Source: Methanococcoides sp. AM1
GTDB taxonomy: Archaea > Halobacteriota > Methanosarcinia > Methanosarcinales > Methanosarcinaceae
Assembly: GCF_900774055.1 (NCBI RefSeq)
Contig: NZ_CAAGSW010000003.1
Location: forward strand, 310,001-374,000
DNA length: 64,000 nt
Reading direction: 5' to 3'
Below the pieces are notes generated by a model. It was given only the letters and a program-made list of their open reading frames with translations. It was not told the DNA's origin and ran no database searches. Within the stretch, counting starts at the first letter, position 1, and every line of letters begins with the position of its first letter. Below, one piece after another: positions 1-64,000 of the stretch. Position numbers and translations under genes: made by a program.

Positions 1-2
1 CT

Positions 3-143
3 GAACTTGAACTTCAGTTCGAGACTGAAGAACAGGTCTTTACCCAGCACATTGAACTGGAACCAAAGGTCGATCCGGAAAGCTCAAAAATGACCTGCAA
101 AAATGGAGTAGTTGAGATCGTGTTCCGGATACTCGATGAATGA
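3..143 (+). CDS. Hsp20/alpha-crystallin-like protein, C-terminal end (partial)
   Basis: The frame is open from the window edge to a TGA at 141-143, so only the last 46 residues are present. The tail (a KMTCKNGVVEIVF-type strand) resembles the last strands of small heat-shock (Hsp20) proteins, where a 'xYKNGVLEV' strand closes the alpha-crystallin domain. Such proteins are ATP-independent holdase chaperones in the cytoplasm. The usual I-x-I/V tail motif is not obvious, so a different CS/Hsp20-fold protein is possible. The next gene is convergent, 59 bp away. Confidence 0.5.
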   Translation, partial: ELELQFETEEQVFTQHIELEPKVDPESSKMTCKNGVVEIVFRILDE

Positions 144-202
144 TCATCGTAACTGTACACGACCTCTTCTCTTTTTATGGCACGTTTAATTCTTCAGTTC
201 TC

Positions 203-1333
203 TTATTTTGTCTTCTTTCTTAGAATAGCAAAAGCTATAGCTACACAAAGAAGCGCAATGGCCGGACTTAAGGGACTATCCTGCTCATCCTCCGGAGGTT
301 CAAGAACCACACCTTCAGGGAGATAAAGATCTGTTTCGGGATGGAATGCATACCATGCAAACCAGAAATCCCTTTCTTTGATTATTTCTTCTCCACTATC
401 AATGTTGGTTATGGTGACAATTCCCACTTCGTCCCTTTCTACCAGAATTTCAACACCATCGACAGTGTCTTCGATGGTCCCGAATTCAATGAGATCATCT
501 TCACGGTAGGCCTTGAACATACCATCCAGTTCTATGCCAAAGATCACGGTCTTTGGATGGATCGTAGTGTTGCTGTTCTCTACCGGGAACAATAATATGC
601 TGTTCTCATAGTAGTTACCATAAGGGTCATTTCCATAAGGCCTGCTGAATCCGGTATTCTGGGAAAGCACTTCTGAGTCAGGATGTGCGACCTTCCAGTC
701 TCTCCAGACGACCGTCTCAATTGAGATCGCATTAAGTTCCATGCCCGTAAGTTCTCCTACTATCGCCTGTCCTCCGATCTGTGTCCAGTAAGAATTTGTC
801 TTCCTGTCATACATCACAAGGTTCGAATTGTAGAGTTTACCGGATGTCCCGAATTCGACCTCTTCCCCGTTTATCGTTCTCTCATAAGCGATACCTGATC
901 CACACAGGGGGCAATATGTAATGAGGATCGGTTCACCATTGATGTGATCATTAACTATCTCATGCCATACCATGATCTGCAGGGGATAGACTCTCTTTGT
1001 ATCATTGTGGATAAGTGCAAGCACAAGTTCATTGTCCTCGATCCATCTGTCAGCTTCCTCTACGGTAACATATTCAGGATCATCCAGTGATGGTATTCCA
1101 TCCATCGGTGGTCCGCCTGAGACGATCTCATTGGGGTCAACGATATACTTAACACCCATTTCCGTAAGCATTATCCCAAGCTCATCTTCCATCTCGATCA
1201 GTTCCGGAAGTTTCTCTATACCACCATCAGCTACCTCTTCTGCAGATGCAGCAATACACCCCATAAAGGCAGTTAACAGGATCGTTATCGATACTAACAA
1301 TACTCTGTATTTTCCTCTATATTTTGTCTTCAC
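203..1333 (-). CDS. DUF3179 domain protein, exported
   Basis: A 376-aa protein of the DUF3179 family, whose function is not established. It starts with GTG, overlapping the ccdA-like stop as GTGA, with a GGAGAG ribosome site. An N-terminal hydrophobic stretch (about residues 11-30) is a signal peptide; MGC within it could be a lipobox. The family core lies at about residues 100-270, with a CPLCGSG cysteine pair at 141-147 and SYWTQ at 181-185. The C-terminus ends in a hydrophobic segment (about 350-370) plus basic KK, a surface anchor resembling archaeosortase tails but without PGF. It is last in the operon TlpA-like, CcdA, DUF3179, so its two cysteines are a plausible client of the exported thiol system (inference). 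Confidence 0.85.
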   Translation of the reverse strand: MKTKYRGKYRVLLVSITILLTAFMGCIAASAEEVADGGIEKLPELIEMEDELGIMLTEMGVKYIVDPNEIVSGGPPMDGIPSLDDPEYVTVEEADRWIEDNELVLALIHNDTKRVYPLQIMVWHEIVNDHINGEPILITYCPLCGSGIAYERTINGEEVEFGTSGKLYNSNLVMYDRKTNSYWTQIGGQAIVGELTGMELNAISIETVVWRDWKVAHPDSEVLSQNTGFSRPYGNDPYGNYYENSILLFPVENSNTTIHPKTVIFGIELDGMFKAYREDDLIEFGTIEDTVDGVEILVERDEVGIVTITNIDSGEEIIKERDFWFAWYAFHPETDLYLPEGVVLEPPEDEQDSPLSPAIALLCVAIAFAILRKKTK

Positions 1334-2025
1334 ATCAATCTCTCCACTACTCTGAACACGAATATGAGATAATACACCGATATTACGAGCATTATTATAC
1401 CTGCAGACAGGTTGATCTTCCTCTTATACTTGATAAGGAACCTAATGATGCTCTTGCTTTTTGCAGTTGATATTGCTGAAAAGACCAGTAATGGGAAACT
1501 TATTCCTATTCCGAAGGCTACGAAATTCAGGAAATTTTCAAAAAAACCCATGCTGGTAAGTGATTTAGCAAACAGGGCTGCAATAAATGCAGGGTTGCAA
1601 GGTACAACGATGGCTCCAAAAAAGAACCCGTAAAGGAATGCAGTTATCAATGGGTTCCTGTCCCCTGCAATGTTCGTGCGTGGCAAAAATTTCCCTATGT
1701 CGTAGTCCATTATCAGTAACAGGCTGATGATAAAAAGTATCCCGAAAGCTATCGGGGAGATTATCCCTATGACATTTGTTAGCGATACCTGAAGCAGGGT
1801 TGTGAATATGAGGCCCAGCAGGGACATGAAAAGGATCACACCTGCACTTATGACCAATCCAAAGATAAGAGGTAATCTCTTATTCTTCTCTTCACCTGAA
1901 AGCTGGTTGGAAAGGTATGCCAGGAATGCAGGGTACAATGGCAGTACACACACAGCTGTCAAGGGAGTCAGCAGACCCAGTGTAAATGAAAGGAACAGGT
2001 CTGCCAAGAAGGCCAGAAAAGCCAT
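1330..2025 (-). CDS. ccdA: CcdA-like transmembrane thiol-disulfide interchange protein
   Basis: A 231-aa integral membrane protein with six apparent membrane helices. The CcdA/DsbD-beta signatures are present: a cysteine after PLTAV (Cys26, in CVLPLYPAF) and a second in VPCNPAF (Cys143), the pair that passes reducing equivalents across the membrane. Electrons come from cytoplasmic thioredoxin and go to extracytoplasmic thioredoxin-like partners. The gene begins directly after the TAA of the TlpA-like gene and overlaps the DUF3179 gene by 4 bp, so the three are translationally coupled. The TlpA-like lipoprotein immediately upstream is the obvious electron acceptor. Confidence 0.88.
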   Translation of the reverse strand: MAFLAFLADLFLSFTLGLLTPLTAVCVLPLYPAFLAYLSNQLSGEEKNKRLPLIFGLVISAGVILFMSLLGLIFTTLLQVSLTNVIGIISPIAFGILFIISLLLIMDYDIGKFLPRTNIAGDRNPLITAFLYGFFFGAIVVPCNPAFIAALFAKSLTSMGFFENFLNFVAFGIGISFPLLVFSAISTAKSKSIIRFLIKYKRKINLSAGIIMLVISVYYLIFVFRVVERLM

Positions 2026-2568
2026 TTAGCACCCCTCCGCGACCTCATCATTTAATTCATCTGCAGATTTGAGTCCTCTGCCCAACAATCTTGCTTCTCC
2101 ATCCTCACAAATGAGTATGACTGGTGCAATTGGTGCATTTACTACCTCTACACCGAATTCGTCTATCATGTCTTCTGTCATTTCTGTAGGTGCAACTGCA
2201 AAGTACCAGTCAAGATCATTTCTCTGGACATGATCAAGTACAGCATCCACATCTTCGTTCGGATCGGTATCAAGAGATATATGAGTTATAGTTTCGCCTT
2301 CTGTCTCAATGAGCTTTTTCATTTCTTTTTGCTGCTGAAGGCAGGTCGGACACCATACTGCAAAACTTTCAACAAGGATTGGTCCTTCAAAGTCACTTAT
2401 TCTGAATACTTCTCCTGTCCTGACATCGGTAAGTTCAACATCTCTCCAATCAACAGATTCTGTCTGTTCGTTATCAGTTGCAGTTTCATTTTCCACACAA
2501 CCGGACAACAGAACAAGAAACACTATCAGTACAATTGAAGCTAAACCTATGTTCTTTTTAATGTGCAT
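2026..2568 (-). CDS. TlpA/ResA-like thioredoxin-fold lipoprotein
   Basis: A 180-aa exported redoxin. A lipoprotein signal peptide ends in LLSGC (Cys24). The thioredoxin fold follows, with a WCPTC active site at 72-76 and a late V-N-A-P-I-A-P segment that supplies the cis-proline loop. It should act outside the membrane as a thiol-disulfide oxidoreductase re-reduced by the CcdA encoded directly downstream. The CPTC centre differs from the CGPC of thioredoxin and is common in TlpA-like reductases. First gene of a three-gene operon with ccdA and the DUF3179 gene; the ribosome site of ccdA (GGAGGGG) lies inside its last codons. Confidence 0.87.
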   Translation of the reverse strand: MHIKKNIGLASIVLIVFLVLLSGCVENETATDNEQTESVDWRDVELTDVRTGEVFRISDFEGPILVESFAVWCPTCLQQQKEMKKLIETEGETITHISLDTDPNEDVDAVLDHVQRNDLDWYFAVAPTEMTEDMIDEFGVEVVNAPIAPVILICEDGEARLLGRGLKSADELNDEVAEGC

Positions 2569-2644
2569 TTAAAGCCCCCATTAAATATGGGGATTGTCTC
2601 CAAATAAGTGTTTTGTATTAAATCAGTAAAGGCTTATTTTCTGC

Positions 2645-4759
2645 TTATTCCTTAGCCTTGAGCAATTGCATCATCTTTTCCGGATCGGTGGTAGGTTCTT
2701 TGCAGCTTAAGTTCCTGCATACGTAAGCTGTTGCCTTTCCATCTTTCATAACAAGGTTCTCAGTATACTCTGCGATCCGGGTGATGGCATTCCCGTCAGT
2801 TCCTGATGCTTTGAGCATCACGATTTTATTAGGCAGGTACTCCTGATGAAGGTTTGATAGCATCAATTTTGTATCCTCTGAATTAAGGTCACCTGCGATC
2901 ACAACTTCGCTCGAGGGGGCCAGAATAAAGTTCACACCAGACAGGAACTGGGTGTATCCTATAGGTATGGCTGAAATAGTTCCGGAAAAGGTCTTCATGA
3001 TCTCATAAGCCTTTTTTTCAAGTTCGGTGTTTCCTGTCATTCTTCCAAGACGGATCAGGTTCGAAAAAGCAACTGAGTTACCGCTTGGGATTGCGCCGTC
3101 ATAAACTTCTTTCTTCCTGAAAAGAAGGCTCTCTGAAGTATTAGCTGTCTGGTAGAATCCACCATTCTCGTCATCCCAGTAATTATCCAGCAGGTATTCG
3201 TTGAGTTTTAATGCTGTATTAAGATATGATGTTTCAAAAGTAGTTTCATATAACTCAATAAGTCCCCATATTAGGAATGCATGATCTTCCAGGAATGCCG
3301 GTGTTTCTGTTGTTTCGCTGCACAGGTGAGAAAGCCTACCTGTTCTCATGTAAGTGCTGGTAAGGATAAGATCTGCACATCTTTTAGCCAGTGTTTCGTA
3401 TCTCTTTTCTCCAAGTGCCCTTGAAGCGATGGCCAGGGAAGCTATCATCAGCCCATTCCAGTCCGTGAGTACCTTATCGTCTTTTGACGGATGAACTCTC
3501 TTTTCGCGTACCTCAAAGAGCTTCTTCCTGCTTTTTTCAATGGAGCTTTCAAGTTCTTCTATCTCCATATTGTGTTTACGTGCGATCTCATCAGGACCAG
3601 CTTTAATGTGTAATATGTTCTTTCCGGTTGGTGTGCGAGTGCTTTCATCAAGGAAATTGCCGTTATTTTCCATGTTGAAATGATCTATGAACAACTCTGC
3701 ATCAGTTTCTTCAAGAATTCCCTTGATCTCATCAATATCCCAAATATAGAACTTACCTTCAACGCCCTCACTGTCGGCATCTTCAGCACAATAGAATCCG
3801 CCTTCCGGGGATGTCATATCTCTTTCAAGATATTCGAATATCTCTTTAACCGTATTTGCAAATTCAGGATTGCCGGTTGCTTGATATGCTTCTGAATAGG
3901 ATATTGCCAGCATTCCCTGGTCATATAACATTTTCTCAAAGTGAGGGACTAGCCAGGCATTATCCGTGGAATACCTGTGAAATCCAAAACCGATATGGTC
4001 ATAGATCCCTCCTGATCTCATTGCACTGAGGGTTCTCTCTACAATTTCCAGTGCTCTTTCATCACCGCTCCGGTTCCAGTATCGTAGGAGGTACATGAGG
4101 TTGTGTGGGGATGGGAACTTTGGGGAATTTCCAAATCCGCCATTCTCTTCATCGAAAGTATCCTTAAGATGCTTGAAGGCCAGATACAGGACATTATCAT
4201 CAATTGTTCCATTTTCTCCGGGCTTTCGAGTTGCCTGACCTGCAAAATGAGAACTTATCATGGAGGTCTGCTCATCGATCTTGTGATGCTCCTTGGTCCA
4301 GATATCATTAATCTGTGGTAGAAGTTCCATCAGTCCGATGCGTCCCGGGATGCTTTCTTTTGGCATATATGTTGCAGCTACGAAGGGCACTTTTTCAGGC
4401 GTCATTATTATTGTAAGCGGCCAGCCACCATTTCCGTTCATGGCCTGGCAGACTTCCATGTAGACAGCATCAATGTCCGGTCTTTCTTCCCTGTCCACTT
4501 TTATGGCAACAAAATGGTTGTTAATCAGATCTGCCAGGTCCTGATGTTCAAAAGATTCCCTTTCCATTACGTGACACCAGTGACAGGTTGAATATCCTAT
4601 GGACAGGAAGATAGGTTTGCTTTCATCTTTCGCTTTTTTGAATGCTTCATCTCCCCATGGATACCAGTCCACAGGGTTGTATGCATGCTGCAAAAGGTAC
4701 GGACTTTTTTCATGGATCAACCTGTTCGGTTCTCTATTGCTGTTATCGTCTGTATTCAT
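2645..4759 (-). CDS. YyaL/SPATA20 family thioredoxin-domain protein (DUF255)
   Basis: A 704-aa protein matching the YyaL/spermatogenesis-associated-20 family over its whole usual length. The N-terminal third is a DUF255 thioredoxin-like domain with the hallmark STCHWCHVM (Cys59, Cys62) and DREERPDID; the rest looks like an alpha/alpha toroid related to N-acylglucosamine epimerases and cellobiose 2-epimerases. No signal peptide, so cytoplasmic. The biochemical function is unsettled. The start has GGGGG upstream and a TATA-like GATATATACC about 55 bp upstream (around 4813-4822), so it has its own promoter. It sits 76 bp from the exported redox operon on the same strand, a suggestive but unproven link. 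Confidence 0.85.
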
Positions 4760-4826
4760 TAAATGCCCCCGATAATCCCCAAATCGTTTATTAGATAATA
4801 ACCCTCTATTTGGTATATATCTACTT

Positions 4827-5159
4827 AGCGTCCGGCCAGGTGCACTTTCGGGTGGTCAACAGCAGAGGGTTGCTATTGCAAGAGCACTAGCTATGCAACC
4901 AAAGGTAATGCTTTTCGACGAGTCGACCTCAGTTCTGGACCCTGAGATGGTTGGTGAGGTCCTAAATGTAATGAAAGACCTTGCAAAGGAAGGCATGACA
5001 ATGGTCGTGGTAACCCATGAAATGGGATTTGCCAGAGAAGTCGCTGATCGCGTACTTTTCATGGATGAAGGTGTGATCGTTGAGGAAGGTACTCCTGAGG
5101 ATATCTTTTCCAATGCTAAACATGAAAGGACAAAATCATTTTTAAGCAAGATCTTGTGA
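4827..5159 (+). pseudogene. Truncated amino-acid ABC transporter ATPase (GlnQ-like), C-terminal part
   Basis: An open frame without a start codon encodes the second half of a polar-amino-acid ABC ATPase. It has the signature [17 protein letters not shown], Walker B VMLFDES (the usual DEP is DES here), a D-loop-like SVLDPE, the H-loop [10 protein letters not shown] and a normal end. The Walker A half, the substrate-binding protein and the permeases are absent, so it cannot work as a transporter ATPase. Homology begins sharply near 4830, just behind the promoter of the YyaL-type gene. This looks like a deletion or rearrangement junction rather than slow decay. An 88-aa internal ORF from 4893 is probably not meaningful. 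Confidence 0.85.
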
Positions 5160-5238
5160 TGCGGATTTGATGTGTTCGTGATAAGTTCTGAAGATGCGAG
5201 AGTGCACAGAAGAGTGATGGGGACGTTTTTTCCAGAAT

Positions 5239-5355
5239 TTCGCACTTACATTTTCAGAACCGTTCTGGATAATCTTGCTTAAGGTCTTGGTATACGGGTA
5301 CATTAAAACGAAGGGTCTTTATTGCAACTGGTTCCGATATATTTTTGATGAATAA
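5239..5355 (+). pseudogene. Possible transposase remnant (IS1182-like N-terminal scrap)
   Basis: A 38-codon open stretch, without a start, contains ILLKVLVYGYI. This closely resembles the 'MLLKVLVYGY' segment in the N-terminal region of IS1182-type transposases. Just upstream, another frame (about 5191-5280) is also open, as if a frameshift separated two pieces. No terminal inverted repeats were found and the rest of the transposase is missing. The match rests on one short motif, so chance is possible. Its place next to a truncated ABC gene and an AT-rich waste region supports a decayed insertion. Confidence 0.35.
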
Positions 5356-6394
5356 AGATTTCTGATATTTGTTATTTCTTTGAAGTTAATACTTATTATA
5401 TGCATATCTAAATATATGCTTTATATTATATTGTTCTTTGTAGCGGTATTTTTATGTGTTTCTTTAAATAACTTCATTATTTATTTCAAATAATATTAGT
5501 TATAATATACTCGTTTGATAGCATACTAATGATAGTATGTTATAGAATATATATTTTAATTTATGCTTCATTGACTAGTTATATTAAAATGGGCGATTCA
5601 ATAAATTATATAATATCTATAAATATGTCATATAATATTCAGCTTAATTTTATATCATTGCCAAATTAAGTTGTCATTAAATTAATATGGCTTTATTTTA
5701 ATTGTATTTCTAATATTTTAATATTAAGAGATCATTACTTAATTTTATAAGGGTATGTTTATTTATTACTTTTTAATTCCTTTAGTGTATAGTGTTTAAC
5801 CTAAATAATAGCAGATTCATATAGCTATTTCTTTTTAAGAATATTTCCTATGTCTTAGTTTAATTTAACTCTATAGTATTTATTATAATATCTATTTTTA
5901 ATTATCTACTATTTTTTATCGTTTATTAGATATATTTTTATAGATATATACTTAATATTAGCTATGTTTGCCTAATAAAGTATTGTGTATAGAAAGGGTA
6001 CAACAAATAGTATATATTTAAATATATATGAAATTTCAGTTATATTTGATGTCGCATACATTGCAAAACATATTAAAATAAATTCAAAAGACAAATTCAT
6101 CTTAAAATGCTATTTTTTGTTATATATAATTAAGTATGCATTTTATTACGCATTATATTATTATATGAGTATATTTATATATTATTTTATTGCTTACATA
6201 GTATAGGGGTCATGGTTTAAAAAGGGGTTAGTTAGCATAGTACAAAATTATCATATTGCTCGCAACAGAGCATTAATTTTTATAGAGTAATCATGTTAAT
6301 TCACATTTTTCTAAAAAAATAATTTTGCTAATAGAGTTATGTCAACTTCCAACCTTAAATAAGACAATCTTCTTCGTTAAGAACCAATCGACAC

Positions 6395-6419
6395 TCATTC
6401 ATATATCATATATGAATGA
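6395..6419. repeat. Perfect 25-nt palindrome
   Basis: Twelve bases on each side (TCATTCATATAT and ATATATGAATGA) are perfectly complementary around one central C. It lies far from any gene in the AT-rich gap. It could be a protein-binding site, a small hairpin, or a relic of an element end. Confidence 0.6.
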
Positions 6420-6680
6420 CAATGGCTTACACCTTTAAGTGTGCAGTTTTGTAAACTCATCAATTACAAAGTATATAGGAATATACAGTTTCAATCTTGC
6501 AAACCCGGTATTCTCTACAAAATATAATCGAGAAATGCATATTAGGAATGTCACTGTATCATATACATATAGTCTATGTAATATGCAATTTTGTAACTCT
6601 TTTTGATCTCAGTTATGCCAGGCATATTCGTTAAAGCAGATCTAATTTGTTTGATTATTCAGATTATATCTTAAAAGTTA

Positions 6681-6802
6681 GAACATTTATGTCCAAAAAA
6701 GCACTATGCTTTTCTACATATATTTTGATTACAACTGGTATATAGGTTGTAATTAATATTATGTTAATAAAGCATAGGCATTTTTCTCATAGTTAAATGT
6801 TC
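6681..6802. repeat. 122-nt nested inverted repeat (long imperfect hairpin; MITE-like or ncRNA)
   Basis: Three exactly complementary blocks are nested in the right order: GAACATTTA (6681-6689) with TAAATGTTC (6794-6802); CTATGCTTT with AAAGCATAG; and ATTACAAC with GTTGTAAT. They surround a 10-nt loop. The arms are about 55 and 57 nt long and, by eye, pair over roughly three quarters of their length with a few bulges. This could be a palindromic miniature element (MITE) or a long hairpin RNA. No coding potential and no clear target-site duplication was seen. Confidence 0.6.
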
Positions 6803-6818
6803 GATTGAAGCAAATAAA

Positions 6819-6867
6819 CAAAAAGTGAGATATCCTTAAATGATCTCAAGCATCACTCACTTTTTTG
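6819..6867. repeat. Inverted repeat, terminator-like
   Basis: CAAAAAGTGAG and CTCACTTTTTTG form the outer arms; a second pair (GAGAT/ATCTC) sits inside. On the plus strand the right arm ends in a T run, as in an intrinsic terminator. It follows the 122-nt hairpin by 16 bp, so it could end a transcript carrying that hairpin. No protein gene upstream would need it. Confidence 0.4.
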
Positions 6868-7303
6868 GGTTAGAGTTTAATGTAGATCTTTCTTCTCCTA
6901 ATTTTTCTTATTATTTTATAAGCATTTAATATTATTTTTTTTAAAATCTGCTTATGCGTTTCTTGCAATATTTAATTCATTACCTATACACTCTGCAATC
7001 AAAGAATGTCCGAGAACGTATAGGCAAAATAGAGGTGACATCTACTTTAAATTTAATAAAACTTTAATAAAAATTTTTATATTTCAAACCAATTCCCTAA
7101 AAAATTATATATGTTTATTTTGTTTGGTAACATTTAATCAGTTACAAATTAATAAGAATGTTTGAAATAATATTGCGTAACAACTATATAAGTATATTAT
7201 AATTTTAAATTATATTTTCAAGATTAATTAACGTAATATTATATTATTACAATAAATATCTAAACCTACTTTCACTTTAAAAAACGCTATCAAACTCGTC
7301 ATT

Positions 7304-7843
7304 TTAAATTGTAAGCTTGACTCCAAAAACATCTTCAAAGGTTTGATACTTTTTTCTGGCATTGTAAAGATATTGTCTTACACATTTCTCACCTTTTGCA
7401 CGTGCAAACAGTGCCGTGATCTCTGTGGGTGAAAAAATAGTCTCTATTTGTTTCATGGGAATGGTCTTCAATAGTTCCAGACCATTAATTTCAGGCATTT
7501 CTGCTTCTTTGGGATCTTGAGCATTAAGAGGTGTTCCCGATAATTCTTCTGTATTGTTCTCAGAGAGAGGTCTGGAAAAGTGAGAGATCGTGAGTTCACT
7601 TACCCATTTCCAGTCAGGATCATAGATGTTTGCAGAGAGAATTCCACATTTCGTGCATTTGCCCGCGACAATGAATTCGTCATCAGTCTCATGATAACTG
7701 AGACTTATGATGGTCGATTCACAGTCGCCACATGTACCAATCTCATTTTCTTCCAGCTCATAGGCAGGTACCTTTTTCTCTCCTGCATAAAGTATATTCT
7801 CTTTCAGATCGTAACTATAATTTCGATTATCTGGAGCTGTCAT
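7304..7843 (-). CDS. Uncharacterised protein with a zinc-ribbon-like domain
   Basis: The ATG at 7843 is preferred: it has AAGAGGA 6 bp upstream, whereas the longer frame to 7864 needs a TTG without a site. The 179-aa product has CGDC near residue 36 and CTKC near residue 64, two CxxC knuckles expected to bind one zinc. The C-terminal half (after an acidic linker) is helical, with a KxxRQYLYNARKKY segment that could bind nucleic acid. I do not recognise the family. It is divergent from the DUF2551 gene (118 bp between starts), which suggests a shared control region. Confidence 0.7.
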   Translation of the reverse strand: MTAPDNRNYSYDLKENILYAGEKKVPAYELEENEIGTCGDCESTIISLSYHETDDEFIVAGKCTKCGILSANIYDPDWKWVSELTISHFSRPLSENNTEELSGTPLNAQDPKEAEMPEINGLELLKTIPMKQIETIFSPTEITALFARAKGEKCVRQYLYNARKKYQTFEDVFGVKLTI

Positions 7844-7960
7844 TATAATCCTCTTATGAATCAATCGCTCTGATGTTAATTTTGCGTCATTATTTTACAA
7901 AGATATATATACTGCTATCTACATAATATGTTTTACTGTTCTTTAGGGAGAATACATATC

Positions 7961-8281
7961 ATGGCATCTATTCGATCTAAAATTAAAGACCGGCTTGAAA
8001 AATTCATAGAACTGGATGTTAATGGACTTAGGAGCTATGTCCTATCATTATTTTTAAACTTAAAGAAGTCTACTGTAGATGAATTGCACGAAACCATCAC
8101 CAAAAAGTATGATGTTTCCAGAAGCGCAGTTGCTTCAATGGTTGGCTACATACATTCAAAGCTTGGAATTCTCAGGTCCCATAAGGAATCTTACAAGACC
8201 CCGACGGTCTATTCTTTAAAGGAAGAATATGCTGATCTTTTAAAATCAGAACTTAATTCTAAGGGGATTGCCTCAAGCTGA
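7961..8281 (+). CDS. DUF2551 family protein (predicted winged-helix)
   Basis: A methanogen-specific DUF2551 protein. The start at 7961 (MASIRSKIK) follows GGGAG by 10 nt; a longer frame from 7928 is less likely because its N-terminus does not fit the family. At 106 aa it is the usual size. The core SRSAVASMVGYIHSKLGILRS resembles a winged-helix recognition helix and wing, so a role in transcription control is likely but unproven. Neighbours are the divergent zinc-ribbon protein and the following helix-rich small protein, with 27 bp to the latter. Confidence 0.75.
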   Translation: MASIRSKIKDRLEKFIELDVNGLRSYVLSLFLNLKKSTVDELHETITKKYDVSRSAVASMVGYIHSKLGILRSHKESYKTPTVYSLKEEYADLLKSELNSKGIASS

Positions 8282-8308
8282 TCTTTGACCAGCAGGCTTT
8301 GATCTTGA

Positions 8309-8710
8309 ATGGTATCTGTAAAAGATGCTCCCAGAACCTCTACGACATTAATGGTACGTTCCGATACAAATGCACGCATAACTCGCTCCAGAGATCCTTA
8401 TTTTAGCCTTATGCGTCGTCTTTTCCAGGAAGATGCCACAGCTATGCGCGGGCAGAAATTCCTGATCATGGTCGAAGAGCGCCAGAAGGCAGGAAATCCT
8501 ATCAAAACAAGCGAATGGCAGGATGTCATAAAAGAGCTTGACATAGGCCGGGCCTCGTTCTATGCAATGCGGAACAAGCTTCTTGGTGCTGGAATGATCT
8601 CCAATAAGAACCATAAGTATCGATTATCAGGCCAGTTCAGCCATGATCTTATTGATATGGCAAGATGGTGGATGACAGCTATTCTGGACGAGAATCCGGA
8701 CGATATGTAA
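8309..8710 (+). CDS. Small basic protein, possibly DNA-binding
   Basis: A 133-aa protein, probably co-transcribed with the DUF2551 gene 27 bp upstream. It is rich in Arg/Lys. The middle (about residues 67-110) reads as a helix-turn-helix/winged-helix: IKTSEWQDVIKELDIGRAS, then FYAMRNKLLGAGMI and a short KYRLSG wing. This is reminiscent of MarR/phage-type regulators. No cofactor motifs, signal or membrane segment. I cannot name the family; a transcription regulator is the best guess. Confidence 0.65.
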   Translation: MVSVKDAPRTSTTLMVRSDTNARITRSRDPYFSLMRRLFQEDATAMRGQKFLIMVEERQKAGNPIKTSEWQDVIKELDIGRASFYAMRNKLLGAGMISNKNHKYRLSGQFSHDLIDMARWWMTAILDENPDDM

Positions 8711-8778
8711 GTCCTTTTTATGCACCAGCCGATAGCTTTATTAATTAGAGTTACTATGTAGGTGCTGTAATCATAAGC

Positions 8779-8854
8779 AGCCCGGTAGTGTAGTGGTCAA
8801 TCATGCAGGACTCTGGATCCCGCAACCTCGGTTCGAATCCGTGCCGGGCTACCA
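8779..8854 (+). tRNA. tRNA-Gln (anticodon CTG), CCA encoded
   Basis: The acceptor stem AGCCCGG/CCGGGCT is perfect, the T-loop TTCGAAT is canonical, the anticodon loop CTCTGGA gives CUG, and discriminator A plus CCA are encoded (8851-8854). Two stems are imperfect: the anticodon stem CAGGA/TCCCG has an A-C mismatch at its second pair, and the T stem CTCGG/CCGTG has a T-T mismatch. A perfect version would need CGGGA (or TCCTG) and CCGAG. It may still fold, need base modification or be degenerating. A T-rich tract follows (8869-8880). No intron is seen. Confidence 0.85.
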
Positions 8855-9202
8855 ATTTCTATTGGATAGTCCTATTTTTTTGAAAATATTTTGAAGATAT
8901 TCATATTGAATCATACAAAGATTCATGCAACTGGAAGAACTAAAAATTCGACTCATATTGTGGAGTGGAGGTATGTGATTCTGTAAGCGAGAAAGAGTTT
9001 GTACGTTGTATTTTTTATGAGCTGAGCATCTATATGCATGATGGTGCAAAGAGCATTATTATCTTATTCATCGTTTGATAAATTAATTTATAAAAGTTAA
9101 TCTGCTAAAAGCAAGAACTTTCTTCTGATGGTAAACATGAATAATGAATTCAGATCAATAGTATTTTGTGAGAGGCTTAAATTGATTCTATGCCCCCCAT
9201 AA
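8855..9202. other. Intergenic region behind the tRNA
   Basis: A likely terminator for the tRNA (TAGTCCTATTTTTTT) opens the region. Around 8960-9080 a plus-strand frame is open for about 38 codons, possibly from a GTG, with no recognisable motif. Otherwise AT-rich with nothing convincing. No duplicated tRNA 3' end that would mark an integrated element was found. Confidence 0.5.
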
Positions 9203-9979
9203 TCAAGAATTACTCTTTTTTGAACGACCATCTTTTACATATATGTGTTTGTTCTCGCCTCTTTTCTCCTCTTTAAAGAGGTCAATTGCTTCAATCAGAT
9301 CACTTAATTTCTTGTATCCGTAATTCCTTGAATCAAAATCTGATTCTCGATTCATCACATTTTGTCCAACATTTCCCAAAGATGCCCAACCATTGTCATC
9401 AGCAGAGTCTTCAACTGCACTTCTCAATAGAGTCACAAGTTTTGTATCCATTTTTAACTCATTTGTAGTTATCTTTTTGTGGGGAGTCGAAATTGTAACA
9501 CTTGCTTCCTTTTCTTCTACTTCTGTCTCTTCTTCTTTCCTGAGATTTTCTACGTAGATGAATTTATTGCAAGCAGCTCTGAAAGCTTCAGGTGTTTTTT
9601 TTTCACCAAAACCATATACGAATGCCCCCGATTCGCGTATTCTTTGACATAGTTTGGTATAGTCGCTATCACTTGAAACGATACAAAACCCATCAAGATC
9701 CTTTGTGTAAAGTAAATCCATTGCATCTATTATCAATGCACTATCGGTTGCATTTTTTTTAGCTGTATAACTGAATTGCTGTATTGGTTGAATAGAATAT
9801 ACGTGCAAGATATCTTTCCAATTTGAAAGTTGAGGGCCTGTCCAATCCCCATAAAGCCGCTTCACGTTTGCGATTCCATATTTTGCAATTTCGTCAAATA
9901 ATCCTTTTATAAGTGATGACTGAGCATTATCAGCGTCGATTAATACAGCTAATTTATCATACGACTCGTTCTCTTCCAT
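9203..9979 (-). CDS. NYN (LabA/DUF88) nuclease-like protein with OST-HTH/LOTUS-type C-terminal domain
   Basis: The start at 9979 (MEENESYDK) follows GGAGG by 7 nt; the longer frame to 10069 adds a low-complexity tail and is rejected. Product is 258 aa. Residues about 10-145 form a PIN-like NYN domain: AVLIDADNAQ (first acidic residues), KKNATDSALIIDAMDLL and FCIVSSDSDYTKL, the conserved acidic set for metal-dependent RNA cleavage. After an acidic linker, residues about 180-250 resemble an OST-HTH/LOTUS RNA-binding module (LVTLLRSAVED, GWASLGNVG, YGYKKLSDLIEA). Likely cytoplasmic RNA metabolism or defence-related RNA cleavage; the target is unknown. Single-gene unit. Confidence 0.82.
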   Translation of the reverse strand: MEENESYDKLAVLIDADNAQSSLIKGLFDEIAKYGIANVKRLYGDWTGPQLSNWKDILHVYSIQPIQQFSYTAKKNATDSALIIDAMDLLYTKDLDGFCIVSSDSDYTKLCQRIRESGAFVYGFGEKKTPEAFRAACNKFIYVENLRKEEETEVEEKEASVTISTPHKKITTNELKMDTKLVTLLRSAVEDSADDNGWASLGNVGQNVMNRESDFDSRNYGYKKLSDLIEAIDLFKEEKRGENKHIYVKDGRSKKSNS

Positions 9980-10163
9980 AGACTTCCTCCACTTAACTCC
10001 ATATAGATGTAGTTTTAAACATTTATTTAAAGTGCTGACTTTCTTATAATCGTTCTTATTTAAAAACATTAACCTTATATTTAAGAATTAACTAAAAATA
10101 TTCTGAGATAATATTCATAATATACTTATCTCTAATCTAAACTAAACCAGAGGTGAAAACTAA

Positions 10164-10286
10164 ATGGCAGAAAAATCAATGGACCAGAAAGCAGCTTCAA
10201 GAATACAGTCTAATGCGGATAAAACAGGCAACAATCAGAATTTTAAATCCCGTGCTCAGTCTGCAGCAGACAAGAATAAAAAGTGA
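10164..10286 (+). CDS. Small seed-maturation-protein-like (SMP-type) protein, 40 aa
   Basis: A short gene with a strong ribosome site (AGAGGTG, 8 nt before ATG) encodes a 40-aa hydrophilic protein. Its sequence (KAASRIQSNADK, then FKSRAQSAADKN) closely resembles the short bacterial and archaeal relatives of the plant seed maturation (SMP) domain, with AASRIQS and RAQSAA as the two conserved blocks. Plant SMPs are late-embryogenesis proteins linked to desiccation; the prokaryotic role is unknown. A terminator-like hairpin follows directly. The overlapping longer frame at 10153-10356 is a shadow. Confidence 0.75.
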   Translation: MAEKSMDQKAASRIQSNADKTGNNQNFKSRAQSAADKNKK

Positions 10287-10314
10287 GTGGGGGCTTTATG
10301 CCCTCTTTCTTTTT
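10286..10314 (+). terminator. Intrinsic terminator after the SMP-like gene
   Basis: GGGGGC-TTTAT-GCCCTC forms a 6-bp GC-rich stem (one G-T pair) followed by TTTCTTTTTATT. It starts just after the stop codon. Confidence 0.65.
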
Positions 10315-10501
10315 ATTCAATTAAAACTTGATTCATTTCGTAGAGTACATCTATAGGTAAGAGTTTGTCATCGGATTCAAAAAAGTCTTCTCTCGGAAAT
10401 ATTTCCCTACATACAATGAAGTTCGTATTTGTTGCTGAGAAGCGACGATATAAAAAGAAATGCTGGATTACTTTATCTCTAATAATCCATTTGCGTATAG
10501 C
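10313..10501 (-). pseudogene. Possible gene remnant, 62 codons without a start
   Basis: On the minus strand an uninterrupted 62-codon frame ends in TAA at 10313-10315. It reads like ordinary protein (IFPREDFFESDD, LLPIDVLYEMNQVLIE) and is bounded upstream by a TGA just after the stop of the NrdD-tail-like gene. There is no ATG or GTG before its last part, so it is either the 3' end of a lost gene or chance. No family recognised. Confidence 0.25.
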
Positions 10502-10506
10502 TCACA

Positions 10507-10863
10507 TCATTTTAGATCAGATCGCACACGGTCTTTAAGTTCCTGTCTTTTTGCAGCGTTCCATCCGCTAACATTGGATATATATCCAGTTACTCTTGAG
10601 AGTTGGTGGACGCTGTGATTCATACAATCCGGGCACATTGGTTGGTCACATACGGGGCACGGTGCAATGTTTGCAACGGTGTCATGAGCACATTTTTTCC
10701 CATTAAGTGCTACCCATACGTGAACCGGGCAGGGATTATTTTCATCTGTTTTCATAGGTTGTCCGTCATTGAACTCATTGCACCATTCTTTGCACCTATC
10801 AACAAATTTATTCTTTGGGAGTGCAAACAGTTCTTCTATTGACATTGTTTGTGAATTTGACAT
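10507..10863 (-). CDS. Small zinc-binding protein resembling the C-terminal tail of anaerobic ribonucleotide reductase (NrdD)
   Basis: A 118-aa protein with many cysteines and histidines: CKEWC near residues 24-28, CPVHVW near 45, KKCAHD near 57, and PCPVCDQPMCPDC near 68-80. The last third (SRVTGYISNVSGWNAAKRQELKDR) strongly resembles the zinc-site-to-glycyl-radical tail of class III NrdD ('SRVTGY...W.xxKxxExxxR'), yet the catalytic barrel is absent and there is no glycyl-radical RVxGY-type full motif at a C-terminal glycine position that could be proven. It may be a free-standing zinc protein that repairs or regulates NrdD, or an unrelated use of the module. The start has AGGAGAAAT upstream. 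Confidence 0.65.
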   Translation of the reverse strand: MSNSQTMSIEELFALPKNKFVDRCKEWCNEFNDGQPMKTDENNPCPVHVWVALNGKKCAHDTVANIAPCPVCDQPMCPDCMNHSVHQLSRVTGYISNVSGWNAAKRQELKDRVRSDLK

Positions 10864-11473
10864 GTTCTATTTCTCCTGTATTATATTGTACTCTTTAAAT
10901 TTGGTTTATTGATTAATAATCGTTTTTGACCCCATGATTGGATACTAATTATCCAAAAGTGGTAACAGAGTTGATAACATATAATGGACAGTATAATCAA
11001 GCTCTCAATCCATCATTCTTGAATTTGCATGAGAACGAGCAATTGTTGAAGATCATGTGTGGATATGAGTAGGTCAAATACAGGCAATTTGATTGCTATC
11101 GCCAGGCGAGCACTTTAAGCGCCCTGAAGGCAAACGTTCACAATTCACGGCAACCTCCTGCTCGATTTATAATCCCAACCAACTAAACTAAACTAAACTA
11201 AACTAAACTCTCAGTAAATCTTGGTACTCGAACAGTTTCCCGGTTGAGATTTGGAAGCCCACTTATTTCTTGTTTGTTGTGTAATTTGAATATTCTGTAT
11301 CGTACATATTATTTCATGATCTCTCTTGATGTTTAACAAACTAAAAATATCTCTTCTAAACACAAAACATATATATCATATTTCGGTTGTGTATTCAAAA
11401 TAGAATAAAATAACAATAAAAGGCAAAACTTCGAAATAAAAGCTTTCGATCATTATGTAGGAGTAGTAAAACG
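10864..11473. other. 610-bp intergenic region
   Basis: AT-rich at both ends with a more GC-balanced middle (about 11050-11160) that is open in two plus-strand frames (one ending GNLIAIARRAL-stop), as if it held a scrap of an old gene; no family could be named. It also holds a pentanucleotide tandem repeat (separate entry). A TATA-like AACATATATATC near 11366 may serve the membrane-anchored gene at 11474. Confidence 0.45.
11181..11209. repeat. AACTA pentanucleotide tandem repeat
   Basis: Five perfect AACTA units plus a partial sixth in a row, preceded by a degenerate copy (AACC). It is intergenic, about 265 bp upstream of the gene at 11474. Such tracts can change length by replication slippage. 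Confidence 0.9.
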
Positions 11474-12028
11474 GTGGCATCAGTCCTAAAAATATTATTT
11501 GCTCTGATAATTGTAATTATTTTACTTACAACGGTAACACTAATTGATAATAATTATTCATCAGAGTCCATGGGGAAAAGTACTGGTTCCACAAAAGCAG
11601 AATTTTCAACAATAGAAGATGCTTTAATGTTGGAATTGTCTGAACCATCACTGGATTCAGGAGTTAGTGTAGTTGGGGTAAGTTACTACGAAGACATTAA
11701 TGCAATAGTGATCGGACTCGAAAGAAGGACCTATTCTGACAACGAGCATTTGCGCAATTCAATGATCCAGTCTATTTTTGAGATCATGCCTATTGTCCTT
11801 GATCATTCAGAAGAACTGGGTGATAAAAATATTGTTTTTACCGGTAGCTCGATGTCACTAACTGCAAGAGGCACCCGCAGAATGATGAAGATCTTCCACA
11901 CCGAGGTCAATTTTGACCTGGCTACACAGATCGATTGGGATAATTTTACTGATAATGAAGATAGAGAGCAATTGTTACTAAACGAATTTGAATACGTGTG
12001 GTGGCATACTAAAGTTAAAAGCAGTTGA
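11474..12028 (+). CDS. Membrane-anchored protein of unknown function
   Basis: A 184-aa protein starting with GTG (AGGAG about 10 nt upstream). Residues about 5-24 are one hydrophobic helix (ILFALIIVIILLTTVTLI), an uncleaved anchor or signal. The remaining ~155 residues are soluble and acidic, probably outside the cell, with no cysteines, repeats or recognisable catalytic motif. It is convergent with arsM (31 bp between stops). No family recognised. Confidence 0.65.
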   Translation: MASVLKILFALIIVIILLTTVTLIDNNYSSESMGKSTGSTKAEFSTIEDALMLELSEPSLDSGVSVVGVSYYEDINAIVIGLERRTYSDNEHLRNSMIQSIFEIMPIVLDHSEELGDKNIVFTGSSMSLTARGTRRMMKIFHTEVNFDLATQIDWDNFTDNEDREQLLLNEFEYVWWHTKVKSS

Positions 12029-12059
12029 TTATTTTATTTATGCTATCATTTTATGTTTC

Positions 12060-12899
12060 TTAAGATGGCTTAATTCCACCAACTTCAATGCTAACTACAG
12101 ATCCTGTCATCTTTTCTGCTTCTTCCATGGAAAGATCCATGTCCTTCAGGATCGCAGTCATTTCATCAGGTGAGATCATTGCAACGATCAGGTCGAATGG
12201 ATAAGTTGTCTCTTCTATTATCTCAATATCTACGAACCCGGATTTTCTGATAACATCCAGATACTCTTTCTTTAAGATCGCACCTGAAATACAGCTGATA
12301 TACGCCTCTGCGGATTCTTTTATCCTGTCCGGGATGGGGCTTAAAAGGGCAATGTCAGATATGATGAAACGTCCACCTCCTTTAAGGACCCTGAATATCT
12401 CCCTGAATACTTTATCTTTGGAAGGGGAGAGGTTGATCACACAGTTCGAGATCACAACATCAATGGAATTATCAGTAACAGGAAGGTCCTCAATATCTCC
12501 CAGCCTGAATTCTACATTTGTATATCCTCCTTTTGAAGATTTTTCAGTGGCTTTTTCGATCATATCCGGTGTCATATCTACGCCGATGACCTTTCCTTCC
12601 TTTCCTACCCTGGCTGCTGCAAGGAAACAATCAAAGCCTGCACCTGAACCCAGATCAAGGACAGTTTCACCAGATTTCAGAGATGCCAGTGCAGTGGGAT
12701 TCCCACAACCAAGACCAAGATTTGCTCCTTCCGGGATCTCATCAAGTTCTTTGTCTGAATAGCCGACCTCCCGGCTTATGTCTTCCGCAATGCCACTAAC
12801 ATTACAGCATGAGCTTGACGTTGAACAGCAGGGCAAGCCAGTTCTTGCTATTTCGGTATAACTTTCCTTTACCATTTTCTTTATTTCTTTTGGATCCAT
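12060..12899 (-). CDS. arsM: Arsenite S-adenosylmethionine methyltransferase
   Basis: A ~280-aa ArsM-type class I methyltransferase. It shows PCCSTSSSCC near the N-terminus, the SAM motif VLDLGSGAGFDCFLAA, GVDMTPDMI (motif II) and the family's As(III)-binding cysteine contexts GLGCGNP, SNCVINLS and AYISCISGA. It transfers methyl groups from SAM to arsenite, giving methylated arsenicals. Two adjacent ATGs occur; the second (12899) is better spaced from GAGGG. A tetraether-synthase-family radical SAM gene lies 52 bp upstream on the same strand, so the two are probably co-transcribed. No ArsR-type regulator or ars pump is present in the window. Confidence 0.92.
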   Translation of the reverse strand: MDPKEIKKMVKESYTEIARTGLPCCSTSSSCCNVSGIAEDISREVGYSDKELDEIPEGANLGLGCGNPTALASLKSGETVLDLGSGAGFDCFLAAARVGKEGKVIGVDMTPDMIEKATEKSSKGGYTNVEFRLGDIEDLPVTDNSIDVVISNCVINLSPSKDKVFREIFRVLKGGGRFIISDIALLSPIPDRIKESAEAYISCISGAILKKEYLDVIRKSGFVDIEIIEETTYPFDLIVAMISPDEMTAILKDMDLSMEEAEKMTGSVVSIEVGGIKPS

Positions 12900-12953
12900 C
12901 ATAACCCTCGATTATCGAATACATCTGTATGATCATCATTCCTGTTGACTTCA

Positions 12954-14429
12954 TTATTGGCATGTGTTCCTGAATTTTGCGCTTAATTTTTCTCTGTAGA
13001 GTATGTTGTACACGCAGAATGGTATCATTTGGCCGTTAGGAAGGATCTCTGTTATACAGCATTTCTTCGCTCTATCCAGATCAAAATTGAATTCGTCCAT
13101 AAAAGCATGGACAGAGATGAGAGTTATGTTGTCTATTATTTTACCAGTATCTGAAACCATGCCCGGGAACAATGTGCAATTACATTTCTGTGTTCCATCG
13201 CCACAACACTTGTTAGTTTTGGACATAAGCACATTCAGAGCATTGATCGATCTTTCTATCTTAGATGTAACTTTAAGGTCTGCAACAGTGCGATCAACAA
13301 GGAAGTCACGGCAGGCACTGGAGTTCAGGAATTTAGTTAGTGATATCTTTTTTCCCATGTGATCGTAAACATAGGCACAAACTGAACAGGTTGGGTGAGG
13401 GCAAGGGATGCTAATAAAATTATTTTTGTTTAGCACTCCTTCTGTCTGATCCTCGATCTCGTCTAATATTTCAGGAATGGTTAGTCTCGTTTCGGTCTTT
13501 TTCTCCAGTTCATATCTTCCGGTTATTGTTGCTGGCTGGAAATTGACCATTTTTATATTTGTTTTTCCAAGGGCAAGATCTATGATATTACCAATTTCCT
13601 GATCATTTACTCCCTTAACAATAGTGGCTACCAGAGCAACTGTCAAACCAAGTTTTTCACAGTTATCAAGCGCTTTCATTTTGATATCGAGCAGAGGTCT
13701 TCCTCTGAGAGTTGTATAGGTCCTGTCATCCAATCCGTCGAATTGAAGGTATATGATTGGTTTACCAATTCCGGATCTATCATTTTGAACAGTAGATGCT
13801 ATCTTTTCTGCAAAATCCATATCAGCAAGTTTTAACCCGTTGGTGTTCAAAACCGGATAAATGATATTCTTTTTACCCACATATTCAAGGATCCTAATGA
13901 TATCCGGATGCAATGTTGGTTCTCCTCCACTTATCTGGAGGACTTCAGGTTCCTTCTCACACTCGACATAAAGGTCTATCATTTCCTTTACCTTTTCAAA
14001 AGGCAGTGTAAAACTTCCTTTTGAAGCTGCAAAACAAACCGGGCAATTCAGATTGCAAGTGTCGTTTATTTCGACGATCCCAACGCATGTGTGCTGCTGA
14101 TGATCAGTACATAATCCGCAATCAAGGGGACAACCCTTAGAAACAGGGTTTTGGTATTGCAGGGGTTTTGAACCGGGCCTGTCGCTCTTTAAAGCAGCAA
14201 GATAGTCATTGGCATCCGAATAGACAAGTGTTTCGAAAGACCCGTGCTCAGGACAATCTTTGCGTAAAAATACTTTGTTCTCACGCAGTATCATCTGGCA
14301 ATCGATGATCTTAAGGCAGTTCGGGCACACACTTTTTGAGGTTCTTGCAATAATTTCATCAAAGGCTAAGCCTTTTTGAGCCGATCTGTTCCTATTCTGA
14401 ATTGTTTCAGAATCTTTAGTAATTGTCAA
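12954..14429 (-). CDS. Radical SAM protein of the tetraether synthase (Tes)/MJ0619 family
   Basis: A 491-aa protein with the architecture of MJ0619-type enzymes. An N-terminal zinc/rubredoxin-like part (CPNC 35-38, DCPEHG at 58-63) is followed by an extra cysteine set (Cys100, 104, 107), the radical SAM motif CNLNCPVC (125-132), ISGGEPTLHPD, and a C-terminal cysteine-rich region (PCPHPTCSVCAYVY, NKCCGDGTQKCNC, then a late FCVYN). Relatives form biphytanyl tetraether lipids by C-C coupling of archaeol tails and were earlier assigned to pterin methylation. The start is TTG with AAGGGGG just upstream. Its pairing with arsM raises an arsenic-linked lipid or cofactor role, but an ordinary tetraether synthase is equally possible. 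Confidence 0.82.
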   Translation of the reverse strand: MTITKDSETIQNRNRSAQKGLAFDEIIARTSKSVCPNCLKIIDCQMILRENKVFLRKDCPEHGSFETLVYSDANDYLAALKSDRPGSKPLQYQNPVSKGCPLDCGLCTDHQQHTCVGIVEINDTCNLNCPVCFAASKGSFTLPFEKVKEMIDLYVECEKEPEVLQISGGEPTLHPDIIRILEYVGKKNIIYPVLNTNGLKLADMDFAEKIASTVQNDRSGIGKPIIYLQFDGLDDRTYTTLRGRPLLDIKMKALDNCEKLGLTVALVATIVKGVNDQEIGNIIDLALGKTNIKMVNFQPATITGRYELEKKTETRLTIPEILDEIEDQTEGVLNKNNFISIPCPHPTCSVCAYVYDHMGKKISLTKFLNSSACRDFLVDRTVADLKVTSKIERSINALNVLMSKTNKCCGDGTQKCNCTLFPGMVSDTGKIIDNITLISVHAFMDEFNFDLDRAKKCCITEILPNGQMIPFCVYNILYREKLSAKFRNTCQ

Positions 14430-14541
14430 TTCCCCCTTCTAATAGCAAATACAGCATCTGCCAAATATAGCATCATTCTATAGTTTTTCTGTTAAACTAT
14501 TTATAGGGCTATAATGGGGTAATCTAAATCGGGATTACTTA

Positions 14542-14643
14542 ATGAAAGTAAAGATCTTAATAAAATCCCAAAGACCAATTGTTAGAATAAGAATTTACGT
14601 CATTCATGATGGTGATATGACCGAAGCCTATAAAATTAAATGA
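14542..14643 (+). CDS. Tentative 33-aa small ORF
   Basis: An ATG-started frame of 33 codons in the gap between the radical SAM gene and a small membrane protein. It encodes a basic peptide (KILIKSQRPIVRIRIYV) ending HDGDMTEAYKIK. The ribosome site is weak (GGGA, 9 nt upstream). No family known; may be chance. Confidence 0.2.
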   Translation: MKVKILIKSQRPIVRIRIYVIHDGDMTEAYKIK

Positions 14644-14679
14644 ACAATAAAATAGTGATCAAGGAATGAATCTTTGATC

Positions 14680-14886
14680 TCACTCAGCTAATTTATACTT
14701 TTTAACTGTAGCATATCCTGCTAGTGCTATTAAAGGAGCTGCCATAAGATGTGTGTTACTTTCAAGAAATATGCTGATTCCTGATCTCATTGCAACAATT
14801 TGTAATTGAAGAAGTACTTCTGCTACTAAAGCAAGTGCAGCATATGCTGATATTATCATAATATATGAATAGTATTTCGATTCCAT
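14680..14886 (-). CDS. Small two-helix membrane protein
   Basis: A 68-aa protein with two hydrophobic helices (about 8-31 and 47-60) and a lysine-rich end. GGGGG lies about 10 nt before the ATG. No family recognised; small size and isolation make the role unknown. It faces the TRAM gene divergently across about 375 bp. Confidence 0.5.
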   Translation of the reverse strand: MESKYYSYIMIISAYAALALVAEVLLQLQIVAMRSGISIFLESNTHLMAAPLIALAGYATVKKYKLAE

Positions 14887-15261
14887 AAGTTCAGATCCCC
14901 CAATAATCCTTAATATTTAAAATTTCAAATATATTATATGTTGAGCATTCTATTCTATCCTTAGTTATTGTATAAATAAATTTCTAATCAATTATACTTT
15001 TTTTAATCTAGTTTTAAATAAGTGATCAAAACGAGTCAGATATGAATATGGTCGATCCGTTTTTCTCATCAGTTGATGGTAATATTATTATCCAAAAGCT
15101 TTATATCTAAATAAGGTATTTTTAGATTGCTTTTAGAGGATTAACGCTGCTTTGATGAATATATAGGTTTGGATGGTATTGCTTTAACTGTTTTGCTATT
15201 TCTCCTTATGTTTACTAGTCTGGTTATTATCTTTTTAAGCACTTGAAAGGAAGTGAAATAT
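14887..15261. promoter_or_regulatory. Promoter and long leader of the TRAM gene
   Basis: A TATA-like CTTTATATC lies at about 15099-15108 on the plus strand. Transcription would then begin near 15130, giving a leader of about 130 nt. Long 5' leaders are common for archaeal cold-responsive RNA-chaperone genes; whether this one folds in a temperature-dependent way cannot be seen. The rest of the gap is AT-rich without genes. Confidence 0.4.
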
Positions 15262-15465
15262 TTGTTCAATAACATGGAATCCACTGCACCAGTAGAAGCT
15301 GGCGAAACATACGACGTAACAATTGAAGATATCGCAAGAGAAGGCGATGGAATCGCTAGAGTAAGCGGTTTCGTAATTTTCGTCCCAGGCGCAAAGGTCG
15401 GCGACGAAGTAACAATCAAAGTTACCAAGGTCATGAGAAAGTTCGCATTTGGCGAGCTCGTATAA
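15262..15465 (+). CDS. TRAM-domain RNA-binding protein
   Basis: A 67-aa single-domain TRAM protein (MFNNMEST start). Residues about 13-67 show the whole TRAM signature: TYDVTIEDIAREGDGIARV, FVIFVPGAKVGDEVTIKV and a FAFGEL end. TTG at 15262 is chosen because GGAAGTG lies 7-8 nt upstream; GTG at 15253 is too close to that site and ATG at 15274 too far. Free-standing TRAM proteins are abundant in cold-living methanogens, bind structured RNA and act as cold-responsive RNA chaperones resembling bacterial Csp proteins. Monocistronic, with a long leader and its own terminator. Confidence 0.9.
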   Translation: MFNNMESTAPVEAGETYDVTIEDIAREGDGIARVSGFVIFVPGAKVGDEVTIKVTKVMRKFAFGELV

Positions 15466-15482
15466 TTACAGTTTAATAAGTT

Positions 15483-15528
15483 CAATGATGGAAGGTCGTA
15501 TTGTTCGATCTTTCATTGTCACTTTTTT
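15483..15528 (+). terminator. Terminator of the TRAM gene
   Basis: CAATGA(TG)GAAGGTCG pairs with CGATCTTTCATTG across a TATTGTT loop and is followed by TCACTTTTTT. It lies about 18 bp after the stop codon. Confidence 0.75.
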
Positions 15529-15792
15529 GGCATTTATTTTCGTTAATAGTAATCTTAATTAATGCTAATTCTTGTTTTGAATTGCAGTTTTAAATTAAGT
15601 TATCGATTGTAGCATTTACTTGGTTAATAGTGAAAACAGCTATTATGTTACTCGAATCTAATATCCATCATTATTCTTTATTCATTTAAAGTATAGGCAT
15701 AGCTACTGGCACAGCTACTAAATTTAACAAATCATGAGAATAGTTAATTGAATTAAACTAAATGATGAGAAATGATCATGTGATGATCATGA

Positions 15793-15830
15793 AAATAAAT
15801 AATGAATGGTAATACATTCATCATTTATTT
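15793..15830 (-). terminator. Terminator of the eIF1A gene, overlapping its stop codon
   Basis: Arms of 16 nt (15793-15808 and 15815-15830) pair with one mismatch around a 6-nt loop. On the minus strand the stem begins inside the last codons and stop of eIF1A and is followed by T-rich sequence. An additional palindrome ATGATCA-N5-TGATCAT lies next to it (about 15773-15791). Confidence 0.6.
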
Positions 15831-16145
15831 CAGGTAACCCTTGCGCTGAAGCCAGTTTACCTGTGGCATTGTGTACTTCCAGATCACATCAGCTTTTGAA
15901 TCCTGGAAAGACCATGGAGTCGCTATAACAATATCGCCTTCACGAACCCACATCCTTTTTTTCTTTGAACCAGGGATCCTCCCCATCCTTACAACGCCAT
16001 CCATGCATTGTAATGTAACTCTTTTTCCACCAAGCAATGTACCAACAGTTGCTAAGATCTCATTTTTATCTTTTCGTGGGGTACGAACTCTTGTAACTTC
16101 CGGAGTATCGGAAGGTTTGCCGCTAGCACCCTTATTTTTCCTCAT
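15825..16145 (-). CDS. eif1A: Translation initiation factor aIF-1A
   Basis: A 106-aa archaeal eIF1A with the expected basic N-terminal tail, an S1-like OB fold ([25 protein letters not shown], then [31 protein letters not shown]) and normal length. It binds the A-site region of the small ribosomal subunit and promotes start-codon selection by the initiator tRNA. Single gene, with a terminator folded over its stop codon. The ribosome site is weak, so a short leader or leaderless mRNA is possible. Confidence 0.95.
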
Positions 16146-16731
16146 ATTACTTCTATAATTGGCCAGGTTAATTCCTCTTTGTTAGTATGTAGATCATTAG
16201 AATGTGTTTATAACATTCTGTCCTATTCTATAACAAATAAGTGTGAAATGTGTGAATTGCTATAAAGCACTTGAACCACTTAATGGTATCTAATTCTATA
16301 AAGTTCCACTGAGATTATTTGTTGGAAGATTTCTCAAATATGATCAATATAATTTATCATTCAAAAAAGTGGAAATAATTTTTTTTAATAACAAACCATA
16401 AGCATATCTGTTTATGATATTAAACAAACTCAATACATATAAAGTCTGTTGAAGAAGTAGGAATAGTCTAAGCAATTTAACTTCTTTTCAACTTGAAATT
16501 AACGTTTCATGCATATACTTTCTAAAAAATCACCTGTTTTCTCTTTCGGAGCTAGCGGTAATTTTGTCGGAATTCAGTCTCATTCTCCGAAGATAAATTA
16601 TATATCCAATCAATCCCCATTTCACGCCGTTAACTCAAACACAAAAGCTTATCAGTAATGTCTATTAGACTAGCGACCTGAACATTTTTGTCGATAGAAC
16701 TAAGTAACAGATACTCATGTTCAGATTTGAA
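16146..16731. other. Intergenic region between eIF1A and sufC
   Basis: Mostly AT-rich. It contains a hairpin GTTGAAGAAGT/ACTTCTTTTCAAC (about 16447-16493). At 16530-16625 on the minus strand there is a possible 31-codon frame from GTG (WGLIGYIIYLRRMRL core) that looks like the last membrane helix of a lost protein. No convincing gene. Confidence 0.4.
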
Positions 16732-16784
16732 AAATGCTATAGATATTATAAAATGCTATAGATTACCAGTGATTGACAACTGGT
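16732..16784 (+). promoter_or_regulatory. Candidate operator of the sufCB operon
   Basis: Two perfect copies of AAATGCTATAGAT (16732-16744 and 16751-16763) are spaced 19 bp apart. They are followed directly by a perfect inverted repeat ACCAGT-N8-ACTGGT (16765-16784). The block lies 70-120 bp upstream of sufC, just before an AT-rich TATA-like GATTTTATTTG (16787-16797). Arrangement and distance suit a regulator binding next to the promoter; which one is unknown. Confidence 0.5.
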
Positions 16785-16854
16785 TAGATTTTATTTGTAA
16801 AGTTTGTGTTAAAGTCATAGGTAATGAATATCTCTTCAAAAAATTGGAGGAAAC

Positions 16855-17604
16855 ATGCTCGAGGTAAAAGATCTGGTAGTTGAGATTGGCGGCAGGACGA
16901 TCCTGAACAAAGTTAATCTCAAAGTAGAGCAGGGTAGCACCACTGTTCTTTTTGGCCCTAACGGAGCAGGTAAATCCGCACTTCTCATGACGCTTATGGG
17001 ATTTAGCGGTTACAATATTGTTAGTGGGCAGATTATATTCAAAGGCGAGGACATAACTAACCTTTCAGTTGATGAAAGAGCAAAACGGGGATTGGGCATC
17101 ATGACCCAGAGACCACCTAATCTGACAGGTGTTAAGCTCGAGACGCTCGTGAGCGCTATATCAACAGAAGACAGTCTTGACACTGAAGCAGTTGCAAAGA
17201 AACTTGATATGGAGCGCTTCATGGAAAGAGATGTTAATGTTGGCTTTTCGGGTGGAGAGATCAAGAGGTCTGAATTATTACAACTATCAGCACAAAACCC
17301 GTGCATGTACCTGCTCGATGAGCCGGAATCGGGTGTTGACCTTGTGAGCATTGAAGAAATAGGTAAGACCATAGACGAACTTCTGAAAAGCAGGTCAAGC
17401 TGTTTTGTTGACCATAACAGGAGAGGAAATTCAGCACTTATTATAACGCATACCGGTCAGGTATTGGACTATGTTGAGCCTGATATGGGCTACATACTTT
17501 GTAATGGTGCTGTTGTATGCAAAGGTCACCCACGTGAAATGCTCAAGGAAATAAAGAGTCAGGGATATGGAGAGTGCATAAAATGCAAAAGGGGACAGCT
17601 TTAA
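16855..17604 (+). CDS. sufC: SufC-like Fe-S cluster assembly ATPase
   Basis: A 249-aa ABC-type ATPase of the SUF system: Walker A GPNGAGKS near residue 34, Q-loop MTQRPPNL, signature FSGGEIKRSELLQL, Walker B YLLDEPESGVD and H-loop IITHTG. SufC drives cluster assembly on the SufB/SufD scaffold in the cytoplasm. A GGAGGAAAC site precedes the ATG. It overlaps the sufB-type gene by 22 bp. The C-terminus carries an extra CIKCKRGQL tail, a CxxC absent from bacterial SufC as I know it. A short insert (SSCFVDHNRRGNSA) precedes the H-loop. Confidence 0.93.
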   Translation: MLEVKDLVVEIGGRTILNKVNLKVEQGSTTVLFGPNGAGKSALLMTLMGFSGYNIVSGQIIFKGEDITNLSVDERAKRGLGIMTQRPPNLTGVKLETLVSAISTEDSLDTEAVAKKLDMERFMERDVNVGFSGGEIKRSELLQLSAQNPCMYLLDEPESGVDLVSIEEIGKTIDELLKSRSSCFVDHNRRGNSALIITHTGQVLDYVEPDMGYILCNGAVVCKGHPREMLKEIKSQGYGECIKCKRGQL

Positions 17605-18806
17605 AGGAAAAGGCTGAAAAGGCCATAGCAAAGACTGCAACGTATGGAGAGGACTTCGACCTTGATGAGTTTGAGATCGGTACAAAAGAAGTACCAGTTA
17701 CAGAAGATCTTGAGGACCTTGACAGCGATTTCAAGCAGACACTTCTCAATGTAGGTGTTCTGCCTGATGAGAAAGAGAGATCTGGCAGTTTTCTGATGCT
17801 GGACAATGCAATATCCCATTCATCGATCAGTGATCCTGACATCGAACTGATGTCTTTGCATGAAGCAATGGAGAAACATGACTGGCTGGAGGAATATTCC
17901 TGGAAGCTTGTTTCCGTGGATACTGACAAGTACACTGCAAAAAGCTATCTTGAGAACGCTAATGGTTATTTCATTCGTGCACCTGCAGGTAAGAAAAGTT
18001 CTATGCCAGTGCAGACATGTCTTGTCATGGGGCATAAGGATGTGACACAGACCGTTCACAACATCCTTATTGTAGAAGAAAATGCACAGCTTGATGTCAT
18101 AACGGGATGTACCACCAAGAAAGGCGTTGAAAGAGCAATGCATCTTGGTATCTCTGAGATATATGTCAAAAAGGGTGGTGTCCTTAACTTCACAATGATA
18201 CACAACTGGGCCGAAGACATAGGAGTGCGCCCAAGGACCGCTATCCATCTCGAAGAAGGTGCAACGTTCGTCAACAACTACATCCTGCTTAAGCCGGTGA
18301 GATCAATTCAGTCATACCCAACTGCAATTCTGGCAGGAGAAGGTGCTTTCGCAAGGTTCCATACAATTGCTGTTGCACATCCCGGTTCCGAGCTTGACCT
18401 TGGAAGCAGGGTATTGTTCAATGCTCCCAACACAAAGGCAGAGCTTATTTCAAGGACCATTACTACCGGTGGTAAGATCACTGCCAGAGGAGAGATGGTT
18501 GCAAATGAGCTTCATTCAAAAGGACATCTGGAATGCCATGGGCTTGTACTTAACAACGAAGGTACACAACGAGCAATTCCAATACTTGAGGCAAATGTGG
18601 ATGATGTGGAACTTACACATGAAGCAGCTGTAGGAAGGATCGCAAAGGAACAGGTGGAATACCTGATGGCCCGCGGACTTTCTGAAGAGGAATCTGTAGG
18701 AATGATCGTACGTGGTTTCCTTGATGTGGGCATAACCGGCCTTCCGGAAGAGCTTGCAGAAGACATTGACAAAACTATCGCACAGATAGGAAAGGATGCG
18801 ATCTGA
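17583..18806 (+). CDS. sufB: SufB/SufD-family Fe-S cluster scaffold protein
   Basis: A 407-aa SufBD-family protein. ATG at 17583 (MQKGTALKEK) is 8 nt from GGAGAG; the GTG at 17574 is an alternative. The C-terminal half is the beta-helix core typical of SufB/D: VITGCTTKKG, LHLEEG-like strands, ARFHTIAVAHPGSELDLGSRV and a LSEEESVGMIVRGFLD end. With SufC it forms the minimal archaeal SUF scaffold (SufB2C2-type complex), thought to be the ancestral system in methanogens; no SufS/SufU desulfurase is encoded here, in line with sulfide as sulfur source in such archaea. Translationally coupled to sufC. Confidence 0.92.
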   Translation: MQKGTALKEKAEKAIAKTATYGEDFDLDEFEIGTKEVPVTEDLEDLDSDFKQTLLNVGVLPDEKERSGSFLMLDNAISHSSISDPDIELMSLHEAMEKHDWLEEYSWKLVSVDTDKYTAKSYLENANGYFIRAPAGKKSSMPVQTCLVMGHKDVTQTVHNILIVEENAQLDVITGCTTKKGVERAMHLGISEIYVKKGGVLNFTMIHNWAEDIGVRPRTAIHLEEGATFVNNYILLKPVRSIQSYPTAILAGEGAFARFHTIAVAHPGSELDLGSRVLFNAPNTKAELISRTITTGGKITARGEMVANELHSKGHLECHGLVLNNEGTQRAIPILEANVDDVELTHEAAVGRIAKEQVEYLMARGLSEEESVGMIVRGFLDVGITGLPEELAEDIDKTIAQIGKDAI

Positions 18807-18825
18807 GATCAGATCTGTCCTTTTT
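18793..18825 (+). terminator. Terminator of sufCB, folded over the sufB stop codon
   Basis: AGGA-TGC-GATCTGA-GA-TCAGATC-TG-TCCT forms a long stem followed by TTTTTCATTTTATTTT. The TGA stop lies in the hairpin. Confidence 0.75.
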
Positions 18826-18884
18826 CATTTTATTTTGGTTTATTATTTATTGATCCAAATCCTTTTTTAAGTATGTATAATCTA

Positions 18885-18948
18885 AAACATACTATTAATT
18901 ATACATAATTCAAGTACGGCATATGCTATAAAATTAATTGGTATGTTT
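18885..18948. repeat. Imperfect inverted repeat upstream of the osmoprotectant transporter operon
   Basis: AAACATAC (18885-18892) is perfectly complementary to GTATGTTT (18941-18948). Just inside, TTAATT pairs with AATTAA. A third GTATGT copy at 18871-18876 can pair with the left arm instead, giving two alternative folds or several half-sites for a regulator. Confidence 0.4.
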
Positions 18949-19037
18949 AATGTCTCTTTATATTCTTAATAATTTATATATCAGTTCTTTTTATTTTTAA
19001 TACGGGATTGCACTTCGAAAATCAAAACATAATGCCC

Positions 19038-19050
19038 AAACTTATAAATA
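19038..19050 (+). promoter_or_regulatory. TATA-box region for the osmoprotectant ABC operon
   Basis: CTTATAAATA (19041-19050), preceded by a purine-rich BRE-like stretch, lies 33-42 bp before the start of the binding-protein gene. The leader would be about 15-20 nt and includes the AGAGGGG ribosome site. Confidence 0.55.
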
Positions 19051-19082
19051 TTGAATAAATCCCACTATAAGAGGGGTAAAAG

Positions 19083-19997
19083 ATGAATTGGAAAATTCTA
19101 TTAACAACTTTTGTTGTTCTGACTGTTGTCCTTAGCGGATGTACAGAATCGGGGTCTGAAGATCCTGCAGATGCTGAGAAGGGAAAAGTGGTCATTGGTT
19201 CTAAATTGTTCCAGGAGTCATATATACTGGCAAACATGGCTGGTATCATGCTTGAAGAAGAAGGTTATGAGGTTGATGTAAAAGAAGGTCTTGGTGGCAC
19301 TCTTATAAATTATGAGGGTCTCAAGCAAGGTAGTGTGGATGTATATGTGGAATATACAGGTACTGCATATAGCCAGATACTGAACGAGACTCCGCTTGAA
19401 GTGTGGGATCCTGAAGTTGTCTATCAGGTATCTGAGGAAGGACTGAATGCTGATGGTGTTGTTATCGTAGCAGAACTTGGTTTTGAGGATGCGTATGCAC
19501 TTGCTGTAAAGGATCAGTGGGCTGAAGAGAACAATGTTGTTAATATCAGTGATCTGGATGGATATGCATCTGAGTTAACTATCGGTACTGATCCTGAATT
19601 TGCATATCGCGAAGATGGTCTGCCTCGCATTAACGATCTCTATGGCCTTGAGTTCAAAGCGGTCAAGCCTACAGTTGCGAACATCATGTACGAGGCTATT
19701 AAGAATGATGAAGTTGATGTCGTTTCAGCATATACTACAGATACAAGGAACGAAGTTTTCGATCTTCGTATCCTGAATGATGACATGAATGCATTACCTC
19801 CATACGATGCTATTCTAATTATGTCTGCAGAATTTGCAGAGGTAAACCCTGATGCTGTTGCTGCTCTTGAAAAATTGGAAGGACAGATCGACACAGACAC
19901 AATGAGAGGTCTGAACTACCAGTTCGATGTTGAGAAGCGTGAAGCAGAGGACATAGCAAGAGATTATTTGATCTCAAGCGGATTGATAGAGAGCTAA
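19083..19997 (+). CDS. Glycine betaine/osmoprotectant ABC transporter substrate-binding lipoprotein
   Basis: A 304-aa lipoprotein: signal peptide with lipobox VLSGC, then an OpuAC-type (PF04069) binding domain starting VVIGSKLFQESYILANMAG and continuing with GGTLINYEGLKQGSVDVYVEYTGTAYSQIL. This fits OpuCC/OsmF-type binding proteins, which use aromatic residues to hold trimethylammonium compounds such as glycine betaine or choline. It is anchored outside the cell and feeds the two permeases encoded downstream. First gene of a four-gene operon with its own TATA box. Confidence 0.9.
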   Translation: MNWKILLTTFVVLTVVLSGCTESGSEDPADAEKGKVVIGSKLFQESYILANMAGIMLEEEGYEVDVKEGLGGTLINYEGLKQGSVDVYVEYTGTAYSQILNETPLEVWDPEVVYQVSEEGLNADGVVIVAELGFEDAYALAVKDQWAEENNVVNISDLDGYASELTIGTDPEFAYREDGLPRINDLYGLEFKAVKPTVANIMYEAIKNDEVDVVSAYTTDTRNEVFDLRILNDDMNALPPYDAILIMSAEFAEVNPDAVAALEKLEGQIDTDTMRGLNYQFDVEKREAEDIARDYLISSGLIES

Positions 19998-20063
19998 TTC
20001 CTCTTTCAATCTCTTATTTTTTTAGTATAGTGTAGAAACTGCTTTTTTAACTGAGATCTGCTT

Positions 20064-21191
20064 ATGCCATCCAAAAGGATATTCGACAGGATAGATTCTA
20101 TCCGGATTCGCGGTGTGACTAAAAAATATGAAGGCAGGTTTGCTATCAATGACCTGAACCTTGATATTGAAGGTGGGGAAATGCTCATTCTCATCGGTCC
20201 CAGCGGATCAGGGAAGACCACAACGCTACGTACGATCAATCGTCTGATAGAACCTGATTCCGGTACTATTCACATAAACGGACAGGATGTTATGGAAATT
20301 GAGCAGGTTGCTCTCAGGAGGAACATTGGCTATGTTATCCAGGATATCGGCCTATTCCCTCATATGACAATAGCTGAAAATATAGGACTTGTTCCTAAAC
20401 TGGAAGGATGGGATAAGGAAAAGATCAGTGAAAGGGTACAATACCTTCTGGATTTTGTGTCCCTGCCATCAGAGATGTTCATGAACAGATACCCCCACCA
20501 GTTAAGTGGAGGCCAGCAACAGAGAGTGGGACTCGCAAGGGCACTGGTAATGGACCCGCCTCTTTTGCTCATGGATGAACCCTTTGGAGCACTTGACCCT
20601 ATTCTGAGAAAGCAGCTTCAGGAAGAGTTTTGTATTATCCGGGAAAAGCTCGGAAAGACCATTATTTTCGTAACTCATGATATTGAAGAGGCTTTCAAGC
20701 TGGCGGACAGGATAGGCATTATGGATGATGCAAAGCTTGTACAGATCGGAACAGCAGAGGAACTGATCTTCCATCCTGCAAATGAAATGGTGGCAAGTAT
20801 TGTTGATACCGGAAAGAAGTTCAAGCATCTTGATACTTTGAGGATAAGGGATCTTATGACTCCCCTTGACAACAAATATGTTCATGAAGGAACTCTTTCT
20901 GTCAGCGAAGCCATTAAGTCGATGCTTGATAAAGGCATAGAGCTCGCTGTTGTTTTTGATGACAATGGACCTGTTGGTATTGTCAGGCTGCCTGACCTGA
21001 TGCGTCTGGGAGAAACAAATGATACTATTGGTGACCATGCTTTAAGTGTTCCTTCGTTTAGCAGTGATGAGCTTCTTGAATCTTCACTTAAGGACCTGCA
21101 TGAGAAACATAATTCGATCGCATTTGTCAGAGACGATGACCAAATTCGAGGTTTCCTGTTCCCGATAGATATATTCAGGCAACTGGTTTGA
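20064..21191 (+). CDS. Osmoprotectant ABC transporter ATPase with CBS domains
   Basis: A 375-aa OpuCA/ProV-like ATPase. Walker A GPSGSGKTT near residue 51, Q-loop YVIQDIGLFPHMT, signature [15 protein letters not shown], Walker B LLLMDEPFGALDP and H-loop VTHDIEEA are intact. After residue about 265 comes a pair of CBS domains (LRIRDLMTPLDNKYVHEG... and ...HEKHNSIAFVRDDDQIRGFLF), the usual ionic-strength sensing module of osmoregulated transporters. Second gene of the operon, 66 bp after the binding-protein gene and 10 bp before the first permease. Confidence 0.93.
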   Translation: MPSKRIFDRIDSIRIRGVTKKYEGRFAINDLNLDIEGGEMLILIGPSGSGKTTTLRTINRLIEPDSGTIHINGQDVMEIEQVALRRNIGYVIQDIGLFPHMTIAENIGLVPKLEGWDKEKISERVQYLLDFVSLPSEMFMNRYPHQLSGGQQQRVGLARALVMDPPLLLMDEPFGALDPILRKQLQEEFCIIREKLGKTIIFVTHDIEEAFKLADRIGIMDDAKLVQIGTAEELIFHPANEMVASIVDTGKKFKHLDTLRIRDLMTPLDNKYVHEGTLSVSEAIKSMLDKGIELAVVFDDNGPVGIVRLPDLMRLGETNDTIGDHALSVPSFSSDELLESSLKDLHEKHNSIAFVRDDDQIRGFLFPIDIFRQLV

Positions 21192-21201
21192 TCAGGAGTG
21201 A

Positions 21202-21846
21202 GTGTTTTTGTTACTATCTGATCTTATAAGAGTCTGGGAAGCGAATTCCCTTACCACACGTACGATTGAGCACTTGACCATGTTCAGCATTGCCATCGTC
21301 ATTGCATCCATTATTGGGGTAAGCTTGGGCATCTACCTGTACAGCAGACCCAGAATTGCTCACCCTGCACTTAATTTCCTGAACGTTGTGGAAACCATAC
21401 CGGATATTCCTCTTCTTGTACTCCTGTTGCCAATATTCGGGCTTGGCGAGGAACCAACGATCGTAGCTTCCATACTTTATTCGCTTTTACCTATCACACG
21501 TAACACCTACACAGGCCTCAAAGAGGTTGACCAGCAGTATATCGATATAGCACACGCAATGGGACTTTCCCAGCGTGAGATCCTTATGAAGGTCAGACTC
21601 CCGCTTTCCCTGCCTATGATAGCAGGTGGCTTAAGGATAGCTCTTGTATTCACTATGGGTGTTGTGACACTTGGCGGACTGATTGCTGCAGGTGGCCTTG
21701 GAACAGCCCTTATAGCCGGGATACAGCTCTATAAGATCGAAACCATACTTGTCGCCGGTATCTGGACCGGTCTTCTGGCAGTGATCCTTGATGGCTTTGC
21801 AGGTTCTCTTGAGAAGAAACTGCAGAGGAAGTATGGCACATGGTAA
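21202..21846 (+). CDS. Osmoprotectant ABC transporter permease (first)
   Basis: A 214-aa OpuCB-type permease with five to six membrane helices and the cytoplasmic EAA loop (ALKEVDQQYIDIAHAMGLSQREILMKVRLPLSLP-type, from residue about 108), which docks on the ATPase. GTG at 21202 or TTG at 21208 can be the start; AGGAG lies at 21194-21198, so TTG has the more normal spacing. It overlaps the second permease gene by 7 bp. Confidence 0.9.
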   Translation: MFLLLSDLIRVWEANSLTTRTIEHLTMFSIAIVIASIIGVSLGIYLYSRPRIAHPALNFLNVVETIPDIPLLVLLLPIFGLGEEPTIVASILYSLLPITRNTYTGLKEVDQQYIDIAHAMGLSQREILMKVRLPLSLPMIAGGLRIALVFTMGVVTLGGLIAAGGLGTALIAGIQLYKIETILVAGIWTGLLAVILDGFAGSLEKKLQRKYGTW

Positions 21847-22451
21847 CTATTGAGACGATCCTTGGACATACCGGTGAGCATCTTGTGCTTTTGCTTACCA
21901 CGCTGTTTGCAAGCATTTGCATCTCCCTGCCCCTTGCATTTGTTTCCCTTTACAGCAAACGTGTCGGATATGTCATCATGAAGTTCGCGAACCTTGCCCA
22001 GGCAGTGCCAAGTTTTGCTGTTGTTGCTATTGTGGTCCCTCTGATAGGAATCGGATTCTATCCTGCACTTATAGCCATCCTGCTGAGGGCACTTCTGCCT
22101 ATCATCAAGAACACCTACATCGGACTTTCAACGGTGGATCCTTCCATGCTTGACTATGCAGACGGTATCGGTCTTAACCAGTGGCAGATCCTCCGCTATA
22201 TCCGTCTCCCAAATGCCTATCCTGCCATATTTGCAGGTATCAAGTTCGCATCCATCCTCATCAACAGCATAGCCATCCTGACAGCCTACATTGGCAGTGG
22301 AGGTCTTGGTGAGCTTATCTTTGAAGGGCTTGTGGGCTTCAATAATGAGAAGATACTTGCAGGTGCCATTCCTGCGATATTGATAGCACTTACACTGGAT
22401 GTCATTTTTACAGCAATGGAAAAGAGGCTGGTTCCGAATTACAGGAAATGA
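21840..22451 (+). CDS. Osmoprotectant ABC transporter permease (second)
   Basis: A 203-aa permease paralogous to the preceding one (OpuCD-like), with membrane helices throughout and an EAA loop (DPSMLDYADGIGLNQWQILRYIRLPNAYP). The two permeases form the heterodimeric membrane channel of the importer. Translational coupling to the upstream gene is indicated by the 7-bp overlap. It ends the operon. Confidence 0.9.
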   Translation: MVTIETILGHTGEHLVLLLTTLFASICISLPLAFVSLYSKRVGYVIMKFANLAQAVPSFAVVAIVVPLIGIGFYPALIAILLRALLPIIKNTYIGLSTVDPSMLDYADGIGLNQWQILRYIRLPNAYPAIFAGIKFASILINSIAILTAYIGSGGLGELIFEGLVGFNNEKILAGAIPAILIALTLDVIFTAMEKRLVPNYRK

Positions 22452-22660
22452 GTTTCAAGATGTTGAAACACTTCGGTTAATATGTAGCTATAATTAGACA
22501 TGTTGAGTCGCATTAAACAAGAAAAAATAAATAAAATATGAGGATTTGAATCCGTTATTTCTATAGATTTTTTATCTTTTTATTCTATAATCCATAGGTA
22601 AATGGATAGAGATATTTATTAGTAAGTGCTTCTAATAATATATTAGGGGGAATTATTCAA

Positions 22661-24604
22661 ATGAAAATATATTCAATAATTTTAGTAGTACTTTTTATTT
22701 TGATTACCATTGGAACAGTATCCGCAAGCACATTCACAGTGAACAACAGCACCGGAGATGTAGCAGATTTTACTTCGATCCAGGCTGCTATAGATGATGT
22801 GAATACAACTAATGAAGATACGATTCTTGTTTATCAGGGAACCTATACAGAGAATGTGACTGTGAACAAGGAACTGACAATCAATTCACATCCTGATAAT
22901 CTGGGCGATACCATTGTTCAGACTGCTAATCCAAATAATTCCGTATTTTACGTGACTGAAGACAATGTCACTATCAACGGCTTTAATGTGACAGGTGCAA
23001 ATAATTACGTTGGGATACTTCTCAATGGAGTTAATGGATGTAATATTAGTGATAATAGCTTATCGAATAACTTTGTCGGCATCAGGCTGGACCAGTCCAG
23101 CAACAATATGCTGAGTAATAACATTGCAAACTCGAACAGTGATACAGGTATCGGCCTGGTGAATTCCAGCGACAGCAACACACTGACCAATAACATTGCA
23201 AATTCGAACACCGACACAGGTATCTGGCTTTTCGGGTCCAGCAACAACATGCTGAACAGTAATATTATATTGAACAATGAATTCGGCATCAGGCTGGTAA
23301 ATTCCAGCAATAGCAATACACTGACCAATAATACTGCAAGTTCGAACAACGATGCAGGTATCAGACTGGAACAGTCAAGTAATGGCAACAATCTAAGCAG
23401 TAACATTGCATTGAATAACATCTTCGGCATTGGTCTGCAACAGTCCAGCAATAGCAACAAGCTGACCAATAACACTGCAAACTCGAACACCAACACAGGC
23501 ATCTGGCTTTCCGAGTCCATCAACAACATGCTGAGCAGTAACATTGTGCTGAATAACAATTTCGGTATCGGTCTGCAACAGTCCAGTAATAGCAACACAC
23601 TGACCAATAACACTGCAAACTCGAACACCGACGCAGGTATCAGGATGCAACAGTCCAGCAATAACAACACGCTGACCAATAATAATGCAAACTCGAACGG
23701 TGATACAGGTATAGGTCTGTTGAATTCCAGCGATAACTCCCTGAGCAGTAACATTGTGTCAAATAACTTTGACGATGGCATTTATTTTGAGGGTTCCAAC
23801 AACACTCTCCTCTACAATAATTACTTCAACAATACAAATAACGTTGAATATGTTGGCATCAATAATGGCAACATCTGGAACATCACCATGACTGCTGGAA
23901 CAAACATTGTTGGAGGTCATCTCCTTGGTGGAAACTATTGGGTGCATCCTAATGGAACAGGATTCAGTGTTGACACAGCAGATAATAACACGGATGGGAT
24001 CTGCGATGAGCAATACAACCTTTCAGTAACTGAATCTGACTACCTGCCACTTATCATTGTCGTTGACACTCTCATGCCAGTGATCAGTATAACCTCACCG
24101 GCAGATGGATCATCCACAACGGCAAGTTCTGTTACTGTCTCAGGCCTTGTCAATGGAACCGGATCTCTGCCATTGGTTACAGTGAATGATATTAATGCAG
24201 AAACCACAATCATAGAATTCAACGGCACCTTCACGGCAACGGTACCTCTGGTCATAGGTGCTAACACCATTTATGCAAACGTTACCGATGCTGCTGGAAA
24301 TACCAACACAACATTTGTGAATATTGCACGAACCTCATCCTCTGGCAGTAACGGTGGCGGTTCCTCCGGAGGTATTGGCACTCCGGTAATTATACCAATT
24401 CAGGAAGAACCTAAAGTGGAGGAAGAAAATACTACTTCCGATTCAAATGCTACCAATAATGTAACTATAGTAGCTCCTGAAGAGGAAGTTGTTGAAGAAC
24501 CACAGGAACCACAAGGAGAAACTGAAGCAACTCCGGGATTTAGCATAATGCTGACAACTGGTGTTCTGCTATCAGCATATGTTATTTACAAAAGGAAGGA
24601 TTAA
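22661..24604 (+). CDS. NosD-repeat beta-helix surface protein with PGF-CTERM anchor
   Basis: A 647-aa exported protein. Signal peptide (residues 1-22), then a right-handed parallel beta-helix of NosD/PbH1-type coils (about 60-400) made of near-identical ~21- and 23-residue units such as NSNTLTNNTANSNTDTGI. Next is an Ig-like domain (about 470-560; PVISITSPADGSSTTASSVTV, then GANTIYANVTDAAGNT) like those fused to glucodextranase-B/surface proteins. A Gly/Ser- and Glu/Pro-rich stalk follows. The end PGF plus a hydrophobic helix plus YKRKD is a PGF-CTERM archaeosortase signal. The many N-x-S/T sequons fit an N-glycosylated S-layer-associated adhesin or polysaccharide-binding protein. GGGGG precedes the ATG. 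Confidence 0.88.
   Translation: MKIYSIILVVLFILITIGTVSASTFTVNNSTGDVADFTSIQAAIDDVNTTNEDTILVYQGTYTENVTVNKELTINSHPDNLGDTIVQTANPNNSVFYVTEDNVTINGFNVTGANNYVGILLNGVNGCNISDNSLSNNFVGIRLDQSSNNMLSNNIANSNSDTGIGLVNSSDSNTLTNNIANSNTDTGIWLFGSSNNMLNSNIILNNEFGIRLVNSSNSNTLTNNTASSNNDAGIRLEQSSNGNNLSSNIALNNIFGIGLQQSSNSNKLTNNTANSNTNTGIWLSESINNMLSSNIVLNNNFGIGLQQSSNSNTLTNNTANSNTDAGIRMQQSSNNNTLTNNNANSNGDTGIGLLNSSDNSLSSNIVSNNFDDGIYFEGSNNTLLYNNYFNNTNNVEYVGINNGNIWNITMTAGTNIVGGHLLGGNYWVHPNGTGFSVDTADNNTDGICDEQYNLSVTESDYLPLIIVVDTLMPVISITSPADGSSTTASSVTVSGLVNGTGSLPLVTVNDINAETTIIEFNGTFTATVPLVIGANTIYANVTDAAGNTNTTFVNIARTSSSGSNGGGSSGGIGTPVIIPIQEEPKVEEENTTSDSNATNNVTIVAPEEEVVEEPQEPQGETEATPGFSIMLTTGVLLSAYVIYKRKD
23090..23760 (+). repeat. 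Tandem coding repeats in the NosD-type gene
   Basis: About ten imperfect units of 63-69 bp, sharing blocks such as CAGTCCAGCAATAGCAACA and CACTGACCAATAACACTGCAA, some almost identical at the DNA level. They encode consecutive beta-helix coils. High DNA identity allows unequal recombination and length variation of the surface protein. Confidence 0.8.
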
Positions 24605-24847
24605 TAAACGGTCCTTCTAACCTTTTTCTTTGTTTATCCTGATCTCAAGGTTTCGTTTGTTTTGAAGCAGTTCTATATCATTTATTGACTAAACTGTTGT
24701 ACGATATTCATTGATTCAAACTAGATGGTGTTATGTGCTCCAAATACCAGAGTCTGATTTTAATTCACTGATAAATTCTAGGACGGAACCATTTTGCACT
24801 ATTTTAAGTATCATCAATTCTGTTATGAATCACGGAGTTGCACTACA

Positions 24848-27679
24848 ATGGATGTTCCTCAACTGATCAATACTATCCGTTCCTCGCGCAGGTATGAAGG
24901 CCAGATCGTACACGTTGAGACCATTCCTCCAAAAGAGCCAGAATATGAGGACGTGGAACTGAAACCGCTGGTAATGTATGCTCTCAGCGAAATGGGTATT
25001 GAGAAGCTTTACACTCATCAGGCAGAGGCCATCGGGACAGTAAAAAGAGGCAAACACTTGGGCCTTTCTACCAGCACAGCAAGCGGTAAATCCATGTGCT
25101 ATATGCTTCCCATCTTCGAGAAATTAATGGAAGATCCCAATGCAACTGCTCTTTATATTTCACCTTTGAACGCACTGGTCAATGACCAGCTTGATACATT
25201 TCAGAATTTCCGCGATCTCATGGGCATCGAGATGAACATCAACCGGTTCATCGGTACAATGTCATCGGAGGAGAAATCCGCGGTAAAATACGGAAATCCC
25301 AGAATACTTTTTACTAATCCGGAAATGCTCCATTTAAGCTTTCTGCAATGGAAACACCAGTGGAAGAAGTTCCTCTCTAACCTGAAGTTCATCGTTCTGG
25401 ATGAGAGCCATTCCTACAGCGGTGTCATGGGAAGCAACATGGCAAACCTTCTCAGGCGGCTAAATCGTGTTTGTGATCATTACGGATCTAAACCGCAGTA
25501 CATCTGCTGTACAGCTACCATTGGCAATCCGGAAGAACATACATCTGCCCTGATAGGCAAAGATGTGACACTGGTCAATAAGGATGGTTCAGGCAGCGGA
25601 ATGCAGAAGTTCATCTTCTGGAACCCTCCTCTTTATACCCGTTCCCGCTCCAACAATTTCACACTCAGGAGAGCAAGTTTTGGTGAGACCGTTGATCTCT
25701 TCACTACCTTTGTGCAGAATGACCTCCAGACCATTGTTTTTGCAAGATCAAGGCAGAAGGTCGAAAGAATGTACGTTGAAGCAAAACAGAGACTTGAGCA
25801 GCGAGGCGAGCAAAAGATCATCAGCCCTTACAGGGGTGGCTATCACGGGAATGAACGTGAAGCGATCGAGAAGGGACTCTCAAGTGGGAATGTTGCAGGT
25901 GTCATCTCTACTATGGCTCTCGAACTTGGTATTGATATTGGCGGTCTGGACGCCTGTATAATGGATGGTTTCCCAGGGACCATCATGAGCGCTAGGCAGC
26001 AATCCGGACGAGCAGGGCGTGGAAGTCAGGAAAGTGTTGTTGCCCTTGTGGCTGATTCTAATGCACTTGACCAGTACTATATGAGAAATCCAACTGACCT
26101 TTTCAAGAAAGAATGTGAGGAGGCTGTTATCAATGTCTCCAATCGTTATATTCAGGCTGGCCATCTGCTCTGTGCAGCAAGGGAACTCGCATTAAGGCCG
26201 GAAGACGAGAAGTATTTTGGCAGTGATTTTGCCGAGATAATAGCAGTGCTTGAAGAAGAAGGATTGCTAGAAGGCGATCGCGAAAAAGTTTGTACGGACG
26301 GCAAGGCTCACATGCGTGTGTCCATCAGGGGAATTGATGGCGATGGCTACACCATTTTTGAGAAAGGAAGCCGTGCTCCCCTGGAAAAGGATATTGGCAG
26401 GCTAAGGGCATACAGAGAGGCTTTCAAGGGTGCTGTTTACATCAACAAAGGCACTCCTTATTCTGTTACTGAACTTGACCATGAGAAACAGGTCATCCGA
26501 GTGGAAAAAGCAAAGGATGGATATTACACAAGGTCACAGGTAGCTTCAGACATACAGATAGTGGATGTGATCGATACGAAGCCTCTTCAGACCTGTGATG
26601 GTGTCACTGTTGGCTTTGGTGATGTTGACGTCACCCAACAGGTGACCGGATTCAAGAGGTTCATGCAGCGTACTGATGAGGAGCTTGGACAATTTTCCCT
26701 CACGATGCCAAAATTTAGTCTTGAGACCGAAGCCCTTTGGCTTGAGTTTCCTGAATACCTTGCCGACCTGGTGGAAAAGTATGAAAGGGATTTCAATGGC
26801 GGCATCCATGCCATTGAGCATGCAATTATAGCAATGTATCCGCTTCACCTTCTTGCTGACAGGAACGATGTGGGTGGAGTTTCCACTCCTGAACATACTG
26901 ACCTGAATAAGAAGAGCGGGATCTTCGTCTATGACGGTCATGCCGGGGGTGTCGGATATGCTGAAGCTGGTTATGGCAGGATCGTCGAAATGCTCGAAGT
27001 GACACTGAAGGCTATAGAGAGCTGTCCCTGCAAAGACGGATGCCCAAGCTGTATCCAGTCCCCTAAGTGTGGTAATAACAACAATCCTCTGGATAAGGAT
27101 GCGGCAATAATGATCCTCAGGAAGATGCTTGGCAAACCAGAATATATCCCGAAGAGGAAACACCTATCTGAGATATCAAAGCAGAGGCCAGGATCTCCTG
27201 CTCTGAACAGGCAGAATGAGAAGAAGGATCAGAACGATACTGCTGATGCATTGAACAGGGCAAGAAGGAAGCTGAAGCGTCAGGGGTCAGGATCAGCTGC
27301 CGAGTGGGTCAAAATGGGGATAGCTGCCGGCAGGGATGAGAAGGATCACAAAAAGGCATGTGAGTGTTTTGACAGGGCTCTTCAGCTGGAGCCGGATAAC
27401 AGTACAGCACTTTCGAATAAAGGTGTCACATACATAATGATGGGAAAGCATACGCTGGCACTGCAATGCTTTAACAGGTTGCTGGAGCTTGGTTATGGGA
27501 AAAGCCATGTGGTCTGGAAGAACAAGGGTACAGCTTTGAGACTTCTTGGGGATCGTGCAGGTGCTATTGAAGCATACAACGAGGCCCTCAGGATAAAACC
27601 GGATGATGTCGGGACAAAACAAATGAGGGATAAATTAAGGGAAGCTGATAATGCTCTGTATGGTCGCGATGACCTATGA
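24848..27679 (+). CDS. MrfA/YprA-like DEAD/DEAH helicase (DUF1998) with C-terminal TPR
   Basis: A 943-aa superfamily 2 helicase. ATG at 24848 (MDVPQLINT) follows GGAG by 10 nt; the longer TTG frame from 24794 is rejected. Seen: THQAEAI (Q-motif-like), Walker A STASGKS (residues 76-82), VLDESHSYSG (DEAH-type box), CCTATI, then SRQQSGRAGRG in motif VI, and a C-terminal zinc site in the DUF1998 region (CPCKDGCPSC, PKCGNNN). This matches MrfA (mitomycin repair factor) and related 3'-5' helicases in DNA repair. After residue about 820 a charged linker and two TPR units (ACECFDRALQLEPDNSTALSNKGV, IEAYNEALRIKPDD) are appended, an unusual addition that could recruit a partner. Confidence 0.9.
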   Translation: MDVPQLINTIRSSRRYEGQIVHVETIPPKEPEYEDVELKPLVMYALSEMGIEKLYTHQAEAIGTVKRGKHLGLSTSTASGKSMCYMLPIFEKLMEDPNATALYISPLNALVNDQLDTFQNFRDLMGIEMNINRFIGTMSSEEKSAVKYGNPRILFTNPEMLHLSFLQWKHQWKKFLSNLKFIVLDESHSYSGVMGSNMANLLRRLNRVCDHYGSKPQYICCTATIGNPEEHTSALIGKDVTLVNKDGSGSGMQKFIFWNPPLYTRSRSNNFTLRRASFGETVDLFTTFVQNDLQTIVFARSRQKVERMYVEAKQRLEQRGEQKIISPYRGGYHGNEREAIEKGLSSGNVAGVISTMALELGIDIGGLDACIMDGFPGTIMSARQQSGRAGRGSQESVVALVADSNALDQYYMRNPTDLFKKECEEAVINVSNRYIQAGHLLCAARELALRPEDEKYFGSDFAEIIAVLEEEGLLEGDREKVCTDGKAHMRVSIRGIDGDGYTIFEKGSRAPLEKDIGRLRAYREAFKGAVYINKGTPYSVTELDHEKQVIRVEKAKDGYYTRSQVASDIQIVDVIDTKPLQTCDGVTVGFGDVDVTQQVTGFKRFMQRTDEELGQFSLTMPKFSLETEALWLEFPEYLADLVEKYERDFNGGIHAIEHAIIAMYPLHLLADRNDVGGVSTPEHTDLNKKSGIFVYDGHAGGVGYAEAGYGRIVEMLEVTLKAIESCPCKDGCPSCIQSPKCGNNNNPLDKDAAIMILRKMLGKPEYIPKRKHLSEISKQRPGSPALNRQNEKKDQNDTADALNRARRKLKRQGSGSAAEWVKMGIAAGRDEKDHKKACECFDRALQLEPDNSTALSNKGVTYIMMGKHTLALQCFNRLLELGYGKSHVVWKNKGTALRLLGDRAGAIEAYNEALRIKPDDVGTKQMRDKLREADNALYGRDDL

Positions 27680-27793
27680 TAGAAACAATTGGTTGTCGAA
27701 TATATTCAATTAAATGTATATGAAACATTGAGTATATTTGATATGAAATATATTTTTTAAAAAAAGTTGAACTTAAATTTAAGAATAAGATGT

Positions 27794-28477
27794 TCAGGCG
27801 AACATCTCATTTATAGCTTCCACGAGGTCGTGAAGTCTTTCAACAGGGATTCCGATGATAAGCTCATCATCTGCGATGTTTGCGAACTTCCTGCTTCCTC
27901 CACATCCGACTGTTACGCTGATCTTACCTTCCTTGTATGGAAGGGCAACACCGTCTGCGCAAACACTCTGAATACCTGCAAAGCTTGCTTCTACCCTGCC
28001 ACCAAACTTGTAGATCAATGCCTGGGAGAGCTGCATGACCTGTTTTGGTGAGGTTACGATAACAACTACATCAGGCTTGAAGGTTGCACTTTCGAGTGGT
28101 CCGTATACGACTGCTTTTGTGGTTCCTGCCTCTACCTTTGTTACCTTTTCCATTGTACGTCTTGCTGCATTGATGGTGCTGAAACGCTTGAGGTTGTAGT
28201 AGGTGTCACCGGTAGCCAGTTTGTGTGGCATTTCCTGCAAACCCAATACAGAAGATCCACCCTTGCACATCTGTTCATCTGCTGTAGCATAGAACTGCTT
28301 TCCGGTCTTCCTGACAATGTCCACCATCTGGCAGTGCCTTGTGCTCTCATCTATCTTTTCGATGCCTTCAGGTATGGCATGTCCTTCCGGAATAAGTGAG
28401 ACTGCAACCGGTTTTGTCTTAAGGTTGAGCTTTTCTGTCAGCTGCTTTCCAAATTCGTTTATTTCCTTGAGATCCAT
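27794..28477 (-). CDS. DUF169 family protein (first of two paralogues)
   Basis: A 227-aa COG2043/DUF169 protein, common in methanogens but functionally uncharacterised. Start ATG (MDLKEINEF) at 28477; a GTG nine bases upstream is the alternative. Conserved family features: KPVAVSLIPEGHAIPEGIEKI, RHCQMV, DEQMCKGGSSVLGL, VYGPLESATFKPDVVVIVTSP and CADGVALPYKEGKISVTVGCGGSRKFA. These invariant cysteines hint at a metal- or thiol-linked role. A closely related paralogue lies upstream on the same strand, 229 bp away. Convergent with the helicase gene. Confidence 0.87.
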   Translation of the reverse strand: MDLKEINEFGKQLTEKLNLKTKPVAVSLIPEGHAIPEGIEKIDESTRHCQMVDIVRKTGKQFYATADEQMCKGGSSVLGLQEMPHKLATGDTYYNLKRFSTINAARRTMEKVTKVEAGTTKAVVYGPLESATFKPDVVVIVTSPKQVMQLSQALIYKFGGRVEASFAGIQSVCADGVALPYKEGKISVTVGCGGSRKFANIADDELIIGIPVERLHDLVEAINEMFA

Positions 28478-28571
28478 ATGTATCACTCAGTATTATGCTT
28501 GATATGATTGAAGATAACAATATTATTTTTGTTAACAGTGTTGTTGATACTGCTGATAACGGTTTATTTCG

Positions 28572-28606
28572 GTTGTGTTGTAAGTGTACACAACTGATTT
28601 TATATA
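28572..28606 (-). promoter_or_regulatory. Promoter with palindromic operator of the first DUF169 gene
   Basis: On the minus strand a TATA box (TATATAAAA, about 28598-28606) precedes a perfect inverted repeat GTTGTGT-N9-ACACAAC (28572-28594) that would cover the transcription start, a repressor-like position. The leader to the ATG would be about 100 nt. Confidence 0.45.
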
Positions 28607-28705
28607 AGCTTTGCTACTGATCATTTTAGAAAAGGATTGGTAGCTATTTTATGCTACCTGATAATCAAATATAGTAAAAAGAAACAGGATAGGGTCAGAG
28701 ATCAT

Positions 28706-29407
28706 TTAAGATCTCATCCAGTCGTTCCAGGCCCCGGCCTTCATTTCAAGGATATTCGTAATGTCCTCAAGCTGTTCTTCAGGAATACCTACAACCATCT
28801 CATCATCCTTGAGTCCTGCATTCTTGGCAGCACCATCACATCCAATAGAGATGTTAACTTCTCCGGTTGTGTAAGGTGAACCGGTAGCATCTGCACATGT
28901 AGACTGGATGCCTGCAAAGTTTGCAGTCATACGACCACCGCGCCTGTAGATCACGGAATGTGCGATCCTTCTGGCTACAAGGGTGTTTCCTATCACAATA
29001 ATAACGTCAGGTTTTGTTGGTGTGCTTTCCAGTGGAGCAACAATGGTTGCAACGGTCGATCCGGGAGCAGGTCTTGGCATGTTGTCTACAACACGCTTAG
29101 CGACACTCAGGGAGATTTCCTTACCAAGTTTATCAAAATACAATTCTCCACTTTTGATCTTGTCAGGATAGTCTTGCAATCCAATGGCTGCAGCACCACC
29201 TTTGCAGGCATGCTCATCCATGGTAGCAAAAGTGACAGTATTGTTGAACCTGGCATCCTGAAGCATCTGGCAGTATCTTCTCGGATTTTCAATCTTTTCT
29301 AAGCCTTCAGGGATGTCTTTTTCTCTCTTTAATAATGATATTGCTACTGGTTTCCCGTTAAGTTCCAGTGCCTCAATAAGTTTCTCACTCATTTTTGCAT
29401 AATCCAT
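28706..29407 (-). CDS. DUF169 family protein (second paralogue)
   Basis: A 233-aa DUF169 protein, clearly paralogous to its downstream neighbour: KPVAISLLKREKDIPEGLEKI, RRYCQML, DEHACKGGAAAIGLQDYP, IVAPLESTPTKPDVIIVIGN, FAGIQSTCADATGSPYTTGEVNISIGCDG. GAGGT lies 7 nt before the ATG. Function unknown; paralogues in tandem suggest divergence of substrate or partner. It is divergent from the NifX-type gene with 179 bp between the starts, where TATA-like elements face both ways and a CATCTAT/ATAGATG inverted repeat lies. Confidence 0.87.
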   Translation of the reverse strand: MDYAKMSEKLIEALELNGKPVAISLLKREKDIPEGLEKIENPRRYCQMLQDARFNNTVTFATMDEHACKGGAAAIGLQDYPDKIKSGELYFDKLGKEISLSVAKRVVDNMPRPAPGSTVATIVAPLESTPTKPDVIIVIGNTLVARRIAHSVIYRRGGRMTANFAGIQSTCADATGSPYTTGEVNISIGCDGAAKNAGLKDDEMVVGIPEEQLEDITNILEMKAGAWNDWMRS

Positions 29408-29586
29408 GTTAATACCTCTGGAATTTGTACTTGTATCGAGGATAAAATTTCATCTATCCATGTTCTTTACATATGATCTAATCTCTCATAGATGGGTAAA
29501 TATATAGGCTTTTTCAGTAACATTTATATATTTCCTCTCATCTGTGTAGAATACAACAAAAAGATAATTAAAAATGAGGAAATTAT

Positions 29587-30048
29587 ATGAAGATATGTGT
29601 AACAGCCACAGATAAAAATATTGATGCAGCAATGGATTCACGTTTTGGAAGATGCCCGTACTTTGTTCTTGTAGATCCGGAAACAATGGAATTCAAAGCA
29701 GTTGATAACGCAGCAGCTTCAGCATCAGGCGGAGCAGGTATACAGGCTGCTCAGAACATTTCTGACAAAGGGATCGATGTTCTCCTTACCGGTAACGTCG
29801 GGCCCAACGCTTTCCCGATCCTTTCCGCAGCCGGAATTAAAGTAATGACAGGAGCCAGTGGCTCAATCAAAGATGCGATCCGCCAGTACAAAGAAGGTCA
29901 GTTGAATGAAACCGGTGCTCCGACAGCACAAGCACATGCTTCTATGGCTGCACCCGGCAGAGGCATGGGTGGAAGTGGCAGGTCCAGTGGGTCCGGCAGA
30001 GGAATGGGAGGCGGTGGCGGAGCTGGCAGAGGCGGAGGAAATCGTTAA
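29587..30048 (+). CDS. NifX/NafY-type dinitrogenase iron-molybdenum cofactor-binding domain protein
   Basis: A 153-aa protein. Residues 1-105 form a Nitro_FeMo-Co (COG1433) domain: ICVTATDKNIDAAMDSRFGRCPYFVLVD, DKGIDVLLTGNVGPNAFPILSAAGI. The domain binds Fe-S or molybdenum clusters in NifX/NafY/NifB; single-domain versions in methanogens are not tied to nitrogen fixation. After residue 110 the chain becomes Gly/Arg/Ser-rich (GRGMGGSGRSSGSGRGM...), disordered, with Met and His that could hold metal. No nif genes in the window. TATA-like TTTATATATTT at about 29523 and GAGG 8 nt before the ATG. Followed by the Fsr gene after 144 bp. Confidence 0.88.
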   Translation: MKICVTATDKNIDAAMDSRFGRCPYFVLVDPETMEFKAVDNAAASASGGAGIQAAQNISDKGIDVLLTGNVGPNAFPILSAAGIKVMTGASGSIKDAIRQYKEGQLNETGAPTAQAHASMAAPGRGMGGSGRSSGSGRGMGGGGGAGRGGGNR

Positions 30049-30192
30049 GTTAACAGCTACAGATATTCCATTGTTTCTTCTGAAATTTCAAATAGGAAAT
30101 TTTATATATTTGTAGGTTTTGTAAATTTTGTACACTTATTCCACAACCAATAGAAACCGAATTTGCCTTAAAAGTACAATAAATGATACGAG

Positions 30193-32121
30193 ATGAGAAC
30201 AATGTCAGAAGAATATAAATGGTTCTTAAAAGATGCAGTTGTAGACACCGGAATGTGCACTTTATGCGGTGCCTGCGCTGCGGTTTGCCCTTATGAGATC
30301 ATCGAATTCGATGAGAACGGGCCAAAATTAAAGGAAGAATGCTACAGGAACGGAGAAGGTGCCTGCAAGGATGTTTGCCAGCGTGTCATGACAGATGCAG
30401 CCCGTATATCCATGAACGTGTTCAATTTTAAATCACTGCCACCATCACCTATCGGCCAGTATCAGAAGATCGTTTCTGCAAGGGCTACAGATCCCTCAAT
30501 AGCCAAGAAGGGGCAGGATGGCGGCGCGGTGACCGCACTTCTCGGATACTGTTTTGACAATGGTCTCATTGATGGTGCTGTCACCACTGCAGGTTTTACA
30601 AAACCGGATTCCTGCATTGTTGCAAGCAAAGAAGAACTTATGGATACCCAGGGTGCCAAATATTCAACAGTTCCTGTGATGGCCGCACTGCGCCAGAGCA
30701 AGGATGAAATGAAAAATGTCGCAATGGTAGGTGTTCCATGCCAGACATACGGAACCAGAAGGACACAGTTCTTCACAGGCCTGAACGTTCACCCGATGGA
30801 AGTCGGAATGAATGGTGAAAAAGCTGACATCCCGAATATACCATATACGATCGGTCTGTTCTGCATGGAGAACTTTAACTATGAAAAGTTATCCGAGCAC
30901 ATGAAAAGCATAGGTATTGACCTGGACAAGATCCGGAAATATGCCATCAGGCTTGATGAAATGATCGTTACTACCGATGATGGGGAAATTGAGATCTCCC
31001 TGAAGGATATCGCTGACTGTGTGTGGGATGGATGCCGTATCTGCAGGGACGCTGTTTCAAAAGTTGCAGACATATCAGCAGGACACGTTGGCTCATCTAC
31101 CGGATGGACCACTTTAATAGCCCGTAATGACAAGGGGCTGGCACTTCTTGAAGCAGCAGAAAAGGCTGGATACATAGAAACAATCGATGATGTCGACATC
31201 AGCATGCTAGAGGACTTTGCATCTATTAAGATGAGAAAGTTCAATAAAGAACTTGATAAACGTCTTGATAATGAAAAGAAAGTGAACTTTTACTGGGTAC
31301 GTGATTATCCTGGTGTCAGACCTGAAGCAAATGGCACGAATTTCGTGAAGATCAAAACTAACTCCGGTATCGTGCAGCATGATTACATTGCCAGGGTTGC
31401 TGAACTTGCAGAGAAATATGGTGACGGTAGCCTTGAGCTTACCACAAGAAAGAGCGTTGAGATACAGGGTGTCAAAGGCGAAAATGTCGATGGCCTGATG
31501 GCCGATGTCTATGGCAGCGGACTCAAGACCATTGGAATGGGTTATGCTAACGCTTGTCCTGGAATGGATTACTGTCCTGAGGGACTTGTTACTACTAAGG
31601 ACATTGCAAATGAACTTACCATGCAGTTCGCCCAAAAGCTCACTCCACACAAGATGAAGGTAGGTGTGGCCGGATGTCCGAACAGTTGTGTCAGAGCAGA
31701 AAACAATGACATTGGTATTGTCGGTCAGCTCCGTCCGAAGGTCGATACGGAAAAATGTACCGGATGCGGACGATGCAGCGAATTGTGCAAACTGAATGCT
31801 ATCTCTGTGACCTCAGGAAAAGCTGTTATTGACAGGGACCTCTGCATCAACTGTGGATGGTGTGTCAGAGGGTGCCCACATGAGGCTGCTGTTGAAAGTG
31901 AGAGAGGTTATTCTGTATGGATCGGCGGGAATGATGCAAGAAGACCAACAAATGGTGTTCTCCTGAAGGCATTCTGTACAAAAGAAGAGATCCCTGCCCT
32001 GATAGACAAGGTTGGTAAGACCTTTGTCAAATACCGGACCAAACCCGGAAAGGAGCGGCTTGGTAATATCATTGAACTGGTAGGAGAAGGCCAGTTTATC
32101 AGTGAAGTTCTGAAAGAATGA
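30193..32121 (+). CDS. fsr: F420-dependent sulfite reductase-like protein (Fsr)
   Basis: A 642-aa fusion. The N-terminal half begins with a 4Fe-4S site (CTLCGACAAVCP, Cys22-Cys32) followed by an FrhB/FpoF-type F420H2 dehydrogenase domain (GAVTALLGYCFDNG, VGVPCQTYG, DISAGHVGSSTGWTT). The C-terminal half is a siroheme reductase: TTRKSVEIQGV, cluster ligands Cys455/Cys461 (CPGMDYC) and Cys495/Cys499 (GCPNSC), with an inserted ferredoxin (CTGCGRCSELC, CINCGWCVRGC). M. jannaschii Fsr reduces sulfite to sulfide with F420H2; Methanosarcinales carry a second group whose natural substrate is debated (nitrite activity has been reported). ATG at 30193 or 30202. It needs siroheme and F420H2 and is cytoplasmic. 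A TATA-like TTTTATATATT lies near 30100. Confidence 0.9.
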   Translation: MRTMSEEYKWFLKDAVVDTGMCTLCGACAAVCPYEIIEFDENGPKLKEECYRNGEGACKDVCQRVMTDAARISMNVFNFKSLPPSPIGQYQKIVSARATDPSIAKKGQDGGAVTALLGYCFDNGLIDGAVTTAGFTKPDSCIVASKEELMDTQGAKYSTVPVMAALRQSKDEMKNVAMVGVPCQTYGTRRTQFFTGLNVHPMEVGMNGEKADIPNIPYTIGLFCMENFNYEKLSEHMKSIGIDLDKIRKYAIRLDEMIVTTDDGEIEISLKDIADCVWDGCRICRDAVSKVADISAGHVGSSTGWTTLIARNDKGLALLEAAEKAGYIETIDDVDISMLEDFASIKMRKFNKELDKRLDNEKKVNFYWVRDYPGVRPEANGTNFVKIKTNSGIVQHDYIARVAELAEKYGDGSLELTTRKSVEIQGVKGENVDGLMADVYGSGLKTIGMGYANACPGMDYCPEGLVTTKDIANELTMQFAQKLTPHKMKVGVAGCPNSCVRAENNDIGIVGQLRPKVDTEKCTGCGRCSELCKLNAISVTSGKAVIDRDLCINCGWCVRGCPHEAAVESERGYSVWIGGNDARRPTNGVLLKAFCTKEEIPALIDKVGKTFVKYRTKPGKERLGNIIELVGEGQFISEVLKE

Positions 32122-32129
32122 TCGAAAAG

Positions 32130-32157
32130 AAGGGTCCCGATGAGGGATCCCTTTTTT
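32130..32157 (+). terminator. Terminator of fsr
   Basis: AAGGGTCCC-GATGA-GGGATCCCTT forms a GC-rich stem (one unpaired base) ending in TTTTTTG, 9 bp after the stop. It separates fsr from the transporter gene. Confidence 0.8.
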
Positions 32158-32203
32158 GTTTTTTGTGTTTTTTTATTGTTTATTAGTTATTGGGGAACAT
32201 AAT

Positions 32204-33439
32204 ATGGCTGTAAAAGAAAAACTTCAGTTAGGTGCTAAGGCTTCAAAGAACTCTACCTTTGCACTGGTCTTTCTTGCAGCAATAAAAGGTACAGTGGGGT
32301 TCTATTCAGGAAGCTCTTCCCTGATCGCAGATGCTATCCATACATCAATGGATATCTTTACATCCCTTGCAGTGTGGATCGGGTTAAGACTAAGCCTGAA
32401 AAGTAGCGGGGAACACTTCCCTTATGGTTACTACAAGGCAGAGAATCTTGTGGCTCTTTTAGTATCAATTCTTATTTTATTATCCGGCTTTGAACTTGTT
32501 CGTGGAGCCCTGGAAACTATAAAGGATCCTGTTGAGCTGGAACATCAGGGACTGGCACTTGGGGCGGCTGTGTTCTCTGTAATTACTATCTATGCCCTTT
32601 CACAGTATAAGTTCAAAATAGGAAGGCAAATCGGTTCACAGGCACTGATCGCTGATGCTACTCATTCGTATACAGATGTATTTAGTTCCATGATCGTTGT
32701 TGTTGCTATTATCGGTTCGATGTTTGGCATGTCCTGGCTTGACAGTGCAGGAGTTCTTCTTATATCATTGATCATCTTCAAACTCGGGATCACCACAGCA
32801 AAGGAATCGGCACTGACCCTGATGGATGCATGGCTGGATAGGGATTCTATCGAGCATATCAGGAATACAGTAGGTCAGATCCCCGGTGTTAACAAAGTTG
32901 ATGATATCAGGCTCAGAAGATCCGGCCTTGTGGTCTTTGGGGAGATGCAGGTAGAAAGTGCAGGAGAATACGATCTGAAAAGGGTTGAAATGCTTTCCGT
33001 TGAGATCGAAGAAGCAGTTAAAAGTGAAATACCAAATCTGGAACATATTTCAGTCGATGTAAAACCTGGAAAGATATCCGTGCTCAAGGTTGCGATCCCT
33101 GTAATGAAGCCAGAAGGATTACAGTCGAAGTTATCCAGGCATATCGGAAAAGCTCCTTATTATATGTTCATCCAGCTGGAAGACAACAAAATAATGGACT
33201 GGGACATTGGTGAGAACCCCGCTGCTGATCTGGATAGGAAAAGAGGCGTAAAGACGGCGGAGTACCTGCAGGAACATGGTGTTAATATTGTCATCATAAA
33301 GGATATCGGGGAAGGCCCATTCCATAAATTCCATGACAGCTTTATTAAACTGTTAGAGATGCCGGATGATGTGGAAGATGTTGAAACACTTATTGAAATT
33401 ATCTCTGAGCTGAGTGTGATCACCGCTCCTACAGAATAA
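32204..33439 (+). CDS. Cation diffusion facilitator fused to a NifX-type domain
   Basis: A 411-aa fusion. ATG at 32204 (MAVKEKLQL) follows GGGGA by 8 nt; the longer frame adds a Phe-rich tail and is rejected. Residues 1-205 are a six-helix CDF transporter with both metal-site motifs (DAIHTSMD and DATHSYTD), the Fe/Zn/Mn/Co exporting type. Residues 205-285 form the cytoplasmic CDF dimer domain. Residues about 290-411 are a second Nitro_FeMo-Co (NifX-like) domain: KVAIPVMKPEGLQSKLSRHIGKAPYYMFIQLED. Coupling metal efflux to a cluster-binding domain suggests sensing of an Fe-S or metal cargo. It is followed after 22 bp by a ferredoxin-type MinD ATPase. Confidence 0.9.
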   Translation: MAVKEKLQLGAKASKNSTFALVFLAAIKGTVGFYSGSSSLIADAIHTSMDIFTSLAVWIGLRLSLKSSGEHFPYGYYKAENLVALLVSILILLSGFELVRGALETIKDPVELEHQGLALGAAVFSVITIYALSQYKFKIGRQIGSQALIADATHSYTDVFSSMIVVVAIIGSMFGMSWLDSAGVLLISLIIFKLGITTAKESALTLMDAWLDRDSIEHIRNTVGQIPGVNKVDDIRLRRSGLVVFGEMQVESAGEYDLKRVEMLSVEIEEAVKSEIPNLEHISVDVKPGKISVLKVAIPVMKPEGLQSKLSRHIGKAPYYMFIQLEDNKIMDWDIGENPAADLDRKRGVKTAEYLQEHGVNIVIIKDIGEGPFHKFHDSFIKLLEMPDDVEDVETLIEIISELSVITAPTE

Positions 33440-33461
33440 TATAATTTGAGAATCGGAGAAC

Positions 33462-34322
33462 ATGGAAATGAAAATTGCGATAGCAAGCGGAAAAGGTGGA
33501 ACAGGTAAGACAACAGTGGCAGTAAATCTTGCACTTTCCCTAAAGGATGCACAACTGTTCGACTGTGATGTGGAAGAACCTAACTGCAATCTGTTCCTTG
33601 GGTATGATCTTAAGAAGATCGAGGATGTGAATGTTCCGACACCGGTTGTTGATAAGAATAAGTGTGACCTTTGCGGCAAATGTTCTGAGTTTTGCCAGTT
33701 CAATGCCCTTGCCGTTCTGCCTGAAGATGTAATGATCTTCCCAACACTCTGCCATGGATGTGGTGGATGCACTATTGTATGTCCGAATGAAGCTATCAGC
33801 GAGGTGGACAGGAAAGTCGGAGTTATCGAAGGTTCGGTAAATGAAGAACTCGTGTTCTATCAGGGACTGTTGAAGATAGGGGAACCCATGACATCACTTG
33901 TGATCAAGGCCCTGCAGGAGCATATCGATAAGAATGCGACTGCCATCATCGATGCACCTCCAGGTACTGCCTGCCCGGTCATTGCTTCAGTGAAGAATGT
34001 CGATTACTGTATCCTTGTGACCGAATCGACACCTTTTGGGTTTCATGACCTGAAGCTTGCTCTTGATGTTATGAGGATACTGGGAATACCTTTCGGTGTG
34101 GTGATAAATCGATGCGATATCGGTGACAACAGGGTGGAAGATTACTGTGTTGAAGAGGGGATCCCGATCTTGATGAAGATCCCTTACGATAGGGAGATCG
34201 CAAAGTTGTATTCGCAGGGCATTCCCTTTGTTAATGAGATGCCGGAGTGGAAGGACAGATTTCTCAGGCTTTTCAGGGATGTTACTTCACTCTCTGAAAT
34301 GAAGGATCGTCCTGAACAATGA
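33462..34322 (+). CDS. MinD-superfamily ATPase with inserted ferredoxin domain (first)
   Basis: A 286-aa COG1149 protein. Deviant Walker A ASGKGGTGKTTVAVN (residues 8-22), then two inserted 4Fe-4S sites (Cys68-71-74-78 and Cys97-100-103-107), then IIDAPPGTACPVIASV (switch) and VINRCDIGDNRVEDYC. Relatives of Mrp/NBP35 carry and insert Fe-S clusters; the ferredoxin-bearing type is frequent in anaerobes beside NifX-like genes. A GGAG site lies 3 nt before the first ATG and 9 nt before the second (33468), so either may be used. Cytoplasmic. Second gene of the CDF, MinD, CGGC, MinD operon. Confidence 0.9.
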   Translation: MEMKIAIASGKGGTGKTTVAVNLALSLKDAQLFDCDVEEPNCNLFLGYDLKKIEDVNVPTPVVDKNKCDLCGKCSEFCQFNALAVLPEDVMIFPTLCHGCGGCTIVCPNEAISEVDRKVGVIEGSVNEELVFYQGLLKIGEPMTSLVIKALQEHIDKNATAIIDAPPGTACPVIASVKNVDYCILVTESTPFGFHDLKLALDVMRILGIPFGVVINRCDIGDNRVEDYCVEEGIPILMKIPYDREIAKLYSQGIPFVNEMPEWKDRFLRLFRDVTSLSEMKDRPEQ

Positions 34323-34340
34323 TCAAAAGAGTTGATATTA

Positions 34341-34673
34341 ATGGTAAAGATCGGATTGGTAAGATGTGAAATGGCCTCAAGGTCCTGTCCGGGTACATCC
34401 TGTTTTAAGGCGATAAAGAATGGGACAGGTACACTTGAAGAGTTCAAGGATGAGGATATTGATATTATTGGCATGGTCACATGCGGAGGATGTCCGGGAA
34501 GAGATTCGATTAGACAGATCAGGGAAATGATAAGGAGAGGAGCTGAAGTAATATTCCTCTGCACCTGCATGATAAAACCGATCCCTAACCCGCCTAAATG
34601 TCCTTATGCTGAAGAACTTGCAGAAGCGATCAGGGATATGTGTGATGTCAGGGTCATCATGGGAACACATTGA
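34341..34673 (+). CDS. CGGC-domain protein
   Basis: A 110-aa CGGC-domain protein (DUF1847-like): VRCEMASRSCPGTSCFKAI near the start and the name-giving VTCGGCPGRDS in the middle, then CTCMIKPIPNPPKCPYAEEL. Seven cysteines make it a likely metal or cluster binder. Function unknown. The start at 34341 is 9 nt from AGAG; a TTG at 34332 is the alternative. Its position between two ferredoxin-type MinD ATPases, 18 and 35 bp away, argues that the three act together. Confidence 0.85.
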   Translation: MVKIGLVRCEMASRSCPGTSCFKAIKNGTGTLEEFKDEDIDIIGMVTCGGCPGRDSIRQIREMIRRGAEVIFLCTCMIKPIPNPPKCPYAEELAEAIRDMCDVRVIMGTH

Positions 34674-34708
34674 TGTTTCCTGAAATATTTTGAGATCGGA
34701 GAAATAAC

Positions 34709-35581
34709 ATGAAACAGCTTACTATAATAAGCGGAAAAGGTGGCACAGGGAAAACTACTATCGCAGCAGCTTTTGCTTCACTTGCAGATAATGCTGTGAT
34801 AGCTGACTGTGATGTGGATGCAGCCGATATGCACCTTATATTGGACCCGAAGATAACTGAAACAATCGATTTCTATGGGCTAAAGGAAGCATCCATTGAT
34901 GACTCTCTGTGCATCAAATGTGGCTTGTGTAAAGAGGCCTGCAGGTTCGATGCAATTACTGATGATATCAAGATCGATAGCTGCGAATGCGAGGGCTGTG
35001 GGGTATGTGCCCATACCTGTCCTGAAGGAGCTATAACGATGGTCGAAAGAAAGGCAGGAGAAGCTTATCTTTCTGAAACCAGGTTCGGAACAATGGCACA
35101 TGCAAAGCTCAGTGTAGGAGAGGAAGCAAGTGGTAAACTGGTAGCGTTTGTCAGGGAGAATGCCAGAGACCTTGCTGATAGATATGACAAAGACCTGATA
35201 ATCATCGATGGTCCCCCTGGAACAGGTTGCTCTGTTATTGCTTCCATTACCGGTGTTGATATGGTTGCAGTCGTAACCGAACCCAGCGTATCAGGAATTC
35301 ATGATCTCGAACGGGTTCTGGGCGTAGCCGGCCACTTTAATATTCCGGCTGTGGTCTGTATAAACAGGTACGATATAAATGAAGATAACACCCGTGTCAT
35401 TGAAGATTATTGCAGAGAAAACGGGATCGATGTTGTGGGAAAACTTCCTTTTAGCAGAATTCCGACCGAGGCAATGATCCAGGAAAAAACAGTGATAGAA
35501 TATTCAGATAATGAAATGTCAAATGAGTTTTCAGAGAAACTAAAAGAGATATGGGATAACATTGTGAGAAGCCTGAACTGA
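34709..35581 (+). CDS. MinD-superfamily ATPase with inserted ferredoxin domain (second)
   Basis: A 290-aa paralogue of the other COG1149 ATPase. P-loop ISGKGGTGKTTIAAAF (7-22), first cluster Cys68-71-74-78 (CIKCGLCKEAC) and second CECEGCGVCAHTC (Cys92-104), then IIDGPPGTGCSVIASI and VVCINRYDINEDN. A GGAG site precedes the ATG. Tandem COG1149 ATPases likely form a heterodimer, as related Fe-S carriers dimerise through their nucleotide sites. Last gene of the four-gene operon, followed by a two-way hairpin. Confidence 0.9.
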   Translation: MKQLTIISGKGGTGKTTIAAAFASLADNAVIADCDVDAADMHLILDPKITETIDFYGLKEASIDDSLCIKCGLCKEACRFDAITDDIKIDSCECEGCGVCAHTCPEGAITMVERKAGEAYLSETRFGTMAHAKLSVGEEASGKLVAFVRENARDLADRYDKDLIIIDGPPGTGCSVIASITGVDMVAVVTEPSVSGIHDLERVLGVAGHFNIPAVVCINRYDINEDNTRVIEDYCRENGIDVVGKLPFSRIPTEAMIQEKTVIEYSDNEMSNEFSEKLKEIWDNIVRSLN

Positions 35582-35603
35582 AATGTGGTTTCGTTTTCAG
35601 GCT
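35570..35603. terminator. Bidirectional terminator between the MinD gene and nadA
   Basis: AGCCTGAA (35570-35577) and TTCAGGCT (35596-35603) are perfect arms; the stop of the plus-strand MinD gene lies within. It separates two convergent genes. Confidence 0.6.
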
Positions 35604-35618
35604 ATGCTCTCATTAATA

Positions 35619-36539
35619 TTACATAGTGCGTTTTACCGCAAGCATCCTGTCAAGTGCTTCTTTTGCTTTGAGCCTTGTTTCTTCAGGAACTGTGATCACA
35701 TATTCCATTTTCTCAAGTGAATTGAGCACTGACTCCAGGGTTGTGATCTTCATGTTAGTACAGATAGTGAACTCGGACACATAGTAGAACTTCTTGTCAG
35801 GATTCTCTTTCCTTAACCTGTGGAGCAAGCCGTTCTCAGTTCCAATGATGAATTCCTTTGCATCAGAGTTCTTTGCATACTTGAGTATTCCTGTAGTACT
35901 GAGAACCTCATCTGCAAGGTCCAGTACTTCTGTCCTGCATTCCGGATGTGCCAGGAACAGTGCGTCAGGATGCTCTTCTTTTGCCTTGATGACATCCGGT
36001 GCACGCATCTGGTGATGGGTTGGACAGAAACCTTCCCATGTAATGATCTTCTTGTCAGTGAAATGTGAAACATAGGTGCCGAGGTTCTTGTCAGGGACAA
36101 AGATGATCTCGTCCTCTTCAATGGAGTTGACCACATCAATGGCATTTGCAGATGTACAGCAAATATCACACTGGGCCTTGATCTCAGCAGAGGAATTTAC
36201 ATAGCAGACCACGGCTGCATCCGGGTGTTCTTTCTTTACATCGTCAAGGGAGATCACATCGACCATTTCAGCCATCGGACAACCTGCATCTTTATCAGGC
36301 AAGAGTACAGTCTTTTCCGGACTGAGTATTGCAGCACTCTCTGCCATGAAATCCACTCCACAGAAAACGATGACATCAGCGTCTGAATAGACCACCTGCT
36401 GGCTGAGTCCCAGGGAATCACCTGTGAAATCCGCAATGTCCTGTACTTCCGGACGCTGGTAATTGTGGGCAAGGATAACTGCATTATGTTTTGCTTTCAG
36501 GGTATTTATCCTGTCAATTATATCTTTCATGTCCTGCAT
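35619..36539 (-). CDS. nadA: Quinolinate synthase A
   Basis: A 306-aa NadA with [41 protein letters not shown] (Cys87), [10 protein letters not shown] and HPECRTEVL. Three conserved cysteines hold the [4Fe-4S] cluster that condenses iminoaspartate with dihydroxyacetone phosphate to quinolinate in NAD synthesis. Normal length. No nadB/aspartate dehydrogenase or nadC lies beside it. It is divergent from copZ, 255 bp between starts. Confidence 0.96.
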
Positions 36540-36794
36540 ATTCCCACCACGTTATAATTTATATTGCATAGTATATCAAAGCTCTTGGATTTTTATAAGG
36601 GTAATTACACCCCATTATGCTTTTTTGTTTTTATAAATATGGGTAGCATATACCTATAATATACTTAGGCATGGTATATTTAAGTAGGTTAACGGCGTTA
36701 ACTAACCGGCTGACACATTAAGTAGTTTGCGCTGACATAAAAATATTGGAAAAAGTATTAATCTAATAATTACACATTTCTAATGGGAGTAAAA

Positions 36795-36998
36795 ATGGTT
36801 GAAACAACTATAAAAGTAGAGGGAATGTCCTGTGGACATTGCCAGATGGCTGTTACAAAAGCAATATCCAGTGTTGAAGGTGTCTCTTCTGTTGATGTCG
36901 ATCTTGAGAAAGGAGAAGCTAATGTTTCCTACGATCCACAAACAGCAGATCTTGACACAATTAAAAAAGCAATCAATGGTGCCGGATATAAGGCCTGA
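36795..36998 (+). CDS. copZ: CopZ-like heavy-metal-associated domain chaperone
   Basis: A 67-aa single HMA domain with GMSCGHC (two copper-binding cysteines) and the usual beta-alpha-beta pattern ending in AINGAGYKA. ATG at 36795 has GGGAG 5 nt upstream; an ATG at 36783 gives a longer alternative. It should bind Cu(I) in the cytosol and hand it to the CopA ATPase encoded 114 bp downstream. Upstream lie a GTTAAC-GGC-GTTAAC repeat (about 36693-36707) and ATATACC/GGTATAT arms, candidate operator sites. Confidence 0.92.
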   Translation: MVETTIKVEGMSCGHCQMAVTKAISSVEGVSSVDVDLEKGEANVSYDPQTADLDTIKKAINGAGYKA

Positions 36999-37111
36999 CC
37001 TTATCTGACCTTATCTGAAACCTTATATCTTTAATTTTTGCTGCATGGTAGCACTGAAAGTACTGATTGATTGACGAACCTAAGTTTCTTTATTTTTTTT
37101 GGTGTGATAAT

Positions 37112-39895
37112 ATGAAAGTCACGATCGATGTCCATGGAATGACCTGCATGCATTGCCATGACAGGATTACGAAAGTAATTTCCTCTCTTGAAGGGGTGGA
37201 AAGTGTAGAGGTAAGTCTTGAGGAGAACAATGCTACTGTTAGTTTCGATCCTGAAAAAGTAACTCTTGATGAGATCAAACAGGCAGTTGAAGATGCCGGT
37301 TACGATACCCGTGAAGATAGCGGTTCAGAAGATCCATCAGAAATATCGACAAGAAGCTCAACTGAGACTCCATCAGAAGAGCCTGTAGAAGAGCCTGTAG
37401 AAGAGCCTGTAGAAGATACCACAGGGAAACCCGCGGATTCTACATTAAAAGTTACAGGTATGACCTGTGCTGCCTGTGCATTACGCATAGAAGATGCACT
37501 GAAGAAACAACCCGGTGTCCTTTCGGCGACTGTCAACCTCCCGCTTGAAAAAGCATCTGTGACCTATGACCCAAAGCTGATAACCACTAATAAACTAGAA
37601 GATACGATCGTAGACACAGGTTATGGAGTACTGAAAGATGAGATCGATTTTGATGTGGGAGGCATGGCCTGTGCTGCATGTGCGTCTAACATCGAACGTG
37701 CTCTACGGAAACTTGATGGTGTAAGTAATGCCAGTGTGAATTTCCCAATGTCAAGTGCGCATGCTGAATATGATTCCTCAAAGGTTTCTGTCGCTGACAT
37801 GCTTAGCGCTATAGATGGGATCGGCTATACAGCATCCGTAAAGAAGGAAGGAAGACCTGCTGATCGTGAACAGGCTGCAAGGGACCTGGAGATCACTCAC
37901 CAGAGGAACAATCTGCTAATTGCTTTCCTATTGACAATCCCGATCGCTCTTGGTGGAATGAGTGGGGGATTCCCACAGTATCTTTATTTTGTACCTCCTA
38001 TACTTGCTGACAGGATTGTACTTTTTGTCCTTACTACTATAGTAATGGCTTTCCCGGGAAGGCAGTATTTTGTTGGTGCCTACAAAGGACTTCGACATGG
38101 TTCAGCTGATATGAACCTTTTGATAGCAACGGGTACTGGTGCTGCTTATACCATCAGTGTTGTGACAAGTTTCATCGATCTGGGACCGGGATACCAGCAT
38201 ACTTTCTTCGATTCAGCTGCAATGCTAATCACTTTCATAACCTTTGGACGTTACCTCGAAGCAAAGGCAAGAGGCAGAACATCTGAAGCTATCAGGAAGC
38301 TTATCGGACTGCAGGCAAGGACTGCAAGAGTCATGAAGAATGGCGAAGAGATCGAAGTAGCTGTGGAAGATGTGGTCACTGGAGACATTGTTGTTGTCAG
38401 GCCGGGAGAGAAACTACCGGTGGATGGTATCGTGACCGAAGGTACATCTTCCATCGACGAATCCATGATAACCGGTGAAAGCATTCCTGTTGAGAAGAAT
38501 GTAGGTGACCAGATAATAGGTGCTACTGTTAATGGTACCGGTTCTTTCAGGTTCGAGGCTACAAAAGTAGGTGCTGATACTGCACTTTCACAGATCATCA
38601 AGCTGGTGGAAGATGCACAGACATCCAAGGCACCTATCCAGAGAATAGCTGACTTTGTTGCCGGTCGCTTCATTGTCGCAGTCATAGCAATTGCTTTACT
38701 TTCATTCCTGTTCTGGCTTTTTATCGGATACAACATGTTCGATGTTGGACAGTATTCTGTAATCACAAGTCCGTTCCTGTTCTCACTTCTGATCGGAATA
38801 ACAGTTCTTGTGATATCCTGCCCCTGTGCTGTGGGACTTGCAACTCCGGTGGCCATAATGGTAGGTACCGGAAAAGGAGCTGAGAATGGTATCCTTATCA
38901 AGGGTGGTGAAGCACTTGAGGTCAGCCGCAAGATCAATACTATAATATTTGACAAGACAGGTACGCTTACAGAAGGAAAACCTGTATTAACTGATATTAT
39001 CGCTTTTGGAGAACACACTGAAGATGAAGTGCTTTCCCTTGCAGCTACTACGGAGAAGGGATCCGAACATCCTCTGGGCGAAGCTATCGTGAACGCTGCT
39101 GTAGATAAAAGCGTCCCTATACTTGATGTTTCATCCTTTGACTCCATCCCGGGACATGGTGTAAAGGCAGTGATCAAAGAGCAGGAAGTACTGCTGGGTA
39201 CCAGAAAGCTCATGGCTGACAGCAATGTTGACGTTTCTTCCCTTACTGGCAGGCTTGAAGAGCTTGAACATCAGGGCAAGACCGCTATGTTGGTCTCAGT
39301 TGATGGCAATGCAACAGGCATCGTAGCGGTAGCAGATACTCTCAAGGCAAATTCCATAGAGGCTGTTTCCAGGCTCAAAGAGATGGGACTTGAAGTTGTG
39401 ATGATTACAGGAGATAATAGCAGGACCGCATCAGCAATTGCATCTAAAGCTGGTATTGATCGTGTTCTCTCTGAAGTGTTACCTGAAGACAAAGCCGCTG
39501 AGGTCAGGAAACTTCAGGATGAAGGAAAGACAGTTGCAATGGTCGGTGACGGTATCAATGATGCACCTGCACTTACCCAGGCGGAAGTAGGGATCGCCAT
39601 GGGAGCCGGTACAGATGTGGCTATTGAGTCAGCACAGATCGTGCTTATCAGGAACGACCTGCTTGATGTGGTAGCTTCCCTGCGCTTAAGCCGCCTGACC
39701 ATGAGAAAGATAAAGCAGAACCTGTTCTGGGCCTTTGGGTACAACAGTCTTGGTATCCCGATCGCTGCAGGTGTTCTTTATCCTGTTTTCCATCAGGTAC
39801 TTGTGACCCCTGCAATGGCAGCAGCCTTCATGGCAATGAGCTCGGTGTCTGTTGTGACGAACTCACTGCTGATGAAAAGAAGCAGAATAAAATGA
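37112..39895 (+). CDS. copA: Copper-exporting P1B-type ATPase with three HMA domains
   Basis: A 927-aa CopA. ATG at 37112 ([12 protein letters not shown]) has GGTG upstream; the frame could be read from 37067 but that tail is not family-like. Three N-terminal HMA domains with CMHC at 12-15, CAAC at 119-122 and CAAC at 187-190; the first is separated from the others by an acidic linker holding three tandem EEPV units. Then a transmembrane domain with the CPC motif (570-572), phosphorylation site DKTGT (614), [12 protein letters not shown] and GDGINDAPA. It pumps Cu(I) out of the cytoplasm. Normal end; C-terminus KRSRIK. Neighbour copZ is the likely donor. Confidence 0.95.
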
Positions 39896-39970
39896 TGAAT
39901 CATTGGTTATTAGATTAGTTAATTGATCGAACAAATAATGATATGATCATCACTAAATTATTATCAAGTG

Positions 39971-40000
39971 GCATGTTTCAAGCATGCTGCTCTTTTTTTT
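39971..40000 (+). terminator. Terminator of the copper operon
   Basis: GCATG-TTTCAAG-CATGC followed by TGCTCTTTTTTTT. Confidence 0.7.
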
Positions 40001-40109
40001 CTTAATTTGATAACTACGAATTAATTTGAAGTTTAGACAATTCTTTAATAAGTTAAAATCATATTGTAACATGTCGAAAGACGATCACGATCATAAAGGA
40101 GAAATTTAT

Positions 40110-41441
40110 ATGAAGAAATATTTCGCATTTATCACACTCGGTATGCTGTTGCTCAGCATGACGGCAGCAGGTGTTGCTGTTGCAATCTCTGAGCCAGTGG
40201 CCGAAGAACCTGTATTAATAGCTGAAAAGATCGCTGCTGATGGATACTATCAGGACATCATCTACCCTGAAGCTGGAAGAGAAATCGGTCCTCTCTATGT
40301 TGATCCGGGATATTCCTACCTTACATTGAAACCCGGTGAGTCCGATGAAGTAATTGTGGTCCTTTACAACCATGGCGAAGAGGCAATAACTGTCGAACCA
40401 TACCTTGCGCCACAGTTCTACAGCGACAATGAACTTGATGGGGACTGGGTTACCATATCACCTGCAAAGGCTGAAATGGAGACCGGAGAAAAACAGGAGT
40501 TCACTATCAAAGTCTCAGTTCCTGAAGATGCTGAACTTGGCTACTATAATGCAAACGTGTTCTTTAGCGGTTTTGAAGAAGACGTTACTTCTCTCTATCC
40601 AGGTTACAACGGAGCTCTAGAACTTTCAGTGAATGTATGGCTGCCACCAAATGTGGAGATCTTTAATTCATACATCAGCGACCGCGTGGAAGCAGGTGCT
40701 GAATATGAGTATAGCATCAAGCTCAAGAACGTTGGCGACAAGGCAATTTCCATTAATCCTGAGTTTGAGGAGATCGAGGATGAATGGTACAGATACAGTT
40801 CACAGGTATCTCTTGATGAGAAAGATGTTATTATCACAGCACCTTCTGTTATCAAGCCGGGAGAGAAAGCTGTTGTTAAGGTAAAGGTCAGTATCCCTGC
40901 TGATGCAGAAGGAAGTGTCAATGGAATGATCAACCTGAACATTGATGACAGGACCATCACTGAATGGAGTCAGAAGGTAAGCATGAACTTCGATGTCTGG
41001 CAACAACCCGAGGACCCATTCACAACAACTTTCACTGCAAGGACCGATGGTCCCATCACCATCAAAGTATTTTCAACGGACTATAACTATGGCAGCAGCA
41101 GCACATCTTCTGCAACACCTTCCTTTGATGTTCTTTTGAAGAATGCAAAAGGCGAGGTCAGACCAGTACTTGTAAGCACAAGCTACAGTGGCTCTGTCAG
41201 TCTTGGACAGCAGTATCCTGTTCCTTACATGATGGCAATGGATGAAGCTGCCAGCAGCTATATGGAAGTTGAATCTGTGATGAATGAAAATATGGAACAG
41301 CCTGATGTCTATCAGCAGGGTTCTACCGGATATTCAGAGACGTATCTTATCGATGGTGCTGTCGGTGAGTGGACACTTAATATCATGCCACACAACACAG
41401 AGAACTTTGAATATTCAATAAATATTGGTCCTGCAGATTGA
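40110..41441 (+). CDS. Secreted protein with NEW3/Ig-like beta-sandwich domains
   Basis: A 443-aa exported protein. ATG at 40110 follows AAGGAG by 9 nt; the extra 28 residues of the longer frame are rejected. Residues 1-26 are a signal peptide ending AVA. Two similar ~110-residue beta-sandwich units follow (YLTLKPGESDEVIVVLYNHGEEAITV, then VTISPAKAEMETGEKQEFTIKVSVPEDAELG; and YEYSIKLKNVGDKAISINPEF, VIKPGEKAVVKVKVSIPADAEG), typical of archaeal COG1470/NEW3 surface proteins. A C-terminal region has an N-x-x-P/Y-rich end without sorting signal or membrane helix. It is probably released or S-layer-associated; the partner is unknown. Flanked by terminators. Confidence 0.75.
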   Translation: MKKYFAFITLGMLLLSMTAAGVAVAISEPVAEEPVLIAEKIAADGYYQDIIYPEAGREIGPLYVDPGYSYLTLKPGESDEVIVVLYNHGEEAITVEPYLAPQFYSDNELDGDWVTISPAKAEMETGEKQEFTIKVSVPEDAELGYYNANVFFSGFEEDVTSLYPGYNGALELSVNVWLPPNVEIFNSYISDRVEAGAEYEYSIKLKNVGDKAISINPEFEEIEDEWYRYSSQVSLDEKDVIITAPSVIKPGEKAVVKVKVSIPADAEGSVNGMINLNIDDRTITEWSQKVSMNFDVWQQPEDPFTTTFTARTDGPITIKVFSTDYNYGSSSTSSATPSFDVLLKNAKGEVRPVLVSTSYSGSVSLGQQYPVPYMMAMDEAASSYMEVESVMNENMEQPDVYQQGSTGYSETYLIDGAVGEWTLNIMPHNTENFEYSINIGPAD

Positions 41442-41465
41442 ATATCTGGTTCGGATCACTTAATT

Positions 41466-41501
41466 GTGCTATGTGCTAACATGGCACCCACTACCTTTTT
41501 T
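41466..41501 (+). terminator. Terminator of the secreted protein gene
   Basis: GTGCTATG-TGCTAA-CATGGCAC (one wobble pair) followed by CCACTACCTTTTTT. Confidence 0.7.
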
Positions 41502-41628
41502 AACTTCCTGTATGTTAAAATGTGAAAAAGGATCGCAATATCAAGTTAAGTTGCTTGAATATTGTTTCTTTCAAAATTCTATTTTATTTTGTAAGTATCT
41601 TCCTTATTAACAAATAAAAGTTGATATC

Positions 41629-42183
41629 ATGCAGGAAAAAATAAAGGAAATCTCGTCACGTATCCATGAATTGCGCGAGCTGTCAGAAATAAGTGCAGAA
41701 GAAATGGCAAAATATCTGAATATCCCTGTTGAAACCTATCAGCAGTATGATACAGGTGAAGCTGATATTCCTGCCAGCATACTTTTTGAGATCGCACAGT
41801 TCCTGAAAGTAGATATGACATTACTTTTAACCGGCGAAGAACCACGCATGCATATTTTTACTGTTACCAGGAAAGACAAGGGACCCACTGTTGAAAGAAG
41901 AGAGGCTTACCAATATCAGAACCTTGCGCCAAATTTCATACACAAAAAGGCAGAAACTTTCCTTGTTGAAGTTGAGGCCGGATCAACAGATGCTAATAAC
42001 TCCATGAATTCCCACCCCGGACAAGAGTTCGATCTTGTTCTTGAAGGTACCTTGATGGTAAGGATACATGACAATGAGATCGTTCTTGAGGAAGGAGATT
42101 CCATTTATTTTGATTCCAGCTATGGACATGCAATGGAAGCCATTGGTGATAAACCTGCAAAGTTCCTGGCTATGATAGTCTGA
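41629..42183 (+). CDS. XRE-family regulator with cupin domain
   Basis: A 184-aa regulator: N-terminal helix-turn-helix of the Cro/XRE type (residues about 10-65, [32 protein letters not shown]) and a C-terminal cupin (about 110-183, [45 protein letters not shown]). Cupins of this group sense small acids, sugars or metabolites. It precedes the acyl-CoA synthetase gene by 61 bp, on the same strand, so it probably controls it and perhaps the downstream oxidoreductase. Monocistronic or co-transcribed. Confidence 0.9.
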
Positions 42184-42244
42184 AAAACATAAATTTGATC
42201 CAAATTTAAGAATTGATCTATTAGAAATGGAAAACGGTGTAAAT

Positions 42245-43918
42245 ATGTCATCTTTTTTAGAAGAATATGTTTCACGCACGGAATTCGAATCGTATGATGA
42301 CTACAAGGAGAACTTTAAGATAAAGATCCCCGAGAACTTTAATTTCGCATACGATATTGTCGACAGGTACGCAGAGGAACAACCTGAGAAAAGAGCGCTT
42401 GTATGGTGCGATGATGATGGTGAAGAACTGATATATAATTTCAGGGAGCTGAAATACTACAGCGATAAAGCTGCAAATCTCTTCAGAAAATATGGCATCG
42501 GAAAAGGCGATGTTGTAATGCTGACCTTAAAGGGCAGGTACGAGTTCTGGATCTGCATCCTTGCCCTGCATAAGATCGGTGCTGTCACTCTTCCTGCAAC
42601 TCATATGCTGACAACCAAGGATGTGACCTATCGTATCGAACTTGCAAAGATCAAGATGGTAGTAAGTGCAGACGATGAAGGTCTCATGGGTTACATCGAT
42701 GAAGGTCACAAAGGGTACGAGGATGTCCTGCTTCACAAAGCCGTCCTTAATGTTGAGAAAGAGGGCTGGATCAATTTCAAAAAGGAGCTTGAGGAAGCTT
42801 CTGAAGATTTTACCAGACCTGAAGGCGATGAAGCAACAAATAACGATGATATTTCCCTTTTGTATTTCTCATCCGGAACAACCGGCCTGCCAAAAATGGT
42901 GCAGCATGATTTTGCCTATCCACTTGGCCACATAATCACTGCTAAGTACTGGCAGAACGTGATGGACGACGGATTACACCTTACAGTTGCAGACTCCGGC
43001 TGGGCAAAATGCGTATGGGGTAAGCTCTATGGCCAGTGGATCTGTGGTACTGCTGTCTTTGTCTATGACTATGAGCGTTTCAATGCAAAGAACATGCTTG
43101 AGAAGGCCAGCAAGTATGGTGTGACAACTTTCTGTGCACCGCCTACTATCTACAGGTTCCTTATAAAAGAAGACCTTTCACAGTATGATTTCAGCAGCCT
43201 TGAGTACTGTGTGGTTGCGGGTGAGCCTTTGAACCCTGAAGTGTACGAGCGGTTCCTTGAGTTCACAGGACTGAAACTTATGGAAGGTTTCGGCCAGACC
43301 GAGAGTGTTGTGACCATCGCAACCTATCCCTGGATGGAACCAAAACCGGGGTCCATGGGAAAACCATCACCTGAATACGATATCCAGTTATTGAACCTTG
43401 ACGGGAAGCTCTGTGATTCCGGTGAGGAAGGAGAGATCGTTATCAATACTTCCAAAGGCAAGCCAGTAGGTCTCTTTGCCGGATATCGTGCAGATGAGGA
43501 GAAAACAAAAGCTACCTGGCATGATGGATATTACCATACAGGTGATATGGCATGGAAAGATGAGGATGGTTATTTCTGGTTCATCGGGAGATCTGATGAT
43601 ATCATCAAGAGCTCCGGTTACAAGATCGGTCCTTTCGAGGTAGAGAGTGCCCTTATAGAGCATCCTTCTGTGCTCGAATGTGCCATCACAGCTGTACCTG
43701 ATCCGGTTCGTGGCCAGATCGTTAAAGCGACCATTGTGCTTGTAAAAGGATATGAAGCAAGTGATGAGCTTAAGAAAGAGTTGCAGAACCATGTCAAAAA
43801 AGCCACTGCACCTTACAAGTATCCAAGAGCTGTGGAATTTGTGGATGAACTCCCAAAAACCATAAGTGGCAAGATAAGGCGTGTCGAGATACGTGATCAC
43901 GACAAAGCAACAAACTGA
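42245..43918 (+). CDS. AMP-forming acyl-CoA synthetase (medium/branched-chain acyl-CoA type)
   Basis: A 557-aa ANL-superfamily enzyme; ATG at 42245 follows GGTG by 7 nt, with a slightly longer ATG start at 42227. Seen: the P-loop-like [28 protein letters not shown] (A5), [23 protein letters not shown] and the hinge/lysine [10 protein letters not shown]. It converts a carboxylate, ATP and CoA to acyl-CoA, AMP and pyrophosphate. Close relatives in Methanosarcina activate medium- and branched-chain acids such as 2-methylbutyrate. Next to it lie the cupin regulator and a 2-oxoacid:ferredoxin oxidoreductase, so the acyl-CoA could be reductively carboxylated. Ends before a hairpin. Confidence 0.9.
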
Positions 43919-43938
43919 TAAACCTTGATTACTTCATC

Positions 43939-43962
43939 TCAGGAAGCTAAAAGGTTTCCTGA
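43939..43962 (+). terminator. Terminator-like hairpin after the acyl-CoA synthetase gene
   Basis: TCAGGAA-N10-TTCCTGA forms a 7-bp stem, followed by an AT-rich tract rather than a pure T run. It could attenuate rather than end transcription into the oxidoreductase genes. Confidence 0.45.
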
Positions 43963-44057
43963 TATATTTATTAGAAAAATATTGAAGATACTCGATCTAA
44001 GAAGATCGCAAGACCGATCATTTAAGATCATATTTATCCGTTCATTGAGTTGATATT

Positions 44058-44300
44058 ATGTCTGAGAATAAGGAAAAGATGCAACCATATCCTGAGCTGA
44101 ACATTATTGAATGTAAAGGATGTGAGAGATGCGTAGCAGCATGTCCTAAAGATGTACTCTTTATGAGTGAACACATTAACGAACGCGGCTACCGCTATGT
44201 TGAATATACGGGAGATGGATGCATAGGATGCGGAAATTGTTACTACACTTGTCCTGAGCCACTGGCTATTGCTGTGCATATCCCGATCAAGGAAGAATAA
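44058..44300 (+). CDS. 2-oxoacid:ferredoxin oxidoreductase, ferredoxin (delta) subunit
   Basis: An 80-aa protein with two 4Fe-4S sites: [12 protein letters not shown] and [12 protein letters not shown]. It fits the separate delta subunit of ketoisovalerate/2-oxoglutarate ferredoxin oxidoreductases, which relays electrons between the thiamine site and external ferredoxin. It lies 25 bp before the alpha-subunit gene. Confidence 0.9.
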
Positions 44301-44325
44301 GCCAAAAAAAATGAGGTGATGTTTT

Positions 44326-45387
44326 ATGGCTACACAATTAATAAAAGGCAACTCTGCAGTTGTCATTGGTGCTTTATATGCTGGTTGTGACTGTTATTTC
44401 GGATATCCGATCACACCTGCAAGTGAGATCCTGCACGAAGCTTCCCAGACATTCCCGAAACTTGGAAGGAAATTCGTACAGGCAGAATCAGAAGAAGCTG
44501 CAATTAACATGGTCTATGGTGCAGCATCTGCCGGACACAGGGTTCTGACAGCGTCATCAGGCCCGGGTATGAGTTTGAAACAGGAAGGTGTATCATATCT
44601 CGCTGGAGCTGAACTCCCATGCGTCATCGTAGATATCATGAGAGCAGGTCCTGGTCTTGGTAACATTGGCCCTGAACAGGGAGATTACACACAGGTCGTA
44701 AAAGGTGGCGGACATGGAAACTACCGCAACATTGTCATCGCACCAAATTCCGTCCAGGAAATGTGTGACTTTACAATAAAGGCATTTGAGCTTTCAACAA
44801 AGTATCGCAATCCTGTCGTAGTACTTGCAGATGGTGTACTTGGACAGATGATCGAGCCGCTCCAGTTCCCTGAAGAAGCTGTGGAACCAGTCATTGACGA
44901 GTCATGGGCTGTTTGCGGAACAAAGGAAACACGTCAGAACCTTGTAACATCTATCTTCCTGGACTTTGACCAGCTTGAGGACTTTAACTACAGGCTTCAG
45001 GAAAAGTATGAGACCGTCAAGGAAAATGAGGTCGATTACGAGGAATACATGATGGAAGATGCATCAATTGTACTCGTAGCATATGGTATCAGCAGCAGGA
45101 TCTGCCGTTCAGCTGTAGAGGTTGCAAGGAGAGAAGGTATCAAGGTCGGACTTTTCCGTCCGATAACATTGTTCCCATTCCCTGAAAATGAGCTGAAGGC
45201 CCTTGCAGATGCAGGTGATAAGACCTTCGTTTCTGTTGAGATGAGCAATGGTCAGCTGATAGACGATGTACGTCTTGCAACCGGTTGTAGCAAGCCTGTG
45301 GAACTTGTTAACCGCATGGGTGGAAACCTTATCACAATGGATCAGGTCATGGAAAAGATTAGAGAAATTGCTGCTAGGGAGGAATGA
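44326..45387 (+). CDS. 2-oxoacid:ferredoxin oxidoreductase, alpha subunit
   Basis: A 353-aa alpha subunit of the VOR/KOR type: [29 protein letters not shown] at the N-terminus, then [30 protein letters not shown], and a C-terminal part ending in VMEKIREIA. With the ferredoxin and beta/gamma subunits it oxidatively decarboxylates 2-oxoacids or, in reverse, reductively carboxylates acyl-CoA with reduced ferredoxin. The substrate (branched-chain, 2-oxoglutarate) cannot be settled by reading. GAGGTGA precedes the ATG. Confidence 0.92.
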
Positions 45388-45389
45388 AC

Positions 45390-46817
45390 ATGGCAGAAAA
45401 GATCATTGGAAGACCAGCCGGAATTTATGAAGAGTTCCCACGCAAAGGCGGAGCGGCACCAACTGCAACCCACTATTGTCCGGGATGCGGACACGGTATT
45501 TTGCACAAACTGATCGGGGAAGCTATGGAAGAGCTTGATATCCAGGACAGAAGCGTCATGATCAGCCCTGTGGGTTGTGCAGTTTTTGCTTACTACTACT
45601 TTGATTGCGGAAACCTTCAGGTCGCACATGGACGTGCACCTGCTGTAGGTACCGGTATGTCAAGGGCACAGGACAACTCTGTTGTGATATCCTACCAGGG
45701 TGACGGTGACCTCGCATCTATCGGTCTTAATGAGACAATCCAGGCAGCAAACCGTGGTGAAAAGATGGCCGTGTTCTTTGTGAACAACACTGTCTATGGT
45801 ATGACCGGTGGCCAGATGGCACCAACAACGCTGATCGGTGAGAAGACCGTCACATGTCCTGATGGCAGGGACCCTCGCTTTGCAGGATACCCAATGCACA
45901 TGTGCGAGTTGCTGGATAATCTCAAGGCTCCTGTCTTCATCGAGCGTGTTTCAATATCAGATATTTCACATATCAGGAAAGCAAAGAAAGCAGTCAGGAG
46001 AGCTCTTGAAGTACAGAAGGAAGGCAAAGGCTATGCATTCGTTGAAGTGCTTTCCACATGTCCGACCAACCTCCGGCAAAATGCTGAACAAAGCACTGAT
46101 TTCGTGAACGACCTGATGGAGAAGGAATTCCCTCTGAAGAACTTCAGGGACAATTTCGATGAAACAGAACCTCTATGGCGTTCAGATAGTGATTTCTCCA
46201 AGAAGGGGATCGATGATCTCTACAGCCTTGACAGCAGTGCATCCCCTGATGCTGTACCGGACCCTGAGTTTGGCCAGGCACTTGTTAAGATCGCCGGATT
46301 TGGTGGCCAGGGTGTCTTAAGCATGGGACTTACACTTGCTCGTGCAGGATGCCGTGACCAGCGCTATTCTTCCTGGTATCCTTCATACGGACCGGAACAG
46401 CGTGGTGGAACTTCCAACTGTTCAGTCGTTATCTCAGGAGAATCCATTGGTTCACCTGTCGTTTATGAGTCAAACGTGCTTGTAGCTCTTAACCAGCCAT
46501 CCCTTGAGAAATTCGCAGGCGATGTGAAGAAAGGAGGTCTTATACTTTATGATGACACAATTGGTGATTTCGATGCTCCTGAAGGAGTAAGGGCAATTGC
46601 AGTACCTTCCATGCAGATCGCAAAAGATGCCGGATCAGTAAAAGCTGCAAATACAGTTATGCTCGGTGTGCTCATGGCACAGGGAGACACACGTCTTCCG
46701 GAAAAGGTGTTCAGGGAAGCAATAGAGGATACTTTTGCAAGCAAACCAAAGCTCATTCCTATGAATCTGGATATTCTTGAAGCCGGTGCAAAGTGGTCAA
46801 TGGAAAACTTTAAATAA
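45390..46817 (+). CDS. 2-oxoacid:ferredoxin oxidoreductase, fused beta and gamma subunits
   Basis: A 475-aa fusion. ATG at 45390 has GGGAGG 7 nt upstream; an ATG at 45384 is too near the site. Residues 1-275 are the beta subunit with CPGCGHG (cluster ligands) and [14 protein letters not shown] (thiamine diphosphate/Mg site). Residues about 292-475 are the gamma subunit: [22 protein letters not shown], then [22 protein letters not shown]. Beta-gamma fusions of this type are usual in Methanosarcina-type VOR enzymes. The start overlaps the alpha stop region. Followed by a GC-rich terminator. Confidence 0.92.
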
Positions 46818-46851
46818 GTTGCCGGCCAATTGCCGGCTAGCTTTATTTTTT
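46817..46851 (+). terminator. Terminator of the oxidoreductase operon
   Basis: GCCGGC-CAATT-GCCGGC with flanking AGTT/AGCT pairs, followed by TTTATTTTTTG. It begins at the stop of the beta/gamma gene. Confidence 0.75.
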
Positions 46852-46858
46852 GACGACC

Positions 46859-47035
46859 ATGATGAGAATAGTTCACTTTGCAATCGCTTTCATCGTATTC
46901 TCTATAGTAGCCATTGCTGTAACTGACCTGCTTCAGGAAATGATCTTTTTCTCTGTATTCGTAGGACTTCCTGCCGGCACAATTGCAGGAGTTGTAACTT
47001 TCATTTACCTCAGGGTTAAAAACAAAGGAGAATGA
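46859..47035 (+). CDS. Small two-helix membrane protein
   Basis: A 58-aa protein with two hydrophobic segments separated by LLQEM (VHFAIAFIVFSIVAIAVTDL and FFSVFVGLPAGTIAGVVTFIYL) and a basic end RVKNKGE. ATG at 46859; no ribosome site, so a short-leader mRNA or reading from a TTG is possible. Its stop is directly followed by the ATG of the GNAT gene, so the two are coupled. No family known; similar small archaeal membrane proteins are common. Confidence 0.6.
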   Translation: MMRIVHFAIAFIVFSIVAIAVTDLLQEMIFFSVFVGLPAGTIAGVVTFIYLRVKNKGE

Positions 47036-47458
47036 ATGCAGATCAGATGGACGAAAGGCATGGAATGCTTTGATGATGCTTTCAGTGTCCGTAAGGCTGT
47101 TTTTATTGATGAGCAATCGATTCCGGAAGAGATCGAGATCGACGAGGTGGATGGCTATGCCACGCATCTTGTTCTTTTTTTAAAAGGGAAACCTGTAGCT
47201 ACCGGCAGGTTATACGGAAAAGATAAAAGATCATACATTGGCAGGATCTGTGTTCTGGACACTCATCGTGGGACCGGGGTTGGTCGTGTTCTTATGGATT
47301 TCCTTCTGCAAAAGGCAGCTGAGTATGGAAATAACGATATTTACCTCAGTTCACAGATGTATGCAAGAGGATTCTACCAGTCCTTCGGTTTCGAAGAGTT
47401 TGGTGAAACTTTTGATGATGGCGGAATCGAGCATGTATGGATGCTAAAGAAAAGGTAA
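47036..47458 (+). CDS. GNAT-family N-acetyltransferase
   Basis: A 140-aa GNAT protein of the ElaA/YjcF-like group: CFDDAFSVRKAVFIDEQSIPEEIEIDEVD at the start, ATGRLYG, and the acetyl-CoA loop IGRICVLDTHRGTGVGRVLMDFLL, then SSQMYARGFYQSFGFEEFGETFDDGGIEHVWM. It transfers an acetyl group from acetyl-CoA to an unknown acceptor. GGAG precedes the start. Coupled to the small membrane protein gene. Confidence 0.9.
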   Translation: MQIRWTKGMECFDDAFSVRKAVFIDEQSIPEEIEIDEVDGYATHLVLFLKGKPVATGRLYGKDKRSYIGRICVLDTHRGTGVGRVLMDFLLQKAAEYGNNDIYLSSQMYARGFYQSFGFEEFGETFDDGGIEHVWMLKKR

Positions 47459-47677
47459 AAAATAAATTATTATAAATTAAATTTTGATCTAAAGTATAAA
47501 TTGAAGTTTAGACTTAAATTCAAATTTATATATTTCGATTTTTAAAAAAATATAACACAATTGTTTATAAGGGGTATGAACCAGGATAGAGGACCAGTAA
47601 ATATGGTTTGCAGCCAATGATTTTAGCTCTGCTTACCCCTCTCATTTATTAACTAGAACAAAACATACCTTATACCA

Positions 47678-49300
47678 ATGTTCAAGAAGACACGACGATA
47701 CTTATCCATTACAAAGGTCTTTTTCAAGTACAACTTGTTCAGCCTCCTATACAAAGATATACAGCAGAACTATGTTTCCAACAGAAAGGGAACCTGCTAT
47801 ATCGATGTTGAGATGCAAAAGAATGCAAGAAAGCTCAGGCTTGCATTTGAAGATCTTGGAGTAACGTTCATCAAATTGGGCCAGATCATGAGCAAGCGTC
47901 CTGATCTCCTTCCCCTGGATTATACCAGAGAGCTTTCACAGCTTCAGAACAAGGTCCATCCTCTTGAACTTGAAGAGATGGCCGAGTCCCTTGAGGGATT
48001 CCGTGCCAGTTGTTCCATTGCAGAAGCAGACGCTTCAACGGTCGTTTCTGAATTCCTTTCGAATTTTGATGAATTCAAGAGAAAACCTATTGCAAGTGCA
48101 TCCATAGCACAGGTCTATGAAGCAAGGATCGATGGCAAAAAAGTAGCTGTCAAGATCGCAAAACCTGGCCTTATAGATCAGATCAATGTTGATCTTGCTA
48201 TCATCAATGACCTCAAACCACTGATGAAGAAAGTGGGTGGTTTTGGAGACAATATCGATATTGATGATTTTCTCGATGAATTCCAGGATATGCTGAACAA
48301 AGAAGTAGACCTTTTGAACGAGGCTCGCAATATCAAGAGATTCGAAGAGCTATTTGAAGGCTCCCATGATGTACATATACCCGCAGTACACGATGAGTAT
48401 TGTACCGAAAGCATTCTTGTAATGGACTATATGGAAGGTATTCTTGTAAAAGACCTTGCTGAAACAGACCAAAAGATAAGATCAAAATATGCACACATCA
48501 TCAGTTCCAGTTATCTGAACCAGGTATATCTGTATGGTTTCTACCATGCAGACCCACACTCCGGAAACATTCTTCTTCGTGATGACGGGATCGCTTTCAT
48601 CGATTTCGGGGCTGTTGGACTAATTGATTCCGAGCTTCGCAGGAACATGCTGAACCTTTTCTATGGGATCTACAAGAAGAACGTTGACATTGCTTTTGAT
48701 GCTTTCCTGAAGATCGCTGACATCAATAAAGAAGAGATCAATGTACATAAGTTCAAGGTAGACCTTGATACGCTCATATCGATACAGAACTTTGCTTTAG
48801 GGGAACGGCAGAACGATAGTTATGCGAATCTTGCACTAAAATATAATCTATCCCTTCCAAGTGATTTCTCCACACTTGAACGTTCTCTTGTGATCGTGGA
48901 AGGTGTTTGCCTGGAACTAGATCCCAGGTTCAATATCATCGAAGATGCAAAAAGACTGATCTTCATGGTAATGATGAAAAGATATTCACCATTCAAGGTA
49001 GGTGAATACTTCCTGCTTGAAGGCGACAGGTATCTGGAGATATTCAAGAACCTGCCACAGGGTGTGAATGATGTTATTGAGACGATAAGAGGATATCGTA
49101 TAGAGAAGCTTGAAGAAAAGACCCGTGAGATCAAACATGACAGGATGGTCGATGCTCTTGCAAAGTATGTATTCCTGTCCATCATTCTCGTATCTTCAGC
49201 TTATATGGCAGCACAACCCGAAAGCAATCTCTCGACACTTGGAGTAGCCGGATTCGTTGTAGCTATCTTTATGTTCGGGGTCTTGTTCCTTAAACACTGA
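47678..49300 (+). CDS. ABC1/UbiB family atypical kinase
   Basis: A 540-aa UbiB/ABC1 protein. The KxGQ motif (FIKLGQIMSKRPDLLP, Lys66-Gln69), ASIAQVYEA (the Ala-rich nucleotide loop), VAVKIAKPG (Lys), YLNQVYLYGFYHADPHSGNILL (catalytic Asp region) and FIDFGAVG (metal Asp) are intact. Two C-terminal membrane helices (about 497-538) anchor it. Family members have unusual ATPase activity and support lipid-quinone synthesis; Methanosarcina makes methanophenazine, so a role in isoprenoid-lipid handling is likely. Preceded by 219 bp AT-rich spacer; the upstream TATAACACAATTG is weak. Confidence 0.9.
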   Translation: MFKKTRRYLSITKVFFKYNLFSLLYKDIQQNYVSNRKGTCYIDVEMQKNARKLRLAFEDLGVTFIKLGQIMSKRPDLLPLDYTRELSQLQNKVHPLELEEMAESLEGFRASCSIAEADASTVVSEFLSNFDEFKRKPIASASIAQVYEARIDGKKVAVKIAKPGLIDQINVDLAIINDLKPLMKKVGGFGDNIDIDDFLDEFQDMLNKEVDLLNEARNIKRFEELFEGSHDVHIPAVHDEYCTESILVMDYMEGILVKDLAETDQKIRSKYAHIISSSYLNQVYLYGFYHADPHSGNILLRDDGIAFIDFGAVGLIDSELRRNMLNLFYGIYKKNVDIAFDAFLKIADINKEEINVHKFKVDLDTLISIQNFALGERQNDSYANLALKYNLSLPSDFSTLERSLVIVEGVCLELDPRFNIIEDAKRLIFMVMMKRYSPFKVGEYFLLEGDRYLEIFKNLPQGVNDVIETIRGYRIEKLEEKTREIKHDRMVDALAKYVFLSIILVSSAYMAAQPESNLSTLGVAGFVVAIFMFGVLFLKH

Positions 49301-49356
49301 TAATAGAATTCAATGATCAGGATCTGCAATGCATATATTGATCAGGGGGTAATAAT

Positions 49357-50706
49357 TTGGGCGGGGAGTACTACAAGAAAGAAATTGAGACCATGAACAG
49401 GGGCGATCTTGATTCCCTGGTAGAAGAAAAATTACGCTATACAATAGATTATGCTGTAAAGCATTCTTCTTTCTACAGGAAATGGTTTGACAAACATGAT
49501 ATTTCTCCTTCAGGCATTCGGGATCATGAGGATCTGCTGGAACTGCCACTCATCTCCGGTGAACTGATACGAAATAACCAGCCACCAAAGACAGATGATT
49601 TTCGTTTTATGAGTGCGAACTGGGATGAGATATACACGATCCATGAGACCAGTGGCACAAGCGGAACTCCTAAAGCATTTTTCCTCACATGGGATGACTG
49701 GGTACGTTTTGCTGAGAAATACAGCCGCAGTTTTCTATCCCAGGGTTTTGGTAAGGGTGACAGGATGATAATGTGTGCATCCTATGGGATGAATGTCGGT
49801 GCCAACACCATGACACTTTCTGCTCGTGATATTGGTATGGCGGTCATACCGGAAGGAAAATGCACATTTCCAACCCGCGTCCTGGAAAGCTACCAGCCTA
49901 CAGGAATAGTTGCAAGCGTCTTCAAGCTTTTAAGGCTTGCACGCAGGCTCAATACGGAAGGGATCGATCCTAAGGAGACCAGCATCGAAAAACTGATCGT
50001 AGGAGGAGAGAGCTTTGCCGAGGAGAGCAGGACTTACCTGGAAGAATTATGGGGCTGTCCTATCTACAACACCTATGGAAGTACCGAAGGAACGATGTGC
50101 GGGGAATGCACAGAACAGAACGGCCTTCATGTTCCGGAAGATCTTGTCCATCTGGACATATATGATCCATACCGGAAGGAATTCCTTGAAGATGGCGAAT
50201 GTGGAAGGATAGTGCTTACAACGCTTCTGAGTCCTGGTGAAAAGTGCGGTAGCCTTTTGATCAATTATGATACTGAAGACACAACAGTAGTCCAGTCAAG
50301 AGAAAAATGTGCATGTGGCAGGACCCACATGAAGATCGCCACTCCTGAACGTGAGGCTGAAACAAATTGGATCTCAGGTTCACCTTTCAATCGTGTGGAT
50401 GTAGAACGGGGTGTCTTCCAGAGGGAGAATATGGATTACCTGACAGGTGAGTACGAAGCTTTCCTATATGAGGATGAAGACGGAACCTCTATTCTTAAGG
50501 TCAGTATGGAATGCATCGATGAAGTTAATTGTGACAAATCTGTCATCGAAGAGAACTTCCTTAAAGGATTTCTCAATACCATTACTGGTACTAAGGCTCT
50601 CTATGATAATGGAGAACTTGATGTTGATATAAAATTAACCGGCACAGGTGATCTGGAATTCTATAAATTAAAAGGAAGAGCAAAAAGGGTAATCGATCGA
50701 AGATGA
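49357..50706 (+). CDS. PaaK-like adenylate-forming enzyme (coenzyme F390 synthetase family)
   Basis: A 449-aa ANL enzyme of the phenylacetate-CoA ligase/F390 synthetase group. It starts with TTG, 6 nt after GGGGG. Seen: YAVKHSSFYRKWFDKHDISPSGIRDHEDLLELPLIS (family N-terminus), HETSGTSGTPKAFFLTW (P-loop), VGGESF, YNTYGSTEG (A5) and CACGRTHMKI with a zinc-like cysteine pair. Methanogens carry several such enzymes; some adenylylate coenzyme F420 to F390 on oxygen exposure, others activate aromatic acids. Which applies is unclear. No neighbour suggests a pathway. Confidence 0.8.
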   Translation: MGGEYYKKEIETMNRGDLDSLVEEKLRYTIDYAVKHSSFYRKWFDKHDISPSGIRDHEDLLELPLISGELIRNNQPPKTDDFRFMSANWDEIYTIHETSGTSGTPKAFFLTWDDWVRFAEKYSRSFLSQGFGKGDRMIMCASYGMNVGANTMTLSARDIGMAVIPEGKCTFPTRVLESYQPTGIVASVFKLLRLARRLNTEGIDPKETSIEKLIVGGESFAEESRTYLEELWGCPIYNTYGSTEGTMCGECTEQNGLHVPEDLVHLDIYDPYRKEFLEDGECGRIVLTTLLSPGEKCGSLLINYDTEDTTVVQSREKCACGRTHMKIATPEREAETNWISGSPFNRVDVERGVFQRENMDYLTGEYEAFLYEDEDGTSILKVSMECIDEVNCDKSVIEENFLKGFLNTITGTKALYDNGELDVDIKLTGTGDLEFYKLKGRAKRVIDRR

Positions 50707-50882
50707 GTTGATCCCTTTTAGCTTGCACACATCTTCTCAAAGAATGATGAGATTTTCTTTTATATCCCTATTATACCGGCGACATTCAGTACTTTAAGTA
50801 TGCTGCAGTTGCTAAATAAAGAATATGAAATCGATAAAAAAGCTTCATATAAGGTAGCTATGAAAAAAGGTTGTTATGATAA

Positions 50883-50987
50883 ATGAGGCAGGAGCGTTGC
50901 CTATGAGGTGACCTTATTAGGGGCCGGTTGTCAAGATCAAAATTTAATATTGATTGACAAAATGTCCTCACGCACCTGCTCTCATTC
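50883..50987 (+). ncRNA. Candidate structured non-coding RNA (about 105 nt)
   Basis: The ends form a long stem: 50883-50897 (AATGAG-GCAGG-A-GCG) pairs with 50972-50987 (CGC-A-CCTGC-T-CTCATT), 14 pairs with one bulge and one mismatch. Inside, TGAGG pairs with CCTCA, a CCT-TATT-AGG hairpin is possible, and TTGTCAAGATCAA/TTGATTGACAA (50929-50941 with 50951-50961) makes a second long helix. GC-richer than its AT-rich surroundings, in a 544-bp gap between convergent genes. A TATA-like CATATAAGG (about 50851-50859) lies 25-30 bp before its 5' end, favouring the plus strand; the other strand is possible. No known riboswitch consensus recognised. Confidence 0.45.
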
Positions 50988-51250
50988 ACCAATTGATTTT
51001 ACTCTTAATGTTCTTTACGGTCATAATCTACAGCAATTTAAAAATATTCGGAGGAATCTAAATCGTAACTTGAGATGTTAAAATAAACATCTGTAAACCT
51101 AATTAACGAAAAATAAATAACTGATACTGAAATCAAAAAAGTTAATGGTAAATTCAGCTTATGATCGGAAATTTCATTCAAATTAATAAATGAACAAGCA
51201 AGAACATAAACTTACCATTAACTAAAAACTCCTTCAATTAATCCTTATAC

Positions 51251-51655
51251 TCAAAGGAGCTTCTTTCCGGCATTGTCCCCGGAAACACATTCGAAGACTT
51301 CGGTGATCTTCATGACCATAAGAGCTTTTGCAGGGAACTTGTCACCCATTGCCTTTGCACCCGCATAGGCTTTATCATAGTCATCGCCACTTGTCTTGAC
51401 CTCAACATCTCCCTTGATCTGGAAGCAGGCGCCGACCTCGGGGCCCCAGACAAAGATGGATGCCACAGGATTCTCATCCAGGTTCTCCCGGGTCTTCAGG
51501 AAATAGTTGTCCGTGACCCAGATCGTTTCATCATCAACTAACTTGCACATGCCTATAGGGATGACATTTGGCATTCCTGCCTTTGATGCTGTTGCAAATG
51601 GGAAAATTCTTACCTTTGAAAATGCTTCCTTCATATCTTCTGTGAGTTTGACCAT
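51251..51655 (-). CDS. Pyridoxamine 5'-phosphate oxidase-like flavoprotein
   Basis: A 134-aa single split-barrel FMN-binding protein: VRIFPFATASKAGMPNVIPIGMCKLVDDETIWVTDNYFLKT, then PVASIFVWGPEVGACFQIKGDVEV and a KITEVFECVSGDNAGKKLL end. Small members bind FMN or F420 and reduce diverse substrates; the exact reaction is unknown. GGTGA 5 nt before the ATG. Terminator or ncRNA region behind. Confidence 0.88.
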   Translation of the reverse strand: MVKLTEDMKEAFSKVRIFPFATASKAGMPNVIPIGMCKLVDDETIWVTDNYFLKTRENLDENPVASIFVWGPEVGACFQIKGDVEVKTSGDDYDKAYAGAKAMGDKFPAKALMVMKITEVFECVSGDNAGKKLL

Positions 51656-51898
51656 CTAAATCACCATTTCTAATAAAATAATCATGATCTCTTATAAGAC
51701 CTAAAGAGAAAACACGCTATACCTTAATAAGAATTTCTTATTTGTTTCATATTGCCACTATCAGAACATCTTTTCGTGAGATCTGATGGGCATTTCCTGA
51801 ACCTGTGGACTAAAACAGTTATCTACTCAAAACAACATTATCATTACTGAGTGATATACTGAAATTTGAATTTTATTCTTATTATAAAAGGTGCAAGA

Positions 51899-52657
51899 AT
51901 GGGATCCGATGTATTCTTAGAGATCTTTGACAGGCTTCCAAGACAGGGACCGGGTAAAAATGAATGCACGAAAAAAGCATTCAAAATGCTATCAGAACTG
52001 CCCGAAAGACCGCATATACTTGACATCGGTTGTGGTTCCGGGATGCAGACCCTTTTGCTTGCAGAACTTTCAGGAGGACAGGTAGATGCTCTTGATCTGT
52101 ACAGGATATTCCTTGATGACCTTAACGAGAGAGCAGTAAAGAAAGGCATTTCAGATAGAATCAGAACATGTATTGGTTCTATGACAGACCTTCCTTATGA
52201 AAAGGAAAGTTTTGACCTGATCTGGGCCGAAGGCTCGATATACATCATGGGCTTTAAAGAAGGTCTTTCATACTGGAAGCAGTTCCTGAAAAAAGGTGGA
52301 CATATCTGTGTGAGCGAGATAAACTGGCTTACAGATCACCCTTCTGAGAAAGCACTTTCCTATTGGAACAGTTATCCTGAAGTTGCAATGAAGACCGTTG
52401 AAGAGAACAAAGGTACGATCTCTGAGCTTGGTCTTGACTGCATTGATACTTTTGTGCTTCCTGAATCTGCTTGGTGGGACGATTATTATGACCCTCTTGA
52501 AAAGCGCCTTGGAGAAATGAAAAAGACGTATCCGGAGAATGCTGATTTTGCTGGCTATTCTGAAGAGATATATGATGAAATGGAAGTCTATAAAGAATGC
52601 TCAGCTGATTATGGATACGTGTTCTACATAATGAAAAAAAGAATGAAAACTGAATGA
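51899..52657 (+). CDS. SAM-dependent methyltransferase (class I)
   Basis: A 252-aa methyltransferase. ATG at 51899 (MGSDVFLEIF) follows AAGGTG by 5 nt; the longer frame is rejected. SAM-binding motif ILDIGCGSGMQTLLLAE, DALDLYRIFL (motif II), SFDLIWAEGSIYIMGF (motif IV) and FLKKGGHICVSEINWL. The C-terminal cap (DDYYDPLEKRLGEMKKTYPENADFAGYSEEIYDEM) resembles small-molecule methyltransferases. No pathway partner nearby. Confidence 0.85.
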   Translation: MGSDVFLEIFDRLPRQGPGKNECTKKAFKMLSELPERPHILDIGCGSGMQTLLLAELSGGQVDALDLYRIFLDDLNERAVKKGISDRIRTCIGSMTDLPYEKESFDLIWAEGSIYIMGFKEGLSYWKQFLKKGGHICVSEINWLTDHPSEKALSYWNSYPEVAMKTVEENKGTISELGLDCIDTFVLPESAWWDDYYDPLEKRLGEMKKTYPENADFAGYSEEIYDEMEVYKECSADYGYVFYIMKKRMKTE

Positions 52658-52727
52658 GCTGAAAAAGAGCAATGGATCAATGAAATTGCTACTGTTACAG
52701 TTTAGCTCTAATTGTCCTCTTTATAGT

Positions 52728-53321
52728 TCAGAATAGTTTATCAAGGAAATACTGGTGAATTCTCATATCCTCGGTAAGCTCTGGATGGAATGCCAGTGCC
52801 AGGACATTATCCTGCTCAGCAGCAACGATCTTGCCATCAATTGATGCAAGGACGTTCACATTCTCCCCTGCCTCAAGGATCGCTGGCGCCCTGATAAAGA
52901 TCGCATTGTATGGTGAATCAAGTACGGATACATCAAGATCGATCTCGAAAGATTCGAACTGCCTTCCAAAGGAATTCCTGTTGACCTTTATATCCATCAG
53001 TCCAAGCAGGTATTGATGCGTCTTCTCGACCTGTGAATCTCCGGACTTTGCAAGAAGGATCAGACCTGCACAGGTACCAAGTATTGGGATACCTTTCTCT
53101 TTCGCCTGTTTGATCTCCTCGTCAATGCCTTCCCTGAGGATCAGGCGACCAAGAGTTGTGCTTTCTCCTCCCGGGAACACAAGACCGTCACAGGTAGGAA
53201 CTATGCCTTTATGCTTGATTGTGACCACTTCTGCAGTTTCCCCGCGTTCAGCGAGTGCTCTCTCAACAGATTCAACATGTTCGGCAACATCGCCCTGAAT
53301 AGCAATAACACCTATACGCAT
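52728..53321 (-). CDS. pdxT: Pyridoxal 5'-phosphate synthase glutaminase subunit
   Basis: A 197-aa class I glutaminase: RIGVIAIQGDVAEHVESVERA, FPGGESTTLGRL (oxyanion strand), LGTCAGLILLAKS (nucleophile Cys) and ALAFHPELTEDMRIH (His-Glu). It gives ammonia to PdxS to form PLP. Two ATGs are present; the second (53321, MRIGV) has GGTG at normal spacing. It follows pdxS on the same strand with 36 bp between, so the two form one operon. Confidence 0.95.
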   Translation of the reverse strand: MRIGVIAIQGDVAEHVESVERALAERGETAEVVTIKHKGIVPTCDGLVFPGGESTTLGRLILREGIDEEIKQAKEKGIPILGTCAGLILLAKSGDSQVEKTHQYLLGLMDIKVNRNSFGRQFESFEIDLDVSVLDSPYNAIFIRAPAILEAGENVNVLASIDGKIVAAEQDNVLALAFHPELTEDMRIHQYFLDKLF

Positions 53322-53357
53322 CATAAACACCGTAAAAAAAGAAAGAAAAGAAAAAGG

Positions 53358-54254
53358 TTACCAGCCGCGTGTCTGGAGAACCTGGTCATCCGGAATGGAA
53401 TCAACACTGATTCCTTTCATGCCTGCGCCGATACCTTTTGAGATCTCTGCGAGCACTTCAGGATTATCATAGTTGTTGACAGCCTCAACGATAGCTTTTG
53501 CCATCAATGCAGGGTTCTCTGCCTTGAAGATACCTGATCCGACGAAAACACCGTCAGAGCCAAGTCTCATCATGAGAGCTGCATCAGCAGGAGTTGCGAC
53601 ACCACCGGCTGCAAAGTTCACAACAGGAAGACGCTGCATTTCTGCGGTCTCCATTACAAGCTCAATAGGTGCTTCGATGTCTCTTGCAGCCATAATAAGC
53701 TCTTCCTTTGTCATGCCCTTGAGGGTCCTGATCTCTCCCTGGATCTGCTTCATGTGGCGTACAGCTTCCCTGACATCACCGGTACCAGCTTCACCCTTTG
53801 TACGGATCATAGCTGCACCTTCGTTGATCCTTCTGAGTGCTTCACCGAGGTTACGTGCACCACATACGAAAGGAACAGTGAACTGTGTCTTATCGATATG
53901 GAAGCTTTCATCAGCAGGTGTGAGTACTTCTGACTCGTCGATCATATCAGAGCCAAGTGCCTGTAGGATCTCAGCTTCAACGAAGTGTCCGATCCTTGCT
54001 TTTGCCATTACCGGAATTGTTACGGATTCAATGATATCAGCAGTGACCTGTGGGTCAGCCATCCTTGCAACGCCGCCTTCCTTCCTGATGTCGGAAGGTA
54101 CAGCGTGGAGTGCCATAACTGCAACAGCTCCTGCTTCTTCAGCGATCCTTGCTTCTTCAGGAGTTGTAACGTCCATAATAACGCCGCCTTTCTGCATCTT
54201 TGCAAAACCGCGCTTGATAAGTTCGGTACCATGTCGTAATTTTTCAAGTTCCAT
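53358..54254 (-). CDS. pdxS: Pyridoxal 5'-phosphate synthase subunit PdxS
   Basis: A 298-aa PdxS; ATG at 54254 (MELEKLRHG) follows AAGGATG, and gives the family's usual length. Seen: [114 protein letters not shown] and [31 protein letters not shown]. It makes PLP from ribose 5-phosphate, glyceraldehyde 3-phosphate and ammonia. First gene of pdxST. A ribose 5-phosphate isomerase gene lies about 8 kb away. Confidence 0.97.
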
Positions 54255-54319
54255 AAGATCATCCTTCTGTCGATTTATTGTACTAAATATAGTCAATGCT
54301 TAAAAGTGTTTAGTTCGTG

Positions 54320-56815
54320 TCATTCCTCATATTTAATTCTTGCAACACCCACGACCTTGTCGCCGGGTTTCACATTCATTATTTTAACACCCTGTGTGTT
54401 CCTGCCCTGTGCACGTATATCTTTCACAGGTATCCTGATGATTATGCCTTCTGAGCTGGTGACCATGACCTCATCGTCCTCATGAACGGCCTTCACATTT
54501 ATGACCGGGCCATTACGCAGGCTGGTAACTATGGTGATGACTCCCTGGCCACCTCTTCTCATGCCACGATATTCATCAAAGGTAGTACGCTTTCCATATC
54601 CGTGCTCGGTTATTGTAAGCAACTTGCTTTCCTCGTCAACGATGTCAAGGCTTACCACAACATCATCGCCTGCAAGTTTCATACCACGAACACCTCTTGC
54701 AGCTCTTCCCATTGAACGTACATCGTCCTCAGAGAACCTGATGGCCTTTCCATGCCTTGATACCATCATTATTTCCTTTGAACCGTCGGTAAGTGCTACA
54801 TTGACAAGCTCATCACCATCGTCAAGGTTGATAGCAATAATACCTGCCTTCCTGACATTGCTGAAATCAGACAACTGGGACTTCTTCACAGTACCAGATC
54901 TGGTAGCCATGAACAGGTATTTATCATCCTCGAATTCCTTTACAGGTATCATTGCAGTAACAGATTCGTTCTCTGCAAGTTCCAACAGGTTGACGATAGC
55001 CTTTCCCTTTGATTGCCTGCTTCCCTGTGGAATACCGTAGACCTTTTGCCAGTGTACCTTTCCACGGTTAGTGAAGAACATCAGGTAATTATGAGTGGAA
55101 GACACGAAGATATCCTCAACGAAATCCTCTTCCTTGGTCTCCATACCAATGACACCCTTTCCACCCCTGTGCTGCTGGGTGTAAGTGTCAATTGGCATCC
55201 TCTTAATATAACCGCTGTTTGTGATAGTTACAACAACATCTTCCTCAGGGATCAGATCCTCATCTTCGATCTCAACGTGGGAACTCATGATCGTTGTCCT
55301 GCGCTCATCTGCGAACTTGTCACGGATCTCCTGCAATTCTTCCTTGATGATGGTATATTTCCTTTCATCACTGGCAATGATCTCCTTTAGATCACCGATG
55401 AGCTTAATGAGTTCCTCATGCTCGTCCTCTATTTTTTGCCTTTCCAGTCCTGTCAGGCGCTGGAGGCGCATATCGAGGATAGCTTTTGCCTGTACCTCAT
55501 CCAGTCCGAACTTTTCCATCAGTCCGCTCTTTGCTTCATCAACGGTCTTAGAGCCACGGATAAGGCTGATAACTTCATCAATATGATCAAGTGCGATCAG
55601 CAGTCCCCTAAGTATATGTGCCTTCTCCTCAGCTTTTCTCAGGTCGTACTGGCAGCGCTTGAGGATAACTTCGATCCTGTGCTCCAGATAGATCTGAAGT
55701 ATTTCCTTGAGAGTAAGTTCCCTTGGAATACCGTCCACCAGTGCAAGATTAATGATACCAAAAGTTGTCTGCATCTGGGTGTGCTTGTAAAGCTGGTTCA
55801 GGATAACTTCAGGGTTCGTGTTCCTTGTAAGTTCAATAGAAACACGAATACCGTCTCTGTCAGACTCATCTCTGAGGTCAGAGATACCTACTATTTTTTT
55901 ATCCCTCACAAGTGCGGCAATGTTCTCGATAAGTTTTGCTTTATTGACCTGATAAGGTAGCTCCGTTACGACAATACGATTCTTGTCATGCTTCATTTCC
56001 TCGATGGAGGTCACTGCACGCAGCTTTATAGGACCACGTCCGGTCTCATATGCCGATCTGATACCCTGTTTCCCGAGGATCGTAGCGGCGGTCGGGAAGT
56101 CCGGTCCTTTGACTATTTCCATGAGCTCCGGGATCGTAACTTCAGGGTTTTCAATCAGTTTCAATGTGGCATCGATCACTTCACCAAGGTTGTGAGGTGC
56201 CATGTTAGTGGCCATTCCGACCGCAATACCGGTAGAACCGTTAATAAGAAGATTCGGAAGTTTCGCAGGAAGCACGGAAGGCTCCTTGAGGGAACCATCG
56301 TAGTTCGGCTTGTAGTCTACAGTTTCCTTATCGATGTCTGAGAGCATCTCGTTAGAGATACGGTCCATACGGACCTCAGTGTATCGCATTGCTGCTGCTG
56401 AATCACCATCAATAGAACCGAAGTTTCCCTGACCATCAATGAGTGGATATCTTAAGGAAAAGTCCTGCACCATTCTCACAAGGGAATCATAAACTGCAGT
56501 ATCACCATGTGGGTGGTATTTACCAAGAACGTCTCCCACTACACGGGCGGACTTCTTGTAGGCTTTATCTGATGTTATTCCCGCTTCCTTCATGGCATAC
56601 AAGATACGCCTGTGTACGGGCTTGAGACCGTCACGTGCATCAGGTAATGCCCTTCCCACAATAACGCTCATTGCATAATCGATATACGAGTTCTTCATCT
56701 CGTCCTGTATCAACACAGGTACGACCCTTTCGCCTGTATCGGTAGGCCGGATGTCCAGAGGTGCTTCATCTTCTGGCTGTACGTCTGTAGGCTCATTATT
56801 CATATTATCTGCCAT
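54320..56815 (-). CDS. gyrA: DNA gyrase subunit A
   Basis: An 831-aa GyrA with catalytic Tyr145 ([10 protein letters not shown]), the [26 protein letters not shown] and [13 protein letters not shown] segments, and a C-terminal beta-pinwheel including the GyrA-box-like QHRGGKG (about 548-554). It breaks and rejoins DNA, introducing negative supercoils with GyrB. Bacterial-type gyrase was acquired by the Methanosarcinales lineage and related archaea. GAGGTGA 6 nt before the ATG, 11 bp behind gyrB. Confidence 0.97.
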
Positions 56816-56826
56816 CTTATCTCACC

Positions 56827-58758
<1,932 letters not shown>

Positions 58759-58888
58759 TTAGCTCTTAAATAAAATCATTTATCCCGTAAATGATATTTG
58801 TAGATGAAAAGTCAGTATGAATTAATTTAGTTTCAATTTACCAGATATTGTTTTTTATCTAAATAATTTGGTCTTATTATGCATTACA

Positions 58889-58899
58889 GGTATATAAAT
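58889..58899 (-). promoter_or_regulatory. TATA box of the gyrBA operon (predicted)
   Basis: On the minus strand TTTATATAC, about 160 bp upstream of the gyrB start, is the best TATA-box match in the 300-bp gap. The leader would be about 130 nt; a second promoter nearer the gene is possible. No other gene-like sequence is seen between 58747 and 59039. Confidence 0.35.
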
Positions 58900-59039
58900 G
58901 TATGATTAGCAATTGGGTTTAATCAGGAACCAAATTGTAAAAATATCGGATATATCGGAATAGTGCCAATACCGATACAATGAAGCAAATAAGAGGAAAT
59001 AATCTGAAGTTAACAATTTAAATCTTACATTAGAGAACC

Positions 59040-59648
59040 TTAAGCAGTTTGCTGTAATATCTCAGTATCTGCCAAACTCCAGACGACCTCTCCATTGAAC
59101 TTATAATCAACCGGCTCTATTACACGAGGAGACCTTAAAAGCCAACCCTTAATGTTCTCACAATAGTTATCTTCGCGATTCAAGTGACGTCTTTGGTCAA
59201 GTTTGAAATGAAAATCCGATTCATATTCCATACATTCGACCAGGTTTGCGGTCCCGATTATCATTCCAGTGGGCAGATCATCAAATAGGTCAGCAGGAAC
59301 ATCGCAGTTCTCATTCACCCATTTCAGGTCCTTTTTGCGAACAGGTGCTCTGCTCGCATAGATCGCTATCGTTCCCCGGATAGAAGTATTCTTCGAACGT
59401 ATGTCTATATTTTTTAGCCCATGTATTACCAGTGATGCCCATGGCTGCCTTATCGCAAGTACATGTATCTTCGGATATGGTAATGCATGCTCGTCCCCCA
59501 TGTCAATACCGCATTCGAAAAGCGTGGTCTGCTGATGTGTGGAAGGTAAGAAACGATCAAAATAAGTTGGTTCTTTTGGAACAACAGAAACTTCCCATTT
59601 TTCAGGAAATCTGATGTCTGCTTTTGTGGGTGTCTGCTCTTGAACCAT
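59040..59648 (-). CDS. ASCH-domain protein
   Basis: A 202-aa protein. Residues about 60-175 are an ASCH domain (HVLAIRQPWASLVIHGLKNIDIRSKN, then GTIAIYASRAPVRKKDL, MIIGTANLVECMEY), a PUA-like RNA-binding fold. ASCH proteins act in RNA recognition, as co-activators, or as RNA/amidohydrolases (as in YqfB). The first 55 residues are a poorly conserved tail. The role is unknown. GGAT-type site before the ATG. Confidence 0.82.
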   Translation of the reverse strand: MVQEQTPTKADIRFPEKWEVSVVPKEPTYFDRFLPSTHQQTTLFECGIDMGDEHALPYPKIHVLAIRQPWASLVIHGLKNIDIRSKNTSIRGTIAIYASRAPVRKKDLKWVNENCDVPADLFDDLPTGMIIGTANLVECMEYESDFHFKLDQRRHLNREDNYCENIKGWLLRSPRVIEPVDYKFNGEVVWSLADTEILQQTA

Positions 59649-59723
59649 CTTATTTATCCATATTGATTGTTATATAAATAATTTTATGTGGAACAGTGCG
59701 CTGCAGCCTTCTTCATAAATAGG

Positions 59724-59990
59724 TCTATTTTGAGATCTGAAGGTAATCGTTTTGGCCAACATGAACTCAATGCAGAGATATTGAATGACAATCCTGATGC
59801 TCTCTGAAATAGAGAAATCATAGATGTCCATCATGTTTCGGAGATTGGGAAACCTTTACTTCGGTTTCCAAGTGGATTCGTTGTGAGTGGTGGATTAGAC
59901 TTTAAAGGGAAAGTCATTCACCATCTTAATGTAGTAAGTTCTAGCCTACATCAAAAGTTTTATAGTTGCATTAATTATATCCTAAAGTAG
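59724..59990 (+). pseudogene. Gene remnant with an in-frame stop
   Basis: A frame of about 88 codons is interrupted by a single TGA (59805-59807) and ends in TAG (59988-59990). The translated text is protein-like on both sides (RSEGNRFGQHELNAEILNDN before; EIGKPLLRFPSGFVVSGGLD after). No start codon fits the beginning. Methanosarcinales read UAG as pyrrolysine in some genes, but UGA is a stop, so the reading frame is broken. No family recognised; it ends 16 bp before the next gene. Confidence 0.35.
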
Positions 59991-60006
59991 CAAGGAGTGA
60001 AAACGT

Positions 60007-60513
60007 ATGAAACGAACACTTTTACTTATCGTCCTGGTGTTGATACTAATATCAATAGATACCGCATCAGCCTTAGTCACAAAAGAAGCAGATAATCTGC
60101 AATATCAAGTGAACCACTCTGACACTATTATAGTCGGAAAGGTAGTGGACCGTGATATTATCGGTTTTACAATAGAAATTGAAGAGTGCCTAAAGAACCC
60201 ACAACCGACTGAAAATATAACAGTTACATCATTTAATGGCTTTGGTGTTCCACAAGACGATGTGCATTTTAATATGAATGAAACCGTAATCTTAATGCTT
60301 CGAAAAGATACATTGGATGAAAGTATGTTTCGTGTAGTATCTGAATCTTATGGAAAACACCCAGTATCTAATAAAGACGAAATTGTCAAAGCAATAGAAT
60401 TTGAAAAAGAAACAAATGAAGAGATGGCAAGCAATGAGATCCCATTTATCGGACTTGCTGGTATGTCAATTGCCGTGTCAAGTGCTTTTTTGTTGTTAAG
60501 GAAATATGATTGA
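60007..60513 (+). CDS. Membrane-anchored surface protein of unknown function
   Basis: A 168-aa protein with a signal peptide (residues 1-23, LLLIVLVLILISIDTASA) and a C-terminal membrane helix (about 145-163, IPFIGLAGMSIAVSSAFLLL) followed by RKYD. The exterior ~115 residues include DTIIVGKVVDRDI and ETVILMLRKDTLDESMFRVV and three to four N-x-S/T sites. AAGGAGTG 7 nt before the ATG. No family known. Probably anchored to the cell surface; a terminator hairpin follows. Confidence 0.6.
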   Translation: MKRTLLLIVLVLILISIDTASALVTKEADNLQYQVNHSDTIIVGKVVDRDIIGFTIEIEECLKNPQPTENITVTSFNGFGVPQDDVHFNMNETVILMLRKDTLDESMFRVVSESYGKHPVSNKDEIVKAIEFEKETNEEMASNEIPFIGLAGMSIAVSSAFLLLRKYD

Positions 60514-60535
60514 GATCATTTCTAATATGATGAAT

Positions 60536-60563
60536 GGGTGGAATCATCCACTCCTATTTTTTT
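60536..60563 (+). terminator. Terminator between two small surface-protein genes
   Basis: GTGGA-ATCA-TCCAC with one more pair on each side, followed by CTATTTTTTT. Confidence 0.75.
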
Positions 60564-60581
60564 AATGAGGGGGGTAAATTA

Positions 60582-60908
60582 ATGAATTTCGAATTAAAGA
60601 TGTTGATTGGGAGTCTATTTCTATTAGCTCTAGTTTTTTTTAGCTTTATATATCAGCCAGGTGCTGGATTATATGTGGCTGCTTACGAAGTAAACGAAAC
60701 CCCACCAAATTACATAGAAGTTACCATGGAAGAACTGGATGAGTATCCGTATATTAAAAAGGCTGTAATGCAACCAGGTAAAGAGATCAAAGTACCCACG
60801 AAAGAACAAATGGATGTAACTTCTTACAGAATATTTCGAGAAAGTGAATCAGATTGTATCAAAATCAATGATACGTATTATTGTCTAAGTCTAACCTTCG
60901 CTGATTGA
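60582..60908 (+). CDS. Membrane-anchored small protein of unknown function
   Basis: A 108-aa protein. ATG at 60582 (MNFELKML) follows a GGGGGG site; the longer frame is rejected. One N-terminal helix (about 7-24, IGSLFLLALVFFSFIY), then an acidic soluble part with a cysteine pair in SDCIKINDTYYCLSLTFAD that could form a disulfide outside the cell. Not recognised. Neighbour of another small surface protein. Confidence 0.6.
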   Translation: MNFELKMLIGSLFLLALVFFSFIYQPGAGLYVAAYEVNETPPNYIEVTMEELDEYPYIKKAVMQPGKEIKVPTKEQMDVTSYRIFRESESDCIKINDTYYCLSLTFAD

Positions 60909-60998
60909 TCTTATTTTCTGCTATAATTCTTATCCGGATATCTTCTTTTCCAATAGTTAGCTATATTTACATGGATGCAATTTAGAGTACAAGAATAG

Positions 60999-61007
60999 TT
61001 TATATAC
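60999..61007 (+). promoter_or_regulatory. TATA box of aspS
   Basis: AGTTTATATAC lies about 70 bp before the aspS ATG; the leader would be about 45 nt and contains AGCG-N8-CGCT and the ribosome site AAGGTGA. Confidence 0.5.
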
Positions 61008-61075
61008 TAACAGGCTTATCAAAAGCGTCATAAAGCGCTATACATATCATTTTGATAACTTTGTAAGGTGAATAT

Positions 61076-62407
61076 ATGTCATTAGAAAACCCAAGAACAC
61101 ATTATACCTCACAGATCGATCCGGAGAAGGTCGGAGATGAGAAGGTCACCGTCTGCGGATGGGTACATGAAGTAAGAGACCTTGGCGGTATCTGCTTCCT
61201 GGTTGTCCGTGACCGCGAAGGAAGGGCACAGGTCACACTTGTCAAGAAGAAGATCGACAAGGAGATCTTTGATACTGCAAGAAAGCTGGTGCGTGAGTCA
61301 ATCGTGGCTGTGACCGGTTTCGCAAAGCCTGAAGGAAAGGCTCCAAATGGCTATGAGATCATCCCTGAAGAGATCGTTGTCCTCAACGAGGCTGAATCAC
61401 CACTTCCAATGGACACCACCGGAAAGGTAGATGCTGAACTTGACACACGTCTTGATTCCAGGTTCATTGACCTTAGACGTGAAAAGACCACAGCGATATT
61501 CAAGATAAGGCATGAGGTACTTCGTGCAGTAAGGAATTTCCTGTCTGAAGAAGGTTTTATCGAGACATCAAGCCCGAAGGTCGTTGCAACAGCTACCGAG
61601 GGTGGTACATCTCTTTTCCCTATCACATACTTTGACAGGGAAGCATTCCTGAACCAGAGTCCACAGCTGTTCAAGCAGATCCTTATGTCCGGCGGACTTG
61701 ACAGGGTCTTCGAGATCGGTCCTATCTTCAGGGCAGAAGAGCACGACACCCGCAGGCACCTTAATGAAGCTACATCCATCGATATCGAGGCAAGTTTCGT
61801 AGACCACTTTGAGGTCATGGAGATCCTCGAGAACATGATCGCTTACGTCTATGAGCAGGTCATCGAGAACGAGGCAGCTTCCCTTGAGAACCTTGGAATT
61901 GAGCTCGAAGTTCCAAAGACGCCTTTCATGAAGATCCCATACAGTGAAGCTATTGACATCGTCAATGCTAAGGGTGAGGAAATGATCGAATGGGGCGGGG
62001 ATCTTGGTACCGTTGCAGAGCACACCATTGGTGAGCATGTATTCAAGGAAACCGGAGAATCACACTATTTCATCACTGACTGGCCAACCGAGATCAAGCC
62101 ATTCTATGCTATGCCTTATGAGAACGACCCATTGATATCCAAGTCATTTGATATGATGCACAGGACAATGGAGCTTTCCTCCGGTGCACAGCGTATTCAC
62201 CTGCATGACATGCTTAAGGAAAGGATCGAATCCCAGGGACTTAATCCTGATGGCTTTGACTTCTACCTGCGTGCATTCAAGTATGGTATGCCACCACACT
62301 CCGGATGGGGTGTCGGTTGTGAGCGTCTTGTTATGACAATGCTTGGTGTTGAGAATATTCGCGATACTGTTCTGTTCCCAAGGGACAGGAAGCGACTGTC
62401 ACCTTAA
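61076..62407 (+). CDS. aspS: Aspartyl-tRNA synthetase (archaeal type)
   Basis: A 443-aa class IIb synthetase: N-terminal OB-fold anticodon-binding domain ([31 protein letters not shown]), motif 2 [27 protein letters not shown] and motif 3 [34 protein letters not shown]. It attaches aspartate to tRNA-Asp. Archaeal length without the bacterial GAD insert. Whether it also charges tRNA-Asn cannot be seen. Its stop codon is buried in a terminator hairpin and rpiA follows 39 bp later. Confidence 0.96.
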
Positions 62408-62420
62408 AGGTGGCAGTTTT
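62396..62420 (+). terminator. Terminator over the aspS stop codon
   Basis: CTGTCACCTT/AAAGGTGGCAG forms a 9-10-bp stem, with the TAA stop in it, followed by TTTT. The T run is short, so readthrough into rpiA is possible. Confidence 0.65.
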
Positions 62421-62452
62421 CATCATTTATTTTCCAGCAGAAGGGAATGAAA

Positions 62453-63148
62453 ATGAAAGAAAGAAATGCAAATGCATCAAGTACTGAGAAGCAGGCAGCA
62501 GGTATTGCAGCAGCTGATCTTGTGAAGGACGGCATGGTAATCGGTCTTGGAACCGGCTCTACTACAGCTTTTGCTATTGCAGAGGTTGGAAGACGTGTAA
62601 GGGAAGAAGGCTTGAACGTTCTTGCAGTTGTTACATCCTATCAGGCTGAAATGCTTGCTATTGAAGCAGGTGTGCCACTTACAAGCCTCGCTGAGCACCC
62701 TGTGCTTGACCTTGCTATCGATGGTGCGGATCAGGTCGATGCTAACCTGAACGTAATCAAGGGCGGCGGTGCAGCACACACTCGTGAGAAGGTCGTTGCT
62801 CATTCAGCAAAACGCTTTGTTGTGGTCGCAGATGATTCCAAGATGAGCGAGAAACTTGAGCACTTCGTGCCTGTAGAAGTACTTCCATATGCAAGGGAAC
62901 TTGTGAAAAAGCAGATGATCGAACTTGGCGGTGTCCCTGTAATAAGAATGGCATCCCGCAAGGACGGTCCTGTTATCTCCGATAACGGAAATGTCATCAT
63001 GGATGTTGAATTCGGCACCATTGAGGACCCCGCAGAACTCTACCAGAGGCTGTCCACATGCGTGGGTGTTGTAGAACACGGTCTTTTCCTGAACACCAAC
63101 GAGGTTTATGTTGGCAGGAAAGGCGGCGCTGTTGAGATCATAAAATAA
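62453..63148 (+). CDS. rpiA: Ribose 5-phosphate isomerase A
   Basis: A 231-aa RpiA; ATG at 62453 is better spaced from AAGGGA than the ATG at 62447. Signature [60 protein letters not shown] and [10 protein letters not shown], with the catalytic Asp/Glu/Lys set. It interconverts ribulose and ribose 5-phosphate for nucleotide and PLP synthesis. Followed by a strong terminator. Probably read from its own or the aspS promoter. Confidence 0.96.
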
Positions 63149-63167
63149 TCGTCGTATTACAATTTCC

Positions 63168-63217
63168 AATGCGTGGTCCTTTAAGATATATTCAGGACCT
63201 GCATTGTGCTTTTTTTA
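63168..63217 (+). terminator. Terminator of rpiA
   Basis: AATGC-GT-GGTCCT and AGGACC-T-GCATT form an 11-bp stem around an internal mismatch, followed by TTTTTTTATTTTT. Confidence 0.85.
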
Positions 63218-63259
63218 TTTTTGGATTTTGATCGATAATATATTGACATATAAGATTGA

Positions 63260-64000
63260 TCAAAAACTTTTGATCACCATTTCTTTCAATGATTCTTCGA
63301 TATTAAAGATCTCATCCATATTCTCGGCTAAGAGTATAACAGCAAAATCTCCGGATAACGACAATGTATCACAGCTAAAAGGAAATACGGAATTTAATTT
63401 TTTGCCATCATAAAGTACTGGTTCAATACGTTCAGTTAGCTCAAGAAATGAACATGCTGTTGTTTTGATCTTTATAAATTTCCAGTATGGAACGGGGGAA
63501 AACAATTCTTTAATGTTATCTACGATCATGCTTACATAAGAGGAACCGTTAAAACGAGCATTATTTTCAACAGGAAATATACCATCATCCGATACAATAT
63601 AATCTATACCGACTACACCCCGATATCCGAATTCAGCCATATTAGTTACAATTTTTGCAGATGTTTTTGTAATGCAATTTAAAGTATCTGCTGATGCATT
63701 TGCTTCTTTGAGAGTCCCAACGTGTACCATCCCCCTTTCGCATATTTGATCTCGCATGCCAAGTGAATTTATATTTCCATCTCTGCTGATCGCCAACTGA
63801 TCATTCGGAGAAGAAGAAACATTCAGAAAAGGCTCAATGATAACAGATCTTTCACCGCTAACTGCGATTTCGTGATATATTTCAGAAATATCATTGCCTT
63901 TCGTTTTGTATAACGACATACCGGCTTCACCCAAAGTACCGCGAATAATAACAGTTTCGCAGGTTGACAGATATTCGTTAATGATGTTTTCCAGATCTGT
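63260..64000 (-). CDS. ATP-grasp family protein, C-terminal part (partial)
   Basis: The minus-strand frame is open across the right edge (first codon at 64000). The 246 residues seen are the C-terminal portion of an ATP-grasp enzyme: TVIIRGTLGEAGMSLYK (nucleotide-binding strand with a glycine loop), SVIIEPFLN, YRGVVGIDYIVSDDGIFPVENNARFNGSSYV (metal- and phosphate-binding Asp/Glu/Asn). Such enzymes ligate a carboxylate to an amine or thiol using ATP. Which substrate, and the N-terminal domain, lie outside the window. Convergent with rpiA across two terminators. Confidence 0.75.
   Translation of the reverse strand, partial: TDLENIINEYLSTCETVIIRGTLGEAGMSLYKTKGNDISEIYHEIAVSGERSVIIEPFLNVSSSPNDQLAISRDGNINSLGMRDQICERGMVHVGTLKEANASADTLNCITKTSAKIVTNMAEFGYRGVVGIDYIVSDDGIFPVENNARFNGSSYVSMIVDNIKELFSPVPYWKFIKIKTTACSFLELTERIEPVLYDGKKLNSVFPFSCDTLSLSGDFAVILLAENMDEIFNIEESLKEMVIKSF

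Follow-up and report, generated by a model that had tools for sequence, protein, structure and literature searches.

A predicted small RNA gene of Methanococcoides and the multi-copy, genus-specific family to which it probably belongs

A structured element between two convergent genes

In the genome of Methanococcoides sp. AM1, the window (the whole stretch of DNA that was analysed, 64,000 nucleotides long, whose positions are used here) contains an AMP-binding ligase gene (49357-50706, plus strand) and a PNPOx-like gene (51251-51655, minus strand), and a structured element lies between them at 50880-50986. An earlier note had proposed a plus-strand non-coding RNA at this site, located between convergent genes, and the location holds true in this genome. 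The stretch of about 105 nt also has the terminal hairpin and an outer stem of the size then drawn, with one bulge and one mismatch. Folding of positions 50883-50987 gave -35.7 kcal/mol on the plus strand (z -3.67) and -34.9 kcal/mol on the minus strand (z -4.85; -4.7 to -4.9 across runs), and on either strand 0 of 200 shuffled controls reached the native energy, in agreement with the well-paired fold that the note had described.

Read on the minus strand, to which all coordinates in this paragraph refer, the RNA itself would span about 107 nt (50880-50986), with its 5' end near 50986 and its 3' end ahead of a U-run, and its fold including the tail has an energy of -35.6 kcal/mol (z -4.87). 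The inner helices differ from those first drawn, as the minus-strand fold places four helices, P1 to P4, around a junction. The end-closing stem P1 is formed in the minimum free energy fold by a 5' strand at 50970-50986, which shows compensatory changes in three orthologs and in the wider family described below, and by a 3' strand at 50882-50897, for which compensatory changes are likewise found in orthologs and family. P2 pairs GAGG (50966-50969) with CCUC (50905-50908), with a pair probability of 0.77-0.91 in three orthologs, and between P2 and P1 lies a 7-nt bulge, UAGGCAA (50898-50904), which is identical in three orthologs. The P3 hairpin (50928-50960; UUGUCAAUCAA...UUGAU-UGACAA) is shared with the type A RNAs described below and is seen in the match to the covariance model R3, in the fold and in the orthologs, and the P4 hairpin (50910-50925; GGCC...GGUC), which lies outside the R3 structure, is seen in the fold and in the orthologs. 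A convincing open reading frame is absent from the minus-strand frames of the element, and protein coding on the plus strand was rejected, as the short frame that runs up to the element meets an early stop in genome G006 (read by eye).

When 60 related genomes were searched at the DNA level, the element was recovered in two of the ten other Methanococcoides species (G001 and G006), at 75-80% identity. Both orthologs lie downstream of the same AMP-binding ligase gene, at a distance of about 165 nt in G001 and of 2.2 kb in G006, where a 584-aa open reading frame stands between, and in neither species does the PNPOx gene adjoin the element. Among the orthologs, P1 shows two-sided changes, for example GAGGCAGGAGCG versus GGGGUAAGAGCG, with the partner positions changed to match. 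Conservation between G001 and G006 runs about 80 bp past the upstream element (ACTGGTACATGGGGGACAACGTTGTAACCAGT; L003 ~1400-1500, L002 ~1400-1490), in a segment that is absent from the window and possibly represents another hairpin or a pseudogene remnant.

A family of related RNAs in Methanococcoides

A covariance model of the three type C orthologs, as we call the RNA at 50880-50986 and its two counterparts, gave weak extra matches, in the genome of the window itself as well as in G001 (model R1), and one of these, at G000:C5:72.8 kb, belongs to an array in which four related units stand in tandem. With this array, a DNA search found relatives in 10 of the 11 Methanococcoides genomes. The family RNAs of types A and B are about 98-109 nt long and have a long end-closing stem, which is combined in type A (GGGAG...CUCCC-like end stem) with a UUUGUCAA...UUGACAAA hairpin, and in type B (AUGGGUGUGGGAG...CUCCCACACCCAU) with a pair of inner hairpins and with a GCGAGUU hairpin arm that never varies and has a G-run after it. 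In the tandem array, the final unit (L095 ~7280-7410) carries the family stem and a TATATTA-type leader with an unrelated interior (GGACUUC...GAAGUCC), and is possibly a further type D.

The link between the element and these RNAs comes from a second covariance model, R3, which was built from ten type A sequences and zero type C sequences. Over the 64-kb window, its only match at E up to 10 was 50880-50986 on the minus strand (41.0 bits, E 8.6e-8); over the whole own genome the same RNA was found with an E of 3.4e-6, and the two orthologs scored 46.6 and 44.5 bits. The P2 helix of type C is unlike that of type A. The end-closing stem is kept through compensatory changes across the family: in a 19-sequence alignment, which was fitted to the model structure and is therefore biased towards the model, 12 pairs are changed on both sides in 24 cells, compared with shuffled means of 7.6 and 11.7, and the covariation score was reached by 0 of 500 shuffles, while in MAFFT alignments of types A and B, which were not fitted to the model, covariation is weaker and has the same direction. 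The element is not the isolated RNA of the earlier note: its own genome holds at least 11 such copies (eight loci of the A/C type, of which two are shortened or degenerate, three of type B, and aberrant units besides), and the family extends across the genus.

Types A and C were detected in 6 of the 11 Methanococcoides genomes (E up to 0.2) and type B in 9, and each of the 11 genomes has A/C, B or both. Outside the genus, a search of the order (186 genomes, E up to 0.01, stricter filters that lose weak matches) gave no match to types A and C, and type B gave one marginal match (E 0.09) elsewhere among 112 genomes of the family. R1 matches in other genera (G098, G093, G112 and G033) and R3 matches in G027 and G066 were judged to be due to chance. 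The covariance search of related genomes, which the note had named as a check, was positive, but within Methanococcoides only.

Several copies occupy orthologous positions in three to four species; in four species, for instance, type B is next to genes that by eye are azlCD-like. G007 and G010 have, at the ligase locus, an A-like unit in the orientation opposite to that of the RNA at 50880-50986 (L035 3019-3127, plus; L036 1202-1310, minus), which therefore points to turnover as well. This unit is followed by an apparent tRNA gene. G010 and G007 also have weak R1 matches (18-19 bits), at positions that seem to be orthologous (L068, L069, ~1501-1597). In G005, where the RNA is missing at the ligase locus, the ligase gene has a CRISPR array downstream of it, with the repeat CGGTTTATCCCCACATGCATGGGGAACTC (L037, last 600 bases). 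A shortened type A subtype is found divergently upstream of genes for secreted repeat proteins, by eye NosD- or S-layer-like (L151, L148, L152, L154, L160 and L155, ~1490-1680), and several of these shortened copies then carry TTTGTCCGAAAA repeats about 20 bp apart.

The expectation that the RNA would match no known riboswitch was supported and can be extended to the other members, as Rfam 15 gave no match at the gathering threshold and chance-level matches only at relaxed thresholds. A riboswitch or cis-regulatory leader was also rejected on the grounds that the gene contexts vary in class and orientation. Phage and plasmid records gave no match, and three further patterns were absent from viral contigs; an exact 18-mer in one viral contig (L074) was judged to be chance, its surroundings being of high GC content and unlike the RNA. 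With no Rfam match, and with no paper describing such a family found in the open-licence literature, the RNA family is previously undescribed.

Upstream element, transcribed strand and nature of the element

On the minus strand, a promoter-like element, CCGTAAAGAACATTAA, precedes the RNA at 51005-51020, with ATTAA at the position of a TATA box; it is kept in the orthologs, also in G001 and G006 where the neighbour on that side differs, and its spacing is constant with respect to types A and B. All three types have common elements at a fixed distance before the stem. A CCGTA or CGTAA motif comes first; around -24 to -18 it is followed by TTTTAAC, TATTTAC or ATTAA, and most members of types A and B also carry AAACCAATATA immediately ahead of the stem. 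Matching is closer within types A or B than it is for the type C element, while the distance is the same. In Methanolobus psychrophilus the distance from promoter (BRE and TATA) to start site is about 19-22 nt (PMC5378194), and because this spacing fits, we infer that the middle element might be the TATA position, with transcription starting at the stem; AATATA nearer to the stem may be an alternative TATA box. At the other end, the minus strand after the RNA reads CAACCTTTTTTC and includes a run of TTTTTT (50863-50868), a probable terminator; the T-runs of the two orthologs are shorter. In a scan, sites matching the type A element with up to two mismatches stood only before family RNAs, plus one in G004 by a lipoprotein ORF. 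At that site (L109, G004:C12:50000-66000, ~7780-7830, minus), the type A element and the first GGGAGUG stand directly before the lipoprotein-like ORF (7241-7792, minus), as if this gene had captured an RNA promoter.

It seems doubtful to us that the copies are a miniature mobile element or a dispersed palindromic repeat, in which the stem would be a terminal inverted repeat and any RNA incidental. They do resemble MITEs in being short and dispersed, with inverted-repeat ends and several copies, and the tandem array, a copy number that differs between species, the oppositely oriented unit at the ligase locus of two species, the truncation of some copies and a fragment of an ISL3-like transposase (by eye) that adjoins the G006 copy would all suit such an origin. 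In contrast to MITEs, however, the Methanococcoides RNAs show strand-specific G-U pairing, which is unexpected for a DNA palindrome: the ratio of G-U cells to A-C cells, the latter being would-be G-U pairs on the opposite strand, is 73:38 for types A plus C and 74:5 for type B, and type B folds in the orientation of the upstream element with -28 to -48 kcal/mol versus -15 to -32 kcal/mol on the other strand (alignment consensus -20.0 versus -0.8). In addition, conservation extends past the repeat on one side only, in the form of the external promoter-like element, several copies are orthologously placed in three to four species, most have no linked transposase, and target-site duplications were unseen by non-systematic inspection.

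The same strand preference bears on the original proposal of a plus-strand RNA, which we now regard as improbable. Types A and B clearly prefer the strand that corresponds to minus, and R3, built from type A alone, matches the element on the minus strand; the orientation of the shared upstream element is also that of the minus strand for the RNA at 50880-50986. For type C taken alone the strand is less decisive: the exchanges in P3 and P4 favour minus, but the plus-strand fold is good (z as given above), one P1 pair in G006 is a G-U pair on plus, and the plus-strand energies of the G001 and G006 orthologs are similar to or slightly lower than those on minus. The A-like units of G007 and G010, too, fold better on the opposite strand. 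The TATA-like box to which the plus-strand proposal had pointed (TTCATATAAGG, ~50845-50855) is not conserved at the two orthologous loci, whereas it is the minus strand that carries the U-run and the promoter-like signals that are conserved. The minus strand is therefore favoured by the G-U excess across the family, the promoter-like element at fixed spacing and the U-run after the stem, and is probably the transcribed one. A reading without an RNA gene, in which the element serves its convergent neighbours as a terminator or 3'-UTR structure, would suit the gene arrangement in the window and the minus-strand U-run, but is very hard to reconcile with G001 and G006, which keep the element without a PNPOx neighbour, with other family members between co-oriented or divergent genes, and with a conserved 107-nt fold that far exceeds a terminator.

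In our judgement, the element at 50880-50986 is likely to be a minus-strand gene for a small RNA that belongs, as a divergent member (type C), to a multi-copy family specific to Methanococcoides, a judgement that covers strand, RNA gene and family and excludes the regulatory mode. Family membership, compensatory changes in P1, strand preference, the shared upstream element and restriction to the genus are results of computation, and the predicted small RNA gene is very probably real. The idea of a non-coding RNA gene has held as to structure and a probable lack of coding, by conservation, covariation and folding, and has probably failed as to the plus strand.

Proposed function and comparison with known RNAs

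We propose that each copy would be transcribed from its own promoter, consisting of the CCGTA-type element and the motif at the TATA position about 20 nt before the stem, and would end at the U-run, yielding an RNA whose ends are closed off by P1 and whose variable interior is exposed. With one type of promoter in front of paralogs that differ in their interiors, different partners could then come under one signal, and co-regulated small RNAs with different partners would fit because P1 and the upstream element are constant and the interiors exchanged. On this model, the family probably consists of independent small RNA genes that would act as regulators in trans.

Pairing with mRNAs might be the likeliest mode of action, although we would give it somewhat less than an even chance. 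Within the RNA at 50880-50986, UCACCUC is reminiscent of an anti-Shine-Dalgarno sequence, but P2 takes up part of it, and the orthologs have UACCUC and CACCUC instead; sRNA154 and sRNA41 of M. mazei provide a precedent for anti-RBS small RNAs in the same archaeal family (PMC5867862). When the complement of the conserved type C segment, one segment only, was searched for in the whole genome, no enrichment was seen (23 sites versus 17 for the reversed control). This lack of excess would agree with the second-ranked mode, a common protein bound through the constant stem, which seems to us rather unlikely. The RNAs would then be decoys that use the constant stem or conserved single-stranded parts to titrate one RNA-binding protein, with no mRNA pairing, a possibility to which we give the same low weight. 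A constant P1 and multiple copies under a common promoter-like element would fit dosage by copy number, and the invariant GCGAGUUUGGGG hairpin and second GGGG of type B would fit as well, but the interiors differ strongly between types and no candidate protein was found; Ro60/TROVE is absent from this genome.

The Methanococcoides RNAs share with the Y RNAs, the partners of Ro60/TROVE, an end stem, a variable interior, several paralogs and a U-rich 3' end; they are unlike them in that the TROVE partner is absent here and there is no Rfam Y RNA match. Identity with Y RNAs was rejected, as PF05731 (TROVE) was not found in this genome while the control genome was positive. Also comparable are sRNA154, sRNA41 and sRNA162 of M. 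mazei, intergenic sRNAs of Methanosarcinaceae (reviewed in PMC5867862); sRNA154, a trans-acting regulator of mRNAs, folds stably into two stem loops (PMC5867862). Both these and the Methanococcoides RNAs are intergenic small RNAs of the same family, but the M. mazei sRNAs are described singly and the present RNAs form a paralog family with a shared upstream element. Relatives of M. mazei among the searched family genomes gave no match to the Methanococcoides RNAs.

In the preferred reading of small RNA genes with constant stems and exchanged interiors, we tentatively envisage a genus-specific RNA regulon, with about a dozen paralogs per genome in the species, dispersed and in tandem, with a shared promoter element and without counterpart in other Methanosarcinales, although this picture goes further than we would expect to see borne out in full. 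To our knowledge, archaeal small RNAs with known targets are few, and in archaea it is uncommon for a multi-copy RNA family to be backed by covariation. The family offers a defined set of genes, from methylotrophic methanogens of marine and cold-adapted kinds, whose expression, deletion and interactions can be studied, with alignments that are ready for an Rfam family.
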